Shown: one piece after another, positions 1 to 64,000 of the stretch | Layout: the number at the start of each line of letters is the position of its first letter | Position numbering within the stretch: position 1 is the stretch's first letter | NCBI GenBank assembly: GCA_012033595.1 | Contig: JAAUQL010000009.1 | Location: forward strand, 1 to 64,000 | Length of the DNA: 64,000 nucleotides | Source of the DNA: Cyclobacteriaceae bacterium | GTDB taxonomy: Bacteria > Bacteroidota > Bacteroidia > Cytophagales > Cyclobacteriaceae | Direction of reading: 5' to 3' | Program-made: the position numbers and the translations under genes | The notes under the pieces: model-generated | Seen by the model: the letters and a program-made list of their open reading frames with translations, nothing else | Told to the model about the DNA's origin: nothing | The model's database searches: none

Positions 1-113
1 TTTCTAACTTTATTACTAATTTGATCTCAGGACTTATTGCTTATTCCTTCATGCCAAAAAAGCCGACAATCAAATATGAGAGTGTCACAACGGATCAAAT
101 CGCACTGTTTTAA

Positions 114-365
114 AATCGAACTCAGGTTAATACATGCGATAAGCCACCATACTCCGGCAAGCTGTACAATGCCACCACCAAGTCCAACGAAGACTTTTAC
201 TACAGCTTCAGCGATGGCGATACAAAGCTGGAAATATCGGGATTGACACCCGGTGAATTATGCCTGAACACCAAGTGGCTCATCGATGCTTTTGAGAGCG
301 ATTACCTCATATTGAAAGGCAGCGAAGGCTTTTGGGTCAATTACAGGGTGAAACTGGCACGCTAA
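114..365 (+). CDS. C-terminal part of an unidentified protein (..DKPPYSGKLYNATTKSNEDFYYSFSDGDTKLEISGLTPGELCLNTKWLIDAFESDYLILKGSEGFWVNYRVKLAR*); no start codon in frame after an in-frame TAA at 111-113
   Basis: My translation of frame 3; protein-like composition; stop at 363-365. Confidence 0.4.
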   Translation, partial: NRTQVNTCDKPPYSGKLYNATTKSNEDFYYSFSDGDTKLEISGLTPGELCLNTKWLIDAFESDYLILKGSEGFWVNYRVKLAR

Positions 366-367
366 CC

Positions 368-1462
368 TTATTGGCGGAGTTTGCTCCTGAAATACGCGAG
401 ATGAGTGGCCGTATCCCGCACGAGCCGCTGCACTGCCAGACCATGGTCGATATCGGCATTAAAGGCCAGCGCATCATTTCCCGTAAGGAAAATATAATGC
501 GCATGAATCATGGAACGGAGCCAGCCGGCAGGTACATGCCCTGATGGAAAACTCGTGACCGGGGCATAATTGCTGCCCACAGGCTGTTTCACCCAATGCC
601 CGCTTTCTTCCAGGTAGTACTCAAAATAATCTGCCTGCTGCGAATTGAAGCGGATGGCCCCTTTTTCGGCAAACAGTTCAAAATATACCCAATCGCCTGT
701 GCCGGAGCTCACCCTGCTGGCCGACATGTGGCCAACGGCCTGTGTTTTGCGCTCAAGGAGCGACAAGGTGCTGAACAAATCGGAATCTGCGGGTACATCA
801 CCGAAGCTGCCCGACTGCATGGCTCCGGTCACCTGCAAATCTGCACCCAAAAAGGCGATGAGCATGCTGAGTCCATGCGATCCCAAATCAGCCATGGCTC
901 CACCATCGGGCGCCGGAGTGAGTCGTGTTTTGCGCTTGTCGCGATAGGCCTGATGCAGGTAGTCTCCATGATAATATTTCAGGTCGAAATGGATCGGCTT
1001 GCCCAGCACACCCGATTGGTAAAAAACAAGGGCTTCGCGTACGGCTGGCGTTTGCAAAAACTGAAAACCGACCTGTATTTTTGGAGTATTAACCGATTTT
1101 TGCACCAGTTTTCTGATGTTTTCTTCTTCAGATTCCGACGAGCACACGGGCTTTTCCAAATAGATGTGAGAGACATTGGGCATGCCCATCGCCATTTCAA
1201 AATGGTCGAAATGCGTATGGTTTGGGCCGAGAATAAACACGGTGTCTATAGCACCGTTGGTGCCAAATTCATTGAGGCTTTGCGCCTGGGCGAATTGGTA
1301 CTTTTGAGCAAAGCTTACTCTGCTCGCTTCGCGCGAAGAAGCAACGGAAACCAGATTGATCTGAGGTGAATCATTGTAAAAATACCTTAGTGCACTGAGC
1401 GAAAAAGCATGTGCCCGTGCTATCCCGCCGGCACCGATAAAACCAATATTTGTCATAATCAA
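368..1462 (-). CDS. Gfo/Idh/MocA family oxidoreductase
   Basis: N-terminal NIGFIGAGGIARAHAF Rossmann motif and EKPVCSS (EKP motif) in the ORF translation. Confidence 0.9.
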   Translation of the reverse strand: MIMTNIGFIGAGGIARAHAFSLSALRYFYNDSPQINLVSVASSREASRVSFAQKYQFAQAQSLNEFGTNGAIDTVFILGPNHTHFDHFEMAMGMPNVSHIYLEKPVCSSESEEENIRKLVQKSVNTPKIQVGFQFLQTPAVREALVFYQSGVLGKPIHFDLKYYHGDYLHQAYRDKRKTRLTPAPDGGAMADLGSHGLSMLIAFLGADLQVTGAMQSGSFGDVPADSDLFSTLSLLERKTQAVGHMSASRVSSGTGDWVYFELFAEKGAIRFNSQQADYFEYYLEESGHWVKQPVGSNYAPVTSFPSGHVPAGWLRSMIHAHYIFLTGNDALAFNADIDHGLAVQRLVRDTATHLAYFRSKLRQ

Positions 1463-1890
1463 AAATTTGATGCTACACCTTTAAGATCGAAAGGAAATAA
1501 AAAATGGTAGCAATGGAAAGGATGCGCACCATTTTTCGCTTTGGGCAACCATATTGTGGTTAGCGAGAAGCAGATTGATCCGTATTCGTGGAGATGGCAA
1601 AACGCCAACGCCAGCGACGTGGCTATCTCTGTCTATTTGCCACAACCCAGTTATTGCGGAATCCCGCTACCCCACTTTTTGGAAAAGGTGGAGGAGCCAA
1701 TAGCGTGCATTTCTGAAAATTTGCCGGTTTGAAACGCTCGAATAAAGAGGCTAATTAATTTGATCAATAAAGCCGGAAAAATGAAAAGAGCCATTCCCTG
1801 CTAATAAAGGGTTAGGGGGTTTGATTCCAAAAAGCCAGCTATTTTCGCAGGTGCAACTTAAGTTCGCCCCCTTTTTGGCGCCTATCGAGT

Positions 1891-1976
1891 TGAGCGCAGG
1901 CCTGACAAAACAGCAGGGGTGGGCTGGGATAGTGCGTGGAAGCATTGTGTTGTCTTGATTTTTCTTTGCTTACTTT
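1891..1976 (+). repeat. Dispersed intergenic repeat, copy A
   Basis: TGAGCGCAGGCC..GTGCGTGGAAGCATTGTGTTGTCTTGATTTTTCTTTG, similar to 23313-23420 and 30516-30605. Confidence 0.75.
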
Positions 1977-1989
1977 CTAAGTATTGGAG

Positions 1990-3377
1990 CTATTCAGTTG
2001 GCACTAAGGATAGCTTCATTAAATCTCTGTGCTTCCACAGTTCATAGCCCATGATCGCGTACACAGGGACATATTCTAAAAGAAGCACCCAAAAATGCTC
2101 CTGAAAACCGGTACCGGAATAGCCGATGTATGACAGAAAAATCGTAAAAGACCAAATGAGCGGAAACCGATACCGGGAGAAAATGCTAAAGGCGACCAGT
2201 GGCACAGCGTACCATGGATGTATGATAGACGCAAAAGCGAAATAGATAAAAAACGGCCACAGAAATATACCGGGAAGATTTTGTTTCCGGACATTGGCCA
2301 ACATGGACAAGGCCACTATCATCAGAGCGCTGCACAGGGCCATCCAAAAAGAAGCCACCTGAATGATGTCCCACCCTTTGACCCAAAAGCCTATCGCTCT
2401 CACGATGTAAAATATACTTGCGTTAAACTCAAATTTCTGGAAGTACAGACCAAGGCTGGAACCCATTCCATGTATCAGCGCCGGACTGATAAAAGGCCAG
2501 AAGGTAGCAGCGGCAAAGATGCCCGTCAATGCATAAAAAATCCAGAGACGCGCAAACCGGATACGTCTGAAAAAAATGGCAACAGGATTAGCGGCGTCAG
2601 TTTGGTGGCTATAGCAAGGGCAAAGGCCATGGAGGCAAACCAAAGTTGATCCTTATGCAAAAAGTACACAGCCAACAGTACAAAAAATACCATGATGCCA
2701 TCGAAGTGGAGGTTGCCTGTGAGCTCGATGACAACCAGTGGGTTGAGGACATAATAATAAATATACTCGCGCTTGAGGTGGTGGAGACTGAGCAATTTTA
2801 TGATCATGAAAATACTTCCAAGCTCAGCCGCAAACACGAATATTTTCATGATGAACACGGCAATGTGGAGGCTACCCCCGGCAAAGTAAGTCGCCAGCCA
2901 GAAAACAAATTGGCTAACCGGTGGATACACGCTGAAATAGTCGGGAGAATTGAGCGCGGCAAATAACCTGACGTTTAGCTCGGGCAGGTTGATCAATGGG
3001 TTTTCGACGATTTCGCGCGGCGTGTACATAAACGGGTTTACCTGGTGTTTGGTCAGGATGCCATCCCAAACGAAACGGAAGAAATCGTCGGATAAGCTGG
3101 GGATGGAAAAAACAAAAAGTAGCCGGAATGCAATGCCAAAACCAATTAGATATTTGTAGCTGAGAATAGAGCGGGTCAGCAGCCAATACATTAAAAACAA
3201 TGCACTGTAGCTGCTTATTAATATGAGCGTATCCGTTCGCCGGGTAAAAAATGCAATTTGTGTGTATAGTGCAATAGACAAAAAGACCATGGCCAAAGAA
3301 AACAATTGCCCCGGCCGGCGTGTGGTGAGTTCGGTGATCCAGACCCTGAGGCCTACATATATTTTGCTATCGTCCAT
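1990..3377 (-). CDS. Multi-TM glycosyltransferase (GT87/DUF2029-like polyprenol-linked sugar transferase), frameshifted near 2569-2577
   Basis: ORFs 2526..3473 and 1990..2643 join as ..LTPLILLPFFFRRIRFARLW.. if one T is added to the minus-strand T7 run. Confidence 0.7.
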
Positions 3378-4057
3378 AGGATTTTGTAGCCAGCCATTAT
3401 GGTACCTTTTACCGTGCCCGATACTTTGGAAACACCGATGCGCCTTCGGTAATCTACCGGCACCTCCGTGCATTTCAGTCCGCCTTTTGCTGCCTTCACC
3501 TGCATTTCCACCGTCCAGCCATAGGTCTTGTCCTGCATATTTATGGCGATCAGTTGATCGTACCTGATGGCCCTGAATGGCCCCAGGTCAGTGAAATTTA
3601 TCTTGTAAATCAGTCGCATGAGCGAGGTGGCCAGCCAATTGCCAAAAAGCTGTTGTGGTGTCATGGCACCTTTTTGCCGTGCTCCCAACGCCCTGGATCC
3701 TATAACCAGGTCAGCCTCGCCGGTCTGGATTGGTCTCACTAATTTATACATTTCTTCCGGGTAATCGGAATAGTCGGCATCGATAAATACGACAATCTCG
3801 TGGCCGGTCAGCGCTTTGTTGCGCAAATGGCCGATGCCTTTCAGGCAAGCATTGCCATAGCCCTTTCTCGGTTCGTCGAGTACGGTGGCGCCGCAAGCCA
3901 ACGCTTGCTGCGCGGTATGGTCGGTAGAGCCGTTGTTTACCACAATGGTTTCGCTCACCAGGTCTTTGGGGATGTCGGCAAGCACCTTGCAAACGGCATG
4001 CTGCTCGTTGAAGGCCGGGATGATCACGAAAACTGATGGCTGATACGGAGGCGTCAT
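3353..4057 (-). CDS. Family 2 glycosyltransferase
   Basis: VIIPAFNEQHAVCKVL, FIDADYSDYPEE and DLVIGSRALG motifs. Confidence 0.9.
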   Translation of the reverse strand: MTPPYQPSVFVIIPAFNEQHAVCKVLADIPKDLVSETIVVNNGSTDHTAQQALACGATVLDEPRKGYGNACLKGIGHLRNKALTGHEIVVFIDADYSDYPEEMYKLVRPIQTGEADLVIGSRALGARQKGAMTPQQLFGNWLATSLMRLIYKINFTDLGPFRAIRYDQLIAINMQDKTYGWTVEMQVKAAKGGLKCTEVPVDYRRRIGVSKVSGTVKGTIMAGYKILWTIAKYM

Positions 4058-4276
4058 TGGAAAATCTCAGTTGAAAAAAGCAATTTACTAACAAAGGAAC
4101 AATATATATTTTGGATAACAAGAAGCAAAACGCAGTAGTCATGGTAGGGCGTGCCTATTTGCCGGTACAGGTTTGTTCAGCAGATTACGCATAGATTAGC
4201 ATTGCCTTTGGGGATGCGAACAGATACGGCATGATGCTGATGCGGTGTGGTGGCCAGGTCGTCGTGCCATTACCTG

Positions 4277-5694
4277 CTAACAATCCGGAAAGCTCACGGG
4301 GATATTGAGCGCCAGACCGCCTTCGCTGGTTTCTTTGTATTTGGAGTTCATGTCTTCGGCGGTGTTCCACATGGTTTTGATCACCTCGTCGAGCGAAACT
4401 TTGGCAAAGCCAGGATCACTGGCCAGGGCGATCTGCGACGCGGTGATGGCCTTCATGGCTCCCATGGCATTGCGCTCGATGCAGGGCACCTGCACCAGTC
4501 CGCCGATGGGGTCGCACGTAAGACCAAGGTGATGCTCCATGGCAATCTCCGCGGCCATCAGTACCTGCTCTACAGTACCCCCCTGCACATGCGTGAGCGC
4601 TCCGGCAGCCATAGCGGCTGAAACGCCGATTTCGGCCTGGCAACCTCCCATGGCCGCAGAGATGGTTGCCCCTTTTTGAAAATACTGCCCAGCTCTGCGG
4701 CGACAAGTAAAAAACCATAAAGGTCATCACTAAGGGCCTCGTTGCAAAAGCACAAATAGTACATCATCACCGCCGGGATTACACCGGCAGCGCCATTGGT
4801 AGGTGCAGTAACGACCCGGCCGAAAGCAGCATTTTCTTCATTTACTGCCAAAGCAAAGCAACTCACCCAGTTGAGTGTTTCCTTAAAGGAGTGATCTGCC
4901 TCCCTGATCATTTGCATCCATGCATCTTTATTTTCGTACTGGGTGCTGGCGATCAGTTTGTCGTTTTGGTACGATGCACGTCGCTTTACGTTCAATCCTC
5001 CCGGGAGCAGGCCTGTAGAGTGACAACCTTTGTACACACTGGCCTGCATGGTATCGATAATCTGCCTGAGCTGATCCCTGATTTGTAGTTCATTTCGCCA
5101 TACAAGTTCGTTTTTCATTACTATATCGGCAATGGCGCATCGCTCTTGCCTGCACCATTTTAGCAGATCTGCCGCCTTTTCTATGGGAAAGGGAAGCGCC
5201 ACGGACGGCGCCTCATCATTTGCCGGACCTTTCACTACAAATCCCCCTCCTATGGAGTAAAAGATGTCTTCATACAGCCATGCTTCGCCATGGTTAATAA
5301 GCACTTTGAGTGCGTTGGAGTGAAATGGCAACTGCTCGTTTTTTTGAAAAATGATATTTTGCTGAGGGCAGAATGCAATCAGGTGGCGACCAAGGATATT
5401 GATTCGGCGAGATGATTTCACCTCATCAATGTACTCGTTGATCCGTTCACAATCTATCGTAACCGGATCAAAACCCAAAATTCCGAGTACTATCGCTTTG
5501 TTGGTGCCATGACCCGGCCCGGTCTTGGCCAATGAACCAAAAAGTTGAACCTCAATGGACTGGATGGATTGCAGGGGATGCAATTGTTGAAATTCCTCCA
5601 GGCATTGCTGCACCGCCCGCCACGGACCCAGCGTGTGGGAACTCGATGGGCCGATACCAATTTTTAAGATATCGAATACGCTGATGCTTTCCAT
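4277..5694 (-). CDS. sdaA: L-serine ammonia-lyase (single chain), frameshifted near 4671
   Basis: [62 protein letters not shown]-terminal half in another frame ([39 protein letters not shown]); one G added to AAAAAGGGG restores [20 protein letters not shown]. Confidence 0.9.
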
Positions 5695-5875
5695 GCGGTT
5701 TTTTTTGTGATGGAATACAATTTATAAAAATTATTATGAAGTTGGATGCTGTCAATGGTGCTTACCATCGCATGTTTTTGCCGGGGCGGAGTAGATGTTT
5801 TTTGTAGAAGGAAGGGTGAAGATGGCTTGATTAAAGCGATTAGCTATAATGTTGCCTGGGTTATGCCCCTTTACA

Positions 5876-6394
5876 TCATCCTCCAAACACCTGGCTCAGG
5901 TTAAAAAGACCCAGGGAAGATTTGTAGCCTTTGAACAAATTGACCATATAGGTGTGATACAATACGGAAAGCGATTCCATCATTTTGGTTTTAATGACCG
6001 GGTGCCCTTCAAAAATCTCATGGATATTTACCTTGGGCAATACATACAATTCGGCGCGCTCCGAATGCACGATAGCCGTATAAATGCGGTTAGAAACCGT
6101 CAGCAGGGCACTTTCTCCAAAAGACTCCCCAGATTTAATGACCGAAAGCTGTTCGAATTCCTCATCGATATCTATATTCACCGATATCTTGCCGCTTTTT
6201 ACCAGATAAAGGGCATTGCCAGGATCATTTCTAAAGAAGACCACCTCGTTCATTTTATATTCGCGCAAATAAAAATATGGCAAAAAATAAGACATCTCTT
6301 TGTAGTCGAGGCGCTCAAACAAGGGTATTCTTGATAAAAAACGAAAAGTGTTGAGTTCTTTGGAGGTATATGATTTTTTAAAGGGGTTGATCAT
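5876..6394 (-). CDS. Cyclic nucleotide-binding domain protein (Crp-like sensor domain)
   Basis: VVFFRNDPGNALYLVKSGKISV...ESFGESALLTVSNR cNMP-binding pattern. Confidence 0.8.
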   Translation of the reverse strand: MINPFKKSYTSKELNTFRFLSRIPLFERLDYKEMSYFLPYFYLREYKMNEVVFFRNDPGNALYLVKSGKISVNIDIDEEFEQLSVIKSGESFGESALLTVSNRIYTAIVHSERAELYVLPKVNIHEIFEGHPVIKTKMMESLSVLYHTYMVNLFKGYKSSLGLFNLSQVFGG

Positions 6395-7719
6395 GGGTAG
6401 CTTGATTAATAATCAAAAGAGCGTTTTTGGTTTTTTCACTGATTTTAAACCGGTCGTCCATACGAAAGCCAATCACCCAAAGCACATGCTCGCCGGCACA
6501 CAACACACGCACACGCGATTTCAAGTTTAGGGGAATTTTCTCATCAATCATAAAATCACTCAGCTTTTTTTGTGCTTCATGCCCAGGGGCATAAACCAGT
6601 CTCCAGCACGCCAAGGCCTTATTTTTAAAGGAAATTCAAGGGTGTCGGCATCTACAAATATCCGATTTTTATCCAGGTCAAAACGCACCTGCTGCACATT
6701 GATTTTTCGAAAACAAGTCCGCCAACCGCCCAGTCTAGTTTCAGATCTTCCGCTACTATCGTTATTTCATCGCTGTGTTTTGGGCTGGCAGCATGCACAA
6801 ATACATATTCACGATCTATAATGAGCCGGTATGTCGATGACAAAAACGATGTTCCGGGCTGGCTGTCGAGGTTTTGACATATTTCTCTGCATTGGTGATA
6901 ATTGAATCCCAGAGGTTCCAATATTTCGAAGAGCACCAAGGTGGCCTCCGGGCACTGCTGCAATTGATATTTTGATATGCCAAAACCATCGGAATTTGGC
7001 GTTATAAGATCCTTTTTCAGCTTTTCCATCGCCAGGCGGAATATCCGTTCGGCAGCGGCGATTTTTTCCAGCGACTGGGCAAGGGTGTTTTCCAGCGAGG
7101 GGTTTATTTTTTTTAGTTCGGGGACCACCTGGTGTCTGATCAGGTTGCGGTGGTACTTTATGGTGCTGTTCGACTTGTCCTCCCTCCAGTTCAATTGTTG
7201 CTCCCGGGCATAGTGTTCGATCATTTCGCGTGAAGCAAACATCAGCGGGCGAATATACCGTTGGTGGTGGGGCAATATGCCTTTGAGGCCTGCTATGCCT
7301 GTGCCTTTGGCCAGGTTGAAAAGTACGGTCTCTAAGGCGTCGTTGAGATGATGTGCCGTGGCAACTGAAGCATAGTGTTCTTGTTGGCACAAAGCCTCGA
7401 ACCATTCGCGTCGCAGCTCCCTGGCGGCCATTTGTATCGATACGCCGTGCTCATGAGCGTAGCCAAGGGTGTCGAAAGATTTGATATGGCAGGGGATATG
7501 CTCATTGGCGGCAAACGAAAACACAAACTGCTGATCGCCATCAGACTCCTCTCCTCTAAGGCCAAAGTTGCAATGTGCTATGGCTATAGGAAAAGACGCA
7601 CGGGAAAAAAGATGCGCCATTACCATGGAATCTATGCCGCCACTCACCGCCAAAAGGATTTTTTCCTCCTCTCGGATCAATATTTTTGTGGAAATAAAGT
7701 TGAGAAACTGATTGAGCAT
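6378..7719 (-). CDS. tilS: tRNA(Ile)-lysidine synthetase, two frameshifts
   Basis: ILLAVSGGIDSMVMAHL PP-loop and HHLNDALET; C-terminal KKLSDFMIDEKIPLNLKSRVRVL in another frame; adding one A to each of two A runs rejoins the gene. Confidence 0.9.
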
Positions 7720-7977
7720 AGATTCTTAAAAAAAAGTTTGTCTGAGATGTGGGGTGCGTTTGAGAAAACAACCCTTATCAGGATACTTAACTTCAATCCG
7801 GCAACCGACCGTGTCGATATCCCGGCAATACTGGCAGATAAGATATCATTCAAAGAATTGAAATTTATTTGTTTTTTTGGAGTTTGTCATATGTGATTTA
7901 TATTTTCTACAGTTGCCCTCCATATTGACAGACTTTAAATAGCAATTTCACTAGCTTTGCACCGAAAAATTTGAGTT

Positions 7978-9609
7978 TTGAAACACGCAATAAAGGTAAT
8001 ATTAGTTTTATTATTTCTTCATCAACTCCTGGTGCTTCCTGTTCGGGCTCAAAATCCCATGATATTGAACTATGAAGCCAAATCTCATGTGGGGGGCACC
8101 AAAGATGGCCTGAGTTACCACAAATTGGTGGGCGATGTGAAATTTACCCAGAAAAACACCATCATTTATTGCGACACCGCCATGTTCTACGATCTGTCCA
8201 ACTCGTTGGAAGCTTTTGGTAACGTTCGCATTGAAGATATGGACGACTCCGTCACCATCACCTCAGACAAACTATACTACCAGGGCAACGACAAAGTAGC
8301 CAAGCTTCGCGGAGATGTGGTATATGTAGATGATTCGATCAGGCTCTATACCGACCATCTCAACTATGACATGATCAACAAATCTGCAAAATATGAGCAA
8401 GGGGGTAAAATAATCGATGGTGTAAATGTATTGGAAAGCATCTACGGCAACTACGACACAGAAGGTAAAATGATGATGTTCAGAGATTCTGTGAAACTGA
8501 TCACCCCGGATTATACCCTGGAAAGCGATGATCTTATTTATAATATGATTACAAAAAAGGCCAGGGCAAGCAGCGAAAACACCATTACCACCAAAGATGG
8601 CAAAGTGTTGAAATCCTATCAGGGGAGCGAATTTGATACCGGTCGAAATTCATACGCATTTTTGGTTGGCGAGATCGATACCGATAAATATTTTCTGAAG
8701 GGCGACGAACTGTATTTCGATGATCAATTGGGCTCTTACTCCGCTATAGGCAATGTCTATCTGTTGGCCAAGCAAGACAGCATAGTGATCACCGGAAATA
8801 CGGCGCATTTTTGGCAAGATCAGGGACTTGCCAAAGTATATGGCGAACCCTTGCTGAAAAAGCAAGTAGGCATAGACACCCTCTATCTCAGGGCCGATAC
8901 GCTCGTGTCCATTGACGACAGCCTGGAAGCCAACAAGCGCCTTTTGGCATACAACCATGTAAAAATTTTTAAGGCAGACCTGCAAGGCAAAGCAGACTCA
9001 TTGGCCTATTTTCTTTCCGATTCGTCCATGACCTTTTATAATGATCCCGTTTTGTGGAATGAAGGCAGCCAGATTACCGCAGATACCATCAATATCATCG
9101 TAAAATCAGGAAGTATAGAAAAACTGGAGGCAGGCAAAAACTCATTTATCATTTCCGAAGACTCTACCAGCAACTACAACCAGATCAAAGGTCGCCGCAT
9201 GACGGCCTACTTCGAGGGAAAGAATATCTCCAATGTCGATGTATTGGGAAATGGAGAAACCATATACTTTGTCGCTGACGATGAGAACAAAAAGATACTC
9301 ATAGGCATGAATAAAATCGTTTGTTCCAATATGAATATCCGCTTCAAAGAAAACCAGGTAAATGATATTCGCTTTTATACCAAGCCGGACGGCAGTATTG
9401 TGCCGCCTCACGAACTAAAAGACGACCAGAAAAAACTGGATGGCTTTAGCTGGCGCATTGCCGAAAGGCCCACAAAAAGAGAAATATTGACCGCTCCGTC
9501 AGAAATAGAGCGCAAGACCCGGCAAGTAGAGGAAATGATAGAAGCAGAGCAACACGACCAGCCAGAACCTGAAGAACCCGATCGGCAAGCTGCAGAAGCC
9601 CCGCAATAA
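7978..9609 (+). CDS. OstA-like / LptA-domain protein
   Basis: Signal peptide and repeated LptA/OstA-type beta strands (YHKLVGDVKFTQKNTIIYCDTAMFYDLSNSLEAFGNVRIED..). Confidence 0.85.
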   Translation: MKHAIKVILVLLFLHQLLVLPVRAQNPMILNYEAKSHVGGTKDGLSYHKLVGDVKFTQKNTIIYCDTAMFYDLSNSLEAFGNVRIEDMDDSVTITSDKLYYQGNDKVAKLRGDVVYVDDSIRLYTDHLNYDMINKSAKYEQGGKIIDGVNVLESIYGNYDTEGKMMMFRDSVKLITPDYTLESDDLIYNMITKKARASSENTITTKDGKVLKSYQGSEFDTGRNSYAFLVGEIDTDKYFLKGDELYFDDQLGSYSAIGNVYLLAKQDSIVITGNTAHFWQDQGLAKVYGEPLLKKQVGIDTLYLRADTLVSIDDSLEANKRLLAYNHVKIFKADLQGKADSLAYFLSDSSMTFYNDPVLWNEGSQITADTINIIVKSGSIEKLEAGKNSFIISEDSTSNYNQIKGRRMTAYFEGKNISNVDVLGNGETIYFVADDENKKILIGMNKIVCSNMNIRFKENQVNDIRFYTKPDGSIVPPHELKDDQKKLDGFSWRIAERPTKREILTAPSEIERKTRQVEEMIEAEQHDQPEPEEPDRQAAEAPQ

Positions 9610-9708
9610 AGACTGCCACCAGACCTCTATGCTACCGCCGATACAGGTTGCACGGCATGCTGACCGTCATTTTTAATTGTTCTCTTTCAATTCAATGGAT
9701 TAAAACCT

Positions 9709-9716
9709 TATATTTG
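9709..9716 (+). promoter_or_regulatory. Bacteroidota-type -7 element TATATTTG for hpt; TTTC at 9685-9688, 20 nt upstream
   Basis: Match to the established Bacteroidetes consensus TTTG-N19-21-TAnnTTTG. Confidence 0.6.
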
Positions 9717-9752
9717 CGCCCCATTTCCAATGTCATTTTTTATATTTATGTC

Positions 9753-10280
9753 ATGCGCATTGTCGATCAAGATTTTGAGGTTTTTATAGATAAGGAAACG
9801 ATCAAAAAACGGGTTGAAGAAATGGCTGCCCAAATCAATGCGGACTATCAGGAACTAAACCCATTGTTCCTTTCCATACTCAATGGGGCATTTGTTTTCA
9901 CCGCCGATTTGTTCAGACAAATCACCATTCCGGCCGAAATATCATTTATCAAACTGAAGTCCTATCGCAAAATGGAATCCAGTGGTAAAGTGAAAGAATT
10001 GCTCGGGCTGGAGCACAACATTTTTAACAGGAATATTATCATCGTAGAAGACATTGTGGATACCGGCAAAACGCTGAGTCACATCCTGGAAGAATTTGGC
10101 GAGCTAGGAGCCAAATCCATAGAGATACTGACCATGCTCCATAAGCCAGAAGCCAGCTTGAAGCCGATAAGCCTCAAATATGTAGGCTTCCGAATCCCCA
10201 ATAAATTTGTAGTTGGCTATGGCCTCGACTACGATGGCTACGGTCGTAATTTACCCGACCTTTATAAAATAGTGGAATAA
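9753..10280 (+). CDS. hpt: Hypoxanthine phosphoribosyltransferase; start moved from 9648 to ATG 9753
   Basis: IIIVEDIVDTGKTLSHIL PRPP motif; homology starts at MRIVDQDFEVF, just downstream of the promoter. Confidence 0.9.
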   Translation: MRIVDQDFEVFIDKETIKKRVEEMAAQINADYQELNPLFLSILNGAFVFTADLFRQITIPAEISFIKLKSYRKMESSGKVKELLGLEHNIFNRNIIIVEDIVDTGKTLSHILEEFGELGAKSIEILTMLHKPEASLKPISLKYVGFRIPNKFVVGYGLDYDGYGRNLPDLYKIVE

Positions 10281-10293
10281 TTTTTTTAATTTA

Positions 10294-10875
10294 ATGAGCA
10301 TGTTGAATATCATTTTGTTCGGCCCTCCGGGTGCAGGTAAGGGAACGCAGAGCGAAAAAATAATCGAAAAGTACGATTTGTTCCATATTTCGACCGGAGA
10401 CTTGTTTCGAAAGCATATGGGTGAGGGCACCGATCTGGGAAAGCTGGCTCAGGAATATATCGATGAAGGCAATCTGGTGCCCGATGAGCTGGTGATCAAA
10501 ATGGTAAAAGTAAAAATACAATCGCACGAAAATGCCAAGGGTTTTATTTTCGATGGCTTTCCGCGGACTGTCGCCCAGGCCGTCGCTCTAGATGAGATGC
10601 TTACCAGTCAGGGTCTTAACATCAGCGGCATGCTGGCCCTGGAGGTAGAAGATGAAGAATTGCGCTCTCGCATCCGGCTCAGAGGCAAAACCAGCGGACG
10701 TGCCGACGACCAAAATGACGAACGCATCAACAACAGAATAAAAATATACAAACAAGAAACCCTACCGGTGGCCGATCACTACGCCATGAAGGGCAAATAC
10801 CATGGAATAAATGGCACAGGAAGTATTGATGAAATATTTAACCATATTTGCATGGTCATAGACCTCATTAAATAA
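10294..10875 (+). CDS. adk: Adenylate kinase
   Basis: [34 protein letters not shown]. Confidence 0.97.
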
Positions 10876-10882
10876 AAGCGTT

Positions 10883-11875
10883 TTGTCTTCCGTCAACTTT
10901 ATTGATTACGTAAAATTTTGCTCCAGATCCGGAAAGGGTGGGGCTGGCTCGGCGCATTTCAGGCGCGAAAAATTTGTACCCAAAGGTGGTCCCGATGGTG
11001 GCGATGGTGGCCGCGGAGGACACATCATCCTCAAAGGCAACAAGCAATTGTGGACGCTGCTGCACCTGAAATATAAAAAGCATGTGATCGCCAGCAATGG
11101 CAAACCTGGTGAAGGCGGGCGCAAATCCGGACTCGACGGCAAGGATGTGGTGTTGGAAGTGCCCCTGGGTACCATAGCCAAAAATGCCGAGACCAATGAG
11201 ATATTGTTTGAAATAACGGAAGAAGGCCAGGAAGTCATTCTCACGCCCGGAGGCAAAGGCGGTCTGGGCAACGACCACTTTAAGTCGCCTACCAACCAAA
11301 CCCCCCGATATGCCCAACCCGGTGAGCCGGGTATAGAAGAGTGGATCATTCTGGAACTGAAGGTGCTGGCCGATGTAGGCCTGGTTGGGTTTCCCAATGC
11401 CGGCAAGTCCACCCTGCTGTCGGTGATATCGGCAGCGCGACCCGAAATAGCCGATTATCCGTTTACCACCATCGTGCCCAACCTGGGGGTAGTGAGCTAT
11501 CGCGACTATCGCTCATTCGTAGTGGCCGATATACCCGGCCTGATAGAAGGCGCCGCAGAAGGCAAAGGCCTGGGACATCGCTTTTTGAGGCACATCGAAC
11601 GAAATGCCATCTTGCTGTTCATGGTCGCCGCCGATAGTGCCAACATCAAAAAAGATTTTTCCATTCTTATGGAAGAACTAAAAAAGTACAACCCTCAATT
11701 GCTGGATAAAAAGCGCATTTTGGCCGTTACCAAATCAGACTTGCTCGACGATGAATTAATATCGGAAATGGCAGGCGAGCTTCCGGAAGGTATTCAGGCA
11801 GTTTTTATTTCTTCCGTCACCGGACAGGGCATCGAAGCATTGAAGGATGTGCTTTGGCACGCGATCGACAAGTAA
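10883..11875 (+). CDS. obgE: GTPase ObgE/CgtA
   Basis: [36 protein letters not shown]-type Obg fold and [13 protein letters not shown]1 motif. Confidence 0.97.
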
Positions 11876-11948
11876 AGTGCCAATATGTCATATCTGCAAC
11901 GATTGGCAAAGTGATTGTTAAATTGAAGTTTCAAAATAAGTAATACAT

Positions 11949-12557
11949 ATGTCAAAGGATATAGATAAGGAAATTGTGGAGCAGCCAGACGATGCTGCGG
12001 CAGAAAGACAAGAAAATCAGGAGCAGGAGCAGGCCGATGTGGCAGAGATGGAAGTAAACGACCAGGAAGAAACAGATGAAGCGGCAGATACCGCCGGAGA
12101 GGCCGGCGAAATAGAAAAGCTGAGGGCTGAAGTGCAGGAATCCAAAGACAAATACCTGCGATTGTATTCTGAGTTCGAAAATTTCAGAAGGCGGACGGCT
12201 AAAGAAAAACTCGACCTCATAAAGACAGCCAATCAGGATCTGATGACGGCCCTGATACCAGTGATCGACGATTTTGAAAGAGCTCAAAAAGCACTGGAAG
12301 AATCAGAAGACCACACCACTTCCAAAGAAGGATTTGAGTTGATCTACAATAAGTTCAACAATATTCTTAAGCAAAAAGGGCTTAAAGCAATGCAGGACGA
12401 GACCGGATCGGAGTTCAACACTGAATTTCATGAAGCCATCAGCCAGGTGCCGGTCGACAAACGAGATTTGAAAGGGAAGATAATAGATGTTGTAGAAAAG
12501 GGATATTATCTGGATGATAAAGTCATCCGGTTTGCAAAAGTAGTTTTAGGAGCATAG
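11949..12557 (+). CDS. grpE: Nucleotide exchange factor GrpE
   Basis: [18 protein letters not shown]...[11 protein letters not shown]. Confidence 0.95.
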
Positions 12558-12558
12558 C

Positions 12559-13680
12559 ATGGCAAAGAGGGATTATTACGAAATATTAGGTGTTGGCAAA
12601 TCGGCAACCAAGGAAGAACTGAAAAAGGCATATCGTAAAATTGCCATCAAATACCATCCTGACAAAAACCCCGACAATCCTGAGGCGGAAGAGAAATTTA
12701 AAGAAGCCGCAGAAGCCTACGAAGTATTGTACGACGACCAAAAGAGAGCGCAATACGACCGCTTCGGCCACGAAGGAATTCGTGGTGGCGGTGGAGGCTA
12801 CGGAGGAGGCATGTCCATGGATGATATCTTCTCTCAATTTGGCGATATCTTTGGCGGTCATAATCCATTCGAGAGTTTCTTTGGTGGCGGTGGTGGAGGC
12901 GCACGTCGCGGAGGCGGGCGCAAAGGTTCCAACCTCAGAATAAAGATAAAACTGACCCTGGACGAAATAGCCCATGGTGCCGAAAAGAAAATAAAAGTCA
13001 ACAGGCTTGTAGTGGCAGAGGGTGTCACCTACCAAGATTGTAAAACCTGTGGCGGTACTGGCCAAATGCGTAAGGTGGTCAATACCATGCTTGGGCAAAT
13101 GGTATCTGCATCAACCTGCCACACCTGCAACGGCTCGGGCAAAATTATCGATAAGAGACCTCCGGGAGTGGACAACAGCGGATTGCTGCAAAAAGAAGAG
13201 GTATTAGATATAAAGATACCCGGTGGTGTGGGTGAAGGCATGCAACTGTCTATGTCGGGCAAAGGCAACTACGGACCCAATGGAGGCCCTCCCGGTGATT
13301 TGCTGATTTTGATTGAAGAAAAACCGGATGAATTGCTCAAGCGCGATGGCAACAATGTGGTTTTCGACCTCTACCTCAACTTTGTGGATGCGGTGCTGGG
13401 TACCTCGGTAGAAGTGCCCACCATAGATGGCAAAGTGAAAATAAAAATAGAAGCCGGTACCCAATCGGGCAGAATATTGCGCCTCCGCGGCAAAGGCATT
13501 CAGGATATCAATGGCTATGGCGTGGGCGATCAACTGATCCATGTGAACATTTGGACTCCGAAACAGGTATCGAAAGAAGAACAGGAGATATTAGAAAAGC
13601 TGAAAGATTCGCCTAATTTTTCCCCATCTCCGGGCAAAAACGACCGCTCGTTTTTCGAGAGGATGAAAGAATTCTTTTAG
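12559..13680 (+). CDS. dnaJ: Chaperone DnaJ
   Basis: J-domain with HPD, G-rich linker, CxxCxGxG zinc-finger repeats. Confidence 0.97.
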
Positions 13681-13730
13681 TCCGGCGCAAGATCATATAT
13701 CAGAGATAAATTTTTTTATCTCACCTATCA

Positions 13731-13772
13731 GCCACTATTCCATTGCAAACCGCATCGGATAGTGGCTTTTTT
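13731..13772 (+). terminator. Rho-independent terminator after dnaJ
   Basis: GCCACTAT-N-ATAGTGGC followed by TTTTTT. Confidence 0.85.
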
Positions 13773-13885
13773 ATGCATGAAAGATCCTACTCAATGCTCA
13801 GCCAGGCATAACCATTAAAAAAAATTTCGATCCCATTTGGGGGTGAAAGCCAGAAGTCTGGTTTTCTCTCTTAATAAACGGAATT

Positions 13886-14887
13886 ATGGAAAATTACCAG
13901 CAACTTGTTGATAAGGAACTCACCGGCAATATAAGCGAAGTGGAAAAAGCCACGCTGGAGACCTGGCGCAAAAAATCCGCCACGAATGAAAGGGCTTATC
14001 GCAGGTTGCACAATGTCTGGCACAATGCACAGCCCTCGATAAGCATAAAGGGGCAAAAAGCCTCCTGGGAAAAACTTTCGCACAGGATAGACTTTTCAGA
14101 TCACCCTTTGATAGAAGAATACAAAAAAGATCCGTTCCGTTTCAGATCGCTATTCAAATATGCCGCAGCCATAGCCCTCGCCATTTCTACATTTTATATT
14201 ATAGCATATTTTAATGCTTCTCCCGAGACTACTGTGGCCACCTCGCAAAACGAGTGGGTGATCAAAAACAATCCGGCAGGACAAAAAAGTGGCATCAACC
14301 TGCCCGATGGCTCGGTTTGCTGGCTCAACTCCGAAAGCGAAATCAGATACCTTTCCAACTTTACAGATAGCGCACGCGATATTTATTTGGTAGGCGAAGC
14401 CTATTTCGAAGTCGCCAAGGATAAATCGAAGCCCTTTAAGGTGAGCACTGCATCTATGGAAGTGGTGGCATTGGGCACGGTGTTCAACATAAGTTCCTTT
14501 CCCGAAGATCTGGCCGAAACAGTGGCTTTGGTAGAAGGCAAAATAGCCGTCGAATACAAAGGGGAGCATGTCGAAGTGATGCCCGGTGAATCAGTGAAGT
14601 TTGATAAAACCCGTGAGACATTGGAAAAGGCTACTATCGATGTTCAAGAAACCATCGCCTGGAAAAATGGTACACTGCAATTCAACGAAGAAACCTATGA
14701 AACGATTTTCTCAAAACTCGAACGATGGTATGGGGTGAACATTACCATATCAGGCGATATGCCTTCCAGGCTCAGGTATAAAAGTAAATTTAAAGACGAG
14801 TCGCTGGAAAATGTGTTGGAAAGCATCCGATATGGCCACGACTTCCAATATGAATTGAATGGAAAAGATGTTGAAATTATGTTTTAA
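13886..14887 (+). CDS. FecR-family anti-sigma/signal transducer
   Basis: SGINLPDGSVCWLNSESEIRYLSNFTDSARDIYLVGEAYFEVAKDKSKPFKVSTASMEVVALGTVFNI, characteristic of FecR. Confidence 0.93.
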   Translation: MENYQQLVDKELTGNISEVEKATLETWRKKSATNERAYRRLHNVWHNAQPSISIKGQKASWEKLSHRIDFSDHPLIEEYKKDPFRFRSLFKYAAAIALAISTFYIIAYFNASPETTVATSQNEWVIKNNPAGQKSGINLPDGSVCWLNSESEIRYLSNFTDSARDIYLVGEAYFEVAKDKSKPFKVSTASMEVVALGTVFNISSFPEDLAETVALVEGKIAVEYKGEHVEVMPGESVKFDKTRETLEKATIDVQETIAWKNGTLQFNEETYETIFSKLERWYGVNITISGDMPSRLRYKSKFKDESLENVLESIRYGHDFQYELNGKDVEIMF

Positions 14888-14927
14888 AAATAAGTTGCCT
14901 ATGACCTAAAAAAACTTTGACCAAAAA

Positions 14928-14977
14928 ACCGGCAGCTACCAACTGCCGGTCTAAAGCACCAGAATTACCAGTTCTGG
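14928..14977 (+). promoter_or_regulatory. Two consecutive inverted repeats between fecR and susC
   Basis: ACCGGCAG-N7-CTGCCGGT (14928-14950) and CCAGAA-N7-TTCTGG (14959-14977). Confidence 0.6.
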
Positions 14978-14989
14978 AAAACTTTCATT

Positions 14990-17900
14990 TTGTTAATAAA
15001 ACTCTTTAAAATTATGAAAAACAAAATTCTACAGCAATTAATTATGCTATCGAAATTGATTATTTACGGTACTTTTCTACAGTGTATGTTCATGGGAGTG
15101 TTGTTGGCTTCCAATACCAATGCACAAAAGATCAAAACCGTCCGCGAAGTGTATATTAAACTTGAGTCTTCTAAAGTACCCGTCAAGGAGATTTTCAGGG
15201 AAATTGAATCCACCACCAATTTTCTATTTTCCTTCTATCCCGGTGACTTCAACGAAGATCAATTGATCTCTATCAGCAACAAAAAACAGCTGATTAGTGA
15301 TGTGCTCTTGCAGGTCAGCAAAGAGACTAACCTTTCGTTCAGGCAAATCAACAACAATATCAACGTCAGAAAAAAGGAAGACAGCAAGCCCGAAAGCACC
15401 ATTGAAGTCATCATTGAAGGCATTAAAATAACGGGCAAGGTCGTCTCTGGCGATGACAATGAAGGCCTCCCCGGAGTCAATGTGATCGTGAAAGGCACCA
15501 CGCAGGGCACCGTTACCGATGTGGAAGGAAATTATGAGCTTCAGGTGCCAGACGAAAATTCTATTTTGGTATTCAGCTCGGTGGGCTTTATTTCAGAAGA
15601 AGTGGCTTTGTCAGGAAGGTCTGTGGTAGATATGATGCTCACCCCAGATATCACTGCGTTGGAAGAAATTGTGGTGATAGGCTACGGCTCAAGGTCGAAA
15701 CGCGATATCACTACTTCCATTTCCAACATCCAGTCAGAGGAGATCACCAAGTCGATTGGCATGTCACCTGAGCTCTCGATGCAAGGCCGTATGACCGGTG
15801 TGCAGGTGAGCGGCAACGATGGCAATCCCATGTCGAGACCAACTGTTCGCATCCGGGGTGTCAATACCTGGGGTGTTTCCAGCCCGCTGTACGTCATCGA
15901 TGGTATTCCCATCACAGAATATGGTTCGGGCATTGAAGGACAGGAAGATGCACGTGCTTCAGATGTACGTGGCCCACTCAACATTATGTCGATGATCGAC
16001 CCCAATGATATCGAGTCGATGTCGGTGCTCAAAGATGCTTCTGCCGCTGCCATCTATGGCGTTAGGGCTGCCAATGGCGTTATCCTGATCACCACCAAAA
16101 AGGGCAGGGGCGACACTCCCAAAGTGGAGTTCTCTGGCAGGTTTGGAATCCAGAATGTTACTCAGGAAATTGATGTACTCAATACCAGTCAATATACCCA
16201 GCATGTACAGAATGTGTATGCTTCCGATCCAACAGAGTCGCGCCCGGTCGAAAATGAAGGTTTGTTCGATCCCAATAGCGATAAATATCTCGGCAACAGC
16301 CCTACATATAATTGGCAAGATGCCCTGAAAAACAAAAATGCTCCCGTACAGGATTATTCCATCAGGATTTCTGGCGGCACAGAAAAGACCGATTATTACG
16401 TTTCTGCCGGCTATGCAAGTACCGAAGGAACAATGATTGGCAACTATTTGAACAGGTATTCTGGTTCTTTCAAAATGAACACCCAGATCAACAAGTACAT
16501 TAAGGCTGGTGTAAACTATAGAATAGCTACCGCCGAAGGTTCCGATATCTGGAGTTTCAATTTTTGGCAATCAGCCCAGACTCCACCATGGCAACCCATC
16601 ACTGATTCAATTGGCCCCGGTGGTTATGCCCCGGTAGTAGGTGGACTGGGAGCCGATGGTGTATATCGAAGTGACAAGTTGTATGGGGTAGGCACCCGTA
16701 TCAATGGGATTGGAAGGAACGAATTTACTGATGTTACCTACAAATCTCTTCGAAACATTGGGGTGGCTTATGTAGAATTGGAGCCGGTTTTGGGTCTGAA
16801 GATCAAAGGCTCAGTGAGCCTCGACACCTACTCAAATACCCGTTTCAATTTCTTTAATTTCAAAGGCAACGTATTCGATTATACCCGTGGTGACCCAAGG
16901 TCTTTCGGAGGAGGAACTTCCGTTGGCACGTATGAAGAAAGAGATACCTACAATAATAACCTGATCAAAGAACTGACCATCAACTATCAGAAATCGATCA
17001 AAGATCATAATTTCGATGTGCTGCTTAGTGTTATGGATCAGCAATACAACAGCAAATACAAGGCTGGTTCTACGGAGTATATGACCTCAGTGAAGGAAGA
17101 ATTGCGCAAACTGGGCGGAGAAAATAAATTTACCAATGTGCAATCAGATATGGGAAGATGGGCTTTGGTTGGCCAGTTGGCAAGGATTGGGTACAATTAC
17201 CAGTCAAAGTACTATCTTGATGCCACTGTACGCAGAGATGGAAGTGCACGTTTTGCTCCGGAAAACAGATGGGGTATTTTCCCATCGGTTTCAGGTGCCT
17301 ATCGTATCAGCAATGAGTCTTTCTTTGCTATCCCATGGATTTCAGACTTAAAAATAAGAGCAGGATGGGGTAAACTGGGTAATCAGGAAGTGCGCGACCT
17401 GGCCTACCTGTCGCCTATTGACACACGTCCATCTTTTGCCTGGGGCAACAATGATAACAACGGTTATGGATTCTATAATACAGCTGCCGCTATCTATGGC
17501 ATAGCAAACTCTGATTTGGTTTGGGAATCTACTGCTACCAGCAATGTGGGCTTTGATGCCGTTTTGTTCGATGGTCTCAACATGTCATTTGAATATTATA
17601 ATAAAATTACGGAAGGTATATTACAAGAAGTGACCATACCTACATCTGTGGGTGTTATCGATCAACCTGTCGCCAACATTGCTTCGGTACGCAATTCCGG
17701 TTTTGAGCTTTCGCTAAATTATACCAAAAATATTGGCGATTTTATTTTCAATGTTGGGGGCAATTTTACCACAGTGAAAAACAGTGTAGAAAAAACTTAT
17801 AATGATATTCCTCTGTGGACTATTGAAGAAGGATATCCGATCAACTATATCCGTGGGTTTAAAAAGGTTGGCACATTCCAAACTCAGGAAGAAGTGGACG

Positions 17901-18526
17901 AATGGCTTGCAAACTATAAGGACGACAGTTATCAAAGTGCCAAAGTGGCTCCTGGTGATTTTTATTTTGAAGATGTACGCAGCGCACCAGAAGGAGAAAA
18001 TGAATTTTACTCTGATAAGCAGGATTCTTTGATCAGTTTTTACGATCAGGTTTATTTAGGCAAGACCATACCCGGCTTCTTTTATGGCATCAATCTGGGT
18101 GCACAATGGAAAGGTTTTGACTTCACGGCACAATTTACCGGTGTTGGCGATGTACAAAAATACAATGAGGTAAAAGCCGCCATGGAATATACCCCCGGAA
18201 TGGGCAACAACCTGTCAACGACCATCTTGGGTTCATGGACGGCAGAAAATCCAAATACAGACTTGCCCCGCGTAATAGCGGGAGATCCGGCTAATAATTT
18301 CCGCAGATCAGATCATTTTGTGGAGAGCGGTGCTTATTTCAGAGCGTCTTACATGGCTCTCGGCTATACTTTTCCACAAATCGAGTCGTTGGGTATTTCC
18401 AACTTGCGCATGTATGTAGGTTCGTCTAACCTGTTCACCATCACCCCCTATTCAGGGCTTGATCCGGAAAGCGATAACTATCCGACCCCACAGGCCTTCT
18501 TTATGGGAGTTAATCTGAGATTTTAA
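14990..18526 (+). CDS. SusC/RagA-family TonB-linked outer membrane protein with N-terminal STN domain
   Basis: STN-like VPVKEIFREIESTTNFLFSF, carboxypeptidase-like GKVVSGDDNEGLPGVNVIVKGTTQGTVTD, plug VIDGIPI/ASAAAIYGVRAANGVILITTKKG. Confidence 0.96.
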   Translation: MLIKLFKIMKNKILQQLIMLSKLIIYGTFLQCMFMGVLLASNTNAQKIKTVREVYIKLESSKVPVKEIFREIESTTNFLFSFYPGDFNEDQLISISNKKQLISDVLLQVSKETNLSFRQINNNINVRKKEDSKPESTIEVIIEGIKITGKVVSGDDNEGLPGVNVIVKGTTQGTVTDVEGNYELQVPDENSILVFSSVGFISEEVALSGRSVVDMMLTPDITALEEIVVIGYGSRSKRDITTSISNIQSEEITKSIGMSPELSMQGRMTGVQVSGNDGNPMSRPTVRIRGVNTWGVSSPLYVIDGIPITEYGSGIEGQEDARASDVRGPLNIMSMIDPNDIESMSVLKDASAAAIYGVRAANGVILITTKKGRGDTPKVEFSGRFGIQNVTQEIDVLNTSQYTQHVQNVYASDPTESRPVENEGLFDPNSDKYLGNSPTYNWQDALKNKNAPVQDYSIRISGGTEKTDYYVSAGYASTEGTMIGNYLNRYSGSFKMNTQINKYIKAGVNYRIATAEGSDIWSFNFWQSAQTPPWQPITDSIGPGGYAPVVGGLGADGVYRSDKLYGVGTRINGIGRNEFTDVTYKSLRNIGVAYVELEPVLGLKIKGSVSLDTYSNTRFNFFNFKGNVFDYTRGDPRSFGGGTSVGTYEERDTYNNNLIKELTINYQKSIKDHNFDVLLSVMDQQYNSKYKAGSTEYMTSVKEELRKLGGENKFTNVQSDMGRWALVGQLARIGYNYQSKYYLDATVRRDGSARFAPENRWGIFPSVSGAYRISNESFFAIPWISDLKIRAGWGKLGNQEVRDLAYLSPIDTRPSFAWGNNDNNGYGFYNTAAAIYGIANSDLVWESTATSNVGFDAVLFDGLNMSFEYYNKITEGILQEVTIPTSVGVIDQPVANIASVRNSGFELSLNYTKNIGDFIFNVGGNFTTVKNSVEKTYNDIPLWTIEEGYPINYIRGFKKVGTFQTQEEVDEWLANYKDDSYQSAKVAPGDFYFEDVRSAPEGENEFYSDKQDSLISFYDQVYLGKTIPGFFYGINLGAQWKGFDFTAQFTGVGDVQKYNEVKAAMEYTPGMGNNLSTTILGSWTAENPNTDLPRVIAGDPANNFRRSDHFVESGAYFRASYMALGYTFPQIESLGISNLRMYVGSSNLFTITPYSGLDPESDNYPTPQAFFMGVNLRF

Positions 18527-18556
18527 TTGAAGTTGAATAACTAAAACTTAGAAAAG

Positions 18557-20155
18557 ATGAAAAACAATAAATATATATTCACCCTGCTGGCATTTTGCGG
18601 CATCATGTTGTTGAATGCTTGTGAAGAAAACCTGGAGATAAAACCAGCCAAGGAATTGGCTAGCAATTACTTTGAAACTGAAGACCAAATGATGCGCGCT
18701 GTTGGCGGTATTTACGCTTCGCTCGCAGAAATTTACGGCCCGCAGCTCAATGACGCCACACAATATCCTATGTGGTTGCTCCCAGGCGACGATCTCACTT
18801 CCGACGGTTCCGGAAATACATTTGAAACATTTTCCGGACTCAACGGATCCAATGGCCGGGTAGAAGGAATGTGGAAAAGGTATTATCAGACGGTAGCGAG
18901 AGCAAACGTGGTGTTGGAAAAAATTAACACTCCGGAAGTTTCGGCAATATTTACGACACCCGGTCTACGGAATGCCAATGAAGGCGAAGCATTGTTTTTG
19001 AGGTCTTGGGTATTTTACAACCTTTGGGATAAATATCGAAAAGCCCCTGTTCAGGATGAGAGGATTGAATTGATCAGTGATGCCATTTTACCCCCATCAG
19101 AAGATTTTGAATTGTTGGACAACGCGATAGCTTCATTAGAGAAAGCAGCAGAATTGTTGCCAGCTTCATGGGATCAGAATAACCTGGGAAGGATCACCAA
19201 AGATGGCGCTTATGGCCTGCTGGTAAAATGCTATGTGCTGCGAGCCTGCTACAATGGCAAAAATAACGAGGATTATGGCAAAGCAATTGCGGCATTCAAC
19301 AAAATTTCAGAAAGCCGTCAATTGGTCAACTTTGGTGAGAATTTCGACTACCGATACGAAAACAATGCAGAGTCCCTATTCGAATATCAGGCAAGTCATG
19401 CTCCTGCACAAGACAATGCCTGGCTGCCCAACAGCTTTGGTGGAGATGTCGGACAAATGGGTGCCTTTTACCATTACTATAATACCCACTGGGGAAACTA
19501 CAGCTCAGGTATAATAGGCCCAACACAGAAATTGGTTGGCGCTTTTGAAGAAGGCGATCCTCGAATAGCAGAGACATTGACCGACAATGCCGACAACCTA
19601 AATTGGAAGCTTTGGTGGGTTGCGCCTACCTGGGACAAATTCAATGGTTATCAAATGGTCAAATACATCAAAGGCGAGCGTGGCAATTTATATGACAAGA
19701 CCTGGAAAGTTTCATCAGGCAATAACCCACGTATATTGCGTCTTGGTGATGTGAAACTGGCCGTAGCCGAAGCATACCTTGCTACCGGCGATGCTGGAAA
19801 TGCCCTGAAGCAAGTTAACGACATCAGGGAAAGGGCACGGAAATCTACCCCGGACGGCGTGGAATCGGCTGTACCCGCTGCGCTTGGCGCGGTGACCATG
19901 CAAGATATCATGGATGAACGATTAGTGGAACTTGCCGGTGAAGAAGGACATCGCTGGACAGATTTGCGCAGGTGGCATGCCGCCGGCTATATCAACCTGG
20001 CCTCATGGTCAGCCACTGATTTTGGCTTCCCTTCGAAATACGATGCCAGTTTGTTCAAGTTTGATGTGAACAAACACCTCTTGTATCCCATACCGGTGTC
20101 TGAGCTGAATAGCAACCCGGAAATGGCAGCTTCAGGCAATAACCCTGGATATTGA
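18557..20155 (+). CDS. SusD/RagB-family lipoprotein
   Basis: LNACEENLEIKPAKELASNYF lipobox and ALFLRSWVFYNLWDKYRKAPV..DERLVELAGEEGHRWTDLRRW. Confidence 0.95.
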   Translation: MKNNKYIFTLLAFCGIMLLNACEENLEIKPAKELASNYFETEDQMMRAVGGIYASLAEIYGPQLNDATQYPMWLLPGDDLTSDGSGNTFETFSGLNGSNGRVEGMWKRYYQTVARANVVLEKINTPEVSAIFTTPGLRNANEGEALFLRSWVFYNLWDKYRKAPVQDERIELISDAILPPSEDFELLDNAIASLEKAAELLPASWDQNNLGRITKDGAYGLLVKCYVLRACYNGKNNEDYGKAIAAFNKISESRQLVNFGENFDYRYENNAESLFEYQASHAPAQDNAWLPNSFGGDVGQMGAFYHYYNTHWGNYSSGIIGPTQKLVGAFEEGDPRIAETLTDNADNLNWKLWWVAPTWDKFNGYQMVKYIKGERGNLYDKTWKVSSGNNPRILRLGDVKLAVAEAYLATGDAGNALKQVNDIRERARKSTPDGVESAVPAALGAVTMQDIMDERLVELAGEEGHRWTDLRRWHAAGYINLASWSATDFGFPSKYDASLFKFDVNKHLLYPIPVSELNSNPEMAASGNNPGY

Positions 20156-20177
20156 TAGTATGTTGAAATAATTTTAA

Positions 20178-20213
20178 TAACAAGAGGCGGCATGACTGCC
20201 TCTTGTTATTTTT
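20178..20213 (+). terminator. Rho-independent terminator after susD
   Basis: TAACAAGAGGC-N8-GCCTCTTGTTA followed by a T run. Confidence 0.9.
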
Positions 20214-20247
20214 ACCTTGATGTAAAGGATATTACAAAACACCCCTT

Positions 20248-23235
20248 ATGATGAAACCATTGACTAAAGCAAACTTTTTCTTGTGTCTGGCAGCCCTTGT
20301 TGTGCTGTTTTCATGCGTTTATGCAAAAGCATCTGATGTGGTCGAAGTCAGGCCGCTCACCAATCAGATTATTATGGTGCATTTCGACGATGGATATGCC
20401 ACTTACCATAAAATGGGTCAAAAAAGATCAAACGAAACGGTAACCGTAATACCTCTCGACCAAAGCAAAGCGTCACTGGCAGCAAGTTACAGTATCACAA
20501 GCCCCGATGATCCTGCTTTTTCCTCAGCCGCCAACCCTACCCAGGTAGCCAGAAAGACGAAGGGAACCGAGTTTACCTGGATATGTGAATGGGATGCTAG
20601 TGTGAACGGATGTGTGAATAAAGTCCATGACCATGTCAAAGAACACTGGGTGTATATTACGTTGCCAAATCCCATGAAATCCGGCAAAACCTACCTCATT
20701 CAAACCGGGTCGCTGGCCGGAAACGGCAACTCCTGGACTATCGACTACAATGATCATAGCACCCGGTCAGATGCGGTGCATGTAAACATACTGGGTTACA
20801 ATCCATCGGCACCGGCCAAGTTTGGCTACGTCTATCAATGGATGGGTGATGGGGGAGGTCTCGATCTGTCTTCCTTTGCCAACAATGATTTTTATCTGGT
20901 TAATCAAGCCACCGGGTCAGTGGACTTTTCAGGCAAGATAGCCTTCAGAAAATCCGCAAGCAACGACGAAACATCACAGACTGGCGACACACCTGACAAT
21001 AATTTCCTAGGTGCAGAAGTATATGAATGTGATTTTAGTACTTTCAATACAGAAGGAGAATATGTCCTCTCTGTTCAGGACATTGGCTGCTCTTTACCTT
21101 TCAAAATAAAAAATGATGTATTGCGCGATGCACACTACAATGCTGCCCGGGCTCTCTTCCACAACCGCTCCGGCATAGCCCTCGCACAACCCTATACCGA
21201 TTTTACCCGACCGGCACCCCACAATCCAAACAGCACGCCGGGATTTGCCGGAAAGCTTAAATATACCAGTTCTCGCTTTGTGGACTGGAAAAGTGAAGAC
21301 CATAGCGCCGAAGACAAGCCTGCCATAGAAGCGGGTATCAAAGGCGAATTGCCCACCTGGGGATGGTACCAGGATGCAGGCGATTGGGATGGATATTTTT
21401 CGCATCTGCGTGTGCCGGTATTGCTTATGCTCAGCTATGAACTCACACCCGAACACTATGCCGATGGCGACCTCAATATTCCTGAAAGCAACAACGGACT
21501 TTCTGATATGCTGGACGAAGCCCGCTGGTTGATACACTATTTCCAGCGTACCCGTAAGTTGATCAAAGACCAGGGTTATGGTACGGGTGGTATTGGCGCA
21601 CGGGTGGCTGGGGATTGGTTTGGCAGCGATACAGGTCCACAAGACGTAGGCACACCCTCATACAAAGATACAGACCGTACCTGGATTGTCTCTGGCGAAG
21701 ACCCATTCACCACCTATTTCTATGCCGGCTTATCAGCGCATTTTGCCACCATGCTCAAGAAGGCAGGAGCATCAGACCCGGACGGTATCAATTGGGAAAC
21801 CGAAGCCAGAGAAGCTTTTATATGGGCGGAAAATAATCTAAAGCCTGACGACACCAATCCGGACAAGGTTCATGGGCTGCGAATTTCAAACTACAGATTG
21901 TATGCAGCCGCGGCCTTATTCAGGTTGACAGGCGAGCAGGCCTTTCATGACCAGTTTGCCCTCGATGCTTCCGGCATCAGCAATGCTTCCGTATTTGCAG
22001 AAGACCAGCGTTGGGGAGCCTATGTCTATGCCCTGTTGCCCGATTCGCTACGTACCAATACAAGCTTACATAGCAAAATCGTGAATGCTGCACTGTCGTC
22101 AGCTGACCAAAAAACCGTCAAAAGCATCGAAGCACGAGCCTGCAGGTTTGCTGGCGATTTCTCTTTCCCCATGCTGATCGGTCAGGCTACCACCCCCTGG
22201 GTTTTTGAAGCAATGGTAGGCTACAAACTTGCCCTGGATAATGATCCGGCAAAAGCGGAGGAGTATCTGAAAAACATTCACACCACTGCCGATTATTTTC
22301 TTGGATGCAATCCGCTAAATATGGTATGGATGACCGGAGTGGGCGTGAAAAACCCGGGTCGAATTTTCCACATGGACTCCTGGTATAATGGCCGGAAAAA
22401 TGAAATGGTGCCGGGTATCACGCCCTATGGCCCCTGGCGCGATCAGCCCACCAGTGCCCTGGGACCGTGGGATGTGCAGTGGCCGTACAAAACCATCAGC
22501 CCGACACAAATCAACAAATGGCCAGGACATGAGCGCTGGTTTGGCAACTATACCTGCCCACTCAATGCAGAGTTTACCATTCATCAAAACACGGTGTACA
22601 GCGCCATTACCTATGGATTTTTGTCAGCGGTATCTGATGGGAGTTTCCAGGCCAATCGCCGGCCTACAGTAACCATTAAAACCCCAACACAAGGTGGCAC
22701 CACAGCAGACACGGTCGATATTACCGTGCAGGCTCAAGATCCCAATGGCGTAGCTGATATTGCCTGGGTGGAATACTATGATGGTTGGCACAAGATCGGA
22801 GAAAGTACCAGCGCGCCTTTTTCATTCCAATGGACTCAAGCCCCCAATGGCAACATAAAGCTGAATGCCAGGATTATGGACAAACGTGGGATGGTGAATT
22901 ATTCCGATACGGTAACTTTCAGTAATACCTCGGTGATCACCGGCTTCCACGTGGTACCAGTCGATGAATTTGACTTAAAAGTTTACCCAAACCCCGCAGA
23001 TCAAAAGCTGGTTTTTGACTATCAACTGCAATCTGAATCAGAGGTAAAAATCATCTTGTACGATATGTCGGGGAGTGTGGTCAGTGCACATGACATTATA
23101 AATATGCCGGGTAAAAACCAATACCACTATCATTTGCCGACGCCCTTGCGGCAGGGGATGTACATTTATAAGTTCAGTGCCAAATCCGAAGGAGAGTCCA
23201 CGGACAAAACCGGAAAAGTGGTTTTTTTGCGCTAG
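20248..23235 (+). CDS. Glycoside hydrolase family 9 (endoglucanase-like) with CelD N-terminal Ig domain, Ig-like domain and T9SS C-terminal sorting domain
   Basis: DAGDWDGYFSHLRVPVLLMLSYE, YFLGCNPLNMVWMTGVG, NAEFTIHQNT; C-terminal DLKVYPNPADQKLVFDYQL...GMYIYKFSAK..TGKVVFLR. Confidence 0.88.
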   Translation: MMKPLTKANFFLCLAALVVLFSCVYAKASDVVEVRPLTNQIIMVHFDDGYATYHKMGQKRSNETVTVIPLDQSKASLAASYSITSPDDPAFSSAANPTQVARKTKGTEFTWICEWDASVNGCVNKVHDHVKEHWVYITLPNPMKSGKTYLIQTGSLAGNGNSWTIDYNDHSTRSDAVHVNILGYNPSAPAKFGYVYQWMGDGGGLDLSSFANNDFYLVNQATGSVDFSGKIAFRKSASNDETSQTGDTPDNNFLGAEVYECDFSTFNTEGEYVLSVQDIGCSLPFKIKNDVLRDAHYNAARALFHNRSGIALAQPYTDFTRPAPHNPNSTPGFAGKLKYTSSRFVDWKSEDHSAEDKPAIEAGIKGELPTWGWYQDAGDWDGYFSHLRVPVLLMLSYELTPEHYADGDLNIPESNNGLSDMLDEARWLIHYFQRTRKLIKDQGYGTGGIGARVAGDWFGSDTGPQDVGTPSYKDTDRTWIVSGEDPFTTYFYAGLSAHFATMLKKAGASDPDGINWETEAREAFIWAENNLKPDDTNPDKVHGLRISNYRLYAAAALFRLTGEQAFHDQFALDASGISNASVFAEDQRWGAYVYALLPDSLRTNTSLHSKIVNAALSSADQKTVKSIEARACRFAGDFSFPMLIGQATTPWVFEAMVGYKLALDNDPAKAEEYLKNIHTTADYFLGCNPLNMVWMTGVGVKNPGRIFHMDSWYNGRKNEMVPGITPYGPWRDQPTSALGPWDVQWPYKTISPTQINKWPGHERWFGNYTCPLNAEFTIHQNTVYSAITYGFLSAVSDGSFQANRRPTVTIKTPTQGGTTADTVDITVQAQDPNGVADIAWVEYYDGWHKIGESTSAPFSFQWTQAPNGNIKLNARIMDKRGMVNYSDTVTFSNTSVITGFHVVPVDEFDLKVYPNPADQKLVFDYQLQSESEVKIILYDMSGSVVSAHDIINMPGKNQYHYHLPTPLRQGMYIYKFSAKSEGESTDKTGKVVFLR

Positions 23236-23312
23236 TAGCTCGTAGATTCATCAGTCGCTTATTGAGGTTAAGTCTATAATCGTAATTTTTATATGATTAA
23301 GCCAAGGGAAAA

Positions 23313-23420
23313 TGAGCGCAGGCCCGGCAAAACAACGGGGCTGCGATGGGAAGTGCCTGGAAGCATTGTCTTATCTTGATTTTTCTTTGGCTTTCTTTTC
23401 ATCACCGAAAAGAAACTAAC
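23313..23420 (+). repeat. Dispersed intergenic repeat, copy B
   Basis: TGAGCGCAGGCCCGGCAAAACAACGGGG..GTGCCTGGAAGCATTGTCTTATCTTGATTTTTCTTTGG. Confidence 0.75.
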
Positions 23421-23809
23421 AACCGTGGCCTTTTAATGAAGTTTTGGTTGGCAAGTAGCTGACTGGCTCGCAGCTTGTGTAAAATGATTCGCTTCTCTTC
23501 ACCGGTTCCAGCGCAAGCTTTAGTAGCCTTAAGTACGAATATCCGTTCTAAAAAACAGATATCACCGCAACACAAGTCTCTGTTGTCTTACAGCTGCGAT
23601 GTTTTTTTTTCACACATCCACAATACAAATTTGCGATTAGGTGTTATGTATCTAAATTCGAAAAATACAAAAACACCGATAGGAGCATATCCAAGACTAG
23701 AGAGGTTATGTGCATCACAGAGGAAATGGATGTGCTTTTTATCTGTATTTTTTCTTTGTTTAGATTGTCTCCAATTATAATTTTGAAACATTCTGAAAAT
23801 AAGCATACT

Positions 23810-24448
23810 ATGAAAAATACCAATTTTAGTCTTGTGCTGATATTCTCGTTGTGGGTGCTTGCCATATCCGTACACGGACAAACAGATACAGCCACTGAAA
23901 CCACGACTGACCCTTCCCTGAAAAGTCAATTTCAGGAAATGATTGATAAAGCTGAATCTTATACAGAATATAAAGTGATAAAGCGCACAACGCTCAATGA
24001 ATTTTACGGGTCTGTACAGGATTCTTTGTCAGCCAATCGAAGCGAAATTGGCTCGCTCAATAATCAGGTTGCTGATCAAAAAAGCCAGATAAAACAATTG
24101 AGCGATCGAATCACCTCATTAGAAGAGCAACTGGCCAAAAGTGAAGAGTTGCGCGAAAGTCTTTCTTTTTTGGGCTTGAATCTCAATAAGACCACCTATC
24201 ATTGGATCGTATGGATACTAATCTTAGGACTGGCCATCTTTGGTTTCTTCGCCTACACCAGTTTTGTGCGCAGCAATGCGATTACTAACAAAACAAAAAA
24301 AGAATACACCACCCTGGAAACGGAATTTGACGAACATAAAAAAAGCAGCCACGAGAAGCAAATCAAAATTGCCAGAGAATTGCAAACAGAACGCAATACC
24401 GTGGAAGAGTTGAAGGGTAAGCTCAAAGCCAAAACAGCCGGAAAGTAG
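23810..24448 (+). CDS. Hypothetical protein: signal peptide, coiled coil, one TM helix, coiled coil
   Basis: ORF 23708..24448; likely start MKNTNFSLVLIFSLWVL at 23810; heptad-like QVADQKSQIKQLSDRITSLEEQLAKSEEL. Confidence 0.65.
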   Translation: MKNTNFSLVLIFSLWVLAISVHGQTDTATETTTDPSLKSQFQEMIDKAESYTEYKVIKRTTLNEFYGSVQDSLSANRSEIGSLNNQVADQKSQIKQLSDRITSLEEQLAKSEELRESLSFLGLNLNKTTYHWIVWILILGLAIFGFFAYTSFVRSNAITNKTKKEYTTLETEFDEHKKSSHEKQIKIARELQTERNTVEELKGKLKAKTAGK

Positions 24449-24631
24449 TCACAACAAAGCCCTGGGAAGTGACGTATGATATGAATTGGAAATTAAAGCT
24501 AATTGCTTATTCTAAATATGGTTTGTCTGAGGTGATGCTAGACGGGGTAAAACCCGGGTTTGGAATGAATAGAGCATACCTCAAAATATTAATTACGGAA
24601 AATGCCCCGGCTCCTTTCTGAAATAAATAAA

Positions 24632-24663
24632 ATTGTTTATTAGCACTCACACGGTTATATTTG
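24632..24663 (+). promoter_or_regulatory. Bacteroidota-type promoter ATTG-N20-TATATTTG ahead of bamD
   Basis: Match to consensus; -7 element ends 8 nt before the ATG at 24671. Confidence 0.65.
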
Positions 24664-24670
24664 CCCCCTC

Positions 24671-25486
24671 ATGATGAAAATTGCGGTAAAAAGTACGTTA
24701 ATTATTTCGCTATTAGTCCTTTATGTCGGCTGTTCGGAGTTTCGCAAGATCCAAAAAAGCGACGACTGGAAGATGAAATATGATGCTGCCCTCAACTATT
24801 ATGAAAAAAAGGATTACTACCGGGCAGTCATCCTCTTCGACCAGATCATGCCCTATATTAGAGGTAGCGCAGAGGCCGAACTGGTACAGTTTTATTATGC
24901 CTATGCGCATTACTATCAAAAGCAGTATCTACTGGCATCGCATTATTTCAAGACTTTTCACGATACCTACAACAGGAGCGAATATGCCGAAGAAGCATAT
25001 TATATGTATGGATACTCGCTTTATAAGCAATCGCCCGTTTATAATCTGGAGCAATCGAGTACGGTAGAAGCCATCACTGCATTGCAAACTTTTTTGAACA
25101 GGTACCCCAATAGTGAATACCGCTCCGAGGCCACCAATATACAGGCTGCATTACGACTAAAGCTGGAAAAAAAGGCCTATGAAGATGCCAAACTATATTA
25201 CACCCTGGGTGAGCTGAATTCGGCTTTGATATCACTGGACAATTTCAGGAAAGATTTTCCTGATTCCATGCTGGCCGAAGAAGCAGCCTACCTGCTGGTG
25301 AAGGCCTCGTACAAGTATGCCAAAGAAAGTATTTACTCCAGGCAAAAAGAGCGCTACTACGATTGTATAGAGCATTACGAACAATTTATTGACGACTATC
25401 CCGATAGCGAATACATCAAAGATATTCAGGACTATTATTCCTCAAGTATCGACCAGATAGAAAAATTTAAAGAAGAAACACTATAA
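24671..25486 (+). CDS. bamD: Outer membrane assembly lipoprotein BamD (YfiO)
   Basis: Lipobox YVGCSEFRKIQKSDDWKMKYDAALNYYEKKDYYRAVILFDQI; TPR-like repeats. Confidence 0.9.
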   Translation: MMKIAVKSTLIISLLVLYVGCSEFRKIQKSDDWKMKYDAALNYYEKKDYYRAVILFDQIMPYIRGSAEAELVQFYYAYAHYYQKQYLLASHYFKTFHDTYNRSEYAEEAYYMYGYSLYKQSPVYNLEQSSTVEAITALQTFLNRYPNSEYRSEATNIQAALRLKLEKKAYEDAKLYYTLGELNSALISLDNFRKDFPDSMLAEEAAYLLVKASYKYAKESIYSRQKERYYDCIEHYEQFIDDYPDSEYIKDIQDYYSSSIDQIEKFKEETL

Positions 25487-25490
25487 TATT

Positions 25491-25814
25491 ATGGCTGCAG
25501 ATCCATCAATCATTACCAGAGACCTTAATACACTGGCCAAAGACACACAAAATGTGTACGAGTCGGTATCGATTATTTCTAAAAGGGCTCGACAAATCTC
25601 GGCACAGGTAAAAGAAGAGCTGAGCTCAAAACTGGCCGAATTTGCCACCACGGTAGACAACCTCGAAGAAATTTTCGAAAACAGGGAGCAAATAGAGATC
25701 TCCAGGTTTTACGAAAGAATGCCAAAATCCACAGTGGTTGCGGTAGAGGAATTCATCAACGGTGAATTGAGCTACAGGTATCCTGAGGAAGATCCTAAAC
25801 CTGACTTCTTTTAG
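25491..25814 (+). CDS. RNA polymerase omega/Rpb6-like protein
   Basis: DPSIITRDLNTLAKDTQNVYESVSIISKRARQI; between bamD and coaBC as is usual in Bacteroidota. Confidence 0.8.
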   Translation: MAADPSIITRDLNTLAKDTQNVYESVSIISKRARQISAQVKEELSSKLAEFATTVDNLEEIFENREQIEISRFYERMPKSTVVAVEEFINGELSYRYPEEDPKPDFF

Positions 25815-25823
25815 ATCCAACAC

Positions 25824-27044
25824 ATGCTCCGCGAAAAAAATATTTTGGTCGGAGTTACGGGTAGTATAGCGGCATACAAATCGGCTATGCTTATACGGCT
25901 GTTTGTAAAAGAGGGTGCCAACGTAAAGGTGGTAATGACACCCTCCGCCACCGAATTCATCAGCCCGCTTACCCTGTCCACACTTTCCAAAAATCCGGTG
26001 CTCATTGATTTCTTCAACTCCCAATCAGGAGAATGGACAAGTCATGTCGAGTTGGGTCTGTGGGCCGATGCGTACATTATAGCGCCGGCTACGGCCAACA
26101 GTATCGCCAAGTTTGCCAACGGCATTTGCGAAGATCTGCTTGCAGCAGTGTACCTCTCGGCCAGGTGCCCGGTGTTTGTGGCGCCGGCCATGGATCTGGA
26201 TATGTACAGACACCAGGCCACTACCAAAAATATAGAGACTTTAAAAGCTTTCGGAAACACCATCATAGATGCTGACCATGGCGAATTGGCAAGTGGGCTG
26301 ATCGGGGAGGGAAGGATGGCCGAACCGGAGCAGATACTTGGGCTTCTAAAAAGTATTTTCCATAATTCCCTTACCCTTAGCGGGAAAAGTGCCTTGGTAA
26401 GCGCAGGACCGACCTACGAAGCCCTGGATCCGGTAAGGTTTATCGGCAACCATTCTTCGGGAAAAATGGGCTATCAGATTGCCGAAGAGCTGGCCGCAAG
26501 AGGGGCTCAGGTAACGCTGGTGAGCGGGCCTAGCCAATTAAAAACCCTCAACAGGCACATCACAGTGCATCGGGTGGTATCAGCCGAAGAAATGCATGAC
26601 AAATGTAGTAGCGTGTTCGATCGCTCGGATATTGTGGTGCTGGCTGCCGCAGTGGCAGACTACAAAGCCGCAAAGCCTGCTACGTCAAAAATTAAAAAAA
26701 CGACCGCTGAAACAGGTAATGAGCAACCAATGCAACTGGAGTTAGTGAAAACGGTGGACATCGCCGAGAGCCTTGGCAGTCGCAAACAGGCAGGGCAGCT
26801 TATCGTCGGCTTTGCGCTGGAAACCGACCAGGAATTGGAAAACGCCAAAAAGAAAATTAGAAGAAAGAATTTCGACCTTATCGTGTTGAACTCCCTCAAC
26901 GATCGGGGAGCGGGCTTTGGTTACGATACCAATAAAGTGACCATTATAGATGCAGGGGGCAAAGCAAAAGCTTATGACCTGAAAAGCAAAAAAGAAGTGG
27001 CGTCAGATATTGTCGACGAAATAGAACATAGGATCAATGTATAG
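25824..27044 (+). CDS. coaBC: Phosphopantothenoylcysteine decarboxylase / phosphopantothenate-cysteine ligase
   Basis: ILVGVTGSIAAYKSAMLIR; APATANSIAKFANGICEDLL; SAGPTYEALDPVRFIGNHSSGKMG. Confidence 0.96.
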   Translation: MLREKNILVGVTGSIAAYKSAMLIRLFVKEGANVKVVMTPSATEFISPLTLSTLSKNPVLIDFFNSQSGEWTSHVELGLWADAYIIAPATANSIAKFANGICEDLLAAVYLSARCPVFVAPAMDLDMYRHQATTKNIETLKAFGNTIIDADHGELASGLIGEGRMAEPEQILGLLKSIFHNSLTLSGKSALVSAGPTYEALDPVRFIGNHSSGKMGYQIAEELAARGAQVTLVSGPSQLKTLNRHITVHRVVSAEEMHDKCSSVFDRSDIVVLAAAVADYKAAKPATSKIKKTTAETGNEQPMQLELVKTVDIAESLGSRKQAGQLIVGFALETDQELENAKKKIRRKNFDLIVLNSLNDRGAGFGYDTNKVTIIDAGGKAKAYDLKSKKEVASDIVDEIEHRINV

Positions 27045-27933
27045 GCTCTTACTGGCATTTGCCATGCTATTTTTTAGTCATTTGCTCGCCGGGCAGGAAC
27101 TCAATTGCCAGGTGACCGTTAATGATGAGCGGGCCAATACCTCAGACAGGCAAGTGTTCCGCGATATGGAAAAGGCATTTGCCCGATTTATGAACGACAG
27201 GAAGTGGACAGAAAATAATTACCTGCCCGAAGAACGAATAGATTGCAGCATGGCCATTACCATAGAATCCATGCCCGCCGTTGGGGTGTTCAATGCCACA
27301 GTACAAATACAATCATCGAGGCCTGTTTATAATTCCAGCTATTTTTCACTCTTACTCAACTTTGCCGACCGCGATTGGCAATTTGAATACATAGAATCTA
27401 CTCCTTTGGATTATGGAGACAATATTTACACCAGCAACCTCACTTCTATCCTGGCATTTTATGCGTATATCATCATCGGTTTAGACAATGATACCTTTTC
27501 TGAATTTGGTGGTGAAAACCAGTTTAAAAAGGCTCTGGATATTGTCAATCTTGCCCAACAGTCAGACAGGGTCGGCTGGCAGGCCTTCCAGAGCAACCGC
27601 AACAGATACTGGCTTTCGGAGAATCTGAACAACCAGGATCTGCGCCCCATACGCAAAGGGCTCTATACCTACCATCGCCTTGGCCTCGACCAGTTTGAAG
27701 CTAAGCCGGACGAGTCGAGAGAGTTGATTCTTGGTGTGCTTAAGGATATTCAGGCGGCAAACCGCAATATTCCCAATAGCATACTCAAAATCTCCTTCTT
27801 CGATACAAAAAAAAGTGAGTTGTCCAAAATTTTTGAAAAGGGAAACCCCGCCACCAGAAAGGAAGCGTACAACTTGTTGATCAATCTCGATCCCACCAAT
27901 ACAGAAAGTTATAAAAGCATTATTGGAAATTGA
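27037..27933 (+). CDS. DUF4835 family protein
   Basis: GQELNCQVTVNDERANTSDRQVFRDMEKAFARFMNDRKW; coaBC-DUF4835-recN order. Confidence 0.85.
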   Translation: MYRLLLAFAMLFFSHLLAGQELNCQVTVNDERANTSDRQVFRDMEKAFARFMNDRKWTENNYLPEERIDCSMAITIESMPAVGVFNATVQIQSSRPVYNSSYFSLLLNFADRDWQFEYIESTPLDYGDNIYTSNLTSILAFYAYIIIGLDNDTFSEFGGENQFKKALDIVNLAQQSDRVGWQAFQSNRNRYWLSENLNNQDLRPIRKGLYTYHRLGLDQFEAKPDESRELILGVLKDIQAANRNIPNSILKISFFDTKKSELSKIFEKGNPATRKEAYNLLINLDPTNTESYKSIIGN

Positions 27934-27987
27934 TTCTAGGCTTTACTTTTATAATTGTTTGCCCGCTTTATTTCGAATGAAAAAATC

Positions 27988-29639
27988 ATGATCAAAAGTT
28001 TGCTCATAAAAAATTATGCCCTTATCCAACAGCTCAAAATGGATCCTTCGCCGCATTTCAATACCGTGACGGGAGAGACTGGTGCCGGCAAGTCCATTAT
28101 GCTTGGCGCCCTCGGCATGCTATTGGGCAACCGTGCAGATACCAGGGTATTGTTTGAAGAAGACGAGAAGTGCGTGATCGAAGGCACCTTTGAGCTCAGC
28201 CAGCAAAATTTGCAAAATTTGTTTTCTGCCCTCGACCTGGACTATGCCAACGAGTCTATTATCCGACGTGAAATAAGCCCTGCAGGCAAATCCAGGGCTT
28301 TTGTCAACGATACACCAGTCACGCTGGATGTCCTCAAGTCCATAGGCAGCTTCCTGGTAGATGTCCACTCCCAAAGAGACACCTACCTCCTTGGCGCATC
28401 GAGCTATCAGCTCCGCATGATCGATGGCTATGCTCAAAATACCGACCTGGTTGAAGCGTATAAAACAATTTATAAGAATTTCAGAAAACTCGAATCAGCA
28501 TACCAGGAGCTGAGGCAGCAATCGGAGGGATTGAACAAAGAGTCGGACTATAACCATTTTTTGCTCGATGAACTTGAAAAAGCGGCACTAAAATCAGGAG
28601 AGCTTGAAGCGCTCGAAGAAGAACAAAAGATCATAGAACATGCCGAAGAGATAAAAAGCAGACTTTTTGAAAGTCAGGAACTACTCGACAACGCCGAATT
28701 TTCTATTAATAGTAGTTTACAGCAAGTTTTTAAGAACATAAGCCAGGTAAGCCAGTATGCCGAACATTTTAGTCCGCTGAAGTCCCGCATAGAGAGTTGC
28801 CTGCTCGAACTCAAAGATATAACTAAAGAAATAGACGCGGAAGCCCAAAAAGTCGAATTTGACCCGGAAAGACAAGAAATCGTACAAAACAGACTGGGTT
28901 TGCTCTTTCAACTGTTGCAAAAGCACCACGTGCAAAACGACGAAGAACTGCTGAAAATTGCCACTGAGCTAAGGGAAAAGGTCAATAAAGTATCGAATAT
29001 CGATGCTGAACTGGAGCAGGCAAAACATGAAATGGACAGGGTACATTCAGCATTGATGCAAGCCGGGGAAAAGCTCAGTAAATCCAGGTCAGTCGTGTTT
29101 GCTTCTTTCCAAAAAGAATTGCAGGCCTTGCTCAAAGAGCTGGCGATGCCATTTGCCAAAATTGACATCCAACACCAGCGGATCGAGCCATCTGAAAATG
29201 GACTGGACAAAATAGTACTTATGTTTAGTGCCAATGCCGGGGTAGTGCCTGATGAACTGAAAAATGTAGCATCGGGAGGCGAATTTTCCAGATTGATGTT
29301 TTGTATTAAATATATGCTGGCCGGCAAAACCTCGCTCCCCACCATATCTTCGATGAGATAGATACCGGTATTTCGGGAGAAATCGCCCTGAAAATGGTGG
29401 CCATGATGAAAGAGATGGCACAACGGCATCAGGTGGTGGCCATTACCCACCTACCTCAAATCGCCGCCAGTGGCAATGAGCATTATTTTGTTTACAAAGA
29501 AAATCTGAAAGGCAAGTCCTTGTCCAAAATCAGAAAACTACAACATGAGGAGCGTGAAACGGAAATAGCAAAGATGATAGGGGGCGATCATCCATCGGCC
29601 GCTGCCCTGCAAAGCGCCCGCGAGCTGCTGAATAGGTAA
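27988..29639 (+). CDS. recN: DNA repair protein RecN, frameshifted near 29345
   Basis: TVTGETGAGKSIMLGALGMLLG Walker A; one A added at ACCATATC restores TIIFDEIDTGISGEIALKMV. Confidence 0.93.
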
Positions 29640-29884
29640 TTCACTGCCGGGCTCGGGCCTTCGGCTTCGATCAACTTGAGATAACATAGCATCGCCCGTT
29701 TTTTGCAGAAAGGCTTTCGCGGTCAATGAATTGATGGCTGACGGGGCTCATGTCATACCACCATCAGGTAACGCGCATCACATTGAGGGAAAATTAATGA
29801 CTTTAACTTGCCCCCTATTCATCTAAAAAAGCATATATTTGCTTTTACCGTTTAATTTTTGATCGTTTTTAATATTAATTCACT

Positions 29885-30388
29885 ATGGGAAAAATTGGAA
29901 TTTTTTACGGCTCAACAGAGGGCAATACCGAAGAAGTAGCCGAAAAAGTACAAAAAGCTTTGGGCAATGCCGATGTTCACAATGTAGATTCAGCCAGCGC
30001 TGACGACCTTGCCGAATATGATACCTTAATTCTGGCCGCTTCGACCTGGGAAATTGGCGAGCTGCAGGAGGACTGGGAGTCGTTTATAGATGTTCTCGAC
30101 GACGTGGACTTCAAAGGTAAGAAGGTAAGTTACATTGGTGTGGGCGATGCCGATGGATATCCCGATACATTTGTTGATGCCATTGGCATTATACATGAAA
30201 AAATAGCAGACTCAGGAGCCGAATTTTTTGGTGCATGGCCTACCGAAGAATACACATTTGATGAATCAAAAGGTGTAGTCAATGGAAAATTCCTTGGCCT
30301 GGTAATCGATGAAGATAATGAATCCAATAAAACCGATGGCCGCATTGCTGCCTGGGTGAAGCAGATCAAAGGCGAATTGGGCTTGTAG
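29885..30388 (+). CDS. fldA: Flavodoxin
   Basis: KIGIFYGSTEGNTEEVAEKV FMN motif; long-chain flavodoxin layout. Confidence 0.95.
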   Translation: MGKIGIFYGSTEGNTEEVAEKVQKALGNADVHNVDSASADDLAEYDTLILAASTWEIGELQEDWESFIDVLDDVDFKGKKVSYIGVGDADGYPDTFVDAIGIIHEKIADSGAEFFGAWPTEEYTFDESKGVVNGKFLGLVIDEDNESNKTDGRIAAWVKQIKGELGL

Positions 30389-30407
30389 TCCAAAACAAAA
30401 AATATTC

Positions 30408-30449
30408 AAAAGGCTGTTGGAACCGATACCGGTCAAACAGCCTTTTTTT
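30408..30449 (+). terminator. Rho-independent terminator after flavodoxin
   Basis: AAAAGGCTGTT..AACAGCCTTTTTTT. Confidence 0.85.
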
Positions 30450-30515
30450 GTTTATATGCTTAGATCGGGCTCAGCTTAAACACCTAAAATTTTGTGATGA
30501 TTAAACGGAAGGGCA

Positions 30516-30605
30516 TGAGCGATGACCCAACTACACTTCGGGGGCGGGAAGGGAAGTGCCTGGAAGCATTGTGTGGTCTTGATTTTTATTTTGTTCGAAC
30601 ACCGA
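30516..30605 (+). repeat. Dispersed intergenic repeat, copy C (diverged)
   Basis: TGAGCGATGACC..GGGAAGTGCCTGGAAGCATTGTGTGGTCTTGATTTTTATTTTG. Confidence 0.65.
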
Positions 30606-30942
30606 AGTCCGAATTCGGAACTAAAACGTGATGCTCGAAGTTTAAATCGCGGTATAAAGAGGTCATTGGTGAATTTTCTTTGGTCATAAGAGCTATCCCG
30701 GTAGATTTCAATTAGAATAAAAGCAGTATCATTTTTTTTCTAACCATGCATTTCGCCAACAATTCGTCTGATAAGCGGTCTGAGTGAATCATTTTTTTAC
30801 AAAGCAGTCTTCTGCTCTTTTTTTTTAACAGTATTAAAATTAAAGTGGATTTTTTAAGGTATTTTTTAGAAAGCTGATAATTGTCAATTTTTTTCAGTTT
30901 CAGTCTACATACATTTACAGCCTTATTTTGAGGTAGAGGGTA

Positions 30943-31383
30943 ATGACTACAGAGACAATAAGTAGTTCCATAGAACATTGGGGAGTAATAAAGGAAATTA
31001 CACCGAAAACAATAAAGGTGAGCCTGCTCAACGTGTCCGGCTGTGCCTCTTGCCATACCAAATCCACCTGCGCCGTTTCCGACATCGACAACAAAGTAAT
31101 TGATGTCATCAACCTGGGCGGAACATACCAAACCGGCGAAAAAGTAAAAGTAGCTTTCGAAAAATCATTGGGACCCCTGGCGCTTGGGCTTGGGTATCTC
31201 CTGCCTTTTTTCGTTTTTTTTATAGTGCTAATGATCTCATGGTCAGCGACAAAGGACGAAGTTTTTTCCGGCCTCGCTTCATTAGTTTCTACCGGCACCT
31301 ATTATTTGATTTTATCACTGTTCAGAAAAAAACTAAAAGACACTTTCACTTTTAGAATACTAAAAGACCAAAAAATGCTATGA
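30943..31383 (+). CDS. rseC: RseC/MucC-family (SoxR-reducing system) protein
   Basis: VSGCASCHTKSTCAVSD cysteine cluster, two TM helices, immediately upstream of rnfB. Confidence 0.85.
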   Translation: MTTETISSSIEHWGVIKEITPKTIKVSLLNVSGCASCHTKSTCAVSDIDNKVIDVINLGGTYQTGEKVKVAFEKSLGPLALGLGYLLPFFVFFIVLMISWSATKDEVFSGLASLVSTGTYYLILSLFRKKLKDTFTFRILKDQKML

Positions 31384-32378
31384 GTCAGACGATTCTTTTT
31401 ACCATTGGATCCATCACTATCCTGGGCTTTCTGGCTGCTGCTATTCTGTATTTTATAGCCAGCAAGTTCAAAGTTTATGAAGACCCAAAAATCGATGAGG
31501 TAGAAGCTGCCCTGCCCAAGACCAACTGTGGCGGATGTGGCCACCCCGGCTGTCGTGCCTTTGCTGAGGCCTGTGTGAAAGCCGACGACCTCGCCGACCT
31601 CCATTGCCCCGTTGGTGGCAATCCCACCATGAAATCGGTCGCCGAAATCCTGGGTATGGAAGTGGAGGAGCGCGATCCTTACGTAGCCGTGGTTCGCTGT
31701 TCGGGGTCTTTCGAATACCGCGAAAAAGTAAATGTATATGACGGTTCGCCCAATTGTACCATCGCCCACAATCTCTACGGGGGCGATACCGGATGTCAGT
31801 ATGGCTGTCTGGGTTTTGGCGAATGTGTGGATGCCTGCGACTTTGAAGCCATGTATATGGACGAAAAGACCGGCCTGCCCGTGGTCATTCAGGACAAATG
31901 TACAGCCTGCAATGCTTGTGTCACCGCCTGCCCAAGGGATATCCTTGAGCTTCGACCCATGGGTCGCAAAAACAGAAGAATATTTGTGTCGTGTATAAAT
32001 ATCGACAAGGGTGGTGCAGCCAAAAAAGCTTGCGAGGTAGCTTGCACCGGTTGCAGCAAATGCGAAAGTGAATGTAAGTACGACGCCATTACCATAGTCA
32101 ACTACCTGGCCTATATCGATGCGGACAAATGTAAACTCTGCCGTAAATGCGCGCCGGTATGCAAGTCTAATTCTATCCATGAAATCAATTTCCCGCCCAG
32201 AAAAGAAAAGGAAGAAAAAGAAGAGCGAGTGAAAAAAGAACGACCTGAAAGGGTAAAAAAGGATGACGCTATCGAAACGGCCACACTCAATTCTCCGGTG
32301 GAGGTAGATGTGATCGAGATGGTGAAAAAGGCCAACGAAGGAGAAAGTAATGAACCCGACTCAGACGATAAAGCATAG
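31380..32378 (+). CDS. rnfB: Electron transport complex subunit RnfB
   Basis: EVEAALPKTNCGGCGHPGCRAFAEA; multiple CxxCxxC[x]3C 4Fe-4S motifs. Confidence 0.95.
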   Translation: MSQTILFTIGSITILGFLAAAILYFIASKFKVYEDPKIDEVEAALPKTNCGGCGHPGCRAFAEACVKADDLADLHCPVGGNPTMKSVAEILGMEVEERDPYVAVVRCSGSFEYREKVNVYDGSPNCTIAHNLYGGDTGCQYGCLGFGECVDACDFEAMYMDEKTGLPVVIQDKCTACNACVTACPRDILELRPMGRKNRRIFVSCINIDKGGAAKKACEVACTGCSKCESECKYDAITIVNYLAYIDADKCKLCRKCAPVCKSNSIHEINFPPRKEKEEKEERVKKERPERVKKDDAIETATLNSPVEVDVIEMVKKANEGESNEPDSDDKA

Positions 32379-32381
32379 AAA

Positions 32382-33740
32382 TTGATGAGTTTAACCATAA
32401 ATCAAACCAAAACTTTTCCGATGGGTGGTGTGCATCCCGACGAAAACAAATTCACCGCCGACAAGCCTATACAAAGGTTGGAAACACCCGGTGAAGTCGC
32501 CATTCCCATTTCGCAACATATTGGAGCTCCTGCCAAGCCCATAGTAGAGCAAAGGGAAAAAGTGAAAATAGGCCAGGTAATTGCCAGCAGCGGTGGATTT
32601 GTATCTGCCAATATTCATGCTTCCATCTCGGGTATCGTCGCCAAGATCGACAAAGTGATGGATTCGACAGGGTACAAGCGCGATGCCATCATCATTAAGG
32701 CCGGCAAAGACGAGCAGGAATGGGCGGAAGGCATAGACCTGAGTCCTGAACTAGTCACCACCATTTCCCTGGATCAGGAAGGCATCATAAAGAAAATCGC
32801 CGAAGCAGGCATAGTCGGATTGGGTGGAGCCACCTTTCCGTCGCATGTGAAACTATCGGTGCCAAAAGGTAAAAGTGCTGAATTCCTCATTTTGAACGGA
32901 GTGGAGTGTGAACCATACCTTACGGCAGACCACCGACTGATGGTGGAAAAAAGCGCCGAGATCGTGGTTGGAGCTAAAATACTTATGAAAGCTCTGGGCG
33001 TGACCAAGACCATAATAGGCATAGAAAACAACAAGCCGGACGCCATTCAAAAAATGGCCGAACTGGTGGCTACAGAGGTCGGAATGTCTGTTCAGCCCTT
33101 AAAGGTGCAATATCCACAGGGTGGTGAAAAACAATTGATACGGGCCGCCATTCAGCGCGAAGTTCCTTCGGGCGGGTTGCCCATAGATGTAGGAGCTGTA
33201 GTGCACAATGTCGGGACTGCCTTTGCGGTGTATGAAGCAGTACAAAAAAACAAACCATTGATAGAGCGGGTGGTAACCGTGACCGGAAAAGATATAAAAA
33301 ATCCTTCCAACTTTCTGGTGAGGATAGGCACGCCGGTTGGCGAGCTCATCGAAGCGGCCGGGGGCATCCCCGAAAATACCGGTAAGGTAATCAGTGGCGG
33401 CCCCATGATGGGAAAAGCCCTCAATGCTGTGGATATTCCAATAGCCAAAGGTACCTCAGGCATACTGCTGATCCCCAACGAAGAGTCCAGGCGTGGAAAA
33501 ATGAAGGCTTGCATTCGCTGTAGCCAGTGCGTGACGGTATGTCCCATGGGTTTGGAGCCATATTTACTCATGACACTTACACAAAAGGAATACTTTGAAC
33601 GGCTGGAAAGTGACAAGGTGATGGACTGCATCGAATGCGGCTCATGCTCCTTTACCTGTCCGTCCGACCGCCCACTTTTAGATTATATCCGCTTAGGAAA
33701 GAAAACTGTTGCATCATTGATCAGGGAAAGAAATAACTAA
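32382..33740 (+). CDS. rnfC: Electron transport complex subunit RnfC
   Basis: GGVHPDENKFTADKPIQ, GGATFPSHVKLSVP, CIRCSQCVTVCPMGLEPYLL. Confidence 0.96.
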   Translation: MMSLTINQTKTFPMGGVHPDENKFTADKPIQRLETPGEVAIPISQHIGAPAKPIVEQREKVKIGQVIASSGGFVSANIHASISGIVAKIDKVMDSTGYKRDAIIIKAGKDEQEWAEGIDLSPELVTTISLDQEGIIKKIAEAGIVGLGGATFPSHVKLSVPKGKSAEFLILNGVECEPYLTADHRLMVEKSAEIVVGAKILMKALGVTKTIIGIENNKPDAIQKMAELVATEVGMSVQPLKVQYPQGGEKQLIRAAIQREVPSGGLPIDVGAVVHNVGTAFAVYEAVQKNKPLIERVVTVTGKDIKNPSNFLVRIGTPVGELIEAAGGIPENTGKVISGGPMMGKALNAVDIPIAKGTSGILLIPNEESRRGKMKACIRCSQCVTVCPMGLEPYLLMTLTQKEYFERLESDKVMDCIECGSCSFTCPSDRPLLDYIRLGKKTVASLIRERNN

Positions 33741-34732
33741 TGAGCACTCCATTTTTAACTGTATCTCCGTCGCCCCACATTCATTCCGATGCCTCAGTGC
33801 AAAAGTTGATGTATGGGGTCATTATCGCTATGATTCCGGCTATGGCGGTATCTTTTTATGTCTTTGGTATTGGTGCGTTGTTCGTCACATTGCTTTCGGT
33901 AGTTAGTTGTGTGGTTGTCGAATTTGCGCTAAGCAAATACCTGTTGAAAAAAGAACCAACCATAGTAGATGGTTCTGCAGTGATCACCGGTATTTTGCTT
34001 GCATTCAACGTGCCCAGCAACCTGCCCTGGTGGGCGGTGATTATAGGCAGTATTGTCGCTATTGGCATTGGCAAGTCTGCCTTTGGCGGACTGGGAAATA
34101 ACCCATTTAATCCGGCCCTTGTAGGCCGGGTGTTTTTGCTCATTTCCTTTCCGGTGCAAATGACCAGTTGGCCGGTGCCCTTTGTTTCCAGGTTTCAGTT
34201 TTTAGATGCCACTACCGGGGCTACGCCACTTGGCGAATTAAAAGAAGGAATAAGTGCCGGCAGTCCTGTTTCGGATCTGATGAGCGAAGTGCCTTCCTAT
34301 CTCTACCTGTTGGCAGGAGGCATGGCAGGCTCTGTTGGTGAAATATCAGCTTTAGCACTCATTGTGGGCTTTCTTTATATGTTGTGGAAAAAAATAGTGA
34401 CCTGGCATACACCGGTGGCTATGTTGGCAAGCATCGTTGTGTTTTCCGGCATGCTTTGGATGATCGATCCCACCCGCTTTGTTGATCCGGTTTTCCATTT
34501 GCTCACCGGCGGCATCATGCTTGGTGCCCTTTTTATGGCTACTGATTATGTCACTTCGCCCATGACACACAAGGGCATGTTGATCTACGGTGCAGGTATT
34601 GGCATACTCACCATAGTAATCAGAACCTGGGGCGCATACCCCGAAGGGGTTTCTTTTGCGATACTCATCATGAATGGGGTAGTGCCCTTGATGAACAAAT
34701 ACATCAAACCAAAACGATTCGGAATCAAGTAA
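33740..34732 (+). CDS. rnfD: Electron transport complex subunit RnfD
   Basis: SPSPHIHSDASVQKLMYGVIIAMIPAM; DATTGATPL flavinylation motif. Confidence 0.95.
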   Translation: MSTPFLTVSPSPHIHSDASVQKLMYGVIIAMIPAMAVSFYVFGIGALFVTLLSVVSCVVVEFALSKYLLKKEPTIVDGSAVITGILLAFNVPSNLPWWAVIIGSIVAIGIGKSAFGGLGNNPFNPALVGRVFLLISFPVQMTSWPVPFVSRFQFLDATTGATPLGELKEGISAGSPVSDLMSEVPSYLYLLAGGMAGSVGEISALALIVGFLYMLWKKIVTWHTPVAMLASIVVFSGMLWMIDPTRFVDPVFHLLTGGIMLGALFMATDYVTSPMTHKGMLIYGAGIGILTIVIRTWGAYPEGVSFAILIMNGVVPLMNKYIKPKRFGIK

Positions 34733-34733
34733 C

Positions 34734-35315
34734 ATGGCACAGAAAGAATCAACACTTTTTAACATGATTAGCAGCCTGGTGGTGGTGACGCTGATCGCCT
34801 CTACCGCACTGGGATATGTCTATGAGCTGACCAAGGGGCCCATTGCCGAAGCAAAGCTCGCCAAGAAGCTAAAGGCGATAGACGAGGTGGTGCTGGAGTA
34901 TAACAATAAGCCTGTGGAAGAAATGTACAAAATTCCCATAGAGGGTTCTGCTGATAGTCTCGAAGTGTACCCGGCCAAAAAGGAGGGCAAACTTGTGGCC
35001 AGCGCCATCCGAACCTATTCTCCTAAAGGATATGGGGGCAATGTTTGGCTTATGGTAGGCATGCTTCCCGATGGCAGTATTCACAATATCTCCGTTTTGG
35101 AGCACCACGAAACCCCTGGTCTTGGCACTAAGATGGCCGATGATGCTTTCAAAAATCAGTTTTTAGGCAAAAATCCAGCATCATTTGATCTTAGCGTAAA
35201 AAAAGACGGTGGTAACATAGATGCCCTAAGTGGTGCTACCATTTCGTCGAGGGCTTTTGGTCATGCGGCACAGTTGGCATTTGATACCTATATGAAAGGA
35301 GGAAAGCATGAATAA
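34734..35315 (+). CDS. rnfG: Electron transport complex subunit RnfG
   Basis: GNVWLMVGMLPDGSIHNISVLEHHETPGLGTKM; LSGATISSRA flavinylation motif. Confidence 0.95.
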   Translation: MAQKESTLFNMISSLVVVTLIASTALGYVYELTKGPIAEAKLAKKLKAIDEVVLEYNNKPVEEMYKIPIEGSADSLEVYPAKKEGKLVASAIRTYSPKGYGGNVWLMVGMLPDGSIHNISVLEHHETPGLGTKMADDAFKNQFLGKNPASFDLSVKKDGGNIDALSGATISSRAFGHAAQLAFDTYMKGGKHE

Positions 35316-35892
35316 CGCAATGAATTTTTCGAAGGGCTTTTTTAGAGAAAACCCGGTATTTGTCCAGTTGCTGGGCATGTGCCCGACACTGGGGGTCACT
35401 TCTACGGCCATCAATGGTCTGGGCATGGGGTTGGCAACCACTTTTGTGTTGCTGATGTCAAATATTTCCATTTCCCTGGTCAAGAATCTCATCCCCGACA
35501 AAGTGCGGATACCCGCTTATATTGTCATCATCGCTTCCTTTGTCACGGTGGTCGATCTGGTCATGGCCGGGTTCCTGCCTGCCTTGCATGCGCAGCTAGG
35601 CTTGTTTATCCCGCTCATCGTGGTCAACTGCATTGTACTTGGGCGTGCCGAAGCATTTGCCTCCAAAAATGGTGTGGCAGATTCTATTTTCGATGGCTTG
35701 GGCATGGGTCTGGGCTTTGCCATGGCACTTACCATGCTGGGGTCAGTGAGGGAGTTGTTTGGCAGTCTGTCCCTTTTTGGGTTCAAACTGGTAGAAGCAG
35801 ATGGCATTTTGCTTTTTATTCTGCCTCCCGGTGCATTTATAGCCCTTGGGTTTTTAATAGCTTTTATCAATCATTTTAGAAAAACGGCCTGA
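35308..35892 (+). CDS. rnfE: Electron transport complex subunit RnfE
   Basis: FSKGFFRENPVFVQLLGMCPTLGVTSTAINGLGMG. Confidence 0.95.
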   Translation: MNNAMNFSKGFFRENPVFVQLLGMCPTLGVTSTAINGLGMGLATTFVLLMSNISISLVKNLIPDKVRIPAYIVIIASFVTVVDLVMAGFLPALHAQLGLFIPLIVVNCIVLGRAEAFASKNGVADSIFDGLGMGLGFAMALTMLGSVRELFGSLSLFGFKLVEADGILLFILPPGAFIALGFLIAFINHFRKTA

Positions 35893-35897
35893 GTATC

Positions 35898-36469
35898 ATG
35901 GAATATTTTATAATCGTATTTGGAGCGATCTTCGTCAACAACATAGTACTGAATCAGTTTCTTGGTATATGTCCTTTTTTGGGTGTTTCCACCAAGGTAT
36001 CTACCGGACTGGGCATGACTGGCGCCGTCACCTTCGTGATGGCCATCGCTACTACCGTTACCTATCTCATCCAGCAATATGTGTTGGTTCCGCTGGAAAT
36101 CACCTACCTGCAGACTATATCTTATATTCTCATTATCGCCGCTCTGGTGCAATGGTAGAGATTATTTTGAAAAAGGTAAGTCCGTCATTATATCAGGCTT
36201 TGGGGGTATATTTGCCACTGATCACCACCAACTGTGCAATATTAGGGGTGGCCATTTTGGTTATCCAAAATGAGTTCAACCTTATCGAAAGTGTGTTGTT
36301 TGCCGTGGCCAATGCAGTCGGTTTTGGACTGGCACTGGTTATTTTTGCCGGTATCCGAGAGCAAATGGAACTGGTGGATTTGCCAAAGGGAATGCGCGGA
36401 GTTCCTACATCACTGGTGATAGCCGGTTTGCTCTCTATGGCCTTTATGGGTTTTGCGGGACTGGTTTAG
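35898..36469 (+). CDS. rnfA: Electron transport complex subunit RnfA, frameshifted near 36152
   Basis: MEYFIIVFGAIFVNNIVLNQFLGICPFLGVS; one A added at GTGCAATGG restores [36 protein letters not shown]. Confidence 0.93.
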
Positions 36470-36591
36470 GGCAAGGGGCTGGGTACTTGGTTCCAGGTGC
36501 TGGGTGCTGGGTGTTTGTTGCCACAACAAAAAATGTGTACAATAAAGCTTGAGGCTGGTAGCTAAGAGCTTAAAGCTTAATTTTAAAAACT

Positions 36592-37575
36592 ATGGTAAAT
36601 CTGGCCACAAAATACATGGGGTTGAATTTGAAAAACCCGATCATCGTTTCGAGTTGTAGCCTTACGCACAGCGCAGATGGTGTGAAGCGATGTGCCGATG
36701 CCGGTGCCGGTGCAGTGGTGCTGAAGTCACTTTTTGAAGAGCAGATCAATGCAGATGTGAAAGCGCTGGCCAACAGCACGGTTACTCAATTTCATGCTGA
36801 AGAGTGGGATTACATCCAGCGTATGGGCCTCGATATGAATGCCGACGAATACCTCACCATTATTGAGGAGTCGAAGGCGAGAGTGGATATACCGGTAATC
36901 GCCAGTCTCAACTGCATATCGGGCGACCGATGGACGGAATTTGCCAAATATATTGAAAAAGTTGGGGCTGATGCCATAGAACTCAATATCGCCGTAATGC
37001 CCCGGGAGTTTGATGAAGACCCGGAAAAAATCGAAAAGCATATCTACAGCATAATTTCGAATGTAAAAAAGGAGGTGAATATCCCGATCGCCGTCAAGTT
37101 GGGGCCCTACTTCACTTCAATGCCAAGAGTGGCCAAAGGTGCCCGCAAAGCCGGTGCTTCGGGATTGGTGCTCTTTAATCGCTTTTACCAAACCGATATC
37201 GACATCAACAAGCTGTCGCACGAATCCAAAAACAAATACAGCAGTCCGGCCGAAATGTCAAACACGCTGCGTTGGATATCACTGTTGTACCAACAGGTCG
37301 GTTGCTCGCTGGTGGGCAACACGGGCATTCACGACGGGGAAGCGGTGATCAAGCAATTGCTGGTCGGCGCCAAAGCGGTGGAGATTTGCTCCACCTTGTT
37401 TGTGAATGGCATGGGTCAGATCAACCTGATGCTGGAAGATTTGTCGTATTGGATGCAGGAGCATGGCTACGAAACCATTGACGACTTCCGTGGGCGCATG
37501 AGCCACAAAAATTCCAAACAACCTGAATACTTCGAAAGGCAACAATACATCAGGGCACTGGTAGGGGTTGATTGA
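36592..37575 (+). CDS. Dihydroorotate dehydrogenase-like protein
   Basis: MGLNLKNPIIVSSCSLT; IPIAVKLGPYFTSMPRVAKGARKAGASGLVLFNRF. Confidence 0.85.
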   Translation: MVNLATKYMGLNLKNPIIVSSCSLTHSADGVKRCADAGAGAVVLKSLFEEQINADVKALANSTVTQFHAEEWDYIQRMGLDMNADEYLTIIEESKARVDIPVIASLNCISGDRWTEFAKYIEKVGADAIELNIAVMPREFDEDPEKIEKHIYSIISNVKKEVNIPIAVKLGPYFTSMPRVAKGARKAGASGLVLFNRFYQTDIDINKLSHESKNKYSSPAEMSNTLRWISLLYQQVGCSLVGNTGIHDGEAVIKQLLVGAKAVEICSTLFVNGMGQINLMLEDLSYWMQEHGYETIDDFRGRMSHKNSKQPEYFERQQYIRALVGVD

Positions 37576-37750
37576 GAATGGATTTTTGATTGTAAGGCAG
37601 GGTATTAATAAGCTTTATCGTGTGAATAGTTATACATGCCCTTCTCCTCTTTATTGCATAGCTGTGTTTTTGTATTGGCGGCCATTCTATTCGTGTTTTT
37701 CGGCTGATTAGATTAGTATCAAATAACCGAAAAGCTAAGGTTGAAAAACA

Positions 37751-39072
37751 CTAAGGCTTGATAGCAGTAACCCGCCAGATGGCATTACCCACATCGTCAG
37801 CCACCAGCAAGGCACCATACTTATCATTCACAACTCCCACAGGCCGACCCATTGCATCACCATTTTCCAGGACAAAACCTGTCAGGACGTTGATCGATTC
37901 CCCGGCCGGACTCCCTCGGCAAACGGCACAAAAATGACTTTATATCCACTGCGCGGTTTGCGGTTCCATGAGCCATGTTGGCCTATAAACATTCCATTTT
38001 CGAATCGGGCAGGCAGCGCAGTACCTTGCGAAGAAGCGAGGCCAAGGGAGGCCGTGTGCGATCCCAGGGCATAATCGGGCACCACCGCCTTGGACACCAA
38101 GTCCAGATTCTGTGGCTTTACACGGGCATCGAGGATAGAGCCAAAATAGCTGTATGGCCAGCCATAAAAAGCACCTTCCTGAACGGAAGTCATGTAATCA
38201 GGCACCAGGTCATTGCCCAGTTCATCACGTTCGTTTACTGCTACCCAAAGTGCGTTGGTATGTGGCTCCCACGCCATACCTACAGGGTTTCTCAGGCCGG
38301 AAGCAAAAATTCGGTAGCTGCCTGTTTGCGGATTAACTTCCAATATAGCTGCGCGCTCTTTTTCTGCATCCATACCCCTCTCGCCCACGTTGCTATTAGA
38401 TCCAACACCTACATACAATTTTGAGCCATCGGGAGAAGCCACAAGACTTTTGGTCCAATGGCGGTTGATCGGCCCGGCCGGAAGATCCGTGACTTTAGTG
38501 GCCTGCGCAGTTATTTCTGTTTGCCCTGCTGCATAAGGGAAGCTTACCAGTGCATCGGTATTGGCCACATAAAATTGGGTACCAACCAGCGCCATGCCAA
38601 AGGGGGAGTTCAGCCCCGACAAGAATATTTTTCTAATTTCTGCAATACCATCGCCGTCAGCATCGCGCAGTAAGGTAATTCGATTCGCACTCGGTACCGC
38701 TCCACCGGCTTTTTTCTGAAAAAGTTTAAACAACCAACCTTTAATTCCCTTTCCATTTTTTGGCCTTTTGGGGGCATTGGTCTCTGCCACCAGCACGTCA
38801 CCATTTGGGAGGACATACAGCCAGCGCGGGTGGTCGAGATCACGGGCAAATGCATTGACTTCCAAACCCTCTGCCGCTACTGGTTTATGGTCATCTTTCC
38901 AGCCTTTGGCATCTACAACGTTTACCATCGGAATCAGCGATGTTTTGGGCGCTGGCAGCACCGGATTTTTGCCTATGCCGCTCGAAATCGGGAGGTGCTT
39001 TTTGCTGGCACACCCAACAAACCCTGCTATCAGTAGCGATAGTAATAAATATTGAAAGCTTGAGTAAATCAT
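37751..39072 (-). CDS. PQQ-dependent sugar dehydrogenase (sorbosone dehydrogenase-like) lipoprotein, frameshifted near 37908
   Basis: [25 protein letters not shown]-terminal [53 protein letters not shown] in another frame. Confidence 0.85.
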
Positions 39073-39820
39073 TTTAAATTCCTTTGGCGTCTTCAAAAAG
39101 TTTAGCTGGTCGTTTTTTGATTTGCTGATCAAAATACACCTGTATCTTTTTTTATGTTAAACAAAACTATTAAAAAATTATTTTTTGGCTGGATCAACTT
39201 TAAAATTGTTCCAAGCAAAAAAGTAGTTATTGCCGGAGTACACGCCCCGGTTCTCTGATTTCTTATTTTAGTTTTTAATTAAAAAATTAAATAAGGATTA
39301 TAATATAGAAATATTGCAAATGCTAAGTCAAGCAGATGGAGCATTATGGAGATTGGGCATGTGATATTGATATACAAAAAATTGGGGAGTTGTCAGGTGC
39401 AAAACCGACAGTGATATGTTGTTCTTTGATGATATTTGCCCTCAGGCATGTCCAAATTGTACTGCCCGGTAACGAAATTTGGAGTAAGCCATGTTTTTGG
39501 GCAATATGGATATTCGCTTCATGAAAATGAAGTATTTTGGATGGACAGATGAGCATTTGAAGCGAAAATGATACGAAATACTGTTAAAAAAGCTATCCAC
39601 CTTTCGGCGGATTTAATTCAACACGCAGGAGACGTAAACCGGGCGGTGAAGGTAAATCCAACTTTTGTACATTTACTAAAAAATTGTAACGTTTTGATAC
39701 GTTTGAGCATTGATTTGCCGGCATACATATATTGCCACCGATGTGTAAAAGCAAATTGCTCAATATTGCTTTCAAAGAATCTATTATTCAGGAAATGATT
39801 TAAACGAAATTAAAAATAAT

Positions 39821-42207
39821 ATGAAAATTAAATGCAAACTTTTTTTACTACTAGTTTTAAGCACTTTTTGGCACACTCAAATATTTGCTCAACATGCTAC
39901 TGAGATATCTCCAAAATTGGTTCGTGAAAAGTGGGATGCTAAATGGATAGCTCATCCACGAAGTAATGAACAATTTGGCGTGTATAATTTTCGTAAAGCA
40001 TTCGAGCTAAAACAGGCACCCAAAAAATTCATTATTCACATATCTGCCGATAACAGGTATTGGTTATACATAAATGGAAAACGCATCTGTACAGGTCCTG
40101 CAAAAGGCGATGTTGCCAATTGGAATTTTGAGAGTTTGGAAATATCAGGTCATTTAAGAAAAGGAACTAATGTTTTGGCTGTTACTGTATGGAATCAAGG
40201 AGATTACAGGGCGGCATGGCAACAGACTTATAAAACAGGATTGGTGGTACAGGGAAACTCATCGGTCGAAGCCATTTTAAATACAAATGAGACGTGGAAG
40301 GTGGCTGAAAATAACGCATACTACCCGTTGTACGATGGGTATAAATTCATAGGAGCCAGAGAGGCATTTTTGCAGTAAAATTTCCATTTGGATGGGAAAA
40401 ACCAGATGCTGATGAGAGTTATTTTGTCAAGGCTGTTGTGTCGGAAGATGCAGTTCCTTCGGGGTTTAGCGGTAATTATGCCAGAAAACTGATTCAAAGT
40501 ACCATTCCATTACCCGAAGAAAAACATCAGCGTTTTGCCTCGATAAGGAAAATGGAAAACATTAATTATTCAGACAATTTTATTAAAGGAAACGGAGATT
40601 TAGAAATATATCCCTGGGGGAAGATAACAATCTTAATTGACCAGGAACATCTGACAACCGCTTATCCCGAGTTATTGTTGAGTGGCGGGAAAGGTTCAAG
40701 AATAACTCTAACCTATATGGAAGCCCCATTTATCGACGTTGACAAGGAATATAAAGGCAACAGAAATGAAATAGAAGGAAAAAAGATTCATGGCTATTTT
40801 GACATAATTTATCCAAACGGTGATAGCAATATCCTTTATCGCCCCTTGTATTACCGGACATTTCGCTATGTGCAAGTTGACATTGAAAACTACCTTCAAC
40901 CACTCATTATCCACGATTTTTCTTCAAAGTTTACAGGGTATCCTTTTAAAAAAATAGCACACTTTCAAAGCAGTGATTCCACACTAGCAGATATATGGAA
41001 TACTGGTTGGCGTACTGCCAGACTATGCGCTTACGACAGCTATATGGACTGCCCGTACTATGAACAGCTACAGTATATTGGCGATACCCGCATTCAGGCA
41101 TTAATTTCATTATATATGACGGGAGATGACCGTTTGATGAGAAATGCTATTAGTCAATTTCATAATTCACAAATTGATGAGGGGCTTACTCAAAGTCGCT
41201 ATCCTGGCATTTTTAAGCAGGTAATACCTCCTTTCTCCTTGTTTTGGACACTAATGGTTCACGATTATTGGATGCATAAACAAGATGATGCATTTGTTAA
41301 GCAATTTCTCAAGGGGATTTTAGACGTTTTGGAATGGCATAAAAGCAAGATTGATGAGGAATCGGGTATGTTGGGCAAGTTGGATTTCTGGAATTTTGTT
41401 GACTGGCCAAAAGAATGGCCATGGCTGGGTTACGATGAGGTTAGTGGACTGCCCAAGGGTTCGAGCAATGGTAATTCCGCTATTCATACCTTACAATATG
41501 TTTATGCCATCAATCAATTAGTTGAGATGTTTGATGCTTTTGGTATGTCTGAAGAGGCAAATGAGTATAAAAAAATTGCCTCGTCACTAAAGGAGAATAC
41601 CTACCGACTATGTTGGGACAACCAAAGAATGATGATGGCTAGCTTACCTAATAAAAACGAATTTAGCCAGCATGCAAATGTTTTGTCTGTTCTATCCGGA
41701 ATCCCTGATAATATTGATGCAAAAGATTTATTGACACGCACAATTAATGACACAAGCCTTGTTGAATGTACGGTGTATTACCGGTTTTATTTAAACCAAG
41801 CATTGAGGCAGGCAGGGATGGGGGATAAATACATTGAAATGTTAAGTCCCTGGCGAGATATGTTGTCGATTGGTCTAACCACTTTTGCCGAAAAACCTGA
41901 GCCAAGCCGGTCTGATTGCCATGCATGGAGCGCCAGTCCAAATTATGATTTACTAGCCACCGTTTTAGGGGTGCGGCCAGGGAGTCCCGGTTTTAAGACA
42001 GTAAAGATTGAACCGCACCTGGGAGCACTTTCATTTGCTAAAGGGAAGGTGCCTTGTCCACAAGGTATAATTGAGATTAAAATTGAAAGGCAAAATGAAA
42101 AAAAGATGGAAGCCCTTATTAAAATTCCTAAAGGGATGCATGGCACATTTTTATGGAATGGAGAGCTAATCCCTATTTCGGAAGGAGAGCAGATAGTTAC
42201 GAGATAA
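39821..42207 (+). CDS. Alpha-L-rhamnosidase (GH78-like), frameshifted near 40372
   Basis: WIAHPRSNEQFGVYNFRKAFEL; YDSYMDCPYYEQLQYIGDTRIQALISLYMTGD; C-terminal SCHAWSASPNYD-type region; one T added to GCATTTTTG restores the frame. Confidence 0.88.
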
Positions 42208-42479
42208 AAGAAAGTGCGACAATGTCAATCTATAATAAGCGGTATAAAATACAGAAGTTTAGGTAGTTATGCATAAAACATCACTCGCATCAAAGGTCGT
42301 TGCACCTTGATATTAAGGGAGCTCTAATTGCCCAATTTCATGCCGCTGAGCGTTGTGGGCATGCCGATCACGATAACAAGCAACCGAATAATGATTGAAT
42401 AACAGGAATCGTATTCAAATGCAAAGGAAATATTTGGTACTCCCAATGATTGAGCAGATTTCATTTTGGCTTCTCTCTG

Positions 42480-42654
42480 GTCTGGCTCCGCTTGCTGCAT
42501 TTTCGCCGGTATTGACCACCGTTACTTCAAAATATTGCTACTCTACTTCATAGATCAATTCTTGTTCACTTAGTCCATCTATGGAACTGAAATAAATGAC
42601 AGCGGAGGCGATGGCTGCCAACGCAATAGCCGAAATGATGATGCTCTTTTTTAT
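42480..42654 (-). pseudogene. N-terminal remnant resembling an RND/HlyD periplasmic adaptor
   Basis: Minus-strand translation IKKSIIISAIALAAIASAVIYFSSIDGLSEQELIYEVE*QYFEVTVVNTGE; in-frame TAG and loss of homology downstream. Confidence 0.4.
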
Positions 42655-42815
42655 GTTATGGGTTTATAATACCATTCAGACCTGAGCCCGAAACAAAAAA
42701 ATGTCTGGAGAGCCAAATGGTAATAAGGAACAGATATGGTCAAATTTACTCAAATACCAGATGCCTGGCAATGAGTGGAAAGTAGAAAATGGACTAACTA
42801 TAATAGCCCAAAAAT

Positions 42816-42893
42816 GGAAACAGACGGTATAAAACCGCCTGTTTACCCTATCAAATGAAGAGGAGTATCCTTCAACCTGTTAATTGAAGGATA
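42816..42893. terminator. Tandem hairpins downstream of cysH
   Basis: GGAAACAGaCGG..CCGcCTGTTTaCC (42816-42847) and TATCCTTCAA-N8-TTGAAGGATA (42866-42893). Confidence 0.55.
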
Positions 42894-43002
42894 AAATAAG
42901 GTAAACAAGCAAAGGATCGGGATTTATTTTACCTCTAACTAATTAAATCTGATTTCTGAAACAAATTAAGAAATTGATCGCCTTGCTTGTTACCTTATAT
43001 CT

Positions 43003-43710
43003 TTATAGATGCAGCCCGCATTCGGTTTTTACCGTTTGAGCCCACCTGCCTTTTCTTTTTTTTCCTTTCAATGTACAATGTTTACACCCTATCGATTCAT
43101 AGCCTAGAGGTTTGAGCGGATGCATTGGCAAATTGTTTTTTTCTATTACACCAAGAGCCTCTTCTTCGCTCACATCAAGGATAGGGTAAAACTTGATGAC
43201 CCCCTTTTTTACTTCAAAAATATTCAGATTTTCCCTGTGGCTGCTTTGCCAGGACATCAATCCTGAAATCCAAACTTCATACTTGTCGCGGATTTTTTCA
43301 AAAGGTTCCACCTTGTTTATATGGCAACATTGGTCAGGGTCGTAACGCCACAATTCACCTATTCTGGAATATTCGTTTTGATCTATATCCGGTGTAATGC
43401 TAATTACATTTAGGTCGAACAAGTTAGTAAGTTTTTCTTTATAATCCAGCGTTTCCTGGAAATGATATGTAGTATCGATGAAATGAACCGGTTGTTTGAT
43501 GCCCGCCTGGTGAAAAAGAAACAATTGGTAAACTGCCGTTGTGCCAAATGAGGAAGTCAACAATACCTTGTCAAAATCTTTGTAGATCTCCTGTATTCGC
43601 TCCACCGGGGTGAGCTTTTTGTACTTTTCGTTCAGCTCGTCCAAATCAGGTTCTGATCCGGTCGCTGAGGTATATTTGGCGGGTACGTTATCTTGCAGTG
43701 CTGCTGGCAT
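43003..43710 (-). CDS. cysH: Adenylyl-/phosphoadenylyl-sulfate reductase, [4Fe-4S] APS type; start likely ATG 43710
   Basis: LLTSSFGTTAVYQLFL, DPDQCCHINKVEP, GCKHCTLKGKKRKGRW, C-terminal ECGLHL. Confidence 0.93.
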   Translation of the reverse strand: MPAALQDNVPAKYTSATGSEPDLDELNEKYKKLTPVERIQEIYKDFDKVLLTSSFGTTAVYQLFLFHQAGIKQPVHFIDTTYHFQETLDYKEKLTNLFDLNVISITPDIDQNEYSRIGELWRYDPDQCCHINKVEPFEKIRDKYEVWISGLMSWQSSHRENLNIFEVKKGVIKFYPILDVSEEEALGVIEKNNLPMHPLKPLGYESIGCKHCTLKGKKRKGRWAQTVKTECGLHL

Positions 43711-43711
43711 G

Positions 43712-44302
43712 TTACGTCGTTGTTTTTTTTGATAAAAACGAAGCGGTAAGCTCGTTGAGGGCATTTACCTTTAGCTGGAAATCTCCTTTTAGCCCATTGC
43801 GATAATTGTGCAGGTTGTCGATCAGTTCCTGAAGGTTTTCCGGAAGAACATCTTCGAGAAATTCCCGAAATCGTTTTGCAAAAGTCGGGGACTTGCCGTT
43901 GGTGCTGATGCCGATTTTAAGATCGCCCTTTTGCACCACCGATCCCAGGTAGAAGTCGCAGAGATCTGGTGTATCTGCCACATTGGTCAATATCCGCTTT
44001 TTACGTGCTTCCACTTTGATGCGCTCATGTAGTTGGCGGTCGTCAGTGGCTAGTATCAGCAGGTCAAACCCCTCCAGATCGCTGGTAAAAAACTTTCGCA
44101 ACAGCAGTTTAATGTTGCTGTTTGCTGCGGCAAGTCGCACTATTTCATCACATATGCGGTCGGCTATGATGGTGACCCTGGCTGCAGGGCTGCTTTTGAG
44201 CAAGGCCTCCAACTTTTCCAAACCAACATTGCCCCCACCCACCAGCAGGGTGTGCAGGTTTTCCAGTTTTAGAAATATCGGATAAAGTTTGTTCTGTCCC
44301 AT
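43712..44302 (-). CDS. Precorrin-2 dehydrogenase / sirohydrochlorin ferrochelatase (CysG N-terminal/Met8-like)
   Basis: YPIFLKLENLHTLLVGGGNVGLEKLEALL; VVQKGDLKIGISTNGKSPTFAKRFRE. Confidence 0.92.
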   Translation of the reverse strand: MGQNKLYPIFLKLENLHTLLVGGGNVGLEKLEALLKSSPAARVTIIADRICDEIVRLAAANSNIKLLLRKFFTSDLEGFDLLILATDDRQLHERIKVEARKKRILTNVADTPDLCDFYLGSVVQKGDLKIGISTNGKSPTFAKRFREFLEDVLPENLQELIDNLHNYRNGLKGDFQLKVNALNELTASFLSKKTTT

Positions 44303-44310
44303 CGTGGTTG

Positions 44311-45081
44311 TTATTGGATATATTCACTTAGCAGATGAGCAAAAGCATCTTTTTTAGTATGTCTCACAATTTCGCCAATCACTATGATGGCCGGCGAGCT
44401 CAAACCCAATATTTTTGCCTCTTCTGAAATCGTAGAAACAGTCCCCAGACCCAACTTTTCGTCAGGCCGGGAACCGTTTTGTACGATAGCTACAGGAGTG
44501 TTGTGTTTGTTCAAATCCCTAAATACGTTCAGGATTTCTTCCAGTTTTTTCATGCCCATCAATATGACTATGGTGGCGCTCGACTGCGCTGCCAGGTGGA
44601 GATCGTGGGTGAGCCTGCCAGATCGCGTAGTGCCTGTCACCACCCAAAAGCTTTCGGCCACACCCCGATGCGTGAGCGGTATATGCTGCATGGCAGGCAC
44701 CGCAAGTGCACTACTGATACCCGGCACAAATGCCGTGGCGATGCCATGGTGTTGAGCCACTTCCATTTCTTCCAGCCCGCGCCCAAAGACGAAAGGGTCG
44801 CCGCCTTTGAGGCGCACTACATGGCCGTGGCTCCTGGTATATTTTACGATAAGGCTGTTTATTTCTTCTTGCTGCGCACTATGCATACCGGCACGCTTGC
44901 CCACAAATAGCCTGAGCGCCCTGTCGGGCACATACGAAAGCAGAGCCTCATTGACGAGGGCATCGTACAATACCACATCGGCATCGGCAAGGGCTTTGAT
45001 GGCTTTTACCGTGATGAGTTCTTCATCGCCGGGGCCTGCTCCTACCAGGGTAAGTTTGGGTATGCGTTCCTTTTGTTCCAT
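44311..45081 (-). CDS. cobA: Uroporphyrinogen-III C-methyltransferase
   Basis: LTLVGAGPGDEELITVKAIKALADADVVLYDALV; VRLKGGDPFVFGRGLEEM. Confidence 0.96.
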   Translation of the reverse strand: MEQKERIPKLTLVGAGPGDEELITVKAIKALADADVVLYDALVNEALLSYVPDRALRLFVGKRAGMHSAQQEEINSLIVKYTRSHGHVVRLKGGDPFVFGRGLEEMEVAQHHGIATAFVPGISSALAVPAMQHIPLTHRGVAESFWVVTGTTRSGRLTHDLHLAAQSSATIVILMGMKKLEEILNVFRDLNKHNTPVAIVQNGSRPDEKLGLGTVSTISEEAKILGLSSPAIIVIGEIVRHTKKDAFAHLLSEYIQ

Positions 45082-47227
45082 TAAACCGCTTTTTCGGTCT
45101 GACTTTCCCGCACTTCTTTTATTTGATTTAGAAAGCCCTTCGCCCTTTGATAAAATGTATTGGCAAAATCTTGGTCCGGCTCGTGTTTGTTGATCTGCAA
45201 CACATGTTCTTTAAAACTGCCTTCTGCGAATTTGAAGGTGCCAGGCTCAACAAATATTCTGTCAAAATCCTGGATCACACTCATTTGAGAGCTGTTTTTA
45301 ACATTTTCGCCCAATAGCATCGCTTTGGCGCTATTCACAAATACGTTGTAGCTGTGGTAGATGGAGTCGGCATAGTTGCCATTTTCCAAGGCCATTGCAG
45401 ACCAGCCGAGTTTCTCTTCGGAGTCGAACAGCAAGGTAGAAACCAGGTCGATAATCACTCCCGCGCATTCCCCAACCGCCGTTTCCACAGCAAAATCTTC
45501 ATTTTTCCCCAGTCGATATAGTCAGAAGGCGTTACCGTGCTCAATTCTGCAAGCGGTTTCAGCAGGGTGTAAAAATACATTTTACCTTGTCGCTTAAAAT
45601 AGTCCTTGTAGTATTCACCATCCAGGCTGTTGCTGTCGTAGTCGTCGAGTAGAGAACGGAGCACTTCCGGTCCTCTTTTGCTGGGCACTTTTATTACCCT
45701 GTCGGCTACTTCACCTTCGCCATCGGTATTGACTCCACCACCGAGCATCACCTGAATAGCAGGCAATACATGCTCGCCATTTTTGATGGAGCTGCCATGC
45801 AATCCTATGGCCGCCATACCGTGCTGACCGCAAGAATTGGGGCAACCGCTTATTTTAATTTTGATGTCCTGGTTGTGGATCAGATCAGGATACTCGTTTC
45901 TGATCACGTCTTCCAGGGCTTTGGCTATGCCTGTACTGCTGGAAATACCCAGGTTGCAGGTGTCGGTGCCCGGGCAGGCGGTGATGTCTGCTGTAGAGTC
46001 GAAGCCCGGCTCTGCCAGACCTGCCGCATTCAGTTCGTTGAAGAGCGGCTTCAGCGCTTCTTTGGTAACGAACTTGAGCAAATAGCCTTGGTTGACCGTG
46101 ACCCGGATGTCGTTTCCGGCGTATTTCTCGGCAATGTCAGCAAATGTTCTGGCCAGATCAGACGACATGTCGCCCAACAGCAACTTTACATACACGCCGT
46201 AGTAGCCTTTTTGCTTTTGTTCGAACACATTGGTTTGATACCATTGATCAAATTTTTTGACATCGTGCACCTCCACCTGGCCATAGTCCGCATGAGCTGG
46301 CAAAGCAGGAATGGCATCAAAAGACTCATGATCTATTGTGTATGTTTTTACCTTCAGGGCTTTTTGTTCTTCGGCTACCAGTCGCAGCAGTTCTTGAAGC
46401 CCCAGGTCATTCAGTAAAAATTTCAATCGTGCCTTTTGTCTTCGCGCACGCTCACCATAGCGGTCGAAAACACGCAACAGGCCTTCGGTAAAGGGGATAA
46501 GTTGGTCTTCGGGCAAAAAGTCATAGGCCAGTTGCGCCAGGAAGGGCTGGGCTCCCAGCCCACCTCCCACATAAACTTTGAACCCGCGGACTTCTTTGCC
46601 ATCGATGGTTTTTATCTTTGGAATTGCGCCCACATCATGTATGAAAGCAAAAGCAGAATCTTCGGTGCTTGACGAAAGGGCGATTTTGAATTTGCGCCCC
46701 ATTTCCTGGCAAACGGGATTGCGCAAGAAATATTCGAAAACGGCATGGGCGTATGGGCTTACGTCAAATGGCTCGTTGGGGTCGATGCCAGCTTTGTCTG
46801 AGGCCGTGACGTTGCGAACGGTATTGCCGCAGGCTTCACGGATGGTGATGTTGTCTTGTTCCAGTTTGGCCCATAGTTCCGGCGTTTTATCCAGGCTTAC
46901 GTAGTGGATTTGTATGTCCTGCCGGGTAGTAGCGTGCAATTTGCTGCTGGCAAATTCATCGGACAGATCGGCGATTTTTCGCAATTGTCTGAAGGTCATT
47001 TTGCCGTAAGGGATTTTGATGCGGACCATCTGCACCCCGGGTTGTCGCTGGCCATATACCCCCCTGGCCAGGCGAATACTCCTAAATTTCTCATCGTCGA
47101 TTTGCAGGTTGCGAAATTGCGATATCTTGTTGGCCAGATCGATAATATCGTTTTCGACCACCGGATTTTCCAAATTTTCTAATTCACTTCTAAAGCTAAG
47201 CATGGTTCTTTTGATTTTTTGGGACAT
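45081..47227 (-). CDS. Ferredoxin-type sulfite/nitrite reductase with C-terminal HEPN-like domain, one frameshift near 45500
   Basis: HATTRQDIQIHYV, NTVRNVTAS, CPGTDTCNLGIS, SGCPNSCGQH; adding one A to the GGAAAAATG run fuses ..YIDWGKNEDFAVETAVGECAGVIIDLVSTLLFDSEEKLGWSAMALENGNYADSIYHSYNVFVNSAKAMLLGE.. Confidence 0.88.
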
Positions 47228-47259
47228 AAAAAAGCCTTCCCCCGATTTTGAGAAAGGCT
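47228..47259 (-). terminator. Intrinsic terminator directly abutting the reductase ATG (candidate attenuator)
   Basis: Minus strand AGCCTTTCTCAAAATCGGGGGAAGGCTTTTTT-ATG. Confidence 0.75.
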
Positions 47260-47314
47260 AGAGATACATCTATTTTTTTTGATTCTAATACTAAAACATT
47301 AGAGAAATAAACCT

Positions 47315-47368
47315 TCATAACCTTTCCCGGAAAATGGCATAGGACAACACCAGTACCAGCAGGCACAT
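47315..47368 (-). CDS. Candidate 17-aa leader peptide MCLLVLVLSYAIFRERL
   Basis: ATG TGC CTG CTG GTA CTG GTG TTG TCC TAT GCC ATT TTC CGG GAA AGG TTA TGA on the minus strand, upstream of the attenuator-like hairpin. Confidence 0.45.
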   Translation of the reverse strand: MCLLVLVLSYAIFRERL

Positions 47369-47439
47369 CGCTTAGATGCTGAGATTTTTTGATTTACGGG
47401 ATCAATAATAAGGTTCATTGGATGATTTTTCTACAATCG

Positions 47440-47476
47440 AATTGCAATTTTACAGCAATAAAAATTTAATTGCAAT
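47440..47476. promoter_or_regulatory. Paired ATTGCAAT palindromes (AATTGCAATT 47440-47449; AATTGCAAT 47468-47476)
   Basis: Direct reading; upstream of the leader ORF. Confidence 0.45.
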
Positions 47477-47586
47477 AATACCTACGATTAATTTGTTTTA
47501 CGGTATAATATTTTGGCGAAATTATGAATATTAAATGATTCTTTTGTCGGCTCAATGACTATGTGACATGGGTCACAAACCAAAAA

Positions 47587-48048
47587 TCAATATTGATCAC
47601 CACTTTTCTTGGGTACGTTCAATTTACCATAGAAATATAGCGAATGGCTGGACACGGTAAAGTTGAACGTTTCCTCTACAAGTTTCTGAATCTCCATTAC
47701 CCTCGGGTCACAAAACTCAAATATCTGGCCGGTATCGGTACAGATTACATGGTCGTGCTGCCTGAAACCGTGCGACTTTTCGTATAGCGACAGGTTCTTG
47801 CCAAATTGGTGTCTTTTTACCAATTCACATTCCAACAGCAAATCCAGGGTGTTGTAAACGGTGGCACGACTCACACGATAATTTTTGTTTTTCATATTGA
47901 TGTAGAGCGATTCTACATCGAAGTGGCCTTGATTGGTATATATTTCCTCAAGAATGGCAAAGCGCTCCGGTGTTTTGCGCAATTCCTTTTCTTCCAAATA
48001 TTTTCGGAACAGTTCCTTTATTTCTTCAAACTTGTCTGGGGCAATCAT
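47587..48048 (-). CDS. Fur-family transcriptional regulator
   Basis: [68 protein letters not shown]. Confidence 0.93.
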
Positions 48049-48320
48049 GCTGTCTTTATTAGGCTTTTTAGGCTGTCAAACATCAAAATTAGTTTTTTAA
48101 TATCTGAGCTAATAGCGATTCATGCTAATTGTTGGAATTCACCAATGTATATAATCATTTTATGGTCTTTATGTTTGAGGTTTTAAGTGGTAAACTGCCT
48201 GCCACTGTTCCCCTGCCGGTTTGAGATCGCGACAGATTTTAGTATCCTTGCTTAGGTACTTTATCATTTAAAAAGATAAAAGCGGGTATATTGCAGGATC
48301 AACGAACATTATACTTCGCT

Positions 48321-48572
48321 ATGATAAAACGTGCGATATCCGGCATGCTCATTGGTTTGGTCAGATTTTATCAGGGCGCGATTTCGCCCTTGTTTCCCAG
48401 CACCTGCCGCTATACGCCTACTTGCTCGCAATACATGGTCGAAGCAATTAAAATCCATGGACCGGGCAGGGGCTTTATATTAGGCATCAGGCGATTTGGT
48501 CGTTGCCACCCCTGGGGCGGCAGTGGCTATGATCCGGTACCACACAAAAATCACCATCATGACAAAAAATAA
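48321..48572 (+). CDS. yidD: Membrane protein insertion efficiency factor YidD
   Basis: [63 protein letters not shown]. Confidence 0.96.
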
Positions 48573-49512
48573 GATTCCCGTCACCATTGTCACAGGTTTT
48601 CTCGGAGCCGGAAAAACCACCTTGCTCAATGGCCTGATAGAAGCACATCCTCAAACAAAATTTGCCATTATTGAAAATGAGTTTGGCGATATTCCCATAG
48701 ACCAGGAGTTGGTGATCAATGCTAAAGACGGCATATTCGAGATGTCGAATGGTTGTATTTGTTGTTCGCTCAATACCGAGCTGGGAGAATTGCTGCGAAA
48801 GTTATCTGATGATGCCTATCAATTTGACCACCTCATCATTGAGACTACGGGCATAGCTGAGCCAGATGGCATTGCGGCGGCTTTTGTTGGTGCCAACAAA
48901 GCCACCCGTTTTTACCTTGATGGAACCATTTGCCTGGCCGATGCCCGGGATATTGTTAAAAACCTGCAAGAGCGCGGCGAAGCAATCAAGCAAGTCTCTT
49001 TTGCTGACCTCATAGTACTGAACAAGACGGATCTGGTAGATATGCCGGAAAGGGAAATGGCCATCGCACACATAAAAAAATTCAACGCAGAAGCGCCTGT
49101 TATCGAAACACAGTATGGGAAATTGCCGCCGGAAAGCTTGAAACTCCAGGCCTATGATGGCCTTAAGCTGGAAAACACACTGCTCAACCCACAACATCAC
49201 CATCACCACAACGAACTCGTCGCGCACAGTTTCGAATTTGGAGCGCCTCTACTTGCCGACAAGTTCGAGCATTGGATAAATATGTTGCTATTTTTAAGCG
49301 GATATCAGATTTATCGGATCAAGGGAATACTTCAGTTGGAAGGAGAAAGCCACAAAGTGGTTTTTCAATCGGTACGTTCCAACAGCAAAATAGATTTGGG
49401 GAGTCAGTGGCAGCCTGGAGAAATCCGCAAAAGCAAAATTGTATTTATTGGCCACAACATCAAAAAGGAGCCATTGGAGAAAGGCCTTAAAGGATGCATG
49501 AAGCGGACTTGA
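48559..49512 (+). CDS. G3E-family (CobW/COG0523) GTPase
   Basis: [29 protein letters not shown], His cluster [12 protein letters not shown] 48559 overlaps the yidD 3' end. Confidence 0.94.
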
Positions 49513-49583
49513 TACAAGATGGCGCAAACGCCGTACCTCCTGCAACACACCGGTCGGGAGCGATGGCGCCTCTATGCGTGGGC

Positions 49584-49775
49584 TTATTCTTCGGTATCGG
49601 GACTTACCTTTTTATTGATCCAAAACGGAGCGGTGGCAAACCAAATGACCATGGAAAAGGCCATAATATTTTTATTCATCTGCAGGTCTAAATCTCCAAA
49701 AAATACGAGCAGGGAAGGTACGATGGTACCCGATAAGGCCAGATAAGAAATTATTTTTAATATAGCATGTTTCAT
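49584..49775 (-). CDS. Small two-TM hypothetical protein
   Basis: 63-aa ORF MKHAILKIISYLALSGTIVPSLLVFFGDLDLQMNKNIMAFSMVIWFATAPFWINKK; follows the permease on the same strand. Confidence 0.6.
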   Translation of the reverse strand: MKHAILKIISYLALSGTIVPSLLVFFGDLDLQMNKNIMAFSMVIWFATAPFWINKKVSPDTEE

Positions 49776-51179
49776 GATAGTACAGTCGGAGGTGAAAGCC
49801 TGGATTGATATAATTTACTGACCACGATATAAATGGCCGATGCGATAAACCAGCCAGGAAGGCCAAGAAAAAACACCTCTACGCCCAGCAGCAAATTCAG
49901 AAGCAAGCCAATGGCAAGGGTTACGATCCAGGCTATGGCGGCTGCCCAATTTATGTTGCTATGCGTCTTTTCGGAATAGAAATCAGACAATCCCAAGCGC
50001 TTCAATACATAGAAATCTATGAAAATGACCGCACCCATAGGCATAAGGAGAAACCCATACAGGGCCACAAAATCGAGCAGGTTCATGACCAATGCCGGAA
50101 AACATGCAGCCATGGTGGTCACCAAACCGGTGATTAGGGTCACCTTCCAGGTTTTCGACCTGGGAGCCAAAGATTGAAACGCCAGACCTGCACGGTAAAT
50201 GGTAGGGTTGGCCGTGGTCCATCCGGCTATGATCACACAGACAGCACCGGCGATGCCGGCCGCATTGAAGGCCACCACACCAGGCGCAAATTCGGCGCTG
50301 TTGTTGGATTGCTGAAGGAATAGTGCATATAAAATGCCGGACGAAAGCCAGGCAAAGTAATGTCCTATGTACATGCCAGTGGCAGTGGAAAAACCGTATT
50401 GCCATTTTTTGCATATCGAAATATCGAGAGATCAGACATTCCGATGTGCATGGCCATATTAACAAACCACCCAAAGAACATGACATGCCAAAAAGTAAAC
50501 TGACTTTGGCCGGGTAAGGGAATGCCACTCCATATCTTCTCATTGGCTACTGTCCAAAAATCCGACAGAGAATTTACCCCAAGTCTGGGCAACACCGCTA
50601 TGGCCGCCGCAAAAAAAATGAGAATCATCCAGGGCGCGGCGATATTTGCAAATTTCGATACTTGTTGATAGCCAAACATGGCCACCACTGTGGTGAACGA
50701 ACCGATGATAAACACGGTGACAATCCAGCCAAAACTATTGGGCAACATATCGCTGAGTGAGGGCATTTCCAATCCGAAAGGAATGCCAATGGCTGTGGCC
50801 GAAACGGCGATCATGGAGCCTGCCAGAAAACAGAACATGACGCCATTGACCAGGTTATAGCTTTTCACCAGTATGGGGCCACATATTTTTCAAGCTGATA
50901 ATACAAGGTCATCCGGTTCTTCACGGCTATGGGAGCAGTAAGGAATGCCCAGCTCAATACAGCCAAAAAATTTCCTACCAACAGACCAACAATGAGATCG
51001 AATGCCGTGACCCCGTGGGCGACAAAAAGTGGCCCGATCACAAATTCGGTGCCTGCCGTGTGCTCACCGGCATACATACCGATAAAGCTTCTGAGGTTTT
51101 TGAGCTTGGATGGGGGAATGGGTTGACGCTCGTATTCATTGACCGAATCGAGCTTGGCAACAAGGCCATTTGTTTTCAT
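49772..51179 (-). CDS. NCS1-family (purine/cytosine/allantoin-type) permease, two frameshifts
   Basis: LRSFIGMYAGEHTAGTEFVIGPLFVAHGVTAFDLIVGLLVGNFLAVLSW; one C near 50875 and one A near 50400 restore a single ORF. Confidence 0.8.
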
Positions 51180-51428
51180 ATTTTGGGGATTTTCTAAAAA
51201 ATGTCAGGTTCAGTTTTGTCTTGGTGCAATATAGAAAAAAATGACATTGGCCGGCCTATGCGAATCAATAATCATAAATTCATCGTGATAGCGGATGCTG
51301 TGCACTTATTTTTTAAATGAATATTTGATAATTTGTGTTAATTGCCAGATGTATATTTGATTGCCTGAAAAAGATTGATCGCCTCCATAGGTTTTTATGA
51401 TGATGTTGTACAATAATCTGACGACAAA

Positions 51429-52765
51429 ATGATGCGCACAGCCAAGTTTATATTCATTGCAGGCCTTATGCTTTCCTGCATTCCTGGTTTTGGTCAATAC
51501 AAGATCGTGACAATTGCCAGCGACCGTGCCGATGGTATCGGTCCTTGCCAGCCCAGTATATTTATCAATCCCAAATCGCCCAATATGATGGTGGCAAGTT
51601 TTGTGAGCGAAAAAACCATGCAGACCAGTGGCACCAAAACCCGTCACAACAAAATATACTATTCACAGGACTTTGGCCACACCTGGAATACAAAGAACAT
51701 AAAATCAAGGTACGGTGACTTCGGCGACCCCTGCATCATTGCAGACAATGAGGGTATCTTTTATTATTTTCATCTCTCCGACCCCAAAAAATGGGATGGG
51801 AAGGCCAGATGGTGATGGATCGCATTGTATGCCAGCGATCTGGCAATGGCAAATCATGGAATAGTGGTACCTTTATGGGGACTGAATCCACCCAAAAAAA
51901 ATGAAAAAGCCTGGGCGACATTTGATGAAACATCAGGATATATTTATGCCACCTGGACCCATTACGACAACTATGCCTCATCAAATCCGCAAGACAGTGC
52001 GCATATTATGCTGTCTTTTTCTACTGACCGCGGACTTAACTGGTCTCCGGCCATGCGCATCAACCAGTTCGGCGGTAATTGTCTCGGTGAATCAGGTACG
52101 CCTCTTGGCGCCATACCTGTGGCGGGTCCGGAGCAGGAAGTGTACGTGACCTGGGCCAATAATGGAAAAATTTATTTTGACCGTTCGGCTGATGGCGGAG
52201 TCACCTGGCAAAAAAGGATGCAATAGTAGCAGAGCAGATCGGTGGCTGGCATTTGAACGTGCCCGGGTTTGGCAAAGCGTCGGGAGCGCCCGTGAGTGCA
52301 TGCGATATCAGCTATGGCGATCGGCACGGTACAATATACGTTAGCTGGTCTGACCAGCGCAATGGTGAAAACAATACCGATGTGTGGTTGGCCAAATCTG
52401 CGGACAAAGGCAATACCTGGTCGGATCCCATCAGGGTGAACGATGATGAAGTGACGATGATGGGCCGGCACCAGTGCTACAATTGGATGTCCGTTGACCC
52501 GGTGAGCGGCAATATCTACCTCGTATTTTATGATCGCAGAGAACATGAAGGCCTGGAGACAGACGTGTATATGGCCATATCTACAGATGGGGGACAGACT
52601 TTCAGCAATGAAAAGATCAGCGATCAGCCTTTTGAGCCCGACAACAATATCTACATGGGCGATTATATCAATATTGCCGCCTATGCCGGCTATGTGCGAC
52701 CAATTTGGACGACCTATGAAAATGGCGTTTTGTCCATTAAAACCGCGCTTATAGATGTACGCTGA
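51429..52765 (+). CDS. Sialidase/BNR-repeat exo-glycosidase-like secreted protein, three frameshifts
   Basis: YYSQDFGHTWNTKNI, STDRGLNWSPAMRI, SADGGVTWQK, SADKGNTWSDPIRVNDD, STDGGQTFSNEKIS BNR repeats. Confidence 0.82.
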
Positions 52766-52988
52766 GACCACTGCATAAATTAATACCAACAGCAGCCGGT
52801 TTCATGGCCGTTTTGGTGCCTTCAAGTTTATCTCAGTAAAGTTGCGTGATGCATGTTGATGAAAACTAACTGCGCTATCATGCTCGGCAGCAATCATTTA
52901 TTCATTTTTTTCATTATCAGCAATGCAATTGTTTTAGTCAGATTTTCGGCTGTAAAAATAATTTGAACCTGCATCGTAGTTTGGCGTT

Positions 52989-53023
52989 ATTTATTATGAT
53001 ATCAAAATAATATCATAATAAAT
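52989..53023. promoter_or_regulatory. 14-bp perfect inverted repeat ahead of the SPFH gene
   Basis: ATTTATTATGATAT-CAAAATA-ATATCATAATAAAT, ending 9 bp before ATG 53033. Confidence 0.75.
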
Positions 53024-53032
53024 TAACTAATC

Positions 53033-53886
53033 ATGAAAAAAGAAGTTTTGTTGAAACCTAAAAGCGGCTATCCCTTTTTGCTGCTCGTGGTGCTTATTTT
53101 GGCAGGAGCCGTCTTTGCTATCATCCAAGCTCAAATACTTGCTGCATTGGCTCTATTCCTGTTTTTTCTTCTGGTACTCAAAGGCTTTTACATTGTGTAT
53201 CCCAATCATTCCAAGGCGATGGTGCTTTTTGGCGCTTACAAAGGCACGGTAAAGGAAAACGGTTTTTTTGGATCAATCCATTTTTTGGCTACCGGTCTAT
53301 TTCATTGCGCGCCCGCAATTTCGACAGTGAGCGTGTGAAGGTCAACGACATGGTGGGCAACCCCATTCTGATCAGCGTCATATTGGTTTGGCGTGTGCAA
53401 GAGACCTACCGGGCTGCATTTGAAGTAGATGATTATGCGCAATTTGTGAAGGTGCAGACCGATGCGGCGGTGAGAAAACTTGCCGGTTCTTATCCTTACG
53501 ACAATTTTGATGAGCATGTCCATGAAATTACTTTGCGCTCCGGCGTAAAGGAAGTAAACGAAGCGCTTGAAAAAGAGCTGGATGAGCGTCTGACCATGGC
53601 GGGTATCCATGTAATGGAAGCGCGGATCGGATACCTGGCCTATGCCCCGGAGATTGCTCAAGCCATGCTGCGCCGCCAACAGGCAACGGCCATCGTTGCG
53701 GCAAGATTCAAAATAGTGGAAGGCGCAGTAGGCATGGTAGAAAGCGCCCTCGAAATGCTATCACAAAAGAGCATCATCAATCTGGACGAAGAGCGAAAAG
53801 CTGCTATGGTTAGCAATCTTATGGTGGTGCTGTGTGGCGACAGAGATGCTCACCCCGTCATCAACACCGGTACCTTACATCAATAA
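53033..53886 (+). CDS. SPFH/Band-7 domain membrane protein, frameshifted near 53265
   Basis: Two TM helices then [59 protein letters not shown] after adding one T. Confidence 0.9.
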
Positions 53887-53892
53887 ATAGTG

Positions 53893-54060
53893 ATGGAAGA
53901 ATATAAACTACTGAAACAAAAGTTCTTTGAAGGAACTGCGAAGTTTGAAAAAAGAATTAATGAAACCTGCCAGCAAGGCTGGAAGCCGGTTTCATTGACA
54001 TCTGATCATGGTAGTGCCATGGTGCTGTTGCAAAAAGTGGATAAGTTTCACGAAGAATGA
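53893..54060 (+). CDS. Small DUF4177-like protein
   Basis: 55-aa ORF MEEYKLLKQKFFEGTAKFEKRINETCQQGWKPVSLTSDHGSAMVLLQKVDKFHEE, 7 bp after the SPFH gene. Confidence 0.6.
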   Translation: MEEYKLLKQKFFEGTAKFEKRINETCQQGWKPVSLTSDHGSAMVLLQKVDKFHEE

Positions 54061-54213
54061 TCAACAGACCGATGCTGCTCCAGAAAGCGAGAAAATAAAC
54101 CCATTGCACTAAATGACCCGGCAACTGAGCGGTTCAACATAGTTGGCCTTCAGAGCCGGATGGTGCCTTGGAAGACAATTCAAATTAGAATGAAATAAAA
54201 TTGCTATTGATTT

Positions 54214-54381
54214 ATGCCAAAGAAAAAGCCGTTTGTATTGAGAATGGATCCGGAAGTGCTGAAAGCGGTAGAGAAATGGGCTGTGGATGATTTTCGCAGC
54301 AGCAACGGGCAAATCGAGTGGATAATCCATGAAGCACTGCTCAAAGCCGGGCGGCTGCCCCAAACAAATGCCGGGCAATAG
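54214..54381 (+). CDS. Arc-like ribbon-helix-helix DNA-binding protein
   Basis: 55-aa ORF MPKKKPFVLRMDPEVLKAVEKWAVDDFRSSNGQIEWIIHEALLKAGRLPQTNAGQ. Confidence 0.8.
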   Translation: MPKKKPFVLRMDPEVLKAVEKWAVDDFRSSNGQIEWIIHEALLKAGRLPQTNAGQ

Positions 54382-54460
54382 CAAACATTTTTATTTACAA
54401 TTTGTCTAGTATTGGAGGATGGAACATCCTCCTTTTCTTTAAAACCATCCGCAGTATTTA

Positions 54461-55231
54461 ATGTCATTGATTAAAAAGCCAAATTTTTCAAAAACAGACA
54501 AGGAAATAGCCGGACTACGAAAATCAGGTAAAATTGTAGCCACTGTGCTGTGGGAAATGATCAACGCGATCAGGCCTGGCATGACTACCCAGCGACTAGA
54601 TGAAATAGCCGGATATTATCTTAAAAAAATGGAGGCAAGTTCTGCGCCCCGCCTGGAAGGCTTCCCGGGCAATACCTGCATAAGTGTGAATGAAATCATC
54701 GCTCATGGCATACCGGGTAAGCGGATATTGCGTTGCGGCGACAAAGTAAATATAGATGTCTCTGCTGCGCACAAAGGGTTTTTTGGAGATGTCGGCTACA
54801 CCATAATTCTTGGAGGTCTTACGCACAGCAGCAACCAGTTATTGGAATGCGCAAAGCAATCAACCCTGACCGCCGTTACCATGTCAACAGCCGGAACGCC
54901 TGTAAATCAAATAGCGAGGGCCATAGAAGAGCAGACCAGAACATGCGGGTACACCATCATCAAAAACCTTTGCAGCCATGGTGTAGGCAAGAGCCTCCAT
55001 GCTTGTCCACAGAATATTCTAAATTATTACCACCCAGAGGAAACCCTGGCGCTCGAACCTGGCATGGTGATCGCCTGGGAACCCTACATTTCTACCGGCG
55101 CCACACGAGCACAGGAATCGTGCAACGAATGGAACCTGACCACGCATAACCACAGCGATGTGGCGCAATTTGAGCACACCGTATTGGTGACCGATGGCAA
55201 GCCCGAGATATTGACCGTCATCGATTTTTAA
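54461..55231 (+). CDS. map: Type I methionine aminopeptidase
   Basis: GNTCISVNEIIAHGIPG, NIDVSAAHKGFFGDVGYT, CSHGVGKSLH, LALEPGMVIAWEP. Confidence 0.95.
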   Translation: MSLIKKPNFSKTDKEIAGLRKSGKIVATVLWEMINAIRPGMTTQRLDEIAGYYLKKMEASSAPRLEGFPGNTCISVNEIIAHGIPGKRILRCGDKVNIDVSAAHKGFFGDVGYTIILGGLTHSSNQLLECAKQSTLTAVTMSTAGTPVNQIARAIEEQTRTCGYTIIKNLCSHGVGKSLHACPQNILNYYHPEETLALEPGMVIAWEPYISTGATRAQESCNEWNLTTHNHSDVAQFEHTVLVTDGKPEILTVIDF

Positions 55232-55243
55232 CCTGTCCTTTTC

Positions 55244-55271
55244 AGGAATAAAAAAGCGTTATTCCCTTTTT
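55244..55271 (+). terminator. Rho-independent terminator after map
   Basis: GGAATAAAAAAGCGTTATTCCCTTTTT. Confidence 0.65.
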
Positions 55272-55342
55272 ATCAGCATACAATATACGGACTGCATTCA
55301 TCATACAGCGCAAGGTTACGCAATGTTGCGATATGGAAAATA

Positions 55343-55395
55343 ATAAATTAGACAAGGCTAAATATGTATTTATACCAATCTAATTTATATATTTG
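55343..55395 (+). promoter_or_regulatory. Promoter/operator region of the TonB receptor: TATATTTG (55388-55395), TTAGACAAGGCTAA (55348-55361), ATAAATTAGA-N26-TCTAATTTAT
   Basis: Direct reading; -7-like element plus inverted repeats. Confidence 0.5.
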
Positions 55396-55424
55396 TGTTG
55401 TATAAAAAAACAAGTAACATTCCC

Positions 55425-57685
55425 ATGAACCGGCCAGTCCTCTTTCTACTATTTTGCTTTTCGGTACAACTCAACTGCCTCGCCCAGGGTTCCGTCAGGG
55501 GCAGGATAAGTGATGGCACCGAGCCGCTTTCGTTTGTACATATTGGCATATCGGGTCAAAAAACCGGCGTTTTTTCAGATGACCAGGGGTATTTTTTCCT
55601 GGACAAAGTACCCGCAGGTACCCTTACTTTGCATTGCTCTTATGTCGGCTACCAAAGCAAAGAAATACCTGTAATGGTGCGATCCGGTGAAGAAAGTTTT
55701 GTTTCCATTTCCATGGATCGGTCTTTTCCGAACTCGATGAGGTAGTGGTGACAGGGGCGCGGATGGGACAAAAAAGAACAGAATCTCCGGTGGTTGTGGG
55801 GCTCATCGACAAAAAAACGCTGGACAATACCCAGGCCAATACACTTGCCGATGGGCTCAACTTTCAGTCTGGTCTGCGGATGGAAACCGACTGCCAGACC
55901 TGTGGATATTCCCAGTTGAGGATGAACGGCCTTGGGGGTGCCTATTCGCTAATCCTTATCGATAGCAGGCCGATTTTCAGCAGTATGATGGGCTTGTACG
56001 GATTGGAGCAAATACCTGCAAGTACCATAGAGCGGATTGAAGTAATACGCGGTGGCAGCTCGGCAGTATATGGAAGCAACGCCATAGCCGGTACGGTAAA
56101 TGTTATTACGAGAGAGCCTGAATCCGATTTGATAGATATTGGTGTTTCAACGCATTTTATTGGTGCGCAATCGTGGGAAAGTAAGGTAGATGCCGTCGCA
56201 TCTAAGGTATTTGCCAGGTCGGGCATTACCTTGAATATAAGCCAGAACAACCGGGAAGCATATGATGCCAATAAAGATGGATTTTCTGAACTTCCCAAAT
56301 TGGAGGGAACAAATTTTGGCCTGAACAGCTATTATAAAATAGGCAAATACACCAAACTGGGGTTTAATCTGAATGGAATTAATGAATACCGCCGTGGTGG
56401 AAATAGCATCGAGGCAGCCCCGCACAAAGCCGATCAGGCCGAAGAAAGGGCGGCTAATATCATTATGGGTGGGCTTACCCTCAACACCAGCCTGCCTGCG
56501 CTCAACAGTTCGGCAAGCTTCTATTTCGCCGGTCAATACTTAAAGCGCAAACATTATACAGGCATAGACCATGCAGATGCATACGGCAACACCTTTGGGC
56601 AAACTGCCATGAGTGGTGTTCAATACCACTATTTTGCCTACAAACATACCTTCACGGTGGGAGCCGAATATATTGCGGATGGCATCCAGGACTATATTCC
56701 ACTGTACACGTACGAGGTCGATCAGCAAACCAGCCAATTTGGGGCTTTTGCCCAGGATGAATGGAAGATCAGCGATAAATTTACGTTGCTGGCCGGGTTG
56801 CGAATGGACAGCCACAACATGATCGACAAGCTGGTATTCAACCCCAGGGCTAATCTGCTCTATAAACCGCTGGACTTTGCACAGGTACGGCTTAGCTATG
56901 CTTCCGGATTTCGCGCCCCTCAGGCATTCGATACCGACCTGCATATCGCCTTTGCAGGTGGAGGCGTATCGCGCGTACAGCTCGATCCCGATCTTAATAA
57001 AGAAACCTCAGAAAGCTATTCGTTTTCCATCAACTACGACCGACCCGGCGAAAGGGCTATTTATGGATTTACGATAGAAACATTTCATACCCGGCTTTTC
57101 GATGCATTTGTGTTGGAAGATCGCGGGGACGATGGTCTGGGGAACATGATTTTGTTGAAAAAAAATGGAGGAGGATCTACAGTGCAGGGTCTGTCGATGG
57201 AGGGGCGGATCAACTACAACGATGTGGTGGAATGGAGTATGGGAATGACCTTGCAGACCAGCCTGTATGATGATCCGGTACAATGGTCTTCTGATATCGA
57301 AGCCAAAAGCCAGTATCTCCGCACCCCCAATGATTATGGATTTTATATGCTCGACATTCAGCCCCTAAAAGGCCTCGCCATTTCGCTGGCAGGGGTATAT
57401 TCCGGTGCCATGCTTGTGCCACACTATGGTGGAGCTCCGGGTGTGCCGGCCGATGAATTGATCACATCAAAACGTTTTTTTGATCAGCAGATCAAAGTGA
57501 GCTATACCCTGCAACTTAAATCCATCGGCCAGGGATTGCAATTTTTTGGCGGTATCAAAAACATTTCCGATGCCTATCAAAATGATTTTGATACCGGTCC
57601 GTATCGCGATTCCAATTTTGTGTACGGGCCGGCCAGGCCAAGAACTTTTTTCTTTGGTGTCAGGCTGGCAACATCAGGCGAATGA
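55425..57685 (+). CDS. TonB-dependent receptor (carboxypeptidase-like domain plus plug/barrel), frameshifted near 55727
   Basis: GSVRGRISDGTEPLSFVHIGISGQKTGVFSDDQGYF; one T added to TCTTTTCC restores SFSELDEVVVTGARMGQKRTESPVVV; MNGLGGAYSLILIDSRPIF plug. Confidence 0.93.
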
Positions 57686-57726
57686 CCAGCATGAACGAAT
57701 GATGAAAAAAAACATGTCGTACCCGA

Positions 57727-58563
57727 TCATTTCCCTTCTTCAATCAGCTTGACCAATTCGCTAGGATGCATATGGTATTCGGAAGCGATTTCTTTGAGCG
57801 ATTGTGACGGCGAAGCCTGGATTTGATGGGCTTTTAATGTGCTGATCACCGTTTCCGGCTCCAGTCCCATATCGGCAGCCACTTCTTCTATGGTCATTCT
57901 GCCGTAGCCTTTTCCCGAACCTCCTTGACGTGGCTGCCCTACATGACCTTGTGCCGGTACCAGAATGGCATAGAGCTGTGCCGGCGACTTCCCATTTTTT
58001 TGAGCCACGTCCTTGAGCAACTGTTCTTTGCCCTCTACCTGGATACCTACGACACGGAGCGTTTCTATTAGCTCCTCAGCTTCCTGCTTTAAATATTTTT
58101 GGGCTACCTCATCCAGGCTTAGGTTTTCCATATGAGGTATGGGGGCAGCTTTTTGTTTTTCTTCCCAGCTAAAGCCGATGGTTTCGCCGAGATCATAAAA
58201 ACTACTGAAAGGCGGGAGTTGCAAATGTGTGCCCATCAGCACGCCAAGAAACACCAGTACAGCAAAGGCAAATTCTTTCTTTTTCCTCATTTGGCTGCTG
58301 CTTTTCAGCTTTACATAAGACCATAAGTTTCTCCAGTTCAGAAAGAAGATATGCCAAATAGTTAACAAAATAAAAAAATACGAAAAGAGGGTGTGCTGTG
58401 CCTGCCATTGTTCTTTGCTAAGACCCAGCAAGAGCCAGTGCTGCCAATGTGCTATTCTGCCCGGAGGCGATACATACAATACCGTGCCCGATACCAGCAA
58501 CCATACAATTGCAAAAAAAAGCCCAAAGGCTACAAAACTCCTGAAGTGAAAACGATTTGACAT
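57727..58563 (-). CDS. DUF4405 membrane protein with duplicated C-terminal helical module
   Basis: FRSFVAFGLFFAIVWLLVSGTVLYVSPPGRIAHWQHWLLLGLSKEQWQAQHTLFSYFFILLTIWHIFFLNWRNLWSYVK. Confidence 0.8.
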   Translation of the reverse strand: MSNRFHFRSFVAFGLFFAIVWLLVSGTVLYVSPPGRIAHWQHWLLLGLSKEQWQAQHTLFSYFFILLTIWHIFFLNWRNLWSYVKLKSSSQMRKKKEFAFAVLVFLGVLMGTHLQLPPFSSFYDLGETIGFSWEEKQKAAPIPHMENLSLDEVAQKYLKQEAEELIETLRVVGIQVEGKEQLLKDVAQKNGKSPAQLYAILVPAQGHVGQPRQGGSGKGYGRMTIEEVAADMGLEPETVISTLKAHQIQASPSQSLKEIASEYHMHPSELVKLIEEGK

Positions 58564-58665
58564 ACTTGTATATTTAAAAAATTTGGTTTATGAAAAAGTA
58601 GTTGAAATGCGCACGTAAAAGAAAACCAAAAGCCTGTTGGCTACGGTGACCGATATCACATGAAA

Positions 58666-59423
58666 TTAATGTACATAGCTGCCTGCGTTGATATCGAAGG
58701 TGCCACCTGTGGCATGGTCTGCAAGGCCACTAGCCAAAAAAGCAACAAACTGCGCCACGTCTTTGGGCTCGGTCAGTTGGTCGAGCGCCGAGTCTTGTAG
58801 TGCGTAGCCTTCACCGTATTTTTCGGTAAAAGCCCTGGCCATGTCGGTACGTACAAAACCCGGCGCCACCAAAAAAGCCCTGATGCCTTCCTTGCCATAT
58901 GCCCGGGCAATGGACCTTGTAAGTCCCACCAGGCCGGCCTTAGATGCGGCATATGCCATATAGTCACGGGTATCACCGCGAAAAGCCGCTCTTGAGGATA
59001 TGTTGATGATGATGCCCCCGCCATGCTCTTTGAAATGCTGTATTGATTTTTGCACAAAAGACCCACCGCATTCAGGTTGATATCCATGGTGAGCAACCAA
59101 TCATCTATCCATGAAATGTCGTCCTTATCCGGATCTGAACTAATGGCGATGCCCGCATTGTTTATGATCACATCCAATTTGCCAAAATCCTGGATCACTT
59201 TGTTGAAAAAGCTGCTTACTTCCAGCCCCTGGTCAAAATCGCACTGGTACAACGTGGCCTTTGGTGCCAGACTGTGCATAACTTTATCTGCCCTGTTCTT
59301 ATTTTTGCTGTAGTGAAGCGCCACATGCGCCCCACAGTCAACCAGTACTTCGGCTATACATTTGCCTATACCTCTGCTGGCGCCGGTAATCAGTATATTT
59401 TTATTCTTAAGATTGATATGCAT
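58666..59423 (-). CDS. Short-chain dehydrogenase/reductase, frameshifted near 59055
   Basis: ILITGASRGIGKCIAEVL, IINNAGIA, YAASKAGLVGLTRSIARAYGKEGI; one A added to the TGCAAAAATC run restores the frame. Confidence 0.9.
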
Positions 59424-59864
59424 GTCTGATACTTGTTCTTGGTTGATATGTACTTGAGTCCGACTTCAATAGAAATTGCCCTCTTTTGCGAACTAACCCG
59501 GCACCATAGCGCACTTACTGATTTCAATAAGTAAATCAACCAAAGCGTACTTGCACGAATGAGTCCGGCTTCCGGCAATTGAAGGCATTAATTTACCAGA
59601 ATTATTCGCAAATAAGATAAAAATGCAGGTAAAAATGAGCAGCTCTTACTGTCTTTGTTACAGTCAATTAAATAATTTAATAGTACAAAAAGCGACCTAT
59701 TTCATGCTCCGTTTTATACTTTTTATCGAAAAAATTGTAGGTTTTAAAGACAATGAGCCCGGCCTTGTCGATAATTTTTCACCTGGACTATCCCCGGGCG
59801 TATATATGCCTGAACATTAAGTCCGCTCCCAACCAGTATTATTTTTTAGGTCAATTATTATATT

Positions 59865-60062
59865 ATGAAAAGAGCAATTTTTTATTTGGCGGTTCTCACA
59901 CTTTCTTTTAGCATATTTTCTTGCGCCGGGTCTATTCCTCAGCATTGTCCTTCTTACCACAGTGCTTATGGCAAAGAAAAGTACAAAAAAACCAAAGGTG
60001 TAAATAAGAATGTATTTGCCAATGGTATAAAGGGCTCCCGGTATAAGGCAGACAGGTTTTAG
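59865..60062 (+). CDS. Small lipoprotein
   Basis: MKRAIFYLAVLTLSFSIFSCAGS lipobox, 65 aa. Confidence 0.55.
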   Translation: MKRAIFYLAVLTLSFSIFSCAGSIPQHCPSYHSAYGKEKYKKTKGVNKNVFANGIKGSRYKADRF

Positions 60063-60131
60063 CACCAGGGAGTACTAGAGGTTCTGGTATTTTAACAAGG
60101 CGCTTTGTTGCCGGGGAATTACCGGCACGCA

Positions 60132-60164
60132 CAAAAAAAACACCGGTCAGTAGCATCGGTGTTT
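60132..60164 (-). terminator. Rho-independent terminator after the DUF4136 gene
   Basis: Minus strand AACACCGATGCTACTGACCGGTGTTTTTTTT. Confidence 0.75.
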
Positions 60165-60189
60165 CAATAGGAAAATGATGGGTCGCTGG

Positions 60190-60768
60190 CTATTGCTGAA
60201 GCGGATCTACCGGAAACCTTTTCATCAGTTCTTTCACCAGCCGGGGGATATTGCGCTCCCTGTTTTTTGGGTTTTCGTCAATTTCGCCTGAGATGGTGCC
60301 CTGCCAGATCAATTTTTTGGTTTCGGAGTCAAACACATCACAAACCAGGGTACCTACGTAGTAGTCGTACTCGCTGTAGCTGGTGGTATTGTAGCCCATA
60401 CCCCAACCCCATGCCGCACCATAGCCAAAGCCACCATAATACCCATAAGGGCCACCTGCGCCATAGTGAGAAGTATATGCCGTGGTGCCTGTCTTTTGAT
60501 CTACCACTATAAATAGGGACATAACGATATCGCCATTTCGGTCTGTTTTGTCCAGTCCCCTTTTTTCAAATTCTTCTGTAAAAGCCCTTTCAATTCTTTC
60601 TTTATCGAACCGGTTGAGAATTTTATCACTTTGCTCTGTCCAACCATAAAAACTCATGGTTTTGTATTTGCTAAAATCTACATCGCGATCTTTTTCGGAG
60701 TGAAATTGTACGGTGGAGCATGAGGCCATTGCCAACAAGGCCATTGCTAAAATAATGGAGCTTTTCAT
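60190..60768 (-). CDS. DUF4136 domain lipoprotein
   Basis: ASCSTVQFHSEKDRDVDFSKYKTMSFYGW; LVCDVFDSETKKLIWQGTISGEI. Confidence 0.88.
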   Translation of the reverse strand: MKSSIILAMALLAMASCSTVQFHSEKDRDVDFSKYKTMSFYGWTEQSDKILNRFDKERIERAFTEEFEKRGLDKTDRNGDIVMSLFIVVDQKTGTTAYTSHYGAGGPYGYYGGFGYGAAWGWGMGYNTTSYSEYDYYVGTLVCDVFDSETKKLIWQGTISGEIDENPKNRERNIPRLVKELMKRFPVDPLQQ

Positions 60769-60851
60769 GGGGTAGATTGTGGTTTTTAGTTAAGAACAAT
60801 TATAACAATACTTTCTGGCAATTACTCAATTTATCCATTCAATTAGCTGTG

Positions 60852-62545
60852 CTATAATTCTAGTTCGTGGGCTTCGGCAGCGCCTCTTGGGTATCTGATG
60901 TGCTCTACCAGTTCGCTGATCTCTTCCGGTGGGGCAGGGGTGAATGTCATCACCACCCAAGCCACAACAAAATTCAGGATCATACCGACAAAGCCGATGC
61001 CTTCCGGAGAAATGCCCAGCAGCCAGTCTTCGGCGGTGTTGGATGCCGGATCGAGAAATTTGAAGTTGATGATGTAGCCGCCTGTAAACAATAAGCCCGT
61101 TATCATACCCGAGATGGCACCTTCTTTATTCATTCTTTTATTGAATATGCCCATAATGATGACCGGAAAAAATGAAGAAGCAGCCAGGCCAAACGCAAAG
61201 GCCACCGTAGCTGCGACGTAGTCGGGGGGGTTGACACCAAAATAGCCGGCCAGAAGCACCGCCAATCCGGCTGCTACCCGCGCGATGACCAACTCGGCAT
61301 GGTCGCTGATATCCGGCTTCAATTGCTTTTTGATCAGGTCGTGAGAGATAGAGGCGGAAATCACCAGCAAAAGACCTGCTGCCGTGGATAGTGCCGCAGC
61401 CAGAGCACCTGCTGCCACAAGAGCAATCACCCAATTGGCAATTTGGCGATTTCTGGATTGGCCAGTACAATGATGTCATGGTCGATGGTGAGTTCATTCA
61501 GGTCTTTGTTGGCCACATATTGCACTTTGCCATCGCCATTTTTATCCTCAAATATTATAAGTCCGGTTTTTTCCCATTTGCCAAACCAGGCCGGGAGTTT
61601 TGAATAGGGCGTTTCGCTCACCGTCTCTATGAGATTGGTGCGGGCAAATACCGCTATGGCCGGAGCTGTTGTATAGAGAATGGCTATAAAAATCAAGGCG
61701 TACCCTGCCGAAAGCCGCGCATCCCTAACCCTGGGCACCGTAAAGAACCTCACGATAACGTGGGGCAGGCCAGCGGTACCTGCCATCAGCGCTCCGGTAA
61801 TGCAAAACATATCCCACATTCCCCTGGCTCCTTCGGTGTACCTGGCAAAGCCTAATTCCTCATGGAGTCCATCTAATTTATCGAGCAGATAGGTGCCATC
61901 GGCAAGCCTGGCTCCAAAGCCAAGCTGGGGAATGGCGTGGTCTGTAAGCAAAATAGAAATGAAAATGGCCGGAACCATAAAAGCGAAAATCAGAATGCAA
62001 TACTGCGCCACCTGGGTATAGGTGATGCCTTTCATACCACCCATGACGGCATAAAAAAATACGATGAACATACCAATGACAACTCCATAGTTGACCGGGA
62101 CTTCCAAAAAGCGCGAAAATACCACACCAACGCCTCGCATTTGGCCTGCTACATAAGTAAACGAAACAAAAAGGGCGCAAAATACGGCTACGGTACGGGC
62201 GGTTTGCGAATAGTAGCGATCTCCCACAAAATCGGGTACGGTAAATTTGCCAAACTTGCGCAGATAGGGCGCCAACAGCAACGCCAGCAGTACATAGCCG
62301 CCCGTCCAGCCGAGCAGGTACACCGAGCCATCGTAGCCTGCAAATGATATGATGCCCGCCATGCTGATAAACGAAGCAGCAGACATCCAATCTGCTGCGG
62401 TGGCCATGCCATTGGCGATGGGGTGCACCCCGCCGCCAGCTACATAAAATTCGCCTGTGGAGCCGGCTCGCGACCATATCGCTATGCCAATATAGAGGGC
62501 AAATGTAATTCCTACTATGATGTATGTCCAGATTTGAACGCTCAT
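60852..62545 (-). CDS. Sodium:solute symporter (acetate permease-like SSS family), frameshifted near 61439
   Basis: [79 protein letters not shown]; one A added at CCAATTGG restores [37 protein letters not shown]. Confidence 0.93.
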
Positions 62546-62584
62546 GGAAATGTGGGGTGAATGTGTGGGTACAAAAGAGAAGGC

Positions 62585-62836
62585 TTATTTTTCGTCCAGA
62601 TCAAATTTTTTGTCCAGACGGTTCATAAGGAAGGTATATATGAAAATAATGACTATAAACCCATAAATGGCTCCTTGCTGTGCAAACCAAAAGCCGAGCT
62701 TGAAGCCGCCAAGTTTGATGGCATTGAGTTCGTTCACAAATAGTATTCCGCAGCCAAATGATATGCTAAACCATATCAAAAGCAATACAAAAAGATAAAG
62801 CAGGTTGCGCTTCCAATATTTTTTGAGGTGTTCCAT
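62585..62836 (-). CDS. DUF4212 small symporter subunit
   Basis: KKYWKRNLLYLFVLLLIWFSISFGCGILFVNELNAIKLGGFKLGFWFAQQGAIYGFIVIIFIYTFLMNRLDKKFD, adjacent to the SSS symporter. Confidence 0.92.
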   Translation of the reverse strand: MEHLKKYWKRNLLYLFVLLLIWFSISFGCGILFVNELNAIKLGGFKLGFWFAQQGAIYGFIVIIFIYTFLMNRLDKKFDLDEK

Positions 62837-62995
62837 GGGTGATTATGTAGGTTCGATGGTTTCAGGATAATTTCCAATATAGGTTCATTGGGCGGACTTA
62901 TCCAAAGTTGGCGGGTAGTTTGTTTCAATTTCTCGCGGGTATGAGCCGGTATTCATCAAAAGCTGAGATAACATCGATGCAAGAAGGCAGGCAGA

Positions 62996-63036
62996 CCAAA
63001 AACAGAAAAGGCCATCTGATGACGGCCTTTTCTGTG
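62996..63036 (-). terminator. Rho-independent terminator after xylA
   Basis: Minus strand ACAGAAAAGGCC-N10-GGCCTTTTCTGTTTTT. Confidence 0.85.
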
Positions 63037-63054
63037 AACGATTATACTTTTGAT

Positions 63055-63999
63055 CTAAATATACTGATTGATGATGTTCTCGAATTGCTCCTGCTTACCA
63101 CTGATCTGCTTTGGTTCGCCTACTTCAAGGGCATGAGCGCGGAGATCCTCCAGCTTGAGTTTGCCTTGTTCAAATTCGGCTCCTTTGCCACCGTCGAAAG
63201 ACGCGTAGCGCTCTTTGCGCAATTTTTTATAGTCTGATTTTTCCAATACATCTGTTGCGATGAGCAAACCGCGCGCAAAAGCGTCCATACCACCGATGTG
63301 AGCCAGGAATATATCTTCGAGGTCTGTGGAGTTTCTTCGGGTTTTTGCATCGAAATTGACCCCGCCGCTTCCAAAACCGCCTGCCTGCAATATCACCAGC
63401 ATGGTTTCGGCCAGTTCGCCTACGTTGGTTGGGAATTGGTCTGTGTCCCAGCCGTTTTGATAATCGCCCCGGTTGGCATCTATACTGCCCAGCATGCCGG
63501 CATCTGCGGCCACTTGTAGTTCGTGCTCAAAGGTGTGCCCGGCCAGGGTGGCATGGTTCACTTCTATATTCAGTTTAAAATCATTTTCCAATCCATTGGC
63601 TCTCAAAAAGCCGATCACGGTTTCTGAGTCGAAGTCGTACTGATGCTTGGTGGGTTCCATGGGTTTTGGTTCGATCAGGAAAGTTCCTTTAAAACCATTT
63701 TTTCGGGCATAGTCGCGCGCCATGGTGAGGAATTGCGCCAGGTGCTCTTTTTCCCGTTTCATATCGGTATTGAGTAGCGACATATAGCCTTCGCGTCCGC
63801 CCCAGAATACATAGTTTTCGCCGCCAAGTGCAATGGTAGCATCGATGGCATTTTTCACTTGCGTGCCCGCCCAGGCCACCGCATTGAAATCGGGGTTGGT
63901 AGAAGCACCATTCATATACCGTGGATTAGAAAAGACATTGGCAGTGCCCCAGAGCAGCTTCACTCCGGTTTCTTTTTGCTTAGCCAGGGCATAATCCAC
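63055..63999 (-). CDS. xylA: Xylose isomerase, C-terminal 314 aa; truncated by the window edge
   Basis: [72 protein letters not shown]. Confidence 0.96.
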
Positions 64000-64000
64000 T

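Follow-up and report, generated by a model that had tools for sequence, protein, structure and literature searches.

The window is the whole stretch of 64,000 nucleotides that was analysed, and all of the features described here lie on its minus strand. A gene for a NirA-like siroheme sulfite (nitrite-type) reductase (45455..47203) is followed by genes for a small operon protein of 135 aa (45081..45488; weak HEPN-domain similarity, below the Pfam cut-off), a uroporphyrinogen-III C-methyltransferase of sirohaem synthesis (44311..45081), a sirohaem synthase N-terminal domain protein (43712..44302) and a phosphoadenylyl-sulfate reductase (cysH; 43003..43764). The reductase matched no NCBIfam model at cut-off and its best solved relative was 1zj8; that it would act on sulfite rather than nitrite was taken from the neighbouring genes. 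By its predicted products, the operon is one of assimilatory sulfite formation and reduction. A Fur-family regulator gene (47587..48048) is located just 5' of the region described below, on the same strand.

Promoter-like element and reductase start

A promoter-like element (47445..47475) was recognized by conservation and consists of TTG (47475-47473), a 20-nt spacer and TAAAATTG (47452-47445). TAAAATTG and the upstream TTG were kept in 5 of 6 aligned genus members, and TTG-N20-TAAAATTG resembles the Bacteroidota -33/-7 consensus. The element would place the putative mRNA start ~20 nt 5' of the leader ATG, and the predicted promoter is upstream of the leader; a start downstream of 47315, named in the first-pass annotation as a refutation, is thus not predicted.

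The same annotation had started the reductase at the ATG at 47227, directly behind the T tract of a terminator. This ATG is present, but relatives have none at that position; their common ATG corresponds to 47203 (ACCATGCTTAGCTT), 25 nt past the T tract. The terminator has probably created a false gene start at 47227, and makes the reductase start in the window easy to mis-call.

Leader ORF and its reading frame

A 17-codon ORF, MCLLVLVLSYAIFRERL (47315..47368), had been put forward as the leader peptide, with the single Cys codon at its position 2 as sensor. Its ATG (47368) and stop codon (47317-47315) exist, but the ORF that relatives conserve ahead of the orthologous reductase (e.g., MNFSINPVNQKISASKRCACWYWCCCMQIFGKGLLGLYR) was in a frame one base off, which at the window locus is open for 39 codons plus stop (MNLIIDPVNQKISASKRCACWYWCCPMPFSGKGYEGLFL*; 47299..47418) and is conserved in 21 genomes of the window's family. 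In this leader, Cys is encoded at codons 18, 20, 24 and 25 (47367-47365, 47361-47359, 47349-47347 and 47346-47344) within the run C-A-C-W-Y-W-C-C (47344..47367), and Cys-rich runs were present in the same place in 96 class-wide mini-ORFs.

A leader profile was built from nine such peptides and matched 21 genomes of the window's family, with the reductase directly downstream in 21 of 21. The peptide motif N.K....R.ACW.WCC was found in these 21 genomes, immediately 5' of the same reductase. A profile match in a genome of another family (L265) was in the interior of a long ORF and was discarded, and among the peptide and Cys-run matches examined in the window's own genome, no further copy with a terminator was found. 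No family was matched when six leader peptides were scanned against NCBIfam and two against Pfam.

Codon differences among the 21 family loci, given as pairwise counts and hence not as independent events, were 1010 synonymous and 942 nonsynonymous in the leader frame, 318 and 1880 in one of the other two frames and 348 and 1881 in the other. Mean entropy in a 17-codon conserved block was 0.55, 0.24 and 1.07 bits at codon positions 1, 2 and 3, respectively. The leader motif varies mainly at synonymous sites, and does so solely in the leader frame. MCLLVLVLSYAIFRERL was rejected as leader, its ATG being present at 8 of the 21 related loci (plus 4 with GTG) and the substitutions in its frame being overwhelmingly non-synonymous; it is thought to be a non-functional, out-of-frame shadow of 47418-47299. 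Synonymous conservation, suggested earlier as a check on the mini-ORF, failed in its own frame and was found in the overlapping 39-codon frame. Since the frame of MCLLVLVLSYAIFRERL is not conserved, its single Cys codon was dropped as sensor, and the Cys codon run C-A-C-W-Y-W-C-C of the overlapping frame is taken, from the sequence, to be the sensor instead.

Sulfur genes are classic SAM-riboswitch targets, which favours a riboswitch (e.g., SAM type) or a T-box at this locus. Such an element is extremely improbable: no Rfam match was found at gathering score in the whole 64-kb window, the sole match in the region at a permissive threshold was ncr1575 (E 0.67; 21.8 bits vs a gathering score of 60), and conservation tracks codons rather than an aptamer. 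Rfam thus gives no riboswitch that explains the hairpin, the kind of match that the first-pass annotation had named as a refutation.

Terminator and antiterminator at the window locus

An intrinsic terminator hairpin (47233..47259) was identified by consensus scan, fold energy and family covariation. Its 5' arm is AGCCTTTCTC (47259-47250), its 3' arm is GGGGAAGGCT (47242-47233), and a T tract of 6 T (47228..47233) was read directly from the sequence. The hairpin and its T tract are exactly where they had first been described, as is the antiterminator strand, GGGAAAGGTT (47319..47328), which is complementary to 47259-47250 over 10 positions (8 Watson-Crick, 2 G-U). The first paired base of GGGAAAGGTT is 16 nt past the last Cys codon (15 nt between). 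Since the 5' arm belongs to both helices, the antiterminator excludes the terminator, as had been claimed, and covariation across loci (below) supports this.

Fold energies were -13.1 kcal/mol for the terminator (z -3.3) and -19.8 kcal/mol for the 79-nt antiterminator segment (z -3.9), and the antiterminator duplex had z -3.4. Judged against relatives, both structures at the window locus are far beyond chance. The leader stop codon (47301-47299) is 19 nt past the antiterminator strand, so a ribosome waiting there would mask the strand only at its edge, and masking would have to occur in passing.

Recurrence across Bacteroidia

Of 339 genomes sampled across the class, 83 had the reductase. Up to 4 kb of upstream sequence was taken for 80 loci, and 17 loci from close relatives were added. 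At 35 of the 97 loci, the 500 nt upstream contained an ORF with a stretch of 9 codons that held at least 4 Cys, against 0.35 expected from dinucleotide shuffles and 1 case in a reverse-strand control. When the set was widened, by loci from a public-genome scan among others, and the Cys criterion was relaxed, 96 Cys-rich mini-ORFs were collected ahead of the reductase across Bacteroidia. An intrinsic terminator followed 66 of these 96 (0.4 ± 0.5 in shuffles), and 30 were without a terminator by the criteria used. By family label, these units belong to 17 family-level groups, including isolates of Pedobacter, Mucilaginibacter, Chitinophaga and Reichenbachiella (among cultivable carriers are Pedobacter miscanthi and Reichenbachiella agariperforans), with close relatives over-represented among the loci, so that counts are not independent events. 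A strict search of the named loci, with the 4-in-9 threshold together with a terminator, returned few units and a search with 3 Cys in 6 codons returned more; the counts therefore depend on the threshold. Many reductase genes had no Cys leader nearby, and the device is therefore widespread but patchy.

A Cys leader could also act on translation of the reductase, as proposed in mycobacteria, with the hairpin hiding the start region. The 30 mini-ORFs with no recognisable terminator, and the mycobacterial cases that likewise have none, are in keeping with this. A canonical terminator with T tract is present at the window and at 65 other loci, however, and the conserved start codon is 25 nt beyond the T tract, which together make translational control unlikely here.

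A blind scan for a Cys mini-ORF followed by a terminator was run over all collected loci (3.75 Mb, both strands counted) and returned 71 units (a few contigs being counted twice), ~68 of them at the head of a reductase operon and on the correct strand; because all scanned loci had been picked for the reductase, the scan informs on position within loci and not within whole genomes. Where an aldo/keto reductase or peroxiredoxin gene comes first, the unit precedes it and the reductase follows. Genes identified by eye between attenuator and reductase were a peroxiredoxin in L090, L095, L212 and L219 and an aldo/keto reductase in L092, L098 and L211; these interposed genes would come under the same Cys control. 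At a few loci, Cys mini-ORFs were seen ahead of homoserine dehydrogenase, metX or cysH genes (named by eye) that precede the reductase. One locus labelled Beijerinckiaceae (Alphaproteobacteria; L216, CAJCIQ010000172.1) has a reductase with 62% identity to its Bacteroidota counterpart and is possibly a mis-binned contig.

Pairing, covariation and spacing

For the duplex test, the best pairing of the hairpin 5' arm with the sequence between the last Cys codon and the hairpin was computed at each locus and compared with 200 shuffles. Of the 66 loci, 45 had an antiterminator duplex at p≤0.05, and the median z of the whole set was -2.8. Cognate pairing summed to -837 kcal/mol, compared with -610 ± 20 kcal/mol for re-paired strands and -686 kcal/mol for the best of 5000 permutations. 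For the 47 loci that do not belong to the window's group, cognate pairing was -572 vs -409 ± 17 permuted, and within the group it was -265 vs -229 ± 8.6 permuted.

Covariation was scored in 21 family members, after their sequences had been trimmed to the two elements and aligned solely on the basis of sequence. In the terminator helix, 95.2% of cells were paired and 13 had double changes, and no shuffle was as high. In the antiterminator helix, 83.6% of cells were paired (reached by 1 of 500 shuffles) and 7 had double changes (reached by 2 of 500); this part of the alignment has 5 weak or misaligned rows among its 21. Both pairing and double-change values dropped when either helix was slid by one column. 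Both stems therefore covary in the family alignment, a check suggested by the first-pass annotation; the antiterminator counts within the family are modest, and stronger evidence comes from the wider permutation test. Close relatives thus conserve both stems and the true leader, even though they do not conserve the mini-ORF first named.

The Fur-family gene ends at 47587 on the same strand, and the hairpin might be no more than its terminator, with the Cys ORF a coincidence. This is very unlikely, because the terminator lies >320 nt past that gene, and because leader, terminator and antiterminator recur with covariation beside the reductase despite unrelated upstream genes.

Where the duplex was significant (45 loci), the antiterminator strand started a median of 12 nt after the last Cys codon (IQR 9–14), and the start was 7–18 nt past that codon in 91%, vs 24% in the null. 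The bacterial ribosome protects roughly 10–12 nt past its A-site codon. A ribosome on the last Cys codon would therefore just leave the strand exposed, and one standing two or three codons further on would cover it, a spacing that fits what attenuation needs. The leader stop codon is before the strand in some loci and after it in others (e.g., in G443 the leader stops early and the strand comes after the stop), which indicates that the strand is an RNA element and not a coding feature.

No conserved protector (1:2) hairpin between the Cys block and the antiterminator strand was found (median z 0.17; p≤0.05 in 6 of 45 loci vs 2.2 expected). The untranslated RNA should consequently read through by default, and the attenuator was not assigned to the four-segment trp/his-type subclass.

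Proposed mechanism

The leader frame, Cys run, terminator, exclusive antiterminator, covariation and spacing, as read from the sequence and from comparison of loci, argue that a ribosome-mediated, cysteine-responsive transcription attenuator very probably precedes the sulfite reductase operon. The proposal of the first-pass annotation that Cys-tRNA supply governs the reductase operon by leader-peptide attenuation is in this respect strongly supported by comparative evidence. In the sequence of events that we infer, RNA polymerase would start near 47440, with a ribosome trailing it on the 39-codon leader. When charged Cys-tRNA is ample, the ribosome would clear the Cys run and cover 47328-47319 while the terminator arms emerge; the hairpin 47259-47250/47242-47233 would then form and transcription would halt ahead of the reductase. 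When charged Cys-tRNA is scarce, the ribosome would be expected to stall at Cys codons 18–25, with its leading edge short of 47328. The freed 47328-47319 would pair with 47259-47250, and the polymerase would read into the sulfite reductase, sirohaem and cysH genes, giving a predicted response to cysteine supply.

Relation to known systems

Leader-peptide attenuation is a textbook mechanism. The trp, his, leu, thr, ilv and phe attenuators likewise have a short ORF with codons for the end product, a terminator and an exclusive antiterminator, one strand of which would be freed by a stalled ribosome. In contrast to these, the system described here concerns cysteine, occurs in Bacteroidota, has no conserved 1:2 hairpin, and has relatives with frequent Met codons and with tandem units.

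The Rfam leaders compared in PMC3766115 are His, Leu, Thr and Trp only. A 2010 survey (PMC2965389) took Proteobacteria and Actinobacteria to be the only groups with demonstrated leader peptides, to which it added a hisS case from Firmicutes. Cys-rich leader ORFs, without terminators, have been predicted in Mycobacterium and other Actinobacteria (PMC1262725). Cysteine-responsive attenuation is supported in M. smegmatis (Canestrari 2020, doi 10.1111/mmi.14498), as cited in PMC9031893 and PMC13236596, and in these two papers the mycobacterial polycysteine leaders are placed on leaderless mRNA and described as translational. Like those described here, the actinobacterial leaders are short ORFs that carry runs of Cys codons and precede cysteine or sulfur genes. 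They differ in having no recognisable terminator, where a terminator and an antiterminator are present here, and the leaderless ones would differ also from the arrangement predicted here, in which a promoter-like element is upstream of the ORF. Cysteine-sensing leader peptides, so far a matter of Actinobacteria and of loci without terminators, would thereby be extended to transcription termination in another phylum.

Within Bacteroidota, a transcript map of Flavobacterium psychrophilum is described as giving clues for leader-peptide attenuation of amino-acid operons (PMC9723704), and to that extent suspected leader peptides upstream of such operons have a precedent in the phylum; among conserved 5' elements its main text names pheA and hisG, but neither a cysteine case nor one ahead of a sulfite reductase. 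The open-access papers searched, to which our claim of novelty is limited, yielded no description of a cysteine attenuator for Bacteroidota. The recurrence described above points to a main route by which many Bacteroidota could tie sulfate assimilation to cysteine supply. It also marks an annotation gap, as the mini-ORFs fall under gene-finder cut-offs and neither an Rfam nor an NCBIfam model finds them.

Methionine codons, peptide conservation and tandem units

In leaders outside the window's group, Met after the start accounted for 126 of 1306 codons, compared with 52.5 ± 6.7 in shuffles and with 21 and 8 Met in the other two frames of the same leaders; the in-frame Met codons were mostly beside Cys. 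This suggests that some leaders may read methionine as well as cysteine. Met-rich examples outside the window's family were seen in L083, L092, L100 and L136 (MMCCMMC, MCMCMCMCCCM).

In the window's family, N.K....R before the Cys run was invariant in 21 genomes despite synonymous change, and the peptide is therefore conserved beyond what Cys counting alone demands. The leader may thus serve also as a nascent-chain arrest peptide, or may read Met-tRNA too, either of which would refine attenuation by Cys-tRNA supply and not oppose it. The invariance of N.K....R and the excess of Met codons favour this refinement; the peptide motif is confined to one family, however, the Met codons are mainly in others, and the window leader has one internal Met, all of which leave it a tentative addition. 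A broader generalization, with three-segment attenuators across the phylum that read Cys and Met, are often tandem and in the window's family carry N.K....R.ACW.WCC as an aid to arrest, is likewise advanced as speculative.

Two separate leader-terminator units were found at each of seven loci in the stretch analysed for the 96-ORF set. G016 was rejected as a tandem unit, having two overlapping ORFs and one terminator. Two gates in series would make the response sharper. Given the Met enrichment and the tandem copies, both dual sensing and serial gating can be tested directly. With the blind scan included, tandem units ahead of one operon were observed in L080, L084, L086, L088, L092, L095, L098, L105, L115 and L149.
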